From a virus: a stretch of 36,810 bases of DNA. The position numbers were made by a program, and so were the translations under genes. This document shows, one piece after another, positions 1 through 36,810 of this stretch. Positions within the stretch are counted from its first letter, which is position 1, and the number at the start of each line of letters is the position of its first letter. The stretch spans positions 1-36,810 of IMG/VR virus record IMGVR_UViG_3300046007_010263; one strand, given 5' to 3'. The notes below the pieces were generated by a model. It had not been told where the DNA came from. It ran no database searches and saw nothing but the letters and a program-made list of their open reading frames with translations.

Positions 1-112
1 ATACAATATCACTACCTAAGTGTTTTGAGAGTGCCAGCAAGCCAGCGTACTGGCTCATCTGCGAACCAAACTGAGGCCCTATTGAGAGGTTTGTTTTTGT
101 TATATAGTTCAT
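1..112 (-). CDS. GT11-like (alpha-1,2-fucosyltransferase-like) glycosyltransferase, N-terminal fragment
   Basis: The gene runs off the low-coordinate edge, so only the first 37 codons are visible. They start at an ATG and read MNYITKTNLSIGPQFGSQMS and onward through QYAGLLALSKHLGSDIV. The pattern G-x-x-x-x-Q-M-x-Q-Y-A followed by an A-L-x-K-x-L-G helix is the N-terminal signature of GT11 fucosyltransferases (usual form GGLGNQMFQYA). Family assignment from such a short piece is an inference, but it fits the neighbouring GDP-fucose genes and two other fucosyltransferase-like genes. A promoter of the TTG-N20-TATATTAATA type lies directly upstream and starts inside the end of the epimerase gene. 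Confidence 0.5.
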   Translation of the reverse strand, partial: MNYITKTNLSIGPQFGSQMSQYAGLLALSKHLGSDIV

Positions 113-127
113 TATTATTTTATCTTT

Positions 128-160
128 TATTAATATACGAAATACTCTTCTACTATACAA
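128..160 (-). promoter_or_regulatory. Class B promoter (TTG-N20-TATATTAATA), site B1
   Basis: On the minus strand AAGTTG (TTG at 160-158) is followed by exactly 20 bases and then TATATTAATA (137-128). The same two blocks at the same spacing occur at six other gene starts in this window. The upstream block overlaps the stop codon region of the epimerase gene. It would give a leader of roughly a dozen bases for the GT11-like gene. Confidence 0.65.
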
Positions 161-998
161 CTTTATAGTGATCGATAAGTTTTTGCACAATTTCATCAAT
201 ACTATATTCACAGTTGTATCCAAAATTTCTTAACTTTGTTGTATCCAAGTATGAATTTTTTACCTGTACGATATTGTGAAAATGTGTAGGTTCTATATTA
301 ATAATCTGAGAGTTTGAATTAGCTTTTTTAATTGCTTTTTTAATAATGTTTAAGAATAAGTAAGGTTTTCCGCTTCCTATATTTATAATCTCGTCTACAG
401 GTGCATTCTCTATACAGTGGTGTATTGCTTTACATACATCATCTACGTAAATATAATCTCTAAGTACATTTCCTCCGTAATATAATTCTACGTCTCTACC
501 TTCAACAATTTCTTTAATTAAGAACTGTAGTGCATTTTTCTTTTTAGAAATTTTTTGATCTCCTTCTCCTAGTACATTTGCTAGTCTAAATATTCTGTAC
601 TTTACATTATACGTATTACAAAAACTTATAATTAACTGTTCTGCACATCTCTTTGTAATAGAGTAAAAGCCTGTAGGATTACAGCTTAGGTCATCTTCTT
701 TAAAAGGAGTCTTATCATTTTGTCCGTATACAAACCAGGAGCTAATAAAATTAAAAGTTGTATCTGGATTATCTTTTATATGCTCTAGAACATTTAATAA
801 AACTTTTAAGTTTGTATCTACATCTACGTGTAGGTCTTTGTGTATATTATAATTGTCAATCGTACTAATAAAATACAATACTTCTTTTGATTGTGGCTTA
901 TAGTCTAATCTTTCATTTATAATAACTTCATCTGAATATAATGAACAGTACCTGCTTCCTATGAATCCTGTTCCTCCAAAAATATTTACTTTTTCCAT
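153..998 (-). CDS. NAD-dependent epimerase/dehydratase (extended SDR), nucleotide-sugar type
   Basis: This 281-residue protein is an extended short-chain dehydrogenase acting on nucleotide sugars. The Rossmann motif GGTGFIG is at residues 8-14, near the N terminus. An S-S-x-x-V-Y stretch (ISSWFVYG) and the catalytic Y-x-x-x-K (YSITK) follow in the expected order, then RLANVLG and RDYIYVDDV, which are typical of UDP- or dTDP-sugar epimerases and dehydratases. The length is a little short of the usual 300-330. The exact substrate cannot be read from sequence. It lies in a sugar cluster with gmd and fcl but is separated from the next gene by 72 bases. Its end overlaps the B1 promoter. Confidence 0.85.
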   Translation of the reverse strand: MEKVNIFGGTGFIGSRYCSLYSDEVIINERLDYKPQSKEVLYFISTIDNYNIHKDLHVDVDTNLKVLLNVLEHIKDNPDTTFNFISSWFVYGQNDKTPFKEDDLSCNPTGFYSITKRCAEQLIISFCNTYNVKYRIFRLANVLGEGDQKISKKKNALQFLIKEIVEGRDVELYYGGNVLRDYIYVDDVCKAIHHCIENAPVDEIINIGSGKPYLFLNIIKKAIKKANSNSQIINIEPTHFHNIVQVKNSYLDTTKLRNFGYNCEYSIDEIVQKLIDHYKVV

Positions 999-1035
999 AT
1001 AACTATTGTATTAAGTTTGCTTTACTAACATGTTG

Positions 1036-1050
1036 TAGAGGTTACCTCTA
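1036..1050. repeat. 15-bp palindrome in the intergenic gap
   Basis: TAGAGGT-T-ACCTCTA is a perfect dyad with 7-base arms and one central base. It lies in the 72-base gap between the epimerase and DUF5672 genes, about 40 bases upstream of the epimerase start. There is no T-run, so it does not look like an intrinsic terminator; a protein-binding site is possible. Confidence 0.4.
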
Positions 1051-1070
1051 TGTCTGGTAATTCTATTTTA

Positions 1071-1715
1071 CTATTCATATTGTTCTAATTTTGATATTTC
1101 GGTGCGTGCTGCTTCGTATAACTTTCCATGAAAGCCAAAAGTATTTTTTAAATTATATTCACATTCAGGTATTGCATGTTCTAGTGAAAATCTAGCTGCT
1201 ACTTCAACCGGTGCATACTTACATCCATTCTGTTTAAAGTAGCCGTAATACGTGTTTGTTACTAGTACGTCGTTATGTGCTTCTGTATAAGGAATACTTT
1301 CTTCTAAGTTTAAAAATTTTTTACTCTTTAGTACAAATCCTCCATTACCTACTCTGTTCCTTTTACACCATTCTAATCCATCAGGCCAAGGTGCTCCTAT
1401 ATAGTCGTATTTGAGAAAATCATCATCCCAGTTATGTGGATTAATAATAAATCCATCATCATGAATAGATAACATATACTCGTTATCAATATACTTAGGA
1501 AGAGTGTTTAAATGAAACCAATTCATTGTATTATGAGATTGCTTCTCTATTTCTATATACTCTATATGATCTGGAAGATTGGAAGGCCTGTAATGTGCAA
1601 GTAATTTTATAGAACCAAACTTTATCTGTTTTGAGCTATACAAAAGAGCTTTTACAGACTCCTCTGGGTTAACACAATTTACTGATATTAGATCTATTTT
1701 TGAAAGGTCTTTCAT
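1071..1715 (-). CDS. DUF5672-family protein, probable glycosyltransferase
   Basis: The 214-residue product matches the DUF5672 pattern seen in capsule and LPS loci: an H-D-D-G-F stretch (LSIHDDGFIINP), then W-x-x-x-F-x-x-Y-D-Y-I-G-A-P-W (ending YIGAPWP), and R-V-G-N-G-G-F-x-L (RVGNGGFVLKSKKFL). Within the fold these look like a metal/nucleotide site and an acceptor loop, so a GT-A type transferase is likely, but the family's reaction is not established as far as I know. It ends with TAG at 1071. Its start overlaps the stop of the upstream gene by one base (TAATG arrangement), implying translational coupling. Confidence 0.7.
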   Translation of the reverse strand: MKDLSKIDLISVNCVNPEESVKALLYSSKQIKFGSIKLLAHYRPSNLPDHIEYIEIEKQSHNTMNWFHLNTLPKYIDNEYMLSIHDDGFIINPHNWDDDFLKYDYIGAPWPDGLEWCKRNRVGNGGFVLKSKKFLNLEESIPYTEAHNDVLVTNTYYGYFKQNGCKYAPVEVAARFSLEHAIPECEYNLKNTFGFHGKLYEAARTEISKLEQYE

Positions 1716-2689
1716 TATATTGTCTTAAATAAGTTTTCTATATAATAATTCTCTATTTCCTTCTGTTTAACTGTACATCCATATGCCATATGAATTCCGT
1801 AACAGTTTCTTACGTATACTGGAGATCTATCAGTAATGTTTGCGTACATTGTTAACTGTCCTTCATCCCAATTATCAAAGAAAACTTTCTGTGCTTCTAA
1901 ATAAAATTCTGTTTTTGCTATAAATAAATTATTACAGAAGTAAGGTGTTAGGTATTTTTCTAAAAAAAGTTCTGAGTTATTCAGTACAAGTTCTTTCTTC
2001 TCTGCTGCATGTCTAGCAATGTACATGTTGTAGTCGTAAGAGAATCTGGCAGGATGTACCCCTTTAACTATGCTGTAGAACCATGGTAGCCCTTCCCTTC
2101 CTTTTACAGGATTAATCCTATCTACTAACTTCCAATAGTCTTCTCCATTCCATGCACTTAATCCCTCTATGTACCTAAACACTTCAGAATAATTACATCC
2201 AAAAATATTCGGATCTATATTATCTTTCAGAAAAATTTTATATACATCCTCTTTTTCTTGTTCTGTTAAAAAATCTTGTAGAAATAACTCTACAGAAGGC
2301 ATTCCATTTGATAATGTAGGAGCTAACACTGACACGGTAGGGTCATTTAGTATACCTCTATTTTCAATCATATAGTCCCAGACATGTCGATTTACAAAAA
2401 CATCATCATCCCATTTACAGAAATATTCTGTTGTTGTTTGTTGAGCTACTTGCATCTTATGTTCGTAGGCATCTGTTGGCATACTAGCTAGAGTAGCCTC
2501 TATGCCTGCTTCTACTACTGGGTATAATATTTCTTCCCAAAGTCTGTTATCATTTTCATGACAGTACACGTAAAGCTGTATTTCTTTCTTGTTACCTTCT
2601 TTAATGTTTACAAGTTCTTTTAAAGCTGCTTTTACTAAAGGTAGTCTGTATTTATTCTGTGAACTGTTAAATAAGTTAATCTGTATCAT
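1715..2689 (-). CDS. Putative GT-A glycosyltransferase of unassigned family
   Basis: A 324-residue protein with an N-terminal half typical of GT-A transferases. A strand-helix start is followed by a stretch listing Y-V-Y-C-H-E-N-D, then YFCKWDDDVFVNRHVWDYM, where W-D-D-D looks like the metal-binding D-x-D. No well-known family signature was recognised, so the function is inferred from this motif and from its place between DUF5672 and a fucosyltransferase-like gene. It overlaps the upstream gene by 14 bases and touches the downstream gene by one base, as expected inside an operon. Confidence 0.55.
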   Translation of the reverse strand: MIQINLFNSSQNKYRLPLVKAALKELVNIKEGNKKEIQLYVYCHENDNRLWEEILYPVVEAGIEATLASMPTDAYEHKMQVAQQTTTEYFCKWDDDVFVNRHVWDYMIENRGILNDPTVSVLAPTLSNGMPSVELFLQDFLTEQEKEDVYKIFLKDNIDPNIFGCNYSEVFRYIEGLSAWNGEDYWKLVDRINPVKGREGLPWFYSIVKGVHPARFSYDYNMYIARHAAEKKELVLNNSELFLEKYLTPYFCNNLFIAKTEFYLEAQKVFFDNWDEGQLTMYANITDRSPVYVRNCYGIHMAYGCTVKQKEIENYYIENLFKTI

Positions 2690-3476
2690 CTGGTAGTAAT
2701 TTGTACTGTAAATCTGTATTTAGAACTCTAGCAAAATAGTTTACATTAGAGTTAGTGCAACATAGTAACATGTTAGCTTTGGATAGTAAGTATGCTTCTA
2801 CAATTACATCTTCGCCTACATAGTACTTACTACATTTATAGTCATTAGCATAATGTAACGGGATATCATTATTGCTTCTAAAAGTTGCAGGATACTCCAC
2901 TACTTTATCGCCAAAAGCTTTCTTTATTGCATCTACTCTATTCTGCTCATCAGATGCTATGAAAAGCACATCGTACTCATCTATGTACTTTTTAATACGT
3001 TGAATATAGAAATCCATAGAAAGTTTATCTGGATGATCTGTACCTCTACAATGTACTCCTAATACTCTTTTTCCTTTAAAGTGAGTATTGTAAAAACTGT
3101 TAATTTTAGACTCTACATGAGGAAGAAGTTTTACGTACTTTTTTACTATTTCTCCATACTCTTTACGTTTAACTTTATAGTCTTCCGGGGTGGTGTATAT
3201 GTCCCTAAATTCACTAAACTCATCATGAAGTAATCCTACCTCTGATAAAATTTCAGAAGAAGTAGGCTTAGTGTCTGTGTGAGGTTGTTCAAAGTAGTAT
3301 TCCCAAACGTTCTCTATTTCTTGTTGACGGTACATTTCTTCATCGAAGTAGCAAGATTCTCTACCAAAATGTATGTAGTACTTATCGTTAGGGTAGTGGT
3401 ACATTCCTCTTATTGTTTGCCAAATAAAAGCAAACATCCCTGAGTTGTGTTGTGTGGGGTGTAAATATCTGTACAT
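2676..3476 (-). CDS. Fucosyltransferase-like protein (HxRxTD type, NodZ/O-fucosyltransferase superfamily)
   Basis: The 266-residue protein has the donor-site motif H-C-R-G-T-D (in LGVHCRGTDHPDKLS, about residues 139-153), equivalent to the H-x-R-R-x-D of NodZ, FUT8 and related GDP-fucose enzymes. Further motifs in the right order are VLFIASDEQNRVDAIKKAFG (a second Rossmann strand with S/T-D-E) and EAYLLSKANMLLCCTNSNVN, matching the usual E-x-x-L-L-x-x-x-x-x-x-x-x-x-S-N. It probably transfers fucose from GDP-fucose, which gmd and fcl in this window would supply. Acceptor unknown. It overlaps the next gene by 14 bases and the previous one by one base. Confidence 0.65.
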   Translation of the reverse strand: MYRYLHPTQHNSGMFAFIWQTIRGMYHYPNDKYYIHFGRESCYFDEEMYRQQEIENVWEYYFEQPHTDTKPTSSEILSEVGLLHDEFSEFRDIYTTPEDYKVKRKEYGEIVKKYVKLLPHVESKINSFYNTHFKGKRVLGVHCRGTDHPDKLSMDFYIQRIKKYIDEYDVLFIASDEQNRVDAIKKAFGDKVVEYPATFRSNNDIPLHYANDYKCSKYYVGEDVIVEAYLLSKANMLLCCTNSNVNYFARVLNTDLQYKLLPDDTD

Positions 3477-5131
3477 TAATTAATTAATTTTTTAAAATAC
3501 TTATTAAATAACTGATCATTGTCGTAAGCGTACTGTTTAGCTTTTTCAAAATTCTCTTTAATATATTCCTCTCTGGAGAGGTAATCCTGTTCTGTTAGGT
3601 TGTTAATTATTTCAAGAAGCTCTTCCTCTGTATTAAATATAAGAAAACCTTTTGTATTAAAAAACTCACTAATATTTTTACAACCTCTGTAAATTGGAAT
3701 AACCCCTGTTAGAAAACAGTCTAATATTTTTTCTGTAAAATAATTATCATGTACTCCATTTTCAATTGCTATAGAAAATTTATAATCTCTTAGCCCTTCA
3801 ATTTTACCTTGAACTTCTCTTATGCCCACTCCGTATAGATCTACATTAGGTATTTTAAGGTCAATAATCTTTTGAGCACATCCTACCCTAAACCTATGCC
3901 CCTCTGTCATTCCTTTGTTAGAAGTAATAAAAGAGATATGTTTCGGTTTATCTCTGTATATCTGAATTAAGGTACTATCCTGAAGAAGTGGATGTTCTGC
4001 TCTGTGTACATTTTTATTTAAAACAGCTTCGTAACCTCCATTTCTAAACACGGCATTCGGTAACTTAAGTAACTCTTTATCGAAAGTTAGTATTAGGTCA
4101 AACATTTGGCTATTCTCTTGCACAGCAGTATATACTTCGTTCTGGGAGAGTAGGTGTGGAGCTTCATGTACATCTGCTACAATCAGTCCCCTATTTATTT
4201 TTATCTCACCTTTTACAAATCTTAGTATTTCTGTATCTTCAATAAGAGTTATGTCAAATTCCCCATCTTGTAAATTATACGTATAAGAAAATGTCTGAGG
4301 TATACTATTCTTTTCTCTAAAGCTACCTACTATGTTTATTTGAGGTAATTTTTCACCTGACAGGTTCTCCTTATACTTCTTTCTATTTCTAATTTCTATT
4401 TCGTACTTACTGTTATCAATACTTTCTCTTTCGTGAGTACGTACTTGATTAGCCTTACTGTGGTTGTACACACAGTCGTAAAAATCTACTACTTGAATCT
4501 TCTCTTTAGGGCACATCTCCATACACGGATATTGGAAAGCTAAATCTGCTGCATGCCAATAATACTCCCCATCTTGTAAAGACCTTAAATCCTCTAGCTT
4601 AACTGCTTGCAATAGAAATGCCCTATAGGTCCTTAAGTGAGAAGCTCTCCAGTGATCTTGACGGTACATTTTATATTTATGTACAAAATCTGAATGCTCT
4701 GTTGATTGAGGATATGGTAGTGTTGATTCTGCTTCTGGTCCATTCCATACAATGAATCCTCCATATGTCATCCAGCAGTCTTTTTCATTATAAAAAGCAT
4801 TAAGCTTTTCTAAAACTGTTTCATCATATAACCAGTCATCCCCATCTAAGTGAATTACTATCTCTTCAGGATCCTCTATATAATCGTTTAGGTTATGGAA
4901 GTAGTTATACATAGCTCCTTTATTTTGAGAATTTTTTATAACATTCCAATTAGGAAGCTCTCCTACAACTTCTTTTACTTTTTCATAAGTATTATCTGTA
5001 GAAGCATCATCTATATAGGTAACTTTGTAGTTTGTATATGTTTGGTTTAGAATACTTGCAAGATTGTATTCAATCCACTCTTCATTGTTATAGGAGGGTG
5101 TTATTATTCTAAACTTATTTTGCTTTTCCAT
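3476..5131 (-). CDS. Two-domain glycosyltransferase: GT2 fused to a GT10 (alpha-1,3-fucosyltransferase-like) domain
   Basis: The 551-residue product has two catalytic regions. Residues about 5-230 are GT2: ITPSYNNEEWIEYNLASILN, then YIDDASTDNT, then the metal motif HLDGDDW. Residues about 390-550 carry the GT10 signature: SIAIENGVHDNYFTEKILDC followed by G-V-I-P-I-Y-R-G, equivalent to the F-E-N-S-x-x-x-D-Y-x-T-E-K / G-x-V-P-V-x-x-G of alpha-1,3-fucosyltransferases. The linker (about 240-390) was not recognised. One protein may therefore add a sugar and then fucosylate, using GDP-fucose made by gmd and fcl. It starts 28 bases inside the upstream gene's end and its stop overlaps the downstream start as TAATG. 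Confidence 0.75.
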   Translation of the reverse strand: MEKQNKFRIITPSYNNEEWIEYNLASILNQTYTNYKVTYIDDASTDNTYEKVKEVVGELPNWNVIKNSQNKGAMYNYFHNLNDYIEDPEEIVIHLDGDDWLYDETVLEKLNAFYNEKDCWMTYGGFIVWNGPEAESTLPYPQSTEHSDFVHKYKMYRQDHWRASHLRTYRAFLLQAVKLEDLRSLQDGEYYWHAADLAFQYPCMEMCPKEKIQVVDFYDCVYNHSKANQVRTHERESIDNSKYEIEIRNRKKYKENLSGEKLPQINIVGSFREKNSIPQTFSYTYNLQDGEFDITLIEDTEILRFVKGEIKINRGLIVADVHEAPHLLSQNEVYTAVQENSQMFDLILTFDKELLKLPNAVFRNGGYEAVLNKNVHRAEHPLLQDSTLIQIYRDKPKHISFITSNKGMTEGHRFRVGCAQKIIDLKIPNVDLYGVGIREVQGKIEGLRDYKFSIAIENGVHDNYFTEKILDCFLTGVIPIYRGCKNISEFFNTKGFLIFNTEEELLEIINNLTEQDYLSREEYIKENFEKAKQYAYDNDQLFNKYFKKLIN

Positions 5132-6075
5132 TTATCTATACTGTAATATTTCTTGTAATTTTCCTTAGACGTTGTACTACATTTCTGATAAAACTCTTTA
5201 TCATCTCTTAACCTTTCAGCCAGCATTACTGCTTTCTCTACATCCTCTACATCTACTGCTAGGTCTGGATGACAAAGTCTTTGTGTGTCTACTTTCTCAT
5301 TTCCTATACAAGGTATACCGAAGTAAGCACAATTCAAACTAAATGTACCAGCTGCAACGGTTGGCATAAGGTGTACAGCGTATTTGAATGAACTTAACTG
5401 TTCCATCCAATCTGTCCACATAACTCTTGGTAAATGATTTATCAACTGATCCTCTCCCTCTCTCATTGCATGAGAAGTCTGTCCCCATATTGGAACATCA
5501 AACCTCTGTGCTACTGTAAAGCTTTCCATACCTCCATACCATCTAGCAAAATTACCTCCTATAATAACTTTTTCTTCTCTAATAGGTTGAATATCTTCTA
5601 CTATAGAATCAATCATTAGAGTAGGAATAACGTGCACAGGTACGTTAGTAAACATTCCTTTATAGTATTTTACATCGTGTTGGTTATGTGCAAAGATACC
5701 GTCTGAGGAGATGAGCATATTATAGAATAATACTTGATCGATCATTTTATAATCATTCCACCACCAGTGAGGTCCTTCCTGAACTATATACACTTTTTTA
5801 TTGGTAAGCTTTAATCTCTCTACTGGCTCTTTTATTAAAAGTTCACTTACTGGATTCTGATCATCTGCAAGTTGACTTCCTTCTGCACTTAAGTATAACT
5901 TTCCTTTAGGAAAAATAATAAAGACATGATCATATCCCTCTACTTCTTGAAAGTGATGTATGTACCTATGATCGGCATTTAAAGCATGCATCCAAGCAAA
6001 CTCTGTTCGCATATTAGAGTGGTTAGAGGGAATCTTTCCCTCAAAACCCATCTCTGTTAGGAATGCTATCTTCAT
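5104..6075 (-). CDS. GT-B fold glycosyltransferase-like protein
   Basis: A 323-residue protein without a common family label. The C-terminal half has the GT-B donor-site layout: SSFKYAVHLMPTVAAGTFSL, then N-C-A-Y-F-G-I-P-C-I-G-N, then D-V-E-D-V-E-K-A-V and a final helix with Y-x-x-Y-Y-S-I-D-K-W. The N-terminal half holds alternating strands and a W-W-W stretch after an I-V-Q-E-G-P-H segment. It most likely transfers a sugar within the same pathway as its neighbours. It begins just one base from the dehydratase gene end (6077) and overlaps the GT2-GT10 gene by 28 bases. Confidence 0.6.
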   Translation of the reverse strand: MKIAFLTEMGFEGKIPSNHSNMRTEFAWMHALNADHRYIHHFQEVEGYDHVFIIFPKGKLYLSAEGSQLADDQNPVSELLIKEPVERLKLTNKKVYIVQEGPHWWWNDYKMIDQVLFYNMLISSDGIFAHNQHDVKYYKGMFTNVPVHVIPTLMIDSIVEDIQPIREEKVIIGGNFARWYGGMESFTVAQRFDVPIWGQTSHAMREGEDQLINHLPRVMWTDWMEQLSSFKYAVHLMPTVAAGTFSLNCAYFGIPCIGNEKVDTQRLCHPDLAVDVEDVEKAVMLAERLRDDKEFYQKCSTTSKENYKKYYSIDKWKSKISLE

Positions 6076-6076
6076 A

Positions 6077-7387
6077 TTATTTATTGAAGAACTTATCTAC
6101 GATTGTTTCTATATATTCAATTTGCTCTAAAGTAATAACTGGAGAGCATCCTAAGAAGAAAGTATCTGTTGTTACTTTTCTTGATACTGGATATTTTTCA
6201 ATTACTTCTTTAGGGTCAATTAAATGAGAGTATCCTGGCTGAAGCATAATGTTACCTGCAAAGTAAGGTCTTGTTTGAATCTTATTTGCTTCTAAGTATT
6301 GACAGAACTCAGCTCTTGTAAAGTCCATTCCATCTTTAACTGTTAATGCAACTGCAAACCAATCTGGATCTGATTTATCAGTAGCTTTAGGAAGGATAAA
6401 CTTATCTTCATACTTTTTAAAGATGTCAACAATTGCTTTATGATTTCTTCTTCTTATTACTCCAATCTCTTCTAACTTACCTAACTGAACATTACCCATT
6501 GCAGCTTGTAATTCAGTTGGTTTTAAATTGTAACCAATTTCTTCATAAGTATATTTATGGTCAAATATTTCATTAGGCAAACTTGGTAACCAATTGCTGA
6601 ATCTTATTCCGCATGAACCGCACTCTAAAGCATTTGCCTTACCTTGACAGTAACATCCTCTACCCCAGTCTCTAAAACTTCTTAAGATTTTTTCTAGCTG
6701 TGGATCACTACATGCTACAAATCCTCCTTCACCCATCGTAATGTGATGTGCTGGATAGAATGAACATGAGGACATTTTACCGAATGATCCTAACATCTTA
6801 CCATTATAAGTTGTTCCTAAAGCATCACAGCAATCTTCTAATAAGATTAAATCGTATTTGTTTACAATTTCCATCAATCGATCCATGTTAGGTGGATTAC
6901 CTAATACGTGAGCAAATGTAACCACTTTAGCATCTGGATGATCAATACATGCTTGCTCTACTTGATCTAAATCTAAGTTTAAAGATTCTAATTCAATATC
7001 AACAAAGATTGGTGTAAAGCCTGCTTGAATGGTAGGACTTAAAGTAGCTGGGAATCCAGCAATTGGAGTAATTACTTTCGTACCTTTTGGTAAGTTCATT
7101 CCTCTTTTAGATGTTAAAGCTAACATCATTAGTAGATTAGCACTAGAACCGCTATTAACAATAACTCCGGTCTTGTGTCCTAGTTTTTTAGGAAACTTTC
7201 TTTCGAACATTGCTCCTTCTTTTCCTAAAACCAACCAACCTTCTAGCATAGTCTTAACTACAGCTTGATATTCTTTTTCGTCAAAATAAGGTCCGGCATA
7301 CTGAACTAAGTCCTCTCCTGCTACCCACTTTTTTTCACTGTTCTTTTTTGTAATGTGCTCTTGTACTAAGCTTAAAATTTGATCCAT
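6077..7387 (-). CDS. RfbH/E1-like sugar 3-dehydratase (PLP, DegT/DnrJ/EryC1 family, [2Fe-2S] cysteine pattern)
   Basis: The 436-residue protein belongs to the DegT/DnrJ/EryC1 PLP family, but the Schiff-base lysine is replaced by histidine: SFYPAHHITMGEGG at about residues 209-222. That replacement marks 3-dehydratases such as RfbH/E1 (CDP sugars) and ColD (GDP sugars). Cys187 is followed by exactly 57 residues, then Cys245-Y-Cys247 and Cys256, close to the C-X57-C-X1-C-X7-C cluster of E1, which ColD lacks. The start chosen is the ATG at 7387, because it follows a class B promoter and avoids a 44-base overlap with gmd; an upstream in-frame ATG at 7471 would add 28 unconserved residues. It would remove the 3-hydroxyl of a 4-keto-6-deoxy sugar. 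A reductase partner is not visible here. Confidence 0.8.
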   Translation of the reverse strand: MDQILSLVQEHITKKNSEKKWVAGEDLVQYAGPYFDEKEYQAVVKTMLEGWLVLGKEGAMFERKFPKKLGHKTGVIVNSGSSANLLMMLALTSKRGMNLPKGTKVITPIAGFPATLSPTIQAGFTPIFVDIELESLNLDLDQVEQACIDHPDAKVVTFAHVLGNPPNMDRLMEIVNKYDLILLEDCCDALGTTYNGKMLGSFGKMSSCSFYPAHHITMGEGGFVACSDPQLEKILRSFRDWGRGCYCQGKANALECGSCGIRFSNWLPSLPNEIFDHKYTYEEIGYNLKPTELQAAMGNVQLGKLEEIGVIRRRNHKAIVDIFKKYEDKFILPKATDKSDPDWFAVALTVKDGMDFTRAEFCQYLEANKIQTRPYFAGNIMLQPGYSHLIDPKEVIEKYPVSRKVTTDTFFLGCSPVITLEQIEYIETIVDKFFNK

Positions 7388-7407
7388 ATAACTGATTTTA
7401 TTTGTTT

Positions 7408-7440
7408 TATTAATATATGAAATTATCTTATTGCTGGCAA
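7408..7440 (-). promoter_or_regulatory. Class B promoter, site B2
   Basis: TAGTTG (TTG at 7440-7438) lies in the last codons of gmd, followed by exactly 20 bases and TATATTAATA (7417-7408) on the minus strand. It would start transcription of the dehydratase gene with a leader near 18 bases. Confidence 0.65.
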
Positions 7441-8420
7441 CTATTTTTATAATAATTCTCCCAGTATTCAATCATTTCATCCAACATACTTTCAAAAGTA
7501 TATTCATGCTTCCATCCTGTTGTTTCAACTAACTTAGAGCAATCTCCTTTCAAGTCATGTAATTCTTCTGGACGTAAGAATTTTTCATCCTGCTTAACAT
7601 ATTCCTTCCAATCTAATCCTAGCTTACTAAATACATATTCACATAACTCTTGTACCGAATGTGATACTCCTGTTGAGCAGATAAAATCATCTGGCTTGTC
7701 TTGTTGAAGTATTAACCACATTGCATAAACATAGTCCTTAGCATGACCCCAGTCTCTTGTGGCATCTAAGTTCCCTAGCTTTAATTCATTCGATAGACCT
7801 AATTTAATCTTAACTGCTTCTTTACATACTTTATTTGTAACAAAGTTTGTACCTCTGCGAGGTGATTCATGATTAAATAGGATACCGTTTGATACAAACA
7901 TACCATAAGAGTTACGGTAATTTCTACTAATGTTATATGCAAATACCTTAGCACATCCGTAAGGTGATACTGGATTGAGTGGTGTAGTTTCTCTTTGAAA
8001 TCTATCCTCATCAATACTATTTCCAAACATTTCTGAAGATGATGCTTGGTATATTTTTGTTTTAGGGGATACAAGCCTTACTGCTTCAAGGATATTTAAT
8101 GTACCTATTCCTGTTGTATTGGCTGTATATAGGGGTTGGTCGAAGGATATTCTAACATGCGATTGTGCTGCTAAATTATATAATTCATCTGGCTGTACCT
8201 TTGCAACAACCCTTACCAGTGATGCTAGGTCTGTAAGGTCAGCGTACTCTAGCTTGATACTACTGTATACTGCATCTAATCTTGCTGTTTGATTTTCAGC
8301 TACAGAATTCCTCTTTACTGTTCCCCATACTTCATATCCCTTTTCTAGGAGTAATTCAGCTAAGTATGATCCGTCTTGTCCGTTTATTCCTGTTATAAGT
8401 GCTACTTTATTTTCTCGCAT
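7428..8420 (-). CDS. gmd: GDP-mannose 4,6-dehydratase
   Basis: The 330-residue protein converts GDP-D-mannose to GDP-4-keto-6-deoxy-D-mannose, the first step toward GDP-L-fucose or GDP-colitose. The Gmd signature is clear: ALITGINGQDGSYLAELLL at the N terminus, the NADP-binding WGTVKRNS, QASSSEMFG, catalytic YGCAKVFAYN (Y-x-x-x-K), and FNHESPRRGTNFVTNK, which is diagnostic. The length is slightly below the usual 340-370. It overlaps fcl by 14 bases and its last codons contain the upstream block of promoter B2. A phage-borne Gmd implies control over surface or virion sugars. Confidence 0.95.
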   Translation of the reverse strand: MRENKVALITGINGQDGSYLAELLLEKGYEVWGTVKRNSVAENQTARLDAVYSSIKLEYADLTDLASLVRVVAKVQPDELYNLAAQSHVRISFDQPLYTANTTGIGTLNILEAVRLVSPKTKIYQASSSEMFGNSIDEDRFQRETTPLNPVSPYGCAKVFAYNISRNYRNSYGMFVSNGILFNHESPRRGTNFVTNKVCKEAVKIKLGLSNELKLGNLDATRDWGHAKDYVYAMWLILQQDKPDDFICSTGVSHSVQELCEYVFSKLGLDWKEYVKQDEKFLRPEELHDLKGDCSKLVETTGWKHEYTFESMLDEMIEYWENYYKNSCQQ

Positions 8421-9315
8421 TATCGTAATTTTCTATAAACCATTTAACTGTTTCTTTTATCCCTTGTTCAATTGAAGTGTACTTAAAGTCTGGAAGATAT
8501 CTTTTTACCTTTTCATTTGAAGAAGGTTTTCTAAATTGTCCATCTGGCTTATCTGTTTCAAAAATAATATTTCCTTTATAATTAAACTCCTCAGCTATTA
8601 GCCCTACCAAGTTTTTAATACTTATTTCCTCTGAGGTTGTAAATATGATTGGTTCTTCTTCGTCGTAATTCTCAACAGCCCATTTAGCTAATTCAGCTAC
8701 ATCTTTAGAGTAGATAAATTCTCTTAAAGGCTTCCCCGTACCCCATACTTTGAAGTCTGTTTTATTTTGTATTGCTAAATACATTTTATGTAGAAGCATC
8801 GGAACTACATGTCCATGTTCTAAAGAGAAGTTATCATTTGGTCCGTATATGTTTGTTGGAATTACAGAAGTATATTTCAATCCATACTGCTCTCTATAGG
8901 CTCTAATTTGTATATCTGCTAGACGTTTAGCATAGGCATAAGGATAGTTTGAACTGTGAGGAAATCCATTATGTACTTGGTCTTCTGTTAGAGGATAGTT
9001 TACTTTGTCTGGAAATACGCAGGTAGATAAAAATGATACTAGATTTGTAACTCCAGCCAATCTAGCTGATTCAATAACATTTGTATTGATCATTACATTA
9101 TCATATAAGTACTCTCCTTTGTACTTCATATTTCCTCCAAGACCTCCTACCTTTCCTGCACAGTGAATAACGTGAGTTGGTTTATGCCATTCAAACGCCT
9201 TTAGAGTTTCTTCTGGGTTGGTTAAATTATACTCTCTTCCTAATTTTACATCAGCATCAATAGCCGATCCTACCAATCCTTTTCCTCCTGTTACTAATAG
9301 TTTAGAGTGTGTCAT
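8407..9315 (-). CDS. fcl: GDP-L-fucose synthase (GDP-4-keto-6-deoxymannose 3,5-epimerase/4-reductase)
   Basis: The 302-residue product is a GDP-fucose synthase. It shows VTGGKGLVGSAI (NADPH-binding), HCAGKVGG, the S-T-C-V-F-P motif, catalytic Y-A-Y-A-K (NYPYAYAKR) and NIYGPNDNFSLEHGHVVPML, which is highly specific for Fcl/WcaG. It would epimerise and reduce the Gmd product to GDP-L-fucose. A ColC-like role acting on a 3-deoxy intermediate is an alternative, because a 3-dehydratase gene lies close by. It overlaps gmd and the upstream GT2 gene by 14 bases each, so the three are probably one operon. Confidence 0.93.
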   Translation of the reverse strand: MTHSKLLVTGGKGLVGSAIDADVKLGREYNLTNPEETLKAFEWHKPTHVIHCAGKVGGLGGNMKYKGEYLYDNVMINTNVIESARLAGVTNLVSFLSTCVFPDKVNYPLTEDQVHNGFPHSSNYPYAYAKRLADIQIRAYREQYGLKYTSVIPTNIYGPNDNFSLEHGHVVPMLLHKMYLAIQNKTDFKVWGTGKPLREFIYSKDVAELAKWAVENYDEEEPIIFTTSEEISIKNLVGLIAEEFNYKGNIIFETDKPDGQFRKPSSNEKVKRYLPDFKYTSIEQGIKETVKWFIENYDNARK

Positions 9316-9916
9316 AGTAATTATTTTGTTTTTCTTGTCTGTCGATTGTCTTTGGATGGTATAAGGCCCATTCCTCTTCTACCGGAAGCATACCATGTAT
9401 CTTAAATCCTTCTAATACTTCGTGTACTTTATTTTTCCATCTTATATGAGGAGCATTCTTATAGATTCTCATTTGCCAATCAGCCCAGTTGACCCATCCT
9501 TTTTCATTCACATGCCATCCCCACTTCTGAATATGTTCTTGAGTTAAACCCTCTACAGTATTTACTCTAGGGATTCTAAGCATATCGACATCATTAGTCT
9601 TCAGCATTTCAGGAAGATTTTGTATCAAATTGATATGAGGAATTTCATCAGCATCTATATTGAAGATATAATCTCCTGTACAGTATGATGTTAGTAAGTT
9701 TTTCCAATTAGCAAAATGATTTTCAAAATCATGAACTGCTACTGTAGTTTGGTGTGCTATTGAGGTTAGGTAGTCTTTTACTATCTGTGTTCCGTTCTTC
9801 TCATCAAATAGGATTACTATCTCATCTTCTGTACGTTTGTTGGAAAGGAGGAAAGAAACTAAACGTTTAATTTCCTCCAATTCATTACAAACTGTTATTG
9901 CATAACTAATTTTCAT
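9302..9916 (-). CDS. Short GT2-family glycosyltransferase
   Basis: This 204-residue protein starts with ISYAITVCNELEEIKRLVSF, the GT2 donor fold, and has the metal motif N-I-D-A-D-E (YIFNIDADEIPH). Toward the C terminus W-x-x-x-x-R-I-Y-K (WQMRIYKNAPHIRW) and K-V-H-E-V-L resemble WaaE-type glucosyltransferases. It is shorter than typical GT2 enzymes and lacks membrane segments, so it is probably cytoplasmic. Its promoter (B5) ends only two bases before the ATG, which suggests a leaderless or nearly leaderless message. Confidence 0.8.
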   Translation of the reverse strand: MKISYAITVCNELEEIKRLVSFLLSNKRTEDEIVILFDEKNGTQIVKDYLTSIAHQTTVAVHDFENHFANWKNLLTSYCTGDYIFNIDADEIPHINLIQNLPEMLKTNDVDMLRIPRVNTVEGLTQEHIQKWGWHVNEKGWVNWADWQMRIYKNAPHIRWKNKVHEVLEGFKIHGMLPVEEEWALYHPKTIDRQEKQNNYYDTL

Positions 9917-9917
9917 A

Positions 9918-9950
9918 CTTAAATATATGAAATTTATTCTTTATCTGCAA
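9918..9950 (-). promoter_or_regulatory. Class B promoter, site B5
   Basis: AAGTTG (TTG at 9950-9948) lies in the end of the zinc-ribbon gene, followed by exactly 20 bases and TATATTTAAG (9927-9918) on the minus strand. The downstream block differs from the TATATTAATA form at two or three positions. The start codon at 9916 follows at once, so the transcript would be close to leaderless. Confidence 0.55.
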
Positions 9951-10392
9951 CTTCTACATCAAAAAATCCTATTACTTCTAAGGCATCCATAAAATCTCTT
10001 TGACCAAATATTTGAAGGTTTCCCATATCCATCTTATGTGTTTGCCCTTTAGGGAAGTTTGCTTTTTCTTCCTCTACAATTTCGATAGCTTTTACTGCAG
10101 ACCACATCCAATTATCTTTTGATGTACCGTCTAAGAATACCATTCCTTTACCTGGGATAGTGATTGTGGCTGGAAGCCATACCTTACCTGAATCATCTGT
10201 GTATAAGAGATCTTTGTATAGTTCCGGTGATGCTTCTAAGGTTTTGTTTACCAAATCTCCTCCCTCAACCATTAAGGTTGAAGTTGAATATCCGCAACCA
10301 AAGCAAAAGCTTGTTGTTACTTCTTCTGTTACTGCTTGTTCATAGCAAGCATTTCCTCCACAGTGTGGACAGTCTACCATTTTTTCTTCCAT
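9934..10392 (-). CDS. Zinc-ribbon phage protein of unknown function
   Basis: A 152-residue protein with C-P-H-C near residues 8-11 and C-F-G-C about 20 residues later (FCFGCGYS), a typical zinc ribbon. The rest has a W-L-P-A-T-I-T-I-P-G-K-G-M-V strand pair and an acidic C terminus ending VEVADKE. No family was recognised. The start overlaps the stop of the next gene upstream by one base (TAATG), so the two are likely co-translated. It may bind nucleic acid or be a small structural or regulatory protein; the sequence does not decide. Confidence 0.65.
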   Translation of the reverse strand: MEEKMVDCPHCGGNACYEQAVTEEVTTSFCFGCGYSTSTLMVEGGDLVNKTLEASPELYKDLLYTDDSGKVWLPATITIPGKGMVFLDGTSKDNWMWSAVKAIEIVEEEKANFPKGQTHKMDMGNLQIFGQRDFMDALEVIGFFDVEVADKE

Positions 10393-10934
10393 TATACTTT
10401 TTTAGTTATATACCAGGTATCATCATCTTCAGAGTACCCTTTATTAAATTCAAACTCACTACTATTTAATTTTCTAAACATGTTTTGAAAATAACTTAAT
10501 CTATCATCTTCAAGACCATCTCCATCATAAGGTTCAAATTTTATACCCTCACTATCAGTATTATTTAAAAAAGGAATGATTTCACTATTCATTACTTTTT
10601 GTAAAAATATTGCTTTAGGTAATCGATTTGGATCATTATCATCCCACTTAAACTGCTCTTCAGGAGTAGGTGCATTTAGATTTCCAAATTTCAATTCCCA
10701 AAAATTATCACTTGGATCATATACTAACCTAACTTCAAAAGGAGAACTATCATTAGTTCCTCTAAATTCTTTTGGTTTGAATATTATAATATTACCTTGG
10801 TTTAATTTTCTTACCCCCCATTGAGATATTTCAGTAAGGATGTATTGTTTTGTAGCTTCTTTCTTTTCTGTTAAGTTTGTATACTTACCTAATGACTGAT
10901 AAACTTCAGTTGCTAGTATTGTTAAAGCTCTCAT
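10392..10934 (-). CDS. Hypothetical phage protein
   Basis: This 180-residue protein was not recognised. It starts with a helix (MRALTILATEVYQSLGKYTN), has a central strand-rich part with W-E-L-K-F-G-N and an acidic C terminus (GYSEDDDTWYITKKV). No signal peptide, membrane segment or nucleotide motif is visible. It sits immediately before a GT4 gene (one base after 10934) and is coupled to the zinc-ribbon gene by TAATG. Its role in this cluster is unknown. Confidence 0.6.
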   Translation of the reverse strand: MRALTILATEVYQSLGKYTNLTEKKEATKQYILTEISQWGVRKLNQGNIIIFKPKEFRGTNDSSPFEVRLVYDPSDNFWELKFGNLNAPTPEEQFKWDDNDPNRLPKAIFLQKVMNSEIIPFLNNTDSEGIKFEPYDGDGLEDDRLSYFQNMFRKLNSSEFEFNKGYSEDDDTWYITKKV

Positions 10935-12230
10935 TTATTGTATTTTCTTTAATTTTGGTAATTCTATTTTCTTAAGCTGTGGTAGCTTTAATTGAACTTG
11001 TTTTGGGAACTCAGGTACATACTGTGTTAGAAAAGAATCTAACGTCTCTCTCATCTTTTCGTATGAGAACTGTGTTCTACTCTTATGTCCTTGTCTCTTA
11101 GCAAGAGGTTTCCACTTTTCATAGTTGTCGTAGATGTCCTTAAATGCCTGACCTACCTGCACTGGATCTGCTGAGAACCATTGACTGTCGGTTAATATCA
11201 TATTAGGAACTGCCGCTGAAGGATGTACATTTGTAAGATTACCTCCTATGTATTTTACAAATTCTTTATCAAGAAAATCTACATGACCTGACCAAGCTGA
11301 TGCTATAATTGGTTTGTTTACTAGACTAAACTCTAATAGAGGTCTTCCAAACCCTTCTCCTTTTGTTAGAGAAACCATTGCTTTTACTTTACCGTAGTTG
11401 TATAGTTCGTTAATCTCTGTATCAGTCATGTCACCATGGAGTAGGTATACGTTAGGTAAATCACCTTTAACTGTCTTTCTTATTGCATCTATCCTGTCTA
11501 GCAGTTCTTCCCTATCCATAATAGATGTTCCTGATCCTGCTTGTACTTTCAGTAGTAGTGCCGGCCTTTTTCCTTTAGGTTTATTTTTAAATGTCTCCAG
11601 GAAAGTCTTAATGGTATACCCTATATTCTTCCTATCCTCTCCCATGATTCCAGGTAACCAATGTCCTACTGCTAAGAAGCAAAACATTTCATCTATCTCA
11701 TCAAATTTTAACTCTACAGGAAATGCAAGTGGGGAGTATTTTGTAATATCAGCTCCTTCAAACAACACCTCTACTTTTGACTTTAATACAAGTTCTCCCG
11801 TTACTTGACCTGTATTACTGTCCTGCATATTAAATTTTGAATCTTCAAATACTTTTTTTGCATGCTCAGAAGATACTAATACCAAGTCCATGTTATTACA
11901 TCCCTGTATCCAGGTAGGATCACATACTGTAGTCTCAATTCCGGCTGTTACTCCTATATTATATTTACCTACTTTTTGAAATTCATTCGGTACTGTGATC
12001 TGAATCCATATATCAGGCTGTTGTGTTAGTTGTGGTATGATTCTAGAGACTAAGGATTCGTTATTATGGTCTTTTAAGTATCCGAATCTAGTTCCTCCCC
12101 ATCTCTGTGATAATATTTTTACATCATACTTATCTGTATCGATAATTGATTGTACAAAGTCTCTTGCTCTTGCTCCATATCCTGAGTAAGTATCAACTGG
12201 ACAGCTTACTACTAATGTAGGTTTACTCAT
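10935..12230 (-). CDS. GT4-family (GT-B) glycosyltransferase
   Basis: The 431-residue protein has an N-terminal acceptor domain with CPVDTYSGYGARARDFVQSI and a C-terminal donor domain with the GT4 signature: TKGEGFGRPLLEFSLVNKPI (the E-x(7)-E type motif, here G-E-G-F-G-R-P-L-L-E-F) followed by A-S-A-W-S-G-H-V-D-F. The C-terminal end is a Lys/Leu/Pro-rich repeat (KLPQLKKIELPKLKKI), an unusual amphipathic tail that could bind membrane. AGTT stands directly before the ATG. It is followed two bases later by another GT4 gene, and both probably act on the same glycan. Confidence 0.85.
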   Translation of the reverse strand: MSKPTLVVSCPVDTYSGYGARARDFVQSIIDTDKYDVKILSQRWGGTRFGYLKDHNNESLVSRIIPQLTQQPDIWIQITVPNEFQKVGKYNIGVTAGIETTVCDPTWIQGCNNMDLVLVSSEHAKKVFEDSKFNMQDSNTGQVTGELVLKSKVEVLFEGADITKYSPLAFPVELKFDEIDEMFCFLAVGHWLPGIMGEDRKNIGYTIKTFLETFKNKPKGKRPALLLKVQAGSGTSIMDREELLDRIDAIRKTVKGDLPNVYLLHGDMTDTEINELYNYGKVKAMVSLTKGEGFGRPLLEFSLVNKPIIASAWSGHVDFLDKEFVKYIGGNLTNVHPSAAVPNMILTDSQWFSADPVQVGQAFKDIYDNYEKWKPLAKRQGHKSRTQFSYEKMRETLDSFLTQYVPEFPKQVQLKLPQLKKIELPKLKKIQ

Positions 12231-12232
12231 AA

Positions 12233-13675
12233 CTAGTATATTAATTTATGTGTTATACGTTTTTTAGGTCTGTCTGTAATTTTATGTAATTCGAATCTTT
12301 CTCTTGGAACAAACTTCTCAAATGATTCATCCATTGCATCAATTACATTCTCACACATCTGTCTTGCTGACATTCCTGATTCATCAGATATTACCCATTC
12401 TCTTGCTTTCAATCCTTTAGCATCTCTTTCTTCTTTTGACATCTCATATGCCTTTAAAATAGCTTTTGCTACATCTTCTGGTGCACATCTATCGTCAAAA
12501 ATATAAGGAGTTGGAACTGAACCTACCAGTGAAATGTTTGAAGGGAATACCGGGATGGCCCATTCACCACACTCCCTATATGTTCCTCTATGGTTAGAAG
12601 GAAAGTCTGAACTGAAGTCAATCCACTTACCATTCTCATCCGTAAATCTCATTTGATCCTGCATACCTCCAGTTACATTTGCAATGATCATTCTACCTGC
12701 CATCATAGTTTCAGTTAGAGATAGTCCCCATCCTTCGTTTGAAGTAATAAGTAATCCTACATCTGCTACATTGTAAAGTAAGTTCATTTGTGGAGTATCC
12801 AGTTTATCCTGAGAGAAGAATACATTTACATTTTCATCACATAGAGCTTCTCTTACCGCATAAAGATCTGTTCCATTTTCATCTACAGCTTGAGTATGCA
12901 TTACAAGTGCACATCTCTTTGCTCTCTCTTCTCCGATTAAATCACAGAATAATTTGTATGAAAGGATGACATCTCCTGGAGATTTTCTTCTAATGTTTCT
13001 TGAATTAAAGAGAACTACAAAGTCGATTTGTTTTTCTCCAAACATATTGTTCTTAAACTCTTGTAATAGTTCAAAATTTTCATGACCTTCTCTAATAGGA
13101 AAGAAGTGTTTATCATTTATTCCATGAGGAACGTACTTGATAATTTTACCCTTAGTAGACTCTCCTAAAACTATTTCATTAATATTTTTAGTTTGTTTTG
13201 AGATTGCCATTAATAAGTCACATGATTCGTAGTATGCTTTATTGTATAACGGTGCTGGAAGATCATCCCAAATGTTTAGGTACATTAGTGGGATTTCATT
13301 TCTAATTTCTCTCTCTATCTCAAACAACCAAGTCCAATATCTTGGATCTGTGAATATAAAAATTGCATCAGGCTTTTCCTGCTGCATAAGTGAACGTATA
13401 AGCATTGCATCTCCATATCCATTGCTAGGCAATACTCTTACCCAAGCATCTTCAATATCTGCAAACTTATTTACCTCCGAGGATATATCAAGTCCTTTTC
13501 CTGCATCAGGATGATTAATGGCTGCTCCTACATTAAGCCAATTGAAATGGTGGGCTGTTCCTACAACAATCTCTCTTGCCATAGTTGCGATACCGGAATG
13601 CATCCTAATATCATCGCATAACAGAAGAATCTTCTTTCGATCTTCTCTCTTTACATAACGAAATTTTTCTTTCAT
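12233..13675 (-). CDS. GT4-family (GT-B) glycosyltransferase
   Basis: The 480-residue protein starts with LLLCDDIRMHSGIATMAREI, the usual GT-B acceptor-domain loop. A hinge strand LLMAISKQTKN is followed by VPHGINDKHFFPI and LFNSRNIRRKSPGDVILSYK. The donor domain has LLITSNEGWGLSLTETMMAG, the E-x-x-G-x-x-x-x-E motif of GT4. It is longer than many GT4 enzymes because of an extra C-terminal helix (about residues 430-480). Two bases separate it from the next GT4 gene. The RHH gene lies four bases upstream of it. Confidence 0.85.
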   Translation of the reverse strand: MKEKFRYVKREDRKKILLLCDDIRMHSGIATMAREIVVGTAHHFNWLNVGAAINHPDAGKGLDISSEVNKFADIEDAWVRVLPSNGYGDAMLIRSLMQQEKPDAIFIFTDPRYWTWLFEIEREIRNEIPLMYLNIWDDLPAPLYNKAYYESCDLLMAISKQTKNINEIVLGESTKGKIIKYVPHGINDKHFFPIREGHENFELLQEFKNNMFGEKQIDFVVLFNSRNIRRKSPGDVILSYKLFCDLIGEERAKRCALVMHTQAVDENGTDLYAVREALCDENVNVFFSQDKLDTPQMNLLYNVADVGLLITSNEGWGLSLTETMMAGRMIIANVTGGMQDQMRFTDENGKWIDFSSDFPSNHRGTYRECGEWAIPVFPSNISLVGSVPTPYIFDDRCAPEDVAKAILKAYEMSKEERDAKGLKAREWVISDESGMSARQMCENVIDAMDESFEKFVPRERFELHKITDRPKKRITHKLIY

Positions 13676-13679
13676 GTAA

Positions 13680-13862
13680 CTACTTTAATTTTAAATTTGT
13701 TTGGTTGTGTAACTTTTGCTTAAAGCTCTCCTCTGTAAGGTATAAGTAAATTGCTCTATCTACAAGTTTCTGTAAGGAAAATTTATACCTCACACATTCT
13801 TCTTTAAATTCTTGAAACAATTCTTGTTCTACCTTTACGCTGGTTAATTTTTTTGTGTCCAT
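13680..13862 (-). CDS. Ribbon-helix-helix (Arc/CopG-like) DNA-binding protein
   Basis: A 60-residue protein whose N terminus, TSVKVEQELFQEFKEECVRY followed by K-F-S-L-Q-K-L-V-D-R-A-I-Y-L-Y-L, fits a beta strand and two helices of the ribbon-helix-helix fold. Such proteins usually repress their own operon. An AT-rich imperfect inverted repeat lies 17 bases upstream (13879-13904) and is a plausible operator. It sits at the head of the two GT4 genes, so it may regulate the sugar cassette. Identification rests on fold pattern only. Confidence 0.65.
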   Translation of the reverse strand: MDTKKLTSVKVEQELFQEFKEECVRYKFSLQKLVDRAIYLYLTEESFKQKLHNQTNLKLK

Positions 13863-13878
13863 TGTAAGTGTGTTTTTA

Positions 13879-13904
13879 CTGTTATTATATATAAATATAT
13901 ACAG
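13879..13904. promoter_or_regulatory. AT-rich imperfect inverted repeat upstream of the RHH gene, possible operator
   Basis: The stretch begins CTGTTATTATAT and ends ATATATACAG, so CTGT pairs with ACAG and the AT-rich interior is roughly symmetric. It fills most of the 45-base gap between the nuclease and RHH genes. The minus strand also has TATATTTATATATAAT, which could serve as a -10/-7 element. Confidence 0.35.
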
Positions 13905-13907
13905 TTT

Positions 13908-14843
13908 TTAAAAAGTCGATCCACAATGCTCTGTTCCTCTGTATTCACAGAACATACAATTTGACTTGGAAGGTTTCTTTTCATACTCCTTGTCAATATA
14001 CTGTCCTTGCTCATCAAAAGCATCGTCAATAAATTTTGCAAGAGCTGTTGTTGCTTGCCCTCTTTTTATCTTTCCTGAAGGTGGTATAAATTCTTGAACT
14101 CTTCTTCCCATTGCTGGGTATTCTGGATTGGTAGGGACTTTTCTCTTTACAATAAAATACTTTACATCTACCTTGTCAACATCGATATTAAACTGTCTTG
14201 CAAGGAATTCCTTATACAGTAGTAATTGTGCCAGCTTTTTATCATCCTTCTTTGCATAATCATTCCACCCTGAGGTTGATGTTTTAATGTCTAAAATAAT
14301 ATACTTGTCATCTTGCTCATCGTATAAAACGATATCGATATACCCTTTAAAAAATACATTATCGGCTATCTTATGTACTAAGGGAATTTCTACTCCTACC
14401 AACTTATAGTACTTGGTACCAAAGTAATTAGCACGTTTCTTACGGACGTAATTTAATATTTCAACACCATCATTATGAAACTCAGATAACTCCTCAGAAC
14501 TAGAAAAATGTTTTCCATACTTTTCTTTCTCTTCAGTGTAAATACTGAATAGTTTTTGTTCAAGCATTGCACCAAGATCCATTTCATTGGACTTCTTTAC
14601 TGTTCCGTCATAAAGTTCTGTTAACCATTCCTGCATTACCTCATGTACTGCTGTACCAAATACTGTGTGAATGGAAGGTCTATACTCCTGTAGCCCTTTT
14701 ACGTACTTCAATGCCCATTGGTGTGGACATGTATTGTATGCTAAAGTTTGACTGTATGAAATTGATTTTTGAGTAGTATAATCTAGTTCAGGTTTACAAA
14801 AGTCTCTAATTAGGCTTACTTGTTTAAGAATCTTCTTTGCCAT
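13908..14843 (-). CDS. RecB/Cas4-like PD-(D/E)XK nuclease with four-cysteine Fe-S pattern
   Basis: The 311-residue protein has all motifs of the RecB-like exonuclease superfamily in order: G-T-A-V-H-E with His67, Asp170 in KGYIDIVLY, Asp185-I-Lys187 (LDIKTS), and Gln206...Tyr210 (AQLLLYKEF). Cys39 near the N terminus and Cys296-x2-Cys299-x7-Cys307 at the C terminus match the Fe-S staple of AddB/Cas4-type nucleases. It probably degrades or processes DNA ends in replication, recombination or host DNA breakdown. It starts 20 bases inside the DUF3310 gene end. There is no helicase domain. Confidence 0.85.
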   Translation of the reverse strand: MAKKILKQVSLIRDFCKPELDYTTQKSISYSQTLAYNTCPHQWALKYVKGLQEYRPSIHTVFGTAVHEVMQEWLTELYDGTVKKSNEMDLGAMLEQKLFSIYTEEKEKYGKHFSSSEELSEFHNDGVEILNYVRKKRANYFGTKYYKLVGVEIPLVHKIADNVFFKGYIDIVLYDEQDDKYIILDIKTSTSGWNDYAKKDDKKLAQLLLYKEFLARQFNIDVDKVDVKYFIVKRKVPTNPEYPAMGRRVQEFIPPSGKIKRGQATTALAKFIDDAFDEQGQYIDKEYEKKPSKSNCMFCEYRGTEHCGSTF

Positions 14844-15093
14844 CTTTTAATTTTCTAAGTTCTCTTTTCAAGTACCACAATGCTTTTTCAAGCTCCTGAA
14901 TTGTGTCGTCTTTCTTACCTGCTCTGGAAATATATTTTATAGTATTTCCTAAGCAGAATCCTAAGTTCCATGCTTCTATAACTTTAATTGCTTCGTAAGG
15001 ATTGTCCTTTCCTCCATAGTGTTGAGGGTGGTTAACTAATTCCTTTTTCCTCTTTTGTTTGTCAACAGTATACTTTACCTCTCTTGGATTCAT
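14824..15093 (-). CDS. DUF3310 family phage protein
   Basis: The 89-residue product has the DUF3310 core: N-H-P-Q-H-Y-G-G near the N terminus, A-I-K-V-I-E-A-W, then GNTIKYISRAGKKDD and LEKALWYLKREL. This family is widespread in phages, often annotated as nucleotide-kinase-like, but its biochemical role is not settled. I chose the ATG at 15093, giving MNPREVKY, rather than an upstream in-frame ATG at 15144 that would extend through the terminator hairpin. It overlaps the RecB-like gene by 20 bases. Confidence 0.85.
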   Translation of the reverse strand: MNPREVKYTVDKQKRKKELVNHPQHYGGKDNPYEAIKVIEAWNLGFCLGNTIKYISRAGKKDDTIQELEKALWYLKRELRKLKDGKEDS

Positions 15094-15106
15094 ATTATAA
15101 CATTTA

Positions 15107-15138
15107 TATAAGTATAATATAAGAAAAAAGGCTTGCAA
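15107..15138 (-). promoter_or_regulatory. Weak class B-like promoter candidate
   Basis: TTTTG (TTG at 15138-15136), within the loop of the terminator hairpin, is followed by 19 bases and TATACTTATA (15116-15107). The spacing is one base short and the downstream block has one mismatch to TAnnTT. It would drive DUF3310 and the nuclease gene directly after the lysis terminator. Confidence 0.3.
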
Positions 15139-15148
15139 AAGCAAGCCT
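15129..15148 (-). terminator. Intrinsic terminator ending the lysis operon
   Basis: An 8-bp stem AGGCTTGC / GCAAGCCT with a 4-base loop is followed on the minus strand by a run of six T. It begins five bases after the spanin-like gene ends. The plus-strand flank also has a short T-run, so it may work in both directions, but no plus-strand genes are seen. Confidence 0.85.
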
Positions 15149-15153
15149 GGTTT

Positions 15154-15555
15154 TTATTTTATTAGAAGGTATATACTGAGAAATGTTGCTATACCTGTTG
15201 TTACTTTATAAAATACACTAGCAGTTTTAGCTGATCTTACTTCTTTATGAAGATCATCTGTTAGATGTTCATATTGTCCTATTTGTAATTCTTGTTGACG
15301 AATGATGAATTTGTTATTCTCATCCTTATCATTTAGTAATTTTATAATCGTATCTTTGTGTGCTTCCCTTTCCTGAAGTTTTGATATCTTTTCTTTAGTA
15401 AGTTCTAATTCAAATTTACATCCATCGTATCTAATAAGATCTGCTACTATAAGTCTAGCAGTCTTAGTTGGAATTATTACTTTGGTTGTATCTGTTTGAG
15501 AAAAACTGCTCAAGCTCAGCATTAGAAAACTTATTAGTACTACTAACTTTTTCAT
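15154..15555 (-). CDS. Secreted coiled-coil protein with C-terminal membrane segment, spanin-like partner
   Basis: A 133-residue protein with a signal peptide (MKKLVVLISFLMLSLSSFSQ, cleavage after S-F-S or Q, typical of Bacteroidota), a helical charged middle (about 50-105) that looks like a coiled coil, and a C-terminal hydrophobic segment (about 111-131, ending FLSIYLLIK). Its start lies 92 bases inside the preceding gene in another frame, the arrangement of Rz/Rz1 spanin pairs. However there is no lipobox Cys at the cleavage site; the only Cys is internal (Y-D-G-C-K). It is the last gene before the terminator. Confidence 0.6.
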   Translation of the reverse strand: MKKLVVLISFLMLSLSSFSQTDTTKVIIPTKTARLIVADLIRYDGCKFELELTKEKISKLQEREAHKDTIIKLLNDKDENNKFIIRQQELQIGQYEHLTDDLHKEVRSAKTASVFYKVTTGIATFLSIYLLIK

Positions 15556-15844
15556 CTGTTTGTTTTTTTATTATGTTTATATTTTTATCAATATAGTGAA
15601 TTTCTTTTGAAATTCCAAATACTCTTTGTTGGACTGAGTCAATTTTTACTGTTATAGTCTTGTCTATAGTTTTTGCAGAATCAACTTTGGTTTCTATTAG
15701 TTCTATCTGCTTTTTATATTGTTTAATATCAGTAGAAATTCCTTTAGTATTGATAAGGTTCCATATTAATAGTCCTGCAACTAATGCTAGTACTATGTTT
15801 TGCTTGTTAATTGCTGTTATCTCTTTCACCTTTATGTTTATCAA
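15464..15844 (-). CDS. Inner-membrane spanin-like protein (Rz-like)
   Basis: The 126-residue product has one N-terminal membrane segment (about residues 15-32, NIVLALVAGLLIWNLI) and then a long helical charged domain with K-Q-I-E-L-I-E-T-K-V and I-D-S-V-Q-Q-R-V, as expected for an i-spanin in the periplasm. The C terminus N-A-E-L-E-Q-F-F-S-N-R-Y resembles ends often seen in Bacteroidota phage spanin-like proteins. Spanins link inner and outer membranes and disrupt the latter at lysis. It overlaps the holin gene by 38 bases. Confidence 0.65.
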   Translation of the reverse strand: MINIKVKEITAINKQNIVLALVAGLLIWNLINTKGISTDIKQYKKQIELIETKVDSAKTIDKTITVKIDSVQQRVFGISKEIHYIDKNINIIKKQTDEKVSSTNKFSNAELEQFFSNRYNQSNNSN

Positions 15845-16232
15845 GTTTATCTAAAATTTGTATAAGTAACTCATTCTTTACTATACCTACCATTGAAGCA
15901 TTTTTAAAAATAGAAATTAATTGAAATACTAGAAATGGAGCTATAATAGTTTCACTTAACCATGATGTTCCAGTAAACCCTTTCTCTATAGTTAGTATAG
16001 CAGATAGCATTACCACCCAGAATCCAAAGGTTCTTAGTACTTTTAATGCTTTACAAGTTTGGAAACCTTTTGCTTTTGTACCTGCCCATACACCAAAAAA
16101 ACCATCAGCAAATACTACAAATGCTACTGAAAGGTATTGTTCGATGTTATCTGCTGTAAGTTCCATAAAGTAGGAACCTATAAATGCACAAGCTGTTGTC
16201 AATGTTAATAGGATTATAAGTGATGTTTTCAT
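15807..16232 (-). CDS. Holin (Phage_holin_4 / TcdE-like family)
   Basis: A 141-residue protein with about four hydrophobic segments: residues 1-21, about 32-50, about 70-84 and about 90-110. The second contains F-A-D-G-F-F-G-V-W-A-G-T-K-A-K, the D-x-x-x-G-x-x-x-A-x-x-x-K pattern of this holin family, followed by S-M-V-G-I after the last segment. It would form the inner-membrane lesions that time lysis. It lies eleven bases downstream of the endolysin gene and overlaps the spanin-like gene. Confidence 0.8.
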   Translation of the reverse strand: MKTSLIILLTLTTACAFIGSYFMELTADNIEQYLSVAFVVFADGFFGVWAGTKAKGFQTCKALKVLRTFGFWVVMLSAILTIEKGFTGTSWLSETIIAPFLVFQLISIFKNASMVGIVKNELLIQILDKLDKHKGERDNSN

Positions 16233-16243
16233 GCTATATGTAA

Positions 16244-16855
16244 CTATTTTACAAATTCGTAATACTTTTTAGTTTTTTGATTTCTGTCTTCTAATCCGTG
16301 AGTACCACCGTTAATTCTTTTCGTAAGAGCTAATATGGCTGCATCGTTAATTCCTTTATCGCATATCTCCCACAATTTATTTTTGTCAAAGAAGAACATT
16401 GCTGATTCGAAAGAATAAGTCGTTGCTACTAGATCTGGATTGGTCATAATTTCTGGCTTGTTTAAGTACTTAGCAAATGCTGCGTAGTTGTCTTTACCAG
16501 TTAATTGAAGAGCTCCTCTTCCTCTAAATTTAAAACCGTCTCCTGATTTTTCATCTCCGTTACCCATTCTTGATGCGTAAACTCTATTAGCAATCTTTTC
16601 AGGATTTCTAGCATATGATTCTTCTAAATTACCTGGGAAGTATTTTCCAAAGATACCTTGAAGTCCTTGTGCTGAATAGTTTAAGTTTTCAGAAAATGCT
16701 TTAAATCCTCCTGTTTCATGAGATGTTTGCGCAAAGAAATGTGCTGCTCTAACTGGAGTTAATTTGTAAAACTCCATTGCTTTTTTCATTGTTCCTGGAC
16801 CAAAAGCACCATCGGCTGTTACTCCGATCTTAGTTTGTAATGCTGCTAAGCTCAT
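16244..16855 (-). CDS. Endolysin, GH19 chitinase/lysozyme family
   Basis: This 203-residue protein cuts peptidoglycan. The first 30 residues (LQTKIGVTADGAFGPGTMKK) resemble a small peptidoglycan-binding unit. The GH19 domain follows with HFFAQTSHETGGF (catalytic Glu47), ENLNYSAQGL, F-P-G, then NGDEKSGDGFKFRGRG (second Glu about 102) and Q-L-T-G-K-D-N-Y. There is no signal peptide, so it needs the holin for release. It opens the lysis operon endolysin-holin-spanin pair, and has the CTATTTATTATAAA motif 15 bases before its ATG. Confidence 0.92.
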   Translation of the reverse strand: MSLAALQTKIGVTADGAFGPGTMKKAMEFYKLTPVRAAHFFAQTSHETGGFKAFSENLNYSAQGLQGIFGKYFPGNLEESYARNPEKIANRVYASRMGNGDEKSGDGFKFRGRGALQLTGKDNYAAFAKYLNKPEIMTNPDLVATTYSFESAMFFFDKNKLWEICDKGINDAAILALTKRINGGTHGLEDRNQKTKKYYEFVK

Positions 16856-16870
16856 ACTGTACTGTTTTTA

Positions 16871-16884
16871 TTTATAATAAATAG
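16871..16884 (-). promoter_or_regulatory. Class A motif CTATTTATTATAAA, site upstream of the endolysin gene
   Basis: The minus strand carries CTATTTATTATAAA followed by TAAAAACAG, so it also contains TATAAATA, the T4 late promoter sequence. The same 14-base pattern (CTATTTATWATAAA, up to two mismatches) occurs before five other genes. No conserved upstream block is evident. Confidence 0.55.
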
Positions 16885-16886
16885 TA

Positions 16887-17327
16887 CTAGAAATCCTTAT
16901 TTAATCCTATACAGAAAGCTTGTGTAGTTGCCCCAAAAGCACTTTGAGTGTTATACGTTACGATAAGTGATAGATTGTCTTTAAGAGGAAAAGCATAATT
17001 GATGTCATACTCCATTGTAATTTCTTTTTGAAAATAGAACCATCCTATTCCTGCAGATACTGTAATTGGTATTTCTTTACTAATGGGTACAGTTATAATT
17101 GCCTCTGAGTAAAGTGAATTGCTTTGCAAAGAGAATAATCCTGTGCTTATTCCTATTGCACTATCTCCCACATACTTCCCTACTTCTACAGTACATCCCA
17201 ATAAGTTATTAGGATCTCTAACTGTGGAATTAAAAGCCACATTTGGTGCAACACATATGTAATACTTAGCTTGAGAATAACTCATCATAGACACAAGTAA
17301 TATAAGGGATATCAATAGTTTTTTCAT
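16887..17327 (-). CDS. Small secreted beta-barrel-like outer-membrane protein
   Basis: A 146-residue protein with a signal peptide ending M-S-Y-S-Q-A. The remaining 125 residues alternate polar and hydrophobic residues in short strands with turns (for example G-I-G-W-F-Y-F-Q and L-S-L-I-V-T-Y-N) and end in phenylalanine, as in many outer-membrane barrels. It may coat the host surface, alter receptor access or act in lysis. I recognised no family. It overlaps the downstream end of the 4HB gene by one base and sits between that gene and the endolysin. Confidence 0.55.
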   Translation of the reverse strand: MKKLLISLILLVSMMSYSQAKYYICVAPNVAFNSTVRDPNNLLGCTVEVGKYVGDSAIGISTGLFSLQSNSLYSEAIITVPISKEIPITVSAGIGWFYFQKEITMEYDINYAFPLKDNLSLIVTYNTQSAFGATTQAFCIGLNKDF

Positions 17328-18046
17328 TACTTCTTAACTGTTCTTCTAGTTGTTGTAGGTTTTTTTGCTGCAGGCTTTCTAGCTGCAGGTTTCTTTGCAG
17401 GAGCCTTTCTTCTTGTCTTTGGTTGTTCTTTTGGTTTTTTTATCATTGGATACACAATAGAACCTAGCAATACAACCGCTAGAGCTAAGGCACCTACCAT
17501 AAAATTTGAGAAGTTTTTAAGTAGGCCAATCATCTTTACAGTTTCTTGCCTACCTACTTCAGTTTGTAAATCCATTAAAGCATTTGTGTCATCAAGTACA
17601 GGAGTAATCTTTTCATTTAGTATTCCTGTTTTTAAAATACTGTCAACAGCTTTCCTATCGGTAACTGCCTTTTCAAGTAACATACTAACCATAGCATCTA
17701 CCTCATCCATTCCTTCTTGGGCATGGTCTACAAGTTTTGCTTCCTCTGGAGTCAGATATGTTGTTTTATAGCTTTCCCACCCCTTTTCAGTTTCTTTTTT
17801 AACTCTCTCTATTTCTCCTCTATTAGCTAGTAGTTGTTCATAGTTAACTACATTACTTGAAAAATTATCCTGAATGGTAGTTCCGTAGTAATCAAATCTA
17901 TGAGAGATAAGAGGTACTGGTTTTAATCTGTCTTCTAATATTGTTGTAGCAGAAGCTTTTATACTTTTCTCTACATAAATTCCATAACCCGCAATAAGTA
18001 AAACTATTGAGGTTAAAACTAACATAAATGTTTTTTGATTATTCAT
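17327..18046 (-). CDS. Membrane protein with four-helix-bundle (4HB_MCP-like) sensor domain and Lys/Arg/Pro/Ala-rich tail
   Basis: The 239-residue product has a first membrane helix at residues 7-24, a periplasmic helical domain (about 25-180) resembling the 4HB sensor of chemoreceptors, a second membrane helix (about 183-201), and then only a 37-residue basic tail (residues 203-239; repeats of A-K-K-P, A-R-K-P, T-R-R) like the C terminus of histone H1. No HAMP or signalling domain follows. The ATG at 18046 was chosen; an upstream in-frame ATG at 18142 would overlap the holin-like gene by 92 bases and add no hydrophobic start. Function unknown. Confidence 0.6.
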   Translation of the reverse strand: MNNQKTFMLVLTSIVLLIAGYGIYVEKSIKASATTILEDRLKPVPLISHRFDYYGTTIQDNFSSNVVNYEQLLANRGEIERVKKETEKGWESYKTTYLTPEEAKLVDHAQEGMDEVDAMVSMLLEKAVTDRKAVDSILKTGILNEKITPVLDDTNALMDLQTEVGRQETVKMIGLLKNFSNFMVGALALAVVLLGSIVYPMIKKPKEQPKTRRKAPAKKPAARKPAAKKPTTTRRTVKK

Positions 18047-18050
18047 ATGA

Positions 18051-18446
18051 CTATTTTCTTTTAACTGGCTTTTTAACAGCTCTAGTAGCTCGTTTAGGTG
18101 GAGTTTGTACCTTTCCTGATTTGATATTTGATAGGAATTCACCAGGATTATTTGAGAAGGATGTGGATATTTTTAAGATACCGCTTAGTATTTCAGGTGA
18201 ATTTAAACCTCCCAGGCCATATATCAATGCTTTGTATATAGAATCAATTTCAAATTGTTCTAATATAAACCAAGCCAATAGCGAAGTAATCATAGCTGCC
18301 ATAATATTCTTAACAATACTACTAACACTAGTCTCCTCTGGGGAGGTCGAGGTAACCAACCGAGCAATCATTCCTGCTGCACCGATTAACAATACCACCC
18401 AACCCCCATTTATAAATGCAGGTATAAATTCATTTAAGTTCTTCAA
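18051..18446 (-). CDS. Holin-like membrane protein with basic tail (TTG start)
   Basis: A 131-residue protein with two or three hydrophobic segments (about 13-32, 48-64 and a weak 70-82) that resemble LydA-type phage holins: F-I-N-G-G-W-V-V-L-L-I-G-A-A-G, then I-M-A-A-M-I-T-S-L-L-A-W-F. The C terminus (about 117-131) is K/R/P-rich like that of the next gene. The only start that keeps the first membrane segment is TTG at 18446, twelve bases after the stop of the preceding gene; no in-frame ATG occurs before residue 26. A role in lysis timing or virion membrane contact is possible. Confidence 0.6.
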   Translation of the reverse strand: MKNLNEFIPAFINGGWVVLLIGAAGMIARLVTSTSPEETSVSSIVKNIMAAMITSLLAWFILEQFEIDSIYKALIYGLGGLNSPEILSGILKISTSFSNNPGEFLSNIKSGKVQTPPKRATRAVKKPVKRK

Positions 18447-18457
18447 CGGCTTCAGTT

Positions 18458-18700
18458 TTATTCCGGTTTATTACCCCCTCTGAAGTTGGCGAACTTTTCG
18501 ATTACGTCTGGAAGAAAGCTACCTAAGGTTATGTACATGAATGCATCGAAAATGTATTCGTTTAGCTCAAGAGCCTTACCCATATAACCTGTAACAAGGT
18601 CTACTACAATGGCAATTACCATTACCATAAATGACATGAATCCAATTACAACTTTTTCGTTATAATCATTTGACTTTTTAAAAATGCTGAAAAATCCCAT
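18458..18700 (-). CDS. Small two-helix membrane protein
   Basis: The 80-residue product starts with MGFFSIFKKSN, has a hydrophobic helix (about 18-39, VVIGFMSFMVMVIAIVVDLV) and a second weaker one (about 48-62, IFDAFMYITLGSFLPDV), and ends with a charged tail. It could be a small holin or antiholin. It is the first gene after the terminator at 18793-18813 and a class A motif, and starts the late/lysis block. Confidence 0.6.
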   Translation of the reverse strand: MGFFSIFKKSNDYNEKVVIGFMSFMVMVIAIVVDLVTGYMGKALELNEYIFDAFMYITLGSFLPDVIEKFANFRGGNKPE

Positions 18701-18769
18701 AAAATATTTTTTAAGTTAGTTAGGGTATAACTAATTAGTAATAACAAAATTTTATAGTAACTTATTCAA

Positions 18770-18783
18770 TTTATAATAAATAG
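18770..18783 (-). promoter_or_regulatory. Class A motif CTATTTATTATAAA, start of the late/lysis block
   Basis: Identical in all 14 positions to the site before the endolysin gene. It lies right after the terminator, on the minus strand, 69 bases before the first gene of the block. That position, directly between a terminator and an operon, is the strongest argument that the motif is a promoter. Confidence 0.6.
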
Positions 18784-18792
18784 GCATAAAAA

Positions 18793-18813
18793 AAAGAGGC
18801 ACAAGGCCTCTTT
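18793..18813 (-). terminator. Intrinsic terminator downstream of the zinc-ribbon gene
   Basis: On the minus strand AAAGAGGC, a 5-base loop and GCCTCTTT form an 8-bp stem followed by a run of eight T (counting those in the stem end). It lies 22 bases after the stop of the zinc-ribbon gene, and ends the groES-groEL side of the window. Confidence 0.85.
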
Positions 18814-18834
18814 GGTGTTTAAGTAAAGTCTGTT

Positions 18835-19068
18835 TTACTCTCCTATGTTCATATGTTTTAATTCCTTTGGTAGGAACTCAGTATTGACATGGCCGCAGGC
18901 CTTGCACGCGAATACCGGAATAGGCATGTAAGTGGTTTGGCCGGTACCTGTTAAAAGTCCCGATGCCTTTCTAATGTGAAGAGCTTCTTCAAAAAATGTA
19001 TGATTACATTTCTCGCATTCTACCGGAAGTGTTTGATCAATCGATAGGTTTAATCTTGGTTGTTCCAT
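18835..19068 (-). CDS. Small zinc-ribbon protein
   Basis: A 77-residue protein with C-E-K-C (residues 18-21 or so) and C-K-A-C about 36 residues later, forming a four-cysteine zinc ribbon. No other motif. The ATG at 19068 gives MEQPRLNLS; an ATG 24 bases upstream would add T/K-rich residues and increase the overlap with the neighbour. It overlaps the next gene upstream by 19 bases and is followed by a strong terminator. Function not recognised. Confidence 0.65.
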   Translation of the reverse strand: MEQPRLNLSIDQTLPVECEKCNHTFFEEALHIRKASGLLTGTGQTTYMPIPVFACKACGHVNTEFLPKELKHMNIGE

Positions 19069-19325
19069 TGTTTTTGTTTTTGTGGTGTACATAGTTCATC
19101 CACCTTAGCCTCAACACTGACAATGCTGAATACTGTTGCAGGTGACATTTCTGGGTTTTGTAACGAAAGTGATACTACCTTTTTCAACACTACGTCTAGA
19201 TTTTGTGCAACCATTGCTGCACGAACAATCTCCACTATTGTACCAATTGACTTTTGGTGTGGACTATTCTGCAATAGTCTACCTTCTTGTAATAATTCGT
19301 GATACTTTGCTACTGAATCTGACAT
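19050..19325 (-). CDS. Small helical hypothetical protein
   Basis: This 91-residue protein was not recognised. It is mostly helical (KYHELLQEGRLLQNS, EIVRAAMVAQNLDVVLKKVV) with a Q/K/N-rich end. There are no membrane or metal motifs. It is three bases from the membrane-anchored gene upstream and overlaps the zinc-ribbon gene, so it is probably expressed with them. A small virion or chaperone protein is a guess. Confidence 0.55.
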   Translation of the reverse strand: MSDSVAKYHELLQEGRLLQNSPHQKSIGTIVEIVRAAMVAQNLDVVLKKVVSLSLQNPEMSPATVFSIVSVEAKVDELCTPQKQKQWNNQD

Positions 19326-19328
19326 GTG

Positions 19329-19628
19329 TTATTTCTTCTTAGGGTAGTACTTTCTCTTCTTCTTAGTAGGTGTTGTTACTATGTCTACAAGATCTTTTGC
19401 CAACTGCTGTGACTCTTCCTGTGTGGTAGGTGTATTTGTTACCTTGTCAATTTCTTTGATAAGTTCTTTTGCCGACTCTGTAAGACGGGCTTTTGTAGTA
19501 TCCGGGGTAGTTGGAGTATCCTCTTCCATACTCTTTAACGTAGGCTGGTCTTTTGTTAGATAGTACCCAACTCCTGCCGACATTAACACTATAGATACAA
19601 TTAGGATGATAATTTCAATTCCGTTCAT
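19329..19628 (-). CDS. Single-pass membrane protein with Thr-rich stalk and basic end
   Basis: The 99-residue product has an N-terminal hydrophobic helix (about 4-24, IEIIILIVSIVLMSAGVGYY), a T/P/E-rich middle (T-P-T-T-P-D-T-T-K), a helical stretch and a C terminus of K-K-K-R-K-Y-Y-P-K-K-K. A basic tail after a membrane anchor also occurs in two nearby proteins. The upstream gap is an unusual GC-rich stretch. No family recognised. Confidence 0.55.
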   Translation of the reverse strand: MNGIEIIILIVSIVLMSAGVGYYLTKDQPTLKSMEEDTPTTPDTTKARLTESAKELIKEIDKVTNTPTTQEESQQLAKDLVDIVTTPTKKKRKYYPKKK

Positions 19629-19728
19629 ATTGCTTTGTTTTGTCCCCCCTCCTTGGGTGGGGTGTTAGTAAAATTTGCGCGTGGCACCTTCGGTGAGGAG
19701 AGAAAGCCCCCTCCCCCCCTGCCGGTCC
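19629..19728. other. GC-rich 100-base intergenic island with C/G homopolymer runs and hairpins
   Basis: In a genome near 35% GC this gap is clearly GC-rich. The plus strand has C5-T-C7 at 19707-19719, a CACC-GAA-GGTG hairpin (minus strand) and a CCCC/GGGG pairing near 19640-19663. AAGGAGG also occurs on the minus strand, but about 20 bases from the ATG at 19628, too far for ordinary use as a ribosome site. No gene fits. Confidence 0.5.
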
Positions 19729-19902
19729 TTACTTTGCTTTTGATTCTTCTGTTGAAGCTTTTCTATATTCTGTGATTAATTTCTTAACCTCTCCAATTGC
19801 TTTACGTGCATTGGCTTGTGACTTCTTAGTTGTTCCGTTGTGTTGTGCAACGAATTCTTCATACAACCCATCAATCTTTTCGAATAACTCTTGTTTGTTC
19901 AT
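19729..19902 (-). CDS. Histone H1-like (Hc1 family) protein of Bacteroidota type
   Basis: A 57-residue protein read directly from the sequence. It starts MNKQELFEKIDGLYEEF and ends N-A-R-K-A-I-G-E-V-K-K-L-I-T-E-Y-R-K-A-S-T-E-E-S. This matches the short histone-H1-like proteins of Bacteroidota chromosomes, which share the pattern R-A-R-K-A-S-x-E-x-E-K-L-x-K-E-F-R-K-x-S and a length of 55-60. It should bind DNA and may compact phage or host DNA. It follows groEL at 22 bases and precedes the GC-rich gap. Confidence 0.75.
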   Translation of the reverse strand: MNKQELFEKIDGLYEEFVAQHNGTTKKSQANARKAIGEVKKLITEYRKASTEESKAK

Positions 19903-19924
19903 TTTGTTTGATTTTAAATTAGTA

Positions 19925-21559
19925 TTACATGAACATGCTAGGATCTACTCCTGCGTCTTGTCCATCTTTCTCTTTTATACTTGTGATAATACATTCTGTA
20001 ATTAACATTGTTCCTGCTACTGATGCTGCATTCTCTAAAGCCAGTCTTGTTACTTTAGTTGGATCGATGATTCCTTCTGTGAGCATATTTACATACTCTC
20101 CAACTCTAGGATTAAACCCTTGCCAAATATCTCCGTCTACTAACCTTACCATTCTTTCGTTAATAGTGTCTTGAGTTTCACCTGCATTTAAAAGTATCTG
20201 TTCGAATGGCTTTGTAATTGCTCTCCTTACGATATCGAATCCTTTTTGTTGATCTGGATGAGAAGCTACTGATGGATTGTTGTATAGGTATGCTGCTGCA
20301 TTTAGTAAAGCGATACCACCACCTGGTAAGATTCCTTCTTGAAGTGCTGCTTTAGTTGCATGAAGAGCATCATCTACTCTATCTTTCTTCTCTTTCATTT
20401 CAACTTCCGTATGACCTCCGACATGAATCATAGCTACTCCTCCTATAAGTTTTGCCAATCTGTCCTGTAAGATTTCTTTCTCGTAAGGTGAAACTGTATT
20501 ATCGATTTGTTCTTTTAACTCTTCGATTCTTTTTGTAATAGCTTCTTCAGATCCTTTCCCATCTACAATGGTAGTATCATCTTTACCTACTGTTACTTTT
20601 CTAGACTTACCAAACCATTCTAAGTTGAATTTGTCTAGCTTCATTCCTTTCTCTTCTGATACAACTGTACCCCCTGTCAAAGCTGCAATGTCTTCTAGCA
20701 TAGCTTTCTTCTTGTCTCCAAATTCAGGAGCTTTAACTGCTACTACTCTCAAGATACCTCTCATCTTGTTTACAACAAGTGTTGATAAAGCCTCTCCATC
20801 AATATCGTCTGCAATGATAAGCAAGTCTTTATTTTGTTGTGATACTGATTCTAATAATGGAAGCATCTCTTTTACATGTTGGATTCTTTTATCTGTGATA
20901 AGAATTAAGGGATTGTTTAGCACTGAAGTCATGGTACTATTATCTGTAACAAAGTATGGAGATTTATATCCTCTATTGAATTGCATACCCTCTACAGTTT
21001 CAAGATAAGTCTCTCCTGTTTTAGATTCTTCAATAGTTACTAATCCATCTCTACCAACTTTATCCATTGCTGTTGCAATAAGATTTCCTACCTCTGGATC
21101 GTTGTTACCTGAGATTGTTGCTACTTGTTTGATTTGCTCTTCATCTGTGATGTCCTTCGAGTATTGATCTCTCAAGTAGTTGACTACTGCTTTAGTTGCA
21201 ATGTCGATACCTCGCTTTACTTCTACTGCATTTGAGTTATCCAACTCGGCTAAACCTTGTTTGTAAATCTCTCTTGCAAGTAATGTTGCTGTTGTAGTTC
21301 CATCCCCAGCCAATCTTGCTGATTCGATTGCAACTTGTTTTACAGCTTGTGCTCCAGTATTTTCGATTGGATCTTCCAATACTACTTCTTTTGCTACTGT
21401 TACACCATCCTTTGTTGATGTTGGATTACCTCCCTGTTGTTGAATGAATACATTCCTACCTGAAGGCCCTAATGTACATACAACTGCGTCCGCTAACTGG
21501 TCTACTCCTGAAAGTAGCTTCTCTCTGGCTTCTTTTGAAAAACTAATTTGTTTACTCAT
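19925..21559 (-). CDS. groL: GroEL-type chaperonin
   Basis: The 544-residue protein is a full GroEL. It has GRNVFIQQ near the N terminus, ATP-binding G-D-G-T-T-T-A-T (about residues 86-93), the apical segment with KAPEFGDKKKAMLEDIAALT and LLIIADDIDGEALSTLVVNK, and R-V-D-D-A-L-H-A-T-K (the equatorial Asp398 region). It ends D-P-S-M-F-M instead of the usual G-G-M repeats. With its own groES two bases upstream, the phage probably folds its own capsid or tail proteins, as T4 does by altering host chaperonin with gp31. AGTT stands directly before the ATG. Confidence 0.97.
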   Translation of the reverse strand: MSKQISFSKEAREKLLSGVDQLADAVVCTLGPSGRNVFIQQQGGNPTSTKDGVTVAKEVVLEDPIENTGAQAVKQVAIESARLAGDGTTTATLLAREIYKQGLAELDNSNAVEVKRGIDIATKAVVNYLRDQYSKDITDEEQIKQVATISGNNDPEVGNLIATAMDKVGRDGLVTIEESKTGETYLETVEGMQFNRGYKSPYFVTDNSTMTSVLNNPLILITDKRIQHVKEMLPLLESVSQQNKDLLIIADDIDGEALSTLVVNKMRGILRVVAVKAPEFGDKKKAMLEDIAALTGGTVVSEEKGMKLDKFNLEWFGKSRKVTVGKDDTTIVDGKGSEEAITKRIEELKEQIDNTVSPYEKEILQDRLAKLIGGVAMIHVGGHTEVEMKEKKDRVDDALHATKAALQEGILPGGGIALLNAAAYLYNNPSVASHPDQQKGFDIVRRAITKPFEQILLNAGETQDTINERMVRLVDGDIWQGFNPRVGEYVNMLTEGIIDPTKVTRLALENAASVAGTMLITECIITSIKEKDGQDAGVDPSMFM

Positions 21560-21561
21560 AA

Positions 21562-21867
21562 CTACTCTTGTGATTCTTTAATTGTTGCTAAGATCTCTCT
21601 GTCTGGTGTAATAAAGTATTCCTCTCCTTCAAAATCAATTCGTAACGAACCGATCTTAGGTACTAGTATTACATCTCCTACTTTAGCTTTGACTTCTATC
21701 CATGTACCGAACTCTGATTGTCGACCTGGACCTACTGCGATAACTTCTCCCATTTCTGGTTTTTCTTTTCCCATGTCCGGAATAATAATCGTTCCGTACA
21801 TCTCTTCTCCTGTCTGTACAGGTTTGATAAGAACTCTATCGTTCTGTGGTAATAACTTTTTTGGCAT
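21562..21867 (-). CDS. groS: GroES-type co-chaperonin
   Basis: The 101-residue co-chaperonin starts L-L-P-Q-N-D-R-V-L-I-K-P and has G-T-I-I-I-P-D as the hydrophobic tip of the mobile loop, followed by K-E-K-P-E-M-G-E-V-I-A-V-G-P-G. It ends with a strand in F-I-T-P-D-R-E-I-L-A. The loop sequence (EEMYGTIIIP) differs from the usual SAGGI-type, which may tune it to the phage GroEL. Promoter B3 lies 30 bases upstream, and groEL starts two bases downstream. Confidence 0.95.
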   Translation of the reverse strand: MPKKLLPQNDRVLIKPVQTGEEMYGTIIIPDMGKEKPEMGEVIAVGPGRQSEFGTWIEVKAKVGDVILVPKIGSLRIDFEGEEYFITPDREILATIKESQE

Positions 21868-21896
21868 AAACTAATTTTAATTTTATAACTTATTTC

Positions 21897-21929
21897 TATT
21901 AATATAAACTATTTTTTTCTAATATGCAA
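21897..21929 (-). promoter_or_regulatory. Class B promoter of the groES-groEL operon, site B3
   Basis: TAGTTG (TTG at 21929-21927), exactly 20 bases, then TATATTAATAGAAA (21906-21893) on the minus strand. The 14-base downstream block is identical to that at folE. The leader to the groES ATG would be about 27 bases. Confidence 0.7.
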
Positions 21930-21937
21930 CTATACTG

Positions 21938-22207
21938 CTAAAACTTATTGTCTAGATACGGTACACCCATAAAACCATGTATCCCTTCGTTTTCTAATTG
22001 TATCTCATACTGCTGCCAGTCTTCAGGTGATTGTGTTAAATCTCGCCAAGCAACATCGACACTGTATTTATCTGAGATTATAAAACCCTCTTCGTCCTGT
22101 ATAATATGCCCTATTTCTACTATACTATGTAAATGGTACCCCAACTGTTGTATCTTTTGTTGAGCTTGTTGTTGTGTATCAAATTCGTATTTTGCAATTC
22201 TTATCAT
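21938..22207 (-). CDS. Small phage protein next to the appendage gene
   Basis: The 89-residue protein was not recognised. It has an N-terminal strand-helix (MIRIAKYEFDTQQQAQQKIQ), then a strand-rich part with G-F-I-I-S-D-K-Y-S-V-D-V-A-W and an end with G-V-P-Y-L-D-N-K-F. Its ATG overlaps the stop of the appendage protein gene (ATGA at 22204-22207), so the two are likely coupled. An assembly factor or small tail component would fit this context, but nothing in the sequence proves it. Confidence 0.6.
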   Translation of the reverse strand: MIRIAKYEFDTQQQAQQKIQQLGYHLHSIVEIGHIIQDEEGFIISDKYSVDVAWRDLTQSPEDWQQYEIQLENEGIHGFMGVPYLDNKF

Positions 22208-23568
22208 GATGTTATTTCTGCTAATTGTGAGTCTGTTAGTCTAGTTTTCCATAGTGCTGCGTAGTCAATACTAGCATCACCTTGTTGCCCTGAGTACCAG
22301 CTTCCTATGTCAATTCTACTAAGCGAATTCCCAAAAGTCAACGTGCTCGTATTTGTTGCTACTTGTGCTCCATTTATATATAATTTAGAGTTACTTGAGC
22401 TGTATGCTACAGCTACTCTAACACTGCCAGAGTATGATAGTGGACTTGTAAGTATTACTGTATCTCCTGTAGGTGTTGAACCTGATACGTGCACTGCTAT
22501 TTGTGAATTTTCTTCTCTACTAACATATAGAAAAGGACCTACACCACCTGCCGGTATTGGGTATGACAGCCCTAGAATAATCGAATTTGATGCCGATATT
22601 GGAGCTGTAGGTAGATTTGCTTGAACGTAAATGGTACCCTCCTGCTGTCCTATTAAATTACTTGACGATGTTCTGAACAGTAAGTCGGCTGCTCTTGTTA
22701 CTGATTCACTGTTAGGTGTTTCGATATAACTTGTAGAGCCAAAGCCTCGTTCAAGTTGCAGGTACGCTATGTCGTGGTAAAAACTTGCACTCTGGTATCT
22801 TCGGGTATTTAGTGTACCTGACCCTGTGGTCGGTACCATTCGTATAAAACGTGCTGTACCACTGCCACTATGGTTAAACGTTATATCTAGTTTGTAACTT
22901 CCTGTATTATCGAGTTGCCTATAAGATGCTGTATAGTAGTCATCACTTATTGAGCTTGTAAATATTCTACTTTCAAAATCAAATGCTATTTGCGGGTTTG
23001 ATAGACCTGTTGTAGCAGATCCTGTGGCCCATACAAAACTGCTAAGATACATCCACAAATTACGTACATTACCTTGTCTGACTACTGTGGAAAGTGTGTA
23101 GTACCCCGATCCTGATAGTGGCCCTAATCGGTAGGCGAGGCTTCCTGTTACATCACTTCCCCCTGTTCCCGCTGTTCCCGCTCTACTTCCTGTGTAGGTA
23201 AATCTTGTTGCAGGCAACCCTGCTATAGGTGTAATACTTTGTGTCTGCAGTAAGTAGTCTATACCGTCTCTCCATGCTTTGTTTGCAGACGAAGCAGTCA
23301 CATACGGTGTTCCTGACAGCCCTATTTCGTTCAAGCTCTGTCTTTCTATCAATGTAGATGGGTAGGTACTTCCGGAATTATATGTCAACCTAGGTACATC
23401 TAGTGATCGTGTCACAAATTGGCTCTGACTTGTAAATACATACCCTGAGGAGTTTCTTACAAATTGAAAATCCCCAGAGGTTGTGTTGTTAGGTATAGCT
23501 GTATAGATGTCTCCTACTTTAAACCCTGTAGGAGTTATTAATAAACTTGCACTCTGTATTAATGTCAT
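22204..23568 (-). CDS. Tail/appendage protein with C-terminal LamG-like (concanavalin-fold) domain
   Basis: The 454-residue protein is rich in Ser, Thr, Gly and Tyr with little charge, as in phage fibres and decoration proteins. Residues about 300-450 show the LamG/concanavalin pattern: G-T-I-Y-V-Q-A-N-L, R-V-A-V-A-Y-S-S-S-N-S-K-L-Y-I-N-G-A-Q-V and R-I-D-I-G-S-W, followed by Y-A-A-L-W-K-T-R-L-T-D-S-Q-L-A. Such domains bind sugars. A class A motif lies 11 bases before the ATG, consistent with late expression. It is probably a virion surface protein for host or particle attachment. Confidence 0.7.
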   Translation of the reverse strand: MTLIQSASLLITPTGFKVGDIYTAIPNNTTSGDFQFVRNSSGYVFTSQSQFVTRSLDVPRLTYNSGSTYPSTLIERQSLNEIGLSGTPYVTASSANKAWRDGIDYLLQTQSITPIAGLPATRFTYTGSRAGTAGTGGSDVTGSLAYRLGPLSGSGYYTLSTVVRQGNVRNLWMYLSSFVWATGSATTGLSNPQIAFDFESRIFTSSISDDYYTASYRQLDNTGSYKLDITFNHSGSGTARFIRMVPTTGSGTLNTRRYQSASFYHDIAYLQLERGFGSTSYIETPNSESVTRAADLLFRTSSSNLIGQQEGTIYVQANLPTAPISASNSIILGLSYPIPAGGVGPFLYVSREENSQIAVHVSGSTPTGDTVILTSPLSYSGSVRVAVAYSSSNSKLYINGAQVATNTSTLTFGNSLSRIDIGSWYSGQQGDASIDYAALWKTRLTDSQLAEITS

Positions 23569-23579
23569 ATAATTTCGTA

Positions 23580-23593
23580 TATATTATAAATAG
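23580..23593 (-). promoter_or_regulatory. Class A motif (CTATTTATAATATA) upstream of the appendage gene
   Basis: It matches CTATTTATWATAAA at 13 of 14 positions on the minus strand, 11 bases before the ATG. This is one of six such sites in the window. Confidence 0.5.
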
Positions 23594-23608
23594 TACATAG
23601 TATGGCTT

Positions 23609-25942
23609 TTAATGACCCTCGGCGAAGTTGTTTGCTATCTGCGGTGGTGCTTTTAAGGTTACTCCTGGAAGTTGTGTTGTGTTTTCCATTAATTCTTGGA
23701 CATAAGGCATGAACATTTCTGCTTGATCTTCTCTTACGTTTATAATTAACTGGTCATGAATCTGAGCTTGTACTCTGGCATCTACTCCTAGTTCTTTTGC
23801 TTTCCTGTTAATTTGAATTGCTGCTCTGTTTACAACCGCTGCTGCAAGTGATTGTAGTTGGAAATTTAAACAGTTGTTGATTCCATTTCGATAATCCATA
23901 TACATTCTGTTCACAGGATCTTTTCCGTATTTGGTTTCTAGATCTTTTCTAAATCTCCAATCTAATACTTGGTCTCCAAACTTTTCAAAGATCTGTTTTA
24001 CTTTTGGTAAGTGACGAATACGTCCTACTTTATTTGTAACAAACCCATGAGTCTTTGCTTGATTGCGTGAAGCAATCATCCACTCTCTTAATTGTGGAAA
24101 CCCACTTAAATATCCTTCAACTAATTTGTCTCCTTCCTTAGCAGGTATTCCCAATGTCATTGCTAATGCATATCCTGACATTCCGTATGCTACTCCTAGT
24201 GAATACGACTTTGCTTGTTGTCTCTTAACTGGATCTAGTTTCTTTAGGAATATTGGTGACTTGGTGTCTGGTGATACTCCGTTTGGATATTTCACAGTAT
24301 CTTGGTCCAACTTTTCTGTCTTGATGGCAATAGTGGAGTAAAAATCCCATCCATTGTTAAAAATGTCTTGTAATCCCTTATCTCCCGATACTGATGCAAA
24401 GCAGTGAGGTTCTAGAGAAGTGTAGTCATTATCAATTAATTTTCTTCCTTGTCCTGCAATTAGGAACTCTCTTACTACGTTTGTGTAATGTACTAGTAGT
24501 GGAGATTCTTCTCCTTCTTCTTTTGGTTTAGGAAGTTGTTGAGCATCTGAACCATACCTTCCTGATACCGTACCATTTTGTTTGTAGTAGAAGTAGTATC
24601 GTCCATCCTCTTGTCCATCTAAGAATCTATCGATGTATGTTGATTTAATCTTAACTAATTTGTTATATGTTCTAAGATTATTTGCCCACTCGTATGTTTT
24701 AGAAAGCTCCTCCAACATATCCATATCAAATTGATCCTGCCCTTTCTTAGTTTGTGTAAGAGGTTTGATTCCCATATACTTGAAAGCAATCTCACCTAAG
24801 TGTTTCTTAGATTGAATGTTCAAATAGTCACCATCATTCTCATCCTTCCACATCGACATAGAAATTCTAACAACTTCCATTTCATCCAATAGAGAAATAT
24901 CTCCTGTCTGTAAAAATTGTTTAACATTACTATCTTCTAAGTTGTCAATATCTTTTTTACCTAAAGAATACTTTCCAGTCTTTTCACTTCTTGGTAATGG
25001 TAGTGAATGCATGATTGCTAAATTCTGAGCCCAGTTACCTCTGTGTGATGGTGGATAGTTGTGTAATGCTGTATCCACTACCCATTCCTTTGCTTCTGGA
25101 ATGCTTAGGATGCTGTCTATTACAATCTTCTTGTTTGCTTGTAGATCTCTTATGATATCTTGTTTTGTTTTTTCTAATAGTGGAAGATCTAAAGCTACTC
25201 CAAACTCCTCCATTGGAACAGTTACTTCTCTGTAGAGAGGCATCACTTCTTCCTCAAAGAAGAACTTTTCTAGTTCTTCCTCTTTTAGTACTTTTATAAA
25301 GTGATTACAAACTCTTAAAGTTAAGTCCGTATCAGCAGCAGCATACTTGGAAAGGATTGCCATATCTGCTTTAAAGATTTCGTAAAGATCTTTTGTAGTC
25401 GATCCACCATTCTTCTTTATCGATTCCTTCAACTCCAACTGCTCTTGGTTGGCTGCTTTTTCAACATCTAACCCTATGTGCTGCTGGATGGAGATTGCTA
25501 AAGGCTTTAGTCCAAACACACCCATACCGGCACCCTCTTCCTGTACTGTATGCACAAGGAGCGCTGTATCTACCCAAAGATCTTCCAGTAATGATACTCC
25601 ATAGAAGTTCTTAGTAATACGGCAGTCAAAAGAAGCATTGTGCATTACTAGCCTCTTACCCTTTAACATCGGTAGTAGCTTTTTAGTAATACCATGTGCT
25701 CCTTTTCCGCCAATGGTACATTCCTCCAATTGATTTGTTTCTGTATTCCATTTCTGAGTTGGAAGGTAAAATCCTATTCCTTCCTCGCCTGATACAGACC
25801 ATCCTACAACTTGATCTTTTCTTACGTTCAATCCTGTTGTTTCAGTATCGTAAGCAAGAACTTCTGATTGATTAATATGTTCGATAAGGAGGTTGACAGT
25901 CTCAATACTGTCGACGTGGTAGTACCTCTTTTCTATTTGCAT
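23609..25942 (-). CDS. polA: DNA polymerase, family A, with 3'-5' exonuclease
   Basis: The 777-residue protein is a phage replicative polymerase. Exonuclease motifs: Asp32-x-Glu34 (YDTETTG), HNASFD (102-106) and Tyr200-x3-Asp204. Polymerase motifs: TVSGRYGSDAQQLP, motif A Asp506 (DNDYTSLEPH), motif B R574-x3-K578-x3-L582-x3-Y586 and motif C H729-D730-Q731. There is no 5'-3' exonuclease domain. Position 762 (E. coli numbering) is Leu and motif C reads HDQ instead of HDE. The ATG at 25942 follows promoter B6 and AGTT; an in-frame ATG 42 bases upstream adds only a short hydrophobic run. Confidence 0.95.
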   Translation of the reverse strand: MQIEKRYYHVDSIETVNLLIEHINQSEVLAYDTETTGLNVRKDQVVGWSVSGEEGIGFYLPTQKWNTETNQLEECTIGGKGAHGITKKLLPMLKGKRLVMHNASFDCRITKNFYGVSLLEDLWVDTALLVHTVQEEGAGMGVFGLKPLAISIQQHIGLDVEKAANQEQLELKESIKKNGGSTTKDLYEIFKADMAILSKYAAADTDLTLRVCNHFIKVLKEEELEKFFFEEEVMPLYREVTVPMEEFGVALDLPLLEKTKQDIIRDLQANKKIVIDSILSIPEAKEWVVDTALHNYPPSHRGNWAQNLAIMHSLPLPRSEKTGKYSLGKKDIDNLEDSNVKQFLQTGDISLLDEMEVVRISMSMWKDENDGDYLNIQSKKHLGEIAFKYMGIKPLTQTKKGQDQFDMDMLEELSKTYEWANNLRTYNKLVKIKSTYIDRFLDGQEDGRYYFYYKQNGTVSGRYGSDAQQLPKPKEEGEESPLLVHYTNVVREFLIAGQGRKLIDNDYTSLEPHCFASVSGDKGLQDIFNNGWDFYSTIAIKTEKLDQDTVKYPNGVSPDTKSPIFLKKLDPVKRQQAKSYSLGVAYGMSGYALAMTLGIPAKEGDKLVEGYLSGFPQLREWMIASRNQAKTHGFVTNKVGRIRHLPKVKQIFEKFGDQVLDWRFRKDLETKYGKDPVNRMYMDYRNGINNCLNFQLQSLAAAVVNRAAIQINRKAKELGVDARVQAQIHDQLIINVREDQAEMFMPYVQELMENTTQLPGVTLKAPPQIANNFAEGH

Positions 25943-25961
25943 AACTGATTTTATTATTGTG

Positions 25962-25992
25962 TAAAGGTAATAAAAGAGCTGCAATTAAGCAA
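25962..25992 (-). promoter_or_regulatory. Class B promoter of the polymerase gene, site B6
   Basis: AGTTG (TTG at 25992-25990) lies in the last codons of the upstream gene, followed by exactly 20 bases and TACCTTTA (25969-25962). This is the site closest to the Bacteroidota -7 consensus TAnnTTTG. Confidence 0.6.
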
Positions 25993-26467
25993 CTCTTTCT
26001 TCAAACTTTTTTATAATTACATTTGTTTCTACAGGTAACCATACCCCAATTGCTCCGTTCCTCAGGTATGACATCTTTATATTACTCTTTGATACTCTGT
26101 CATTAATGTAATTTCTCATCTGATTTACATTATAGTAGTATACTTTTTCGGTAACTAAGCTGTAACATATAATCCAATCCGACTTAGTTGTGTGAAACCA
26201 TCCTAATACCCCTTCTTTCTTATATAGTTCTAAAAAAGTTAGACCTGTTTCTGAGATATTTGTTTTAATATCCGCCCTATCCCAGGCATTAGTTTCTGTG
26301 TTTAAAAACTCTATATCTAAGCCTTTTTGTTGGTAGGCTTTGTTTTCGGTATAGTCTGTTAAATCCCGTACCTGTAACTTTTTGGATAAAATCTCAATAA
26401 CGGCTTGTTCACCAAGACCTCCCTTTTTTAGATTCTCCAGGAAGGTCTGTTGTGTACCTGCCTCCAT
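25985..26467 (-). CDS. Putative PD-(D/E)XK nuclease-like protein
   Basis: A 160-residue protein with G-L-G-E-Q-A-V-I-E-I-L near the N terminus, then G-L-D-I-E-F-L-N and D-R-A-D-I-K-T-N. This E...D...D-x-K order on adjacent strands is the core of PD-(D/E)XK nucleases, and the size is close to Holliday junction or restriction-type endonucleases. The assignment is by motif only. It lies between queF (one-base TAATG-type overlap at 26467) and polA, a natural place for a replication or recombination nuclease. Confidence 0.5.
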   Translation of the reverse strand: MEAGTQQTFLENLKKGGLGEQAVIEILSKKLQVRDLTDYTENKAYQQKGLDIEFLNTETNAWDRADIKTNISETGLTFLELYKKEGVLGWFHTTKSDWIICYSLVTEKVYYYNVNQMRNYINDRVSKSNIKMSYLRNGAIGVWLPVETNVIIKKFEERVA

Positions 26468-27393
26468 TATTGTCGTAATGTTTTTGACATTCTACATTTA
26501 ATGTCTGTAAAGAAGCTTGGAATTAATTCTTTATGTGAAGCTCTAATTGGATTAATATCTAATCCTCCTCTACGAGTATAAAGACAAGCTACCATTAATT
26601 CTTCTGGACTGTAAGCTTCTTTTAAGTGCATATAAATCATCTCACAAATTTCTTCATGGAAGTGACTTACTTGTCTATGACTTACAATATACTTTGCTAA
26701 TGATTGTAGGTTAGGAACAACTCCTGCTTTTGGCTTAATGTGAATAAATACATCACCCCAGTCTGGTTGATTTGTTACTCTACAATTCGATCTTAGTAAA
26801 TTTGATTGTATTTTTATTTCATTTAATTGGAAGTCTTCGTCTACTTCTTCTGTCTCTAATTGAGAGGCATCTGAATGATAGGAAGTAAATTCAATAGCAT
26901 CTAAGTCTACTAATGCTCCTAATTCAGCATACCCTTTAAATGAGTATGTTGGAGTAAAGTCTGAGGTAAACATTACCACCTTTACGTCTGTTTGTAGTAA
27001 TTCTGATAAATCTTTTGATACTTTTTTCTCCAACAATTCAATACATTCTTGAGCTGTATCTCCTAATTGAGTCATATTGAATGAATTCAAATACAATTTG
27101 ATAGATTTAGACTCTACGTGTAATTTTGAATCCGCTGAATACCAAATCTTCAACATTCCAACCACTGGAAGCCCTTTTGTGGTAATTGCAGATACTTCGT
27201 ACGCATTCCACACATCTCCTCCTACGAAGGGTAGGTTATCTTCTTTGATTCCGTACGCTTCTCTATTCAAGTAACGTGGAATTTCTACCAATAGGCTTGG
27301 ATCATAAGTATCGCTATAGCCTGCTCCACCTATTTGTCCTAGATGCTTTCCTGCAATCTTTACAACTTCTGCTTGATTTAATTCTTGTGTCAT
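26467..27393 (-). CDS. queF: NADPH-dependent preQ0 reductase (long-form QueF)
   Basis: The 308-residue enzyme reduces 7-cyano-7-deazaguanine (preQ0) to 7-aminomethyl-7-deazaguanine (preQ1). It has the two-half form known from E. coli: VESKSIKLYLNSFNMT (93-108), the catalytic Cys204 and Asp211 in SNCRVTNQPDWGDVFI, S-H-F-H-E-E near 243-248, and R-R-G-G-L-D-I-N-P (274-282). In a phage, preQ1 is presumably inserted in DNA rather than tRNA, given the dpdA-like gene nearby. It ends next to the nuclease-like gene and begins three bases after the kinase-like gene ends. Confidence 0.93.
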   Translation of the reverse strand: MTQELNQAEVVKIAGKHLGQIGGAGYSDTYDPSLLVEIPRYLNREAYGIKEDNLPFVGGDVWNAYEVSAITTKGLPVVGMLKIWYSADSKLHVESKSIKLYLNSFNMTQLGDTAQECIELLEKKVSKDLSELLQTDVKVVMFTSDFTPTYSFKGYAELGALVDLDAIEFTSYHSDASQLETEEVDEDFQLNEIKIQSNLLRSNCRVTNQPDWGDVFIHIKPKAGVVPNLQSLAKYIVSHRQVSHFHEEICEMIYMHLKEAYSPEELMVACLYTRRGGLDINPIRASHKELIPSFFTDIKCRMSKTLRQ

Positions 27394-27395
27394 GT

Positions 27396-27923
27396 TTATT
27401 TTATATAGTTTAATATTTGTTCAACTCTTTGTTTAGGACTTCCTGTTACTGTTAGGTAATCTTTCCCTTGTACTTTCTTTATACTTGTTAAAGCTGATCT
27501 AAATTGATTATCGATTTTAGTTCTCCACTCTTCGTCTACACTTCTTACTCCATCATCTACTGATGGGAATTCTATTGGAAAGTAAATAAAATGTGTATAC
27601 TGATTCATAACTCTCATCCAAGTATCTAAGATACAGTTATATGCACTATTTGACATCTTATCCATATAAGTAGAATATACTACAAGATCTAAATAACATC
27701 TATCAAGTATTACATCTTTCGGACATAGTAGAGCTTCTAAATGGAAAGAAGAGATAGCAAGCTGTGTTTCAGAAGTACCTGCCTTATTGATGGGAAATCC
27801 GTATTTACCAACCGTTCTTGTTGATTCATTTATAAATTCATACTCTGGAATGTATTGTTTTAGTAATTCATATACAGTAGTCTTTCCTACTGATGATGCT
27901 CCTACAAGTGCTATTCTTTTCAT
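27396..27923 (-). CDS. P-loop NTPase/nucleotide kinase-like protein (AAA_28/NadR-kinase type)
   Basis: The 175-residue protein has a Walker A at residues 7-15 (GASSVGKTT) and D-V-I-L-D-R-C-Y-L-D as second strand with the D-R pair common to kinases of the NadR and thymidylate kinase sort. F-I-N-E-S-T-R-T-V lies between them, as in AAA_28 proteins. It may phosphorylate a nucleotide or an NAD precursor. The ATG at 27923, preceded by AGTT, was chosen; an in-frame ATG 27 bases upstream overlaps the formyltransferase more. It lies between queF and the formyltransferase, so a part in making the modified nucleotide is possible. Confidence 0.7.
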   Translation of the reverse strand: MKRIALVGASSVGKTTVYELLKQYIPEYEFINESTRTVGKYGFPINKAGTSETQLAISSFHLEALLCPKDVILDRCYLDLVVYSTYMDKMSNSAYNCILDTWMRVMNQYTHFIYFPIEFPSVDDGVRSVDEEWRTKIDNQFRSALTSIKKVQGKDYLTVTGSPKQRVEQILNYIK

Positions 27924-27925
27924 AA

Positions 27926-28468
27926 CTAATTTTTTAAGAAGTCTACCCAAAGACTTACTGATATACTATGTAATATATGGAATAATTCCCCAATTTCCAA
28001 CCCCGTTATTGATACCTTTCTACTACGAAGTATCTCTCCTTCATCAACTCCTTCTGTTACTCTATGAATAACACATCCTGAAGATTCTAATCCTAAATCA
28101 AAAGCTTTTTGCTGAGGATCTTTTCCTTTTAGTTCTGGATATTCAGTTATAAGTCCTGGATGTCCGTTGTAGATCTCAAATCGATTACAGATATCTGGAG
28201 GCATAATTCTCAACCATCCATGTAGAGTTACAACTGGATTGATATAAGAACCTAAAGCTAAACCTATTTCTTCTTCTGAAGGTTTATTATCTAGAAAAAT
28301 TAAATGCTTATTCTCCAAAGCCGGGTGAATCTTTCTAAGATGCTCTGGTCTTTCGTTTGTAACTATCATATCAGGCCATCTTCCTAAAAGCTTTGACACT
28401 TCTACGATCTCTGATCCTGTTTGTGAAAAAAAAAAAACTATCCAAGGTCTTTTTGGAATATTACTCAT
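27926..28468 (-). CDS. PurN-like formyltransferase, candidate preQ1 formyltransferase (DpdN-type)
   Basis: The 180-residue product has the formyltransferase core: LHGWLRIMP (84-90), Asn101-G-His103-P (YNGHPG), and H-R-V-T-E-G-V-Asp142-E-G-E. These match the catalytic Asn, His and Asp of GAR transformylase PurN, but the protein is about 30 residues shorter and the N terminus (FFFSQTGSE) is changed. From memory of the literature, phages with 7-(formylamino)methyl-7-deazaguanine in DNA carry a formyltransferase called DpdN. With queF and a dpdA-like gene close by, that role is more attractive than purine synthesis, of which no other gene is seen. Confidence 0.7.
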   Translation of the reverse strand: MSNIPKRPWIVFFFSQTGSEIVEVSKLLGRWPDMIVTNERPEHLRKIHPALENKHLIFLDNKPSEEEIGLALGSYINPVVTLHGWLRIMPPDICNRFEIYNGHPGLITEYPELKGKDPQQKAFDLGLESSGCVIHRVTEGVDEGEILRSRKVSITGLEIGELFHILHSISVSLWVDFLKN

Positions 28469-29240
28469 TTTTATTTTTTCTTTTTAAATTATTATACGTT
28501 GTCCAATCTGATTTACTTCGTTTTATATTTAGTTCTTCTATTACTTTTAATATAGGACTTTCGCTTTTAAATCCCAACTCTTTAGCAATCTGTTTACATC
28601 CTATCCACTCTTTTAAGTACCTATTCTTAATATATTCTTTCTGTTCTTGAGAAAAATTTGGATTTCTTGAACCTAGTAAGATTCCTGCTTCACGTAGGGC
28701 TTTTTGTGATTCGTGCCTATCTTTAACATCCTCTCCTGCTCTTAAAAGTACTCTTTTACAAAGGTATTTAGATAGGCCTGATTGATTAGAGACTTCTTTT
28801 AAAGTCTTTATTTTAAGACTTTTCCAAATACTTAGTAGAACTTCTTGCTGCTCTACAGATACTTTTTTATAATTTGGACTAGCTTCTCCTTTAGGAGGGG
28901 AATATTGTTCAGACCTCTTCTTAAAAATCTCTTCTTTGTTAGGGTGAGTAGATATTGTATCCCCTCCTTCTCCTCCTTTTGCAATATTAAATACCCCTTG
29001 TTCTGCTATATACATTACCTCTTTTCGATTTAACTCCTGTAAGCAGTCTATATGTTCTTCTATAATCCGAAAGGATATCCTTTTTGCATCTTTATTAAAA
29101 ATATTTTGCAGATATGGATTGTGATGCCTATTATGTAGGAGTAACGTTAAGTGCTCCTTTACTCTTTGTCTAAAAGGTCTTTCTGTTTTTCCAATATACC
29201 CTTTTCCTGTTTCATTATCAACTATCTTATAAATTATCAT
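28461..29240 (-). CDS. GIY-YIG homing endonuclease
   Basis: The 259-residue protein begins with I-Y-K-I-V-D and G-K-G-Y-I-G-K-T (GIY-YIG core), then R-Q-R-V-K-E-H-L (catalytic Arg region) and L-N-R-K-E-V-M-Y-I-A-E (metal Glu). The C-terminal part (about 130-259) holds helix-turn-helix-like repeats (KEVSNQSGLSKYLCKRVLL and CKQIAKELGFKSESPILKVI) for DNA recognition. Its stop overlaps the formyltransferase start (ATGAGTAA), and a class A motif lies seven bases before its ATG. It is a selfish free-standing element, not part of the pathway. Confidence 0.88.
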   Translation of the reverse strand: MIIYKIVDNETGKGYIGKTERPFRQRVKEHLTLLLHNRHHNPYLQNIFNKDAKRISFRIIEEHIDCLQELNRKEVMYIAEQGVFNIAKGGEGGDTISTHPNKEEIFKKRSEQYSPPKGEASPNYKKVSVEQQEVLLSIWKSLKIKTLKEVSNQSGLSKYLCKRVLLRAGEDVKDRHESQKALREAGILLGSRNPNFSQEQKEYIKNRYLKEWIGCKQIAKELGFKSESPILKVIEELNIKRSKSDWTTYNNLKRKNKNE

Positions 29241-29247
29241 ACTAATC

Positions 29248-29261
29248 TTTATTATAAATAG
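29248..29261 (-). promoter_or_regulatory. Class A motif CTATTTATAATAAA before the first GIY-YIG gene
   Basis: A full match to CTATTTATWATAAA on the minus strand, seven bases before the ATG. It also overlaps a short AGGAG-preceded reading frame of eight codons (MTIYNKD), of doubtful meaning. Confidence 0.5.
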
Positions 29262-29288
29262 TCATTTTTCTCCTAAACAGGATGTGAG

Positions 29289-29492
29289 TTATATATCTGG
29301 CTTTTCTAATATACCTATTTCGTACTGTATTATGTCATCTTCATCTACAAAGAAGAATCGTTTACCAACTCTTAGGCTGTATGCTGATTTTCTCCCTAAA
29401 TCTAAATTAATGTATGCAAATACTTCTGCATCTACTATTTCATTATCAGAATTTAAAAGCACTTTTTCTCCTATCTTATACTTTCTTTCCAT
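29289..29492 (-). CDS. Small beta-rich hypothetical protein
   Basis: The 67-residue protein has K-I-G-E-K-V-L-L-N-S-D-N and later R-V-G-K-R-F-F-F-V-D-E-D-D, suggesting a small SH3- or Tudor-like barrel. No family recognised. It overlaps the end of the dpdA-like gene by 17 bases, so it probably belongs to that operon. Confidence 0.55.
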   Translation of the reverse strand: MERKYKIGEKVLLNSDNEIVDAEVFAYINLDLGRKSAYSLRVGKRFFFVDEDDIIQYEIGILEKPDI

Positions 29493-30279
29493 TTACAAGC
29501 CAATTGAACTTATGTATATTCCCCTGAACTTTGTTTAAATCTACCTGGTCTGCAGGGTAGTTTATAAGTTCGAATAGTTTTTGAGAGTCTTTATGCCATA
29601 GTCCCATTTCTCCGTAAGATGTCCCTTTTATAGCTGCTACTACCGGATTTGATGTATCAATAGAGTATATCCATTTGTAATCCGAATAGAAAGAGAATTC
29701 CAAGGCAATCGAACATCCTAATAAATGGTGTTTCTTCTCCTCGTTTATAACACCGTCTCTCAATAGATCTCCCAGTAGCTTAACCCTTCCCATAGCCCAG
29801 CTTACCAGTTTATTAGGATGTGGAAAAGTCTGCGTATAGTACGAATAGTCAAATGAAATTGCAATCATATCTACATTTGCAATCTTATCCATATACTCAT
29901 AACAGATTTTAATCTGCTCGTAAGTCTTTCCTTGAACAACTCCTATTTTCTTTCCTGGAAGATTTTTATACTTGTTATTCCATTCTGTCATTTGCTGTAC
30001 AGTCTTCTTTGCATCTTCTAAAGCATCTGGAACTATATACCAGTCTGGTTTTAGTTCCAATACCCATCCTGCAAACTTCTCTGCATCGAAAGCTTCCTCT
30101 AATTCAAAAATAGAATTATCTAAGATAATTTCTCTACCTGCTTCTTTAGCATCTTGAAATTGCTTTAAGTACTCTGGATCTTCTTCCAGCAAATGTACCA
30201 AACAGTAATCATAGTCTGTAAGAGATTGTACTGTTTTAAAAATTGATTTTGGAGCCTCATGGGCTATACGTATCGCCAT
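29476..30279 (-). CDS. dpdA: DpdA-like 7-deazaguanine DNA transglycosylase (TGT superfamily)
   Basis: The 267-residue TIM-barrel-like protein matches the TGT family in order: D-N-S-I-F (TGT D-S-G-F-Q region with the first Asp), D-W-Y-I-V-P-D-A (TGT acid loop), K-I-G-V-V-Q-G-K-T (TGT F-G-I-V-Q-G), H-L-L-G-C-S (TGT Y-L-M-G-V-G) and Y-S-I-D-T-S-N-P (TGT nucleophile region D-x-x-x-x-T-R-N). The zinc site and C-terminal part of tRNA enzymes are absent, as in phage DpdA. It would exchange guanine in DNA for a 7-deazaguanine base. The HNH gene ends 23 bases inside its start. Confidence 0.7.
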   Translation of the reverse strand: MAIRIAHEAPKSIFKTVQSLTDYDYCLVHLLEEDPEYLKQFQDAKEAGREIILDNSIFELEEAFDAEKFAGWVLELKPDWYIVPDALEDAKKTVQQMTEWNNKYKNLPGKKIGVVQGKTYEQIKICYEYMDKIANVDMIAISFDYSYYTQTFPHPNKLVSWAMGRVKLLGDLLRDGVINEEKKHHLLGCSIALEFSFYSDYKWIYSIDTSNPVVAAIKGTSYGEMGLWHKDSQKLFELINYPADQVDLNKVQGNIHKFNWLVNGKKV

Positions 30280-30880
30280 AGATTTTTTTAATTTTATTAA
30301 CCCAGTGTTGAAGGGCTGCGTTGGTTATGTTTTTTAGTACACAAATTTCTTTCCTACTATATAACTTTAATAGTTCTTTGTATTCTTCAAGTTGACAGTT
30401 AGCTTCATGCCACCTTACGTTAAGGTCTCTTGCGGTCATTTCCCCGCACCTGCTGCACTGCACTTTAGTTTTTTCCCATTTTTTTCCAGAATTCCAATTT
30501 GGCTTACCTGTTCTTGCATTATTCTTTACTATTTTATCAATAGTTTCTTGTCGTAACTTTTTTCCTTTTTGACCAAAAGCTGCTGCTTCTCTAGCTTCTT
30601 GAAAACCTCTTGAAGAAGTTACCCTTTTTTGACCTCTTCCTACCCGTAACATAGCGTTAAATGCTAAGGCAGTTTGCCTGTCTCTATACATTCTCCATAA
30701 AAGCCAGTGAGCTAGAAAATGCTCTCTTGCTGTCAAGATTATTAGATTTTCTTTATCACCAGTTCCTCCTTTGCATCTAGGTATTATATGATGTATTTCA
30801 TAATAGTTACTGTCTTGCTTTGATCTAGATAGTAATTTTCTTGTTTCGATTAACCTATCGTAATGCCATTTATAATCCAT
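30257..30880 (-). CDS. HNH homing endonuclease with zinc finger
   Basis: The 207-residue protein has the HNH core YEIHHIIPRCKGGTGDKENL followed by T-A-R-E-H-F-L-A-H-W-L-L, then a C-x2-C...H-x3-C finger (CSRCGEMTARDLNVRWHEANC region, residues about 136-157) and a C-terminal helix-turn-helix-like stretch (KEICVLKNITNAALQHWVNK). Its last eight codons are read in another frame from the first codons of the dpdA-like gene. A class A motif stands five bases before its ATG. A short relic of the dpdA-like start lies on its upstream side. Confidence 0.87.
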   Translation of the reverse strand: MDYKWHYDRLIETRKLLSRSKQDSNYYEIHHIIPRCKGGTGDKENLIILTAREHFLAHWLLWRMYRDRQTALAFNAMLRVGRGQKRVTSSRGFQEAREAAAFGQKGKKLRQETIDKIVKNNARTGKPNWNSGKKWEKTKVQCSRCGEMTARDLNVRWHEANCQLEEYKELLKLYSRKEICVLKNITNAALQHWVNKIKKIYGDTYSP

Positions 30881-30885
30881 CTCTT

Positions 30886-30899
30886 TTTATTATAAATAG
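30886..30899 (-). promoter_or_regulatory. Class A motif CTATTTATAATAAA before the HNH gene
   Basis: Full match on the minus strand, five bases before the ATG, identical to the site before the first GIY-YIG gene. Confidence 0.5.
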
Positions 30900-30910
30900 T
30901 TTACTTTAAC

Positions 30911-30934
30911 CTATACATGAGCTATCTTAATCAT
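30911..30934 (-). pseudogene. Probable relic of the dpdA-like gene 5' end
   Basis: An eight-codon frame reads M-I-K-I-A-H-V-stop. The intact gene 600 bases further on starts M-A-I-R-I-A-H-E-A. ATA-GCT-CAT and ATA-GCC-CAT differ at one base. The ATG overlaps the stop of the preceding gene (ATGATTAA), which is just where an operon gene should start. The match is short, so it is weaker evidence than the queE relic. Confidence 0.45.
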
Positions 30935-31127
30935 TTTCTTGGTTTAAATTACTTATATCCTGAAATATACCTTCTATTTGTGAAGAAATACTCTCTACAC
31001 TGTCTTCTAGTTGTTTGTTTACAGACATTTCTAAAGCCTTATACGCTACTGTCAACGGTACTACCTCTGTCTGCAAAGTGTCGAAGTATATTTTATTCTT
31101 TTCTAAAAGATCAACTGCTTCTTGCAT
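30927..31127 (-). CDS. Small helical hypothetical protein
   Basis: The 66-residue protein is almost all helix with heptad-like hydrophobics (AVDLLEKNKIYFDTLQTEVV, then SVESISSQIEGIFQDISNL), so a coiled coil is likely. No family was recognised. It lies one base after the MazG-like gene, and its stop overlaps the relic start described at 30911-30934. Confidence 0.5.
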   Translation of the reverse strand: MQEAVDLLEKNKIYFDTLQTEVVPLTVAYKALEMSVNKQLEDSVESISSQIEGIFQDISNLNQEND

Positions 31128-31128
31128 A

Positions 31129-31653
31129 CTACTCTCCTGTTATTTGTTTTAAATAAGACTTCTGAAGTTCTTTATCTGTGAATAATTGTCTTAAGTCAGG
31201 TTTGAAATAATTAACATTCTTCATTACTTTTCTATCTCTTGTTCTATAAACGACGTAATAGTCCCCAACTTTTTCGTAATGACACTCCTCACCTTGCTCA
31301 CTCGATCTTTGAATGACAGTTGCTTTAGCGTCTTCTTCAGTTTGGCAAGCTTTCGATAAATTTGATGCTTGAACTTCTTGATATGCTGGCCATATCTTAT
31401 CCTTAAGGCCATGTAACATAGTACCGTTCCCAGTGGCAACATAAGTAATATCGCACAAAGCATCCAGAACCTCAACGATGTCTCCTCTTTCGCAAGCTTC
31501 TCTATATTCTTCAAGTTCTTCAAGGATGAAATCGTATACGAACTCCCACTCTTTTCTCTCTGGTACTGTTGGTTCATAGTTATTAGGTTTGCCCATTACG
31601 GCATTAAATTCTTCTACCTCGTCAATAAAGGGTACTTTTGGATCTGTTATCAT
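31129..31653 (-). CDS. MazG-like/PRA-PH family NTP pyrophosphohydrolase
   Basis: The 174-residue protein has the all-alpha NTP pyrophosphohydrolase core: F-I-L-E-E-L-E-E-Y-R-E-A (E-E-x-x-E) and D-I-V-E-V-L-D-A-L-C-D-I-T-Y-V (E-x-x-D). These enzymes hydrolyse NTPs or dNTPs to monophosphates. The C-terminal part (about 95-174) is an extra domain without known motif. It starts at a B7 promoter, with AGTT directly before the ATG. In a phage it may clean the nucleotide pool or alter ppGpp-linked signals. Confidence 0.8.
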   Translation of the reverse strand: MITDPKVPFIDEVEEFNAVMGKPNNYEPTVPERKEWEFVYDFILEELEEYREACERGDIVEVLDALCDITYVATGNGTMLHGLKDKIWPAYQEVQASNLSKACQTEEDAKATVIQRSSEQGEECHYEKVGDYYVVYRTRDRKVMKNVNYFKPDLRQLFTDKELQKSYLKQITGE

Positions 31654-31666
31654 AACTTTACTTTTT

Positions 31667-31699
31667 ATTTAATATAGGAAATTGCCTCCGAAGAGGCAA
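31667..31699 (-). promoter_or_regulatory. Class B promoter of the MazG-like gene, site B7
   Basis: AGTTG (TTG at 31699-31697), exactly 20 bases, then TATATTAAAT (31676-31667) on the minus strand. The spacer holds most of a stable hairpin (31682-31699), so terminator-like structure and promoter overlap. Confidence 0.6.
31682..31699 (-). terminator. 7-bp hairpin with UUCG tetraloop, terminator or processing site
   Basis: On the minus strand TTGCCTC-TTCG-GAGGCAA follows the stop of the DUF4494 gene by a few bases. UUCG loops are very stable. Only three T follow on the minus strand, while a run of seven T follows on the plus strand, so termination of the minus-strand genes may be weak. It may instead protect or process the message. 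Confidence 0.6.
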
Positions 31700-31705
31700 C
31701 TTTTT

Positions 31706-31906
31706 TTATTCTTCAATTACTTTTAGAATTTTAGATTGATTAACTCCTACTACTGAAAAGTTAGACTCTCCGTCGAATTCTTTATAGATTTTTGCTTCTG
31801 CTTCTGTAGCTGAAACTGCATCTACTAGATATAATTCTTTTACTCTTTGGATACGACCTCTGTCGTTTTCGTGCTCCAATTGCACGGTTACTTGCCAATA
31901 ATTCAT
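31706..31906 (-). CDS. DUF4494-family small protein
   Basis: The 66-residue product starts M-N-Y-W and has V-K-E-L-Y-L-V-D-A-V-S-A-T-E-A-E-A-K-I, the core of DUF4494 (usual form T-E-P-Y-L-V-D-A-L-S-F-T-E-A-E). This family is known mainly from Bacteroidota and their phages. Its role is unknown. It lies eleven bases downstream of folE and ends at the UUCG hairpin, so it probably shares the folE message. Confidence 0.75.
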   Translation of the reverse strand: MNYWQVTVQLEHENDRGRIQRVKELYLVDAVSATEAEAKIYKEFDGESNFSVVGVNQSKILKVIEE

Positions 31907-31917
31907 AGTGTTTAATT

Positions 31918-32625
31918 TTAGTTTTTATAACCTTTTGTGAACTGATAGAACTCTGCTCTTGCTGAATCTTCATCTAAGAAACATCCAGTTAACTTTGCAG
32001 TCTTCATTGAAGCTCCTTCATGCTTTACTCCTCTACAGCTTACACAATTGTGACCTGCTTCAATCATAACTGCTACTCCTAGATTACCTTCACAGATCTT
32101 ATCTACTGCATTATGAATTGCAACTGTTAATTGTTCTTGGATTGCTCCTCTACGGGCAAACTGCTCTACAATTCTATTTAGTTTTGAAAGCCCTACTACC
32201 TTTCCATCTGGTGAAGGAACATATCCAATGTGAACTTTTCCTGTAATAGTCTGGTGGTGGTGAGAGCACATTGAGGTAAGAGGAATATTTCCTTCGAATA
32301 CAATTCCATCATAACCATCTGAAGGGAATGCTGTAACTCTTGTTAATGGTTCAAATCGTCCGGCCCATAAATCGTTTACATAAGCCTTTGCAACTCTTTT
32401 AGGAGTATCAGAAGAGTTCGGATCATTACTCCAATCGCATCCTAAAGCTGAAAGGAATTCACCAAATGCTACTGCTGCTTTGTCGATAATATCCTGCTTT
32501 TCTTCTTGAGTTAACCTTGCTTCTGGTCCTTCTATTAATTGCTTTTTAGCCAATTGAGAGGAGATACCATTTGCGAATCCGGCTTGTACTAGTTCTGTAC
32601 CGTCGATAAATTTTTTACTTGACAT
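31918..32625 (-). CDS. folE: GTP cyclohydrolase I
   Basis: The 235-residue protein makes 7,8-dihydroneopterin triphosphate from GTP, the first step to 7-deazaguanines. It has T-S-M-C-S-H-H-H with Cys120 and His123 (zinc), H-I-G-Y-V-P, G-L-S-K-L-N-R-I-V, and H-N-C-V-S-C-R-G-V-K-H-E-G-A-S-M with Cys194. These are all diagnostic of FolE. It is transcribed from class B promoter B4 and followed by DUF4494. In this context it most likely feeds queD and queE rather than folate synthesis. Confidence 0.95.
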   Translation of the reverse strand: MSSKKFIDGTELVQAGFANGISSQLAKKQLIEGPEARLTQEEKQDIIDKAAVAFGEFLSALGCDWSNDPNSSDTPKRVAKAYVNDLWAGRFEPLTRVTAFPSDGYDGIVFEGNIPLTSMCSHHHQTITGKVHIGYVPSPDGKVVGLSKLNRIVEQFARRGAIQEQLTVAIHNAVDKICEGNLGVAVMIEAGHNCVSCRGVKHEGASMKTAKLTGCFLDEDSARAEFYQFTKGYKN

Positions 32626-32663
32626 ATAAGATTGTTTTTATGGAGGTTCTACGACTCCGTTTC

Positions 32664-32696
32664 TATTAATATAACACTTTTTATTTTACTATACAA
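32664..32696 (-). promoter_or_regulatory. Class B promoter of folE, site B4
   Basis: TAGTTG (TTG at 32696-32694), exactly 20 bases, then TATATTAATAGAAA (32673-32660) on the minus strand. The upstream block overlaps the stop of the phosphoribosyltransferase gene. The 14-base downstream block is identical to the groES site. The leader would be about 36 bases. Confidence 0.7.
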
Positions 32697-33092
32697 CTAC
32701 TTTTTTAAATAATCCTGTATACTTTCACTATCACTTCTCTCCCAAGGATAAACAATCCACTCTGTTCCTGTTTCCTTTGCATAAAAGTCAGGAGTAAATG
32801 ATGCTGTAGGTTTGTAGTGAAGTGTTGCTGTAAATCCTCCTACTGCTCTTTTTAGTGTTTCTCCTGTGTCGCAAATGTCATCCACTACCAAAGTATCCTT
32901 ATTTGTTTTACTTACGTAAGGTATGTTTAATTTATGTGAGATCATTACTGCTGGTATCAGTCCTCCTCTTTGTATTCCTGTAATAGATTTGATCTGTGCG
33001 CCTGATTGCTTTATTGTATTGCATAGGTCTTCAACTAAAATGTTAATATCATCCCAGCTTAAATAAACCTTGTTTCCTACTTTTAGTGCCAT
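32697..33092 (-). CDS. Phosphoribosyltransferase (xanthine/guanine type)
   Basis: A 131-residue type I phosphoribosyltransferase. The PRPP motif is V-V-D-D-I-C-D-T-G-E-T-L (residues about 68-79), the pyrophosphate loop I-Q-R-G-G-L-I-P lies near 41-48, and W-I-V-Y-P-W-E follows as in Gpt-like enzymes. It could salvage guanine or xanthine, or act on a 7-deazapurine base; the latter is only suggested by context. It overlaps the next gene upstream by one base and its end carries part of promoter B4. Confidence 0.85.
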   Translation of the reverse strand: MALKVGNKVYLSWDDINILVEDLCNTIKQSGAQIKSITGIQRGGLIPAVMISHKLNIPYVSKTNKDTLVVDDICDTGETLKRAVGGFTATLHYKPTASFTPDFYAKETGTEWIVYPWERSDSESIQDYLKK

Positions 33093-33373
33093 TATATTCT
33101 CGCTACTGTTATACCTTCTGCTCCTACAATTTTCATCTGCGAAATCATATCATCTGTTGGTTGTTGTGGATCTGTTTCCTCCAACACGTAGTTGATAAGT
33201 TCATCTATTGATACCTTGTCTTTGAATCCTGTCTTACCTGAGTCGCTTACTATTAATTCTAAATCTCCCTCTTTGGTTAATTTATAGTCCCAAATATAAA
33301 GCCCATCTGCTTTTGGGTAACTTTTTGAAAGCTCTCTGTCTCCTGCTAAATCTATTAAATCTTTTAATGTCAT
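33092..33373 (-). CDS. Small hypothetical protein
   Basis: The 93-residue protein was not recognised. It starts with a helix (TLKDLIDLAGDRELSK), has strands around G-L-Y-I-W-D-Y-K-L and L-E-L-I-V-S-D-S and a helix with S-I-D-E-L-I-N-Y-V-L-E. AGTT stands directly before the ATG. It is coupled by a one-base overlap to the phosphoribosyltransferase gene. Confidence 0.6.
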   Translation of the reverse strand: MTLKDLIDLAGDRELSKSYPKADGLYIWDYKLTKEGDLELIVSDSGKTGFKDKVSIDELINYVLEETDPQQPTDDMISQMKIVGAEGITVARI

Positions 33374-33388
33374 AACTGTGTTTTTTAT

Positions 33389-33580
33389 TTACTTAATTGA
33401 ATACTTGGTTTTACCGTCTGGTGATTGTGCTGCTATTTCTCCGTTTGCTAGAACTGTCAGTTGTAGGAAGTAGGTTGTTAGTAGTAGGTGCTTTACTTGT
33501 GCTGCTTCTATCTGTCCTTTCTTCCATAATGTATGAAGTACTGTCAATGTTTCAAACTGTGTTGCGTTTCTTACTGCCAT
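33389..33580 (-). CDS. Small hypothetical protein
   Basis: A 63-residue protein with an N-terminal helical part (TVLHTLWKKGQIEAAQVKHL) and a C-terminal strand pair with A-N-G-E-I-A-A-Q-S-P-D-G-K-T-K-Y. It could bind nucleic acid but has no recognised family. It fits the operon spacing (7 and 15 bases to its neighbours). Confidence 0.5.
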   Translation of the reverse strand: MAVRNATQFETLTVLHTLWKKGQIEAAQVKHLLLTTYFLQLTVLANGEIAAQSPDGKTKYSIK

Positions 33581-33587
33581 TTTACTT

Positions 33588-34172
33588 TTACTTTACTACC
33601 ATTCTAACCATACATGCTCTACTTGCCTCAGGCATATATTCATCTGGGGTTGATAAGACTTTCTCAAGTTTATCACGAAGAGATTGTTTCATCATTTCGT
33701 CTTGATACTCTTTGCTGCCAATATCTTGTGGAAATGTAGGATTGAAAGTAAGAGTGATTGTTCGGTAAGGTTTAAAATTTTCAGGATTATATATTAAAGG
33801 TCCAAATGTGCATCCCTCTTTTACCGGTTTGAAAATCACTGTAGGGTCGTACATTTTTGGAGAAAACATAATTTGGTAAACATATGCGGTTTTTCCTTCA
33901 TATGTTGGGCCTTCATCTAATAGCTTATGTGTGGACGTTTGAAAAGCCTTACCTGGTTCATTAGCTCCCCCAGTGTGAGTTATCCATTTTACTTCTTTAA
34001 AATGGAAATGTTCTTTTAAAATCCCTTCTGCAAGTTGTCTCTGCACTTTAGACATTTCAACTACGGCAGTAGGTTCTACTACAGTTGGGGATGAATAGGT
34101 AGCAAAGTGGAGTCTGTCGTCTGTGATAGGACCTAGAAGGTCAATAAATTTTTGTGTGATTTGATTTGTCAT
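33588..34172 (-). CDS. Hypothetical protein in the queuosine-type operon
   Basis: The 194-residue protein starts MTNQITQKFIDLLGP and was not recognised. It has strands at R-L-H-F-A-T-Y, Y-V-Y-Q-I-M-F-S and R-T-I-T-L-T-F-N-P-T-F and a conserved-looking G-C-T-F-G-P-L-I. The ATG at 34172 gives a gap of four bases to queE; an ATG 33 bases upstream would overlap queE by 29 bases. Its position directly downstream of queE makes a role in nucleotide modification possible, but the sequence gives no proof. Confidence 0.6.
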   Translation of the reverse strand: MTNQITQKFIDLLGPITDDRLHFATYSSPTVVEPTAVVEMSKVQRQLAEGILKEHFHFKEVKWITHTGGANEPGKAFQTSTHKLLDEGPTYEGKTAYVYQIMFSPKMYDPTVIFKPVKEGCTFGPLIYNPENFKPYRTITLTFNPTFPQDIGSKEYQDEMMKQSLRDKLEKVLSTPDEYMPEASRACMVRMVVK

Positions 34173-34176
34173 AGTA

Positions 34177-34959
34177 TTATACTTCTCTTTGGTCTTCAAA
34201 TGCAATGATGTGAGGTCTCCAAGTTAATCTGTAACCATTATCTCTAACCCAATCAAACATTTTAGGATATGATTTGAATAAAGCCTCTCTTGAATCTCCT
34301 GCTGGCATGAACCATACTTTATCTTGTGGTATGTCTAATATACTAATACATGCCATAATCTCTTCCAATGCTTCTTGATCCTCTCCGTCCCATACTGGTT
34401 TTAAGTGATAGTCAGAATGATAAGCAATTGATTTGGACATTGCATCATAATTAAGTCTTAGCTTGTTGTGTTGCTTAACCATTTTATCGTCGACCACATC
34501 TCCTTGAGGGGTGAGAATACCAACTCTAGGGACAGAGTTAGAAAACTTCGGAGAAATCGATAACAAGTTGATTGGGTAATCTGTTTCAAGAAAATGACTT
34601 CCTTCGGTCTCAATTGTAATGAAAATATTTCTTTCATGTGCAAAATGTGTTAATTCGTTTACTAATGCTGGATGCATTGTTGGTGATCCTCCAGTTAACA
34701 TCATCTCTGTGATGTGAGGATTCTTGTCGTATGCTTCAATTATATTCTGGAATGAATATTTTCCTTTCTCTGGATGGATTGATGTGTATGGACTATCACA
34801 CCAGCCTCCTTCGTTGAACCAGCAGCGGTGGGTACAGCCACTTGTTCGAATTACAATTGTAGGATATCCTGCTCTACTCCCCTCACTTTGGACTGCGGAA
34901 TAAACTTCAACTATTGGTAAGATTTTATTATAATCTTCAATTCTTTTTAACTTACTCAT
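34177..34959 (-). CDS. queE: 7-carboxy-7-deazaguanine synthase (radical SAM)
   Basis: The 260-residue enzyme turns 6-carboxytetrahydropterin into 7-carboxy-7-deazaguanine. It has Q-S-E-G-S-R-A-G (24-31), R-T-S-G-C, cluster cysteines Cys42, Cys46 and Cys54, W-C-D-S-P-Y-T, and M-L-T-G-G-S-P-T. The cysteine motif is C-x3-C-x7-C, five residues longer than the usual C-x3-C-x2-C. The first 30 codons are a second copy of those in the relic at 36071-36166. The GIY-YIG gene ends in its start (ATGA overlap), which shows that the present start belongs to the endonuclease-linked version. Confidence 0.9.
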   Translation of the reverse strand: MSKLKRIEDYNKILPIVEVYSAVQSEGSRAGYPTIVIRTSGCTHRCWFNEGGWCDSPYTSIHPEKGKYSFQNIIEAYDKNPHITEMMLTGGSPTMHPALVNELTHFAHERNIFITIETEGSHFLETDYPINLLSISPKFSNSVPRVGILTPQGDVVDDKMVKQHNKLRLNYDAMSKSIAYHSDYHLKPVWDGEDQEALEEIMACISILDIPQDKVWFMPAGDSREALFKSYPKMFDWVRDNGYRLTWRPHIIAFEDQREV

Positions 34960-35768
34960 ATTACGTTTTCTTTTTTTAACATTAATCTTATTTGTGTATC
35001 ACTTGTATTAAAAATTCTTCCAATTTCTGTAAAGCCTTTGTTCTGTAAATATAATGATTTTATTTCAGAAATCCTATCCCAAAGGTCATTTCTTTTAGGC
35101 TTTTTTAAATCTGCTCTACATTTTTGAGATTCTGAAGGAGATCTTTTTTCTACATTATTCTGTTTTAAAATTCTACCTATTACCTGAGGATGACATTGAT
35201 ATTCTTTTGCTAGTATGTGAATACCCTCTCCTGCTTTATACCTCTCTACAATTTGTTCAGAATTAGTATTTACATCTTTTCTCATATTCCCTGATGGATA
35301 TTTTATTTTAGATTGTTTATTTGATTCAGATTGATTTCTTCTTATATCTGAAGGGATAATTCTGTTTCGTATAACTCCTGCGTCTATTTTATATTCTTGA
35401 GCAATTTCCTCTGCACTCTCTCCTTTTTTATATCTTTCGACAATTAAATCAACATCTTTATAAACATCTAATCTTAGTGAAGCTAAAGCTACCCCAGAAG
35501 GTCCTCCTGTTCTTTGATTGTATGTATTAGGATTTATTACATACAAATAATTTACAAGTTCTATCTCTCTTAAATCTGCTTCTTCTCTAGTATTAAAATA
35601 CTCTAAAATTTCTTTCTTAAAGTTTTTAATTCCTACTTTTTTTATCTCTTCTTTTAAAATTAAAGAAGAACTCATATAAGAATCTTCTTCAGGAAATGGA
35701 TGCGATCTTACTCCAATATATTCTCGATTGTTTAGTAAATTTGTAATTTTGTAAATGTAATGTTTCAT
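34956..35768 (-). CDS. GIY-YIG homing endonuclease (Seg-like) with repeated HTH modules
   Basis: The 270-residue protein begins Y-I-Y-K-I-T-N and R-E-Y-I-G-V (GIY-YIG), with E-A-D-L-R-E-I-E-L-V-N-Y (metal Glu). Residues about 105-270 hold three similar helix-turn-helix-like units: V-E-R-Y-K-K-G-E-S-A-E-E-I-A-Q-E-Y-K, V-E-R-Y-K-A-G-E-G-I-H-I-L-A-K-E-Y-Q, and I-K-S-L-Y-L-Q-N-K-G-F-T-E-I-G. They probably read the target site. Its last codons overlap the queE start by four bases, and a class A motif lies eight bases before its ATG. Confidence 0.88.
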   Translation of the reverse strand: MKHYIYKITNLLNNREYIGVRSHPFPEEDSYMSSSLILKEEIKKVGIKNFKKEILEYFNTREEADLREIELVNYLYVINPNTYNQRTGGPSGVALASLRLDVYKDVDLIVERYKKGESAEEIAQEYKIDAGVIRNRIIPSDIRRNQSESNKQSKIKYPSGNMRKDVNTNSEQIVERYKAGEGIHILAKEYQCHPQVIGRILKQNNVEKRSPSESQKCRADLKKPKRNDLWDRISEIKSLYLQNKGFTEIGRIFNTSDTQIRLMLKKENVI

Positions 35769-35776
35769 AATATTTG

Positions 35777-35790
35777 TTTATTATAAATAT
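35777..35790 (-). promoter_or_regulatory. Class A motif variant (ATATTTATAATAAA) before the second GIY-YIG gene
   Basis: Matches CTATTTATWATAAA at 13 of 14 positions on the minus strand, eight bases before the ATG. Confidence 0.45.
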
Positions 35791-35829
35791 CACAAAATTA
35801 TAAAAACATCGATGTTATTTTGGATTATT

Positions 35830-36066
35830 TTAGAGTTTTTGTATTAAAGCATCTAAAATATGTTCTGATGTTTTTCCAAAATATGTAATACTATTATCGT
35901 AATTTTGCTGAATTGCTGAATCTCCTAATCTGATTAATCTAATTGCTCCTCCGTCTGTTATGGAAGCTTTAATTCCTTTATATGCCCAACTCTCTAAATT
36001 ATCAGATAACTTTCCTTTTTCTTTTATAATGTTGAATACTATTAAAAATTTTTGCTGTTCTGTCAT
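35830..36066 (-). CDS. Small hypothetical protein between the queE relic and the endonuclease gene
   Basis: The 78-residue protein (MTEQQKFLIVFNIIKEKGKL at the start) was not recognised. It has helices at both ends and a central G-G-A-I-R-L-I-R-L-G-D-S strand. It starts four bases after the relic of queE stops and lies before the GIY-YIG gene, so it seems to have come with the same insertion, though an older neighbour gene is possible. Confidence 0.5.
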   Translation of the reverse strand: MTEQQKFLIVFNIIKEKGKLSDNLESWAYKGIKASITDGGAIRLIRLGDSAIQQNYDNSITYFGKTSEHILDALIQKL

Positions 36067-36070
36067 AATG

Positions 36071-36166
36071 TTATTTATTTTTAAATGCTCTACTTCCTTC
36101 TGATTGTACTGCTGTATAAAGCTCTACAATGGGAAGTGTTTTGTTATAATCTTCTATTCTTTTCAT
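36071..36166 (-). pseudogene. Relic of the queE 5' end (31 codons)
   Basis: The frame starts M-K-R-I-E-D-Y-N-K-T-L-P-I-V and goes on through E-L-Y-T-A-V-Q-S-E-G-S-R-A, then F-K-N-K-stop. Intact queE has K-R-I-E-D-Y-N-K-I-L-P-I-V-E-V-Y-S-A-V-Q-S-E-G-S-R-A-G. Over these 26 codons 23 residues are the same, but 19 of 78 bases differ, mostly at synonymous sites. The ATG lies one base after the stop of the preceding gene, the same spacing as between the two genes before it. It is therefore the original gene start, cut off at codon 27. Confidence 0.85.
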
Positions 36167-36167
36167 C

Positions 36168-36362
36168 TTAATATAAATTGTATTGACAATATTTTATGTA
36201 AAATTCAGTTCTTCCTATTTCTTGTAGCTCTTCTACATACTCCCATACTTCATCGACATACTGTTCTTTTCCATATAAATCATCTCCGTACTTTAAAGTT
36301 TCAAAGTCCCATCTTTTATCGAATGCTTTTGTTGCTAAGTATATAATTTCAGTTTCTGTCAT
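36168..36362 (-). CDS. Small hypothetical protein
   Basis: A 64-residue protein starting MTETEIIYLATKAFDKRWDF. It is acidic and aromatic-rich (E-Q-Y-V-D-E-V-W-E-Y-V-E-E-L). The ATG at 36362 gives one base of spacing to the gene before; an in-frame ATG at 36377 or 36395 would overlap it. No family recognised. Confidence 0.55.
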   Translation of the reverse strand: MTETEIIYLATKAFDKRWDFETLKYGDDLYGKEQYVDEVWEYVEELQEIGRTEFYIKYCQYNLY

Positions 36363-36363
36363 C

Positions 36364-36573
36364 TTATCCGATATCATAATGTTCCCAAATAGCATCTATA
36401 TGCTCTCTTAATTTATTCATAGCAAAGGATGCTTCGTCACATAACTTTACTAGTTCTGGGTCTTCTTCTCCGTCGTATCCGTAATGCTCTACCCAATATC
36501 CAAATCCTTCGTTATCAATTTCTCCGAATAATTGTTCTGCTTCTTCTTGTGATAGTTTAATTTCTTTGCTCAT
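36364..36573 (-). CDS. Small acidic hypothetical protein
   Basis: The 69-residue protein is acidic (MSKEIKLSQEEAEQLFGEID, later W-V-E-H-Y-G-Y-D-G-E-E-D) and probably helical. Not recognised. It lies between queD and the queE relic, so it is part of that operon. A 71-base gap without clear features separates it from queD. Confidence 0.55.
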   Translation of the reverse strand: MSKEIKLSQEEAEQLFGEIDNEGFGYWVEHYGYDGEEDPELVKLCDEASFAMNKLREHIDAIWEHYDIG

Positions 36574-36644
36574 AATTTTATTTATTAATTATTATCAATT
36601 CGTAACTAACCTCTCCTATAAAGGTTGCTGTTGTTGTCCAATAA

Positions 36645-36810
36645 TTACTCTCCATAAGATGCTGAGTTTCTTTCATGTTCGTAGACTTCTACTTTAGTAG
36701 CTCTCACTCTTCCGTCTGTTTCTTCAAGTAAGAATGTATTGATCTTTCCATATAAGTACTCTGCAAATCTTTCACATCCTACTGATGGAAGTATTCTTAA
36801 TTGAATATCT
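36645..36810 (-). CDS. queD: 6-carboxytetrahydropterin synthase QueD, C-terminal fragment
   Basis: The visible 54 codons run to the TAA at 36645 and the gene continues beyond the window. The end shows P-S-V-G-C-E-R-F-A-E-Y-L-Y-G-K-I (QueD pattern P-T-x-E-x-x-A-x-x-L) and K-V-E-V-Y-E-H-E-R-N-S-A-S-Y (QueD V-x-V-x-E-T-x-x-x-x-A-x-Y). QueD makes 6-carboxy-tetrahydropterin, the substrate of QueE. Its place upstream of queE supports the assignment, though the zinc-binding half is not visible. Confidence 0.75.
   Translation of the reverse strand, partial: DIQLRILPSVGCERFAEYLYGKINTFLLEETDGRVRATKVEVYEHERNSASYGE

Follow-up and report, generated by a model that had tools for sequence, protein, structure and literature searches.

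A predicted homing endonuclease gene of the HNH type appears to have entered the dpdA gene of a Flavobacterium-type phage after its sixth codon, bringing with it a replacement start for the gene that it interrupted. We assign this reading a probability of roughly 0.8, with cutting by the nuclease and protection of its carrier as presumed components, and sequence comparison leaves the history of the insertion itself well supported. In the 36,810-nt stretch of phage DNA that we analyzed (the window), the minus strand carries in order a gene for 66 amino acids, an 18-nt remnant of the old dpdA start (ATGATTAAGATAGCTCAT), a short leader containing TATTTATAATAAA, the HNH gene, and dpdA, with the following coordinates:

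30927..31127, minus strand: 66-aa gene upstream of the insertion, whose stop overlaps the start of the relic
30917..30934, minus strand: first six codons of the ancestral dpdA gene (M-I-K-I-A-H, ATGATTAAGATAGCTCAT), a putative relic in a frame that closes at 30911 (V-stop)
30886..30898, minus strand: leader box TATTTATAATAAA, separated from the HNH start codon by 5 nt
30257..30880, minus strand: predicted HNH homing endonuclease gene, 207 aa (HNH, weak NUMOD3, phrog_655)
30257..30279, minus strand: 23-nt overlap, in which the HNH C-terminal codons and the opening codons of the new dpdA start are read in different frames
30187..30279, minus strand: putative replacement (divergent) dpdA start, ~31 codons, with 40% nucleotide divergence from the uninterrupted relative L006 before codon ~32 and 4% after
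29476..30279, minus strand: predicted dpdA-like DNA guanine transglycosylase gene, 267 aa, complete (immuto annotation; matching AlphaFold model)

A preliminary description of this DNA had pointed to a short frame overlapping the stop of the preceding gene, and both the position and the reading of that frame prove exact, with 30934-30911 on the minus strand spelling ATG ATT AAG ATA GCT CAT GTA TAG (M-I-K-I-A-H-V-stop). Its further observations, that the intact dpdA protein begins M-A-I-R-I-A-H-E and that the last codons of the HNH gene are read from the first 23 nt of dpdA in a different frame, are likewise borne out, the latter by the 23-nt overlap of the open reading frames at 30257-30880 and 29476-30279. 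The exact 18-mer ATGATTAARATAGCNCAY occurs a single time in the window, at the predicted position, and with 3 mismatches allowed the expectation from shuffled sequence is 0.68 occurrences anywhere. Since the dpdA relic is so short a motif, its position and its comparison with relatives carry the weight of the argument.

The product of the interrupted gene gave no match in Pfam or in a search of PDB sequences. It does match phrog_19058, a homologue in Flavobacterium phage immuto (NC_055915) is annotated as DpdA, and an AlphaFold model of the protein (pLDDT 85) is similar in Foldseek searches to TGT (E 8.5e-8) and to DpdA (7ui4, E 4.4e-6); the family match, the annotation, and the fold similarity together support the prediction of a DpdA-like enzyme. 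The gene is complete at 267 aa and conserved across its length, and the preQ0 synthesis genes folE and queE are located nearby. The protein encoded by the inserted gene matches the Pfam HNH model above the cut-off, NUMOD3 just below the cut-off, and the homing endonuclease family phrog_655 (E 2e-38), and we classify it from these matches as a predicted free-standing homing endonuclease of the Mob/I-Hmu type. As a single query against viral contigs this protein matched its own contig only; the other occupied sites described below were found through searches with dpdA and queE.

Comparison with related phages reveals what the uninterrupted gene looks like. Among 43 dpdA loci of relatives confirmed by tblastn, a sample with which a second, wider set agrees, 29 have a dpdA start reading M-I-K-I-A-H-E, mostly M-I-K-I-A-H-E-S-P-K-S, and in most empty relatives the dpdA ATG overlaps by 8 nt the stop of an upstream small gene homologous to the 66-aa gene. 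The relic in the window agrees with the dpdA start at the same place in uninterrupted relatives over 18 of 18 nt in L022 and 17 of 18 nt in L012. The expectation that an uninterrupted dpdA would begin M-I-K-I-A-H at the end of a 66-aa-type gene is thus realized in these 29 loci. The site itself is polymorphic among related phages, being mostly empty, sometimes occupied, and sometimes marked by remnants.

The new start of dpdA is of a different origin from the rest of the gene. In codon-aligned comparisons with the nearest empty phages, nucleotide identity is 58-61% over codons 3-26 and about 92-97% over codons 39-100. Against L006, compared to codon 150, a changepoint falls at codon ~32, where divergence drops from 0.40 to 0.04 (permutation p = 0.002, the smallest value obtainable in this test). 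L026, an unrelated occupied locus, has its changepoint relative to the empty L023 at the same place, and for this pair and for the window against L006 and L003 the divergence is 0.33-0.40 before and 0.04-0.07 after. The codon-32 changepoint recurs in L018 relative to L011 and L022, though L018 has no nuclease gene. None of 15 pairs of empty loci exhibits an equally strong codon-32 pattern; a weak early rise is present in L011-L012 and L019-L023, and L030-L177 has a strong changepoint, but elsewhere. All dpdA starts joined to a nuclease gene carry one extra codon (M-A-I or M-P-I). No sampled phage emerged as a near donor of the new start in the window, the best N-terminal match being 0.71. Divergence drops at codon ~32, so the start appears to have arrived with the nuclease gene rather than by duplication. 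The arrangement proposed in the preliminary description, an old start followed by an endonuclease gene and a new start fused to the endonuclease end, therefore holds in its order, with the refinement that the new start is a divergent import of ~31 codons and no copy of the old one.

Six other contigs carry HNH or GIY-YIG-like nuclease genes at the same dpdA start. L025 and L026 have a different HNH gene, whose overlap with the dpdA start is 32 nt. L024, L136, and L157 have a gene that we assigned to the GIY-YIG-like class by eye from the motif GFVYIW...IIGSH, with Pfam and PHROGs silent or very weak, and the beginning of the same gene is found in L100, where it is cut by the contig end. The proteins encoded by L024:4308-4997 (GIY-YIG-like) and L026:4232-5032 (HNH) have in common their C-terminal ~100 residues and the insertion site and differ in their nuclease halves, which suggests a swap of nuclease domains on one targeting tail.

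Remnants of such genes also occur. An independent phage, L172, retains the relic M-I-K-I-A-H-V together with the 3′-terminal ~20 codons of an HNH gene of the window type, and in L176 the sequence ILEYKLK-stop, of the GIY type, lies ahead of M-A-I-R-I-A-H-E; from their sequences, both appear to be nuclease-gene losses caught midway. Insertion-free dpdA genes beginning M-A-I, the observation that had been named as contrary to the proposed history, do exist (L018/L020, L153, and L176). They look like footprints of lost nuclease genes rather than the ancestral start, because L176 keeps the nuclease 3′ remnant and L018 has the codon-32 changepoint. For L018 the combination of an M-A-I start with this changepoint and no nuclease gene is probably an older footprint; for L153, which has no remnant, the same interpretation is only probable.

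A second insertion in the window, at the start of queE, is built on the same plan as had been proposed, with a relic, a nuclease gene, and a recoded start found in that order:

36086..36166, minus strand: putative relic with 27 codons (81 nt) of the ancestral queE start, MKRIEDYNKTLPIVELYTAVQSEGSRA, then FKNK-stop, matching the empty loci L010 and L054
35830..36066, minus strand: 78-aa open reading frame inside the insertion, no PHROGs match
35777..35789, minus strand: leader box TATTTATAATAAA upstream of the GIY-YIG gene
34956..35768, minus strand: predicted GIY-YIG homing endonuclease gene, 270 aa, also present at this position in L047, L089, and L090
34707..34959, minus strand: putative replacement (recoded) queE start, about 80 codons, end approximate
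34177..34959, minus strand: queE, complete, 260 aa, with a 4-nt overlap between its start and the GIY-YIG stop

The queE relic is 100% identical over 84 nt to the empty L010 and L054, and a 266-nt stretch that includes the upstream gene is 94.7% identical to the empty L004 and L066. The GIY-YIG gene and the recoded queE start are common to the window, L047, L089, and L090; the 78-aa reading frame is present in the window phage only, and relatives with the same GIY-YIG gene have other genes there. Between the window and L089, identity is mostly 0.90-0.95 in the nuclease gene, 0.99 in the start, and 0.68-0.82 in the body of queE. With queE bodies that differ by ~25%, the nuclease gene and the start have moved as one block between divergent phages. 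Other nuclease genes are found at the queE start in L076 (GIY-YIG) and L077 (HNH), and L046, which is nuclease-free, carries part of the altered start. A generic scan for N-terminal relics ranked the queE relic first and did not rank the dpdA relic; its control, random N-termini from the pool of homologous genes, contained real homologues, and we did not take it as a null. The queE case is the stronger of the two.

The box TATTTATAATAAA is present as an exact match 5-8 nt ahead of all 3 endonuclease genes of the window (29248-29260, 30886-30898, and 35777-35789, minus strand), and it also precedes most endonuclease genes in relatives, plus a few non-nuclease genes. It is possibly a late-type promoter or leader, and nuclease genes with this common box may therefore have their own expression signal. 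The third endonuclease gene (28461-29240, minus strand), of the GIY-YIG type, overlaps the next gene, which is formyltransferase-like, by 8 nt; neither a relic nor a visibly recoded start was seen there, and it appears to be an ordinary boundary insertion. Differing HNH-like genes are located near folE in relatives (L018:1782-2465, L024:2639-3184, and L021 near 2200), which suggests that the 7-deazaguanine gene cluster as a whole is a hot spot of homing endonuclease gene insertion. A possible further N-terminal duplicate was noted at L062:713-1041, where MNNLDKQYQSLLQDI lies 328 nt ahead of a gene beginning MNKLDKNYQALLQDI.

A replacement start fused to the 3′ end of the HNH gene keeps dpdA whole, with the old start left as a seven-codon stub. 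The nuclease would cut or nick the ordinary dpdA start (ATGATTAARATAGCNCAYGAR...) in a co-infecting phage, and repair from the carrier would copy the nuclease gene and the start together until homology resumes at about codon 32. A resupplied start would recreate the target, so that the carrier would be safe only if the spelling differed; the altered spelling would shield the carrier's own dpdA from renewed cutting. Self-immunity through a respelled start fits the sequences and presumably operates here, although divergence of the donor alone could give the same spelling, and plain co-conversion from a distant phage, with no role in immunity, could account for the divergence of the start. In a broader proposal, which we advance tentatively and at somewhat less than even odds, these elements would act in nature as homing drives that bring a recoded rescue of their own: the nuclease genes would attack the starts of 7-deazaguanine pathway genes and carry a replacement start under selection to resist cutting by their own product. 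Over time the nuclease domains would be exchanged at an unchanged site, with the rescue start retained, and that start would survive the loss of the nuclease as a resistance allele. Engineered homing drives place a nuclease in a needed gene together with a recoded, functional rescue segment that the nuclease should not cut. Unlike these, the window would represent a natural phage case, in which non-cleavage is presumed.

Ordinary phage recombination could have delivered the nuclease gene and the new start jointly, in which case the spelling would reflect donor distance and confer no protection, and the nuclease might have no activity or act at another site. Mosaicism is frequent among these phages, as seen from the changepoints elsewhere in some empty pairs; the partly altered queE start of the nuclease-free L046 is compatible with such exchange, and the free-standing nucleases of T4 generally cleave at sites hundreds of bases or farther from their own gene (PMC2988022). 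Random mosaicism does not, however, predict that different nuclease classes would be found repeatedly within the same few nucleotides of dpdA and of queE, and the extra codon common to all nuclease-linked dpdA starts also argues against this explanation, which we regard as unlikely. Far less probable is a tandem duplication in place, by which the start was copied to both sides when the HNH gene entered: the two copies encode nearly identical first residues, but they differ at most codons in a gene whose body has 96% identity to that of the nearest empty phage, and the sequence contradicts the match to the relic expected of a recent duplicate.

We consider it similarly improbable that the insert is a group I intron, an intein, or a ribosome-bypass element, removed as RNA or protein or skipped in translation so that the old start is joined to dpdA. 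Such elements often house nuclease genes, and T4 mobA is tied to the bypassed insert in gene 60 (PMC5009743). Against this, there is no Rfam match in the window to indicate a group I intron, only 36 nt separate the relic from the HNH reading frame and none follow it, and that frame differs from the frame of dpdA and has its own start and stop, unlike an intein; a complete dpdA start is, moreover, already there, and joining would duplicate residues. Chance likeness, with dpdA always having begun M-A-I-R and the eight-codon frame being noise, draws on the shortness of the motif and its lack of rank in the generic scan, but is scarcely credible given the full match to L022 at a syntenic position, the 29 of 43 relatives that begin there, and the same relic with an HNH remnant in L172.

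The closest known arrangements are found in fungal mitochondria (atp6 of Allomyces and Phlebia, cox2 of Phlebia, and rps3 of Ophiostoma), where a nuclease gene separates the cut-off old end of a gene from a replacement end, sometimes foreign, that restores the protein (PMC4019555). Like these, the phage loci have a dead old end beyond the nuclease gene (18 nt at dpdA, 81 nt at queE) and a full-length restored gene (267 and 260 aa). The fungal insertions replace the 3′ end, mostly involve LAGLIDADG nucleases, and reside in organelles, whereas those in the window replace the 5′ end, involve HNH or GIY-YIG nucleases, and reside in a phage, where the nuclease gene and the new start overlap. Since it is the 5′ end that is replaced, the dpdA and queE cases are a variant rather than a member of the fungal kind.

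Among phages, T4 mobA in the gene 60 topoisomerase and the corresponding locus of Acinetobacter phage fHyAci03 have a nuclease of the same broad HNH family inside a phage gene (PMC2988022, PMC5009743), and in fHyAci03 the downstream gene part begins within the nuclease 3′ end. Those genes consist of two working parts with no duplicated segment, plus a bypassed insert, whereas dpdA in the window is whole and has a dead old start. In Aeh1, the HNH homing endonuclease gene mobE similarly lies within a conserved phage gene, nrdA, but the protein is split into two cooperating pieces without a replacement end (PMC2988022). In the intronless homing of T4 seg and mob genes, flanking sequence travels into the recipient with the nuclease gene by exon co-conversion (PMC2988022); there the neighboring gene is merely converted, whereas in the window the converted stretch is needed to restore the interrupted gene. 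Loci with related HNH genes in selected T4-type phages were also considered as examples of the same plan and set aside: the fHyAci03 gene is split without a relic, the nuclease gene of MY02 follows its neighbor, and the annotation of 1.244.A and VH1_2019 contains nothing comparable. In the open-licence literature searched we found no 5′ replacement in a phage that retains the dead start, and we judge novelty within that limit.

These loci indicate that a selfish nuclease gene can lodge in the opening codons of a phage gene that nevertheless remains whole, as a 5′ counterpart of the 3′-end replacement in fungi. They offer natural pairs, with ordinary or replacement starts and with or without a nuclease gene, for studying cutting, self-immunity, and loss. 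For gene calling, a short frame ahead of such a nuclease gene should be treated as a dead start, the true start being the one that overlaps the 3′ end of the nuclease gene. As the targets are DNA-modification genes, the spread of nuclease genes would alter the DNA-modification alleles that circulate among phages.

Follow-up and report, generated by a model that had tools for sequence, protein, structure and literature searches.

A GIY-YIG endonuclease cassette with a foreign replacement 5' end in the queE gene of an uncultured virus

Described systems and the queE locus

Mobile endonuclease ORFs that bring with them a foreign C-terminal end of their target gene are known from fungal mitochondria, in Allomyces atp6 and in Glomus atp6, atp9, cox2 and nad3 (PMC3630166). 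In these elements the endonuclease ORF travels with a diverged terminal copy of the target, which is fused to the resident gene, and the native terminal part is left behind as a relic matching close relatives (PMC3630166). The free-standing GIY-YIG genes of phage T4 (SegA–SegG) lie beside their presumed targets, are sporadically distributed and are associated with target co-conversion; they sit between intact genes, their cut sites are distant, and no truncated copy of a target is described there (PMC2988022). In phage Aeh1 a homing endonuclease is found inside the conserved nrdA gene (reviewed in PMC2988022), and group I introns with I-TevI are likewise inserted at conserved coding sites.

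The stretch of DNA analysed here (the window) is a 36.8-kb viral record; of the annotated phages, Flavobacterium phage immuto and Cellulophaga phage phiST are its nearest relatives. Its queE gene shares both features of the fungal elements, a foreign terminus joined in frame and a native relic. However, in the fungal ORFs it is the 3' end that is replaced and the relic lies downstream, whereas at queE it is the 5' end, the relic lies upstream, the genome is that of a phage, and the stop codon of the nuclease gene shares bases with the new start codon. We therefore regard the phage cassette as working like the fungal mitochondrial elements in mirror image, at the 5' end, and do not class it as one of them because the 3'-end/mitochondrial criterion is unmet. 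An earlier reading made without database searches (the sequence-only reading) had drawn the analogy with Allomyces atp6, which holds in this mirrored sense only, 3' there and 5' here (PMC3630166). The free-standing GIY-YIG gene beside a presumed target, its sporadic distribution and target co-conversion are shared with the T4 seg genes, but unlike these the queE cassette is inserted inside its target and carries a replacement terminus. The position inside a conserved gene recalls Aeh1, although NrdA of that phage works as two pieces (PMC2988022) whereas here queE (and dpdA, see below) is restored whole, leaving over a fragment that seems not to be needed. The cassette has its conserved coding insertion site and its I-TevI-like catalytic fold in common with the group I introns, but there is no match to an intron RNA family and splicing is not needed. 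The sequence-only reading knew of no described phage case with a replacement 5' end, and we found none either in the open-access literature searched, an absence that is not proof.

Relic, nuclease and mosaic queE in the window

In immuto queE sits in a 7-deazaguanine DNA-modification cluster with queD, folE, queF and dpdA. In the window the gene order on the minus strand, to which all coordinates of the queE locus refer, is queD, small genes, ORF75, a 31-codon frame, ORF78, a GIY-YIG gene (270 aa) and a whole queE. The complete queE (34177..34959) encodes a 7-carboxy-7-deazaguanine synthase-like radical SAM protein (PHROG QueE-like, 8e-53; TIGR QueE models also match, but below their cutoffs), and the TGA stop of the GIY-YIG gene (34956..35768) falls inside the ATGA at its start codon. 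The 31-codon frame (relic ORF, 36071-36166) matches QueE from its N terminus over 27 codons, after which it reads FKNK-stop. It is the second queE match within the same record (E=3.5e-10), so its likeness to queE is not due to chance. When the relic start codon is skipped, 23 residues are identical over 26 codons and 19/78 bases differ, as the sequence-only reading had counted; counted from the relic start codon the figures are 22/26 residues and 21/78 bases, and most changes are silent. The element positions and strand layout given in that reading all held. It had named an assembly error as one outcome that would refute it; a separate 167-kb contig (L001) is identical to the window over 8,628 bases spanning the structure, so that there is no obvious error of this kind, and like layouts are present in unrelated contigs.

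The origin of the upstream fragment was resolved by comparison with two uninterrupted relatives (L022 and L024), in which an intact queE begins one base after ORF75 and its first 27 codons are the relic; in the window the relic lies directly behind ORF75, as queE does in these relatives. Over 151 bases (the tail of ORF75, the relic and six bases past the junction, these being the last six compared) L022/L024 match 146 and other relatives 88-111, and the relic and upstream gene tail are identical base for base with the uninterrupted relatives up to the junction, which falls between 36086 and 36085. After AGAGCA the native alleles continue GGTTATCC and the window continues TTTAAAAA. The relic proper (36086..36166) corresponds to native-allele codons 1-27 (native codon 27 being codon 30 in the numbering of the window's full-length queE), and the remainder of the frame (36071..36085, FKNK-stop) is a non-queE tail at the place of GGTTATCC. 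The match to L022/L024 together with the change at the junction therefore identifies the upstream fragment as the original 5' end of queE, cut at codon 27. The relic is thus the native queE start, and the emphasis of the sequence-only reading is corrected accordingly: the upstream fragment is the original and the downstream 5' end the newcomer. That reading had proposed a search of related genomes for queE with and without the insertion, and relatives of both kinds, uninterrupted (L022, L024) and cassette-bearing, were found.

The downstream gene is a mosaic. Against nuclease-free alleles of the L022/immuto type the window queE shows about 60-75% base identity over most of codons 1-80 and then 90-98%, and against L045/L046, which carry the same nuclease, it shows 97-100% over codons 1-40 and lower identity afterwards. 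Breakpoint tests (GIY-carrying or L002-type against native alleles) placed the switch at codon 77-93 (permutation p<1e-4, at its floor of 5e-5); left of it 52-72 informative sites agree with GIY-carrying or L002-type alleles as against 2-8 with native ones, and past it the gene is native-like. The replacement 5' end (34690..34959, codons 1 to ~77-92) is foreign and recoded, and this foreign tract is far longer than the stretch duplicated in the relic. Co-conversion of flanking queE sequence is supported by the mosaic breakpoint, which is an inference from comparison and not from a cross. The same nuclease and 5' end (95-100% nucleotide identity over codons 1-40) occur in the other backbones L003 and L045/L046; the left edge of the cassette (35769..35831) is common to L001, L003, L045 and L046 with unrelated DNA upstream, and L003 and L045/L046 have edge, nuclease and 5' end in common next to unrelated upstream genes, from which it follows that nuclease and 5' end move as a block. 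The claim of the sequence-only reading that a replacement 5' end from a diverged queE arrived with the endonuclease is therefore supported by the native relic, the mosaic breakpoint and independent parallels.

Some alleles are recorded here as observations in their own right. L002 (5799-6111) has an uninterrupted, nuclease-free ORF75-queE arrangement whose queE does not differ from the GIY-associated recoded type over codons 21-40; this could be a resistant form spread by co-conversion or one left after loss of the nuclease. In L045 (3010-3822) the GIY-YIG frame looks broken (two ORFs) beside an intact queE, while the near-identical L046 is intact, so that either a decaying nuclease or a sequencing error is conceivable. 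In L018 (6001-6117) queE has an in-frame stop at the Gln of AVQSEG, reflecting a sequencing error or an inactivated gene.

The 270-aa nuclease matches Pfam SegE_GIY-YIG (34.7 bits, cutoff 25) together with helix-turn-helix families, the GIY-YIG domain being followed by helix-turn-helix DNA-binding repeats, and a PHROG homing endonuclease family (3e-30). A structure model built from 18 homologues (mean pLDDT 81) resembles the I-TevI catalytic domain (Foldseek probability 1.00, TM 0.66 on the target, E-value 8e-3), the weak E-value reflecting a common part of only about 95 of the 270 residues. Y6, Y17, G19, R21, E68 and N84, which are GIY-YIG motif positions, are invariant across the 18 homologues. 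A GIY-YIG catalytic domain is thus predicted by the model and the profile matches, and cleavage is inferred. The nuclease is sporadic beside queE, being present in L003, L045, L032, L101 and others and absent from L022, L024 and immuto. In bacterial genomes only three weak GIY-domain matches were found, and among cultured phages no match covers 80% of the nuclease.

ORF78 (35830..36066, 78 aa) lies between the relic and the nuclease cassette. It has relatives among viral contigs only in the same population, apart from these just a sub-threshold DUF3081 match, and it is missing from the cassettes of L003, L045 and L101. A role as a constant part of the element was for these reasons rejected, and ORF78 is likely to be a passenger. 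The cassette's left edge contains the promoter-like TATTTATAATA (35779-35789), a motif over-represented in the window: TATTTATWATA occurs seven times (16869, 16873, 18772, 23582, 29250, 30888 and 35779) where 0.38 are expected, an 18-fold excess, with one copy shortly upstream of each of the three endonuclease genes (28461-29240, 30257-30880 and 34956-35768). AT-rich boxes of similar kind precede most other cassettes. The palindrome ACATCGATGT at the cassette edge was considered as a terminator and rejected, as it folds no better than shuffled sequences (z 0.68, -0.53).

Recurrence at other queE loci and at dpdA

A profile scan for the nuclease showed that many contigs have a full-length homologue (33-51% identity) immediately in front of queE, among them contigs with a second, very different queE family that has the motif VQGEG, and truncated native starts were then searched for upstream of each nuclease-associated queE. 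Ten distinct queE loci, the window included, have a truncated native start followed by an endonuclease abutting a complete recoded queE. The relics break after ...SRQGM in L101, ...SRAGYP in L059 (where the nuclease is a small zinc-finger GIY-YIG protein), ...FYSVQ in L087 and L104, ...FYSVQG in L108, ...SDFY in L102 and L111, ...LYSI in L110, and ...FYSI in L222 (with a DUF559/Vsr-like nuclease of 231 aa). The ten loci represent two queE families and three types of nuclease (large GIY-YIG, zinc-finger GIY-YIG and DUF559/Vsr-like), and the breaks cluster within about 13 codons around the V-Q-G/S-E-G motif. The layout is therefore a recurrent class and goes beyond the single case of the sequence-only reading.

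Relics were present at 10/19 distinct endonuclease-carrying queE loci and at 0/179 without an endonuclease. The latter figure derives from 262 queE matches, among which 180 distinct candidates had no nuclease gene and at least 900 bases of upstream sequence; one of these (L033) proved on inspection of the sequence to have an HNH-like gene before queE and was moved, leaving 179 and bringing the endonuclease set to 19. A Fisher test made before this move (10/18 against 0/210, the latter a rounded nuclease-free count) gave p=5e-13, which is only indicative since the loci are related by descent and the relic table carries no phylogenetic correction. Relics in genomes without any endonuclease gene had been named as a finding that would refute the sequence-only reading, and there was none among the 179 distinct endonuclease-free loci. 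Loci of the same nuclease family without a relic do occur (L003, L045, L032, L086 and L106), and the absence of a relic from about half of the endonuclease-carrying loci may mean that it is not obligatory or that it is soon lost. At some type-2 or distant loci the replacement 5' end is as close as the relic, or closer, to some nuclease-free allele, so that only in the window and at a few further loci is the direction of transfer, itself inferred from sequence alone, clear. Every cassette-bearing sequence found is an uncultured viral contig.

The recoding concentrates on the conserved motif. In the first queE family the Ser of QSEG is AGT or AGC in 8/8 nuclease-associated alleles and TCN in 94/114 nuclease-free ones; in the second the first Gly of QGEG is GGT in 0/11 nuclease-associated and 38/63 nuclease-free alleles (neither contrast is corrected for phylogeny). 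L032, with a nuclease only 36% identical, has a 38-base recoded tract in common with the window, and at all ten loci the relic is 33-78% identical to its own replacement. We infer that the recoding is compatible with a role in withstanding cleavage, in preventing deletion between the repeats, or in both, roles that sequence alone cannot separate.

Several further arrangements were observed. L087, L104 and L108 have pairs of small genes between relic and nuclease; among these a 91-aa passenger ORF is 85% identical between L087 (2534-2806) and L108 (3421-3693), the two nucleases being only about 65% identical, which may hint at exchange of the nuclease within one insertion. At the cassette edge of L104 and L108 a short CTTCTAT or CTTCTGT remnant tentatively resembles a first, older relic. 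In L113, L114, L115, L116 and L120 a sister clade of the GIY-YIG nuclease lies directly downstream of queC; a mirror case with replacement of the queC 3' end was rejected for these contigs, as no queC 3' relic was found downstream.

A second example of the queE-type layout is present in the window itself, again on the minus strand, at 29476-30934, where an HNH gene is combined with dpdA. The complete dpdA (29476..30279, DNA guanine transglycosylase; the homologue in immuto is annotated DpdA) is preceded by an HNH homing endonuclease gene (30257..30880, PHROG 655 homing endonuclease, 2e-38) whose stop lies inside the dpdA start, with a TATTTATWATA match at 30888-30898. Just upstream of the HNH gene is the native dpdA start ATGATTAAGATAGCTCATG (MIKIAH, 30916..30934, the ORF running to a stop at 30911), which overlaps the end of a small gene that also precedes dpdA in immuto and relatives; uninterrupted dpdA with the relic's start and upstream gene is found in immuto and L341-L360. 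Codons 1-40 of the window dpdA (30160..30279) show 54-78% nucleotide identity to native alleles, and from codon 41 on identity to the closest relatives is 92-100%, the drop marking a foreign replacement 5' end of about 40 codons. In L363/L364, too, dpdA has an HNH gene of this type in front of it. Of the three endonuclease genes in the window, the remaining one (GIY-YIG, 28461-29240, minus strand) overlaps the start of a phosphoribosylglycinamide formyltransferase-like gene, and neither a relic nor 5' divergence was found at this overlapped gene.

Proposed mechanism, rival explanations and significance

Between relic and queE body there is likely to be a free-standing homing cassette, an intron-like insertion whose target is kept alive by a recoded 5' end; cleavage, resistance and homing are inferred. 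Its parts would be a promoter, the GIY-YIG endonuclease and the recoded queE 5' end, with a start codon overlapping the nuclease stop. The endonuclease would cut uninterrupted queE in the conserved QSEGSRAGYP region and repair from a cassette-bearing genome would copy the nuclease and the replacement 5' end, with co-conversion extending into the gene (the mosaic is shown, the repair inferred) and the recipient's own 5' end, which is the part seen as the relic, staying upstream. The recoded site would probably resist the nuclease and would also be too diverged from the relic for the two to recombine and thereby excise the cassette; the relic could become a left homology arm in subsequent rounds. 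Where passengers lie between relic and nuclease (ORF78; L087, L104 and L108) the left join was perhaps made by end-joining into the donor flank. It is shown that the target gene is whole without splicing, because the inserted copy restarts from an ATG, that the block moves between backbones and that the layout recurs.

The rival that deserves most attention is ordinary intronless homing of an intergenic nuclease, in which part of queE would have been exchanged by co-conversion, with the relic as the accidental scar of a single sloppy repair. T4 seg genes do home with co-conversion into the adjacent target gene (PMC2988022), and no relic is found at several loci with a nuclease of the same family (L003, L045, L032, L086 and L106). 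However, T4 cut sites are hundreds to thousands of bases distant (PMC2988022), and scars would be expected to be rare and variable in position, whereas relics occur at 10 distinct loci with three nuclease types, are all truncated within about 13 codons, and are seen again at dpdA; we consider this rival unlikely. Still less credible is the view that the 5' end of queE was duplicated locally in tandem, and that the copies were later split by insertion of the nuclease and diverged in place. This would account for the presence of two like-oriented copies of one 5' end within a single genome, but sister phages have the relic sequence unchanged, whereas the copy downstream is of a different lineage and becomes native-type only from codon 77-92, and at none of the ten loci does identity between relic and replacement leave the range 33-78%. 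An assembly or binning artefact is just as improbable; in its favour all cassette-bearing sequences found are uncultured viral contigs, but the coding frames are intact, the separate 167-kb contig has the same structure and similar architecture is seen in many contigs with different sequences.

A further possibility is a variant of the homing-cassette explanation and not an alternative to it, namely that the recoding serves only to block recombination and deletion between relic and replacement, or simply mirrors the donor lineage. This remains possible, since divergence between relic and replacement is universal and L002 has the recoded tract without any nuclease; against it, the codon shifts of different lineages fall mainly on one and the same motif, and L032 has the window's 38-base tract in spite of a nuclease only 36% identical. 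A group I or II intron was rejected: as the sequence-only reading had argued, the downstream queE is complete, and in addition a search of 27500-36810 against Rfam gave no match up to E=1. Nor is this a gene in pieces, because queE is complete downstream and its 5' part is present twice.

The homing-cassette reading can be put more boldly, in a form that we would neither press nor dismiss. Promoter, nuclease and replacement 5' end would together be a general splicing-free counterpart of mobile introns in phages, having arisen repeatedly with GIY-YIG, zinc-finger GIY-YIG, HNH and DUF559/Vsr-like folds; such elements would target the first conserved motif of DNA-modification genes (queE and dpdA), use the relic as left homology arm and mobilize passengers lying between relic and nuclease.

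A recoded spare start would be a way for a homing endonuclease to occupy a conserved coding site without an intron or intein. It would explain nuclease genes that abut or overlap the starts of phage genes, small orphan start-like ORFs and abruptly mosaic 5' ends, and, with relic breakpoints and recoded motifs as pointers to the cut site, target sites may be read off by comparing sequences. As both cases in the window lie in the 7-deazaguanine DNA-modification cluster, such elements can reshuffle anti-restriction genes.
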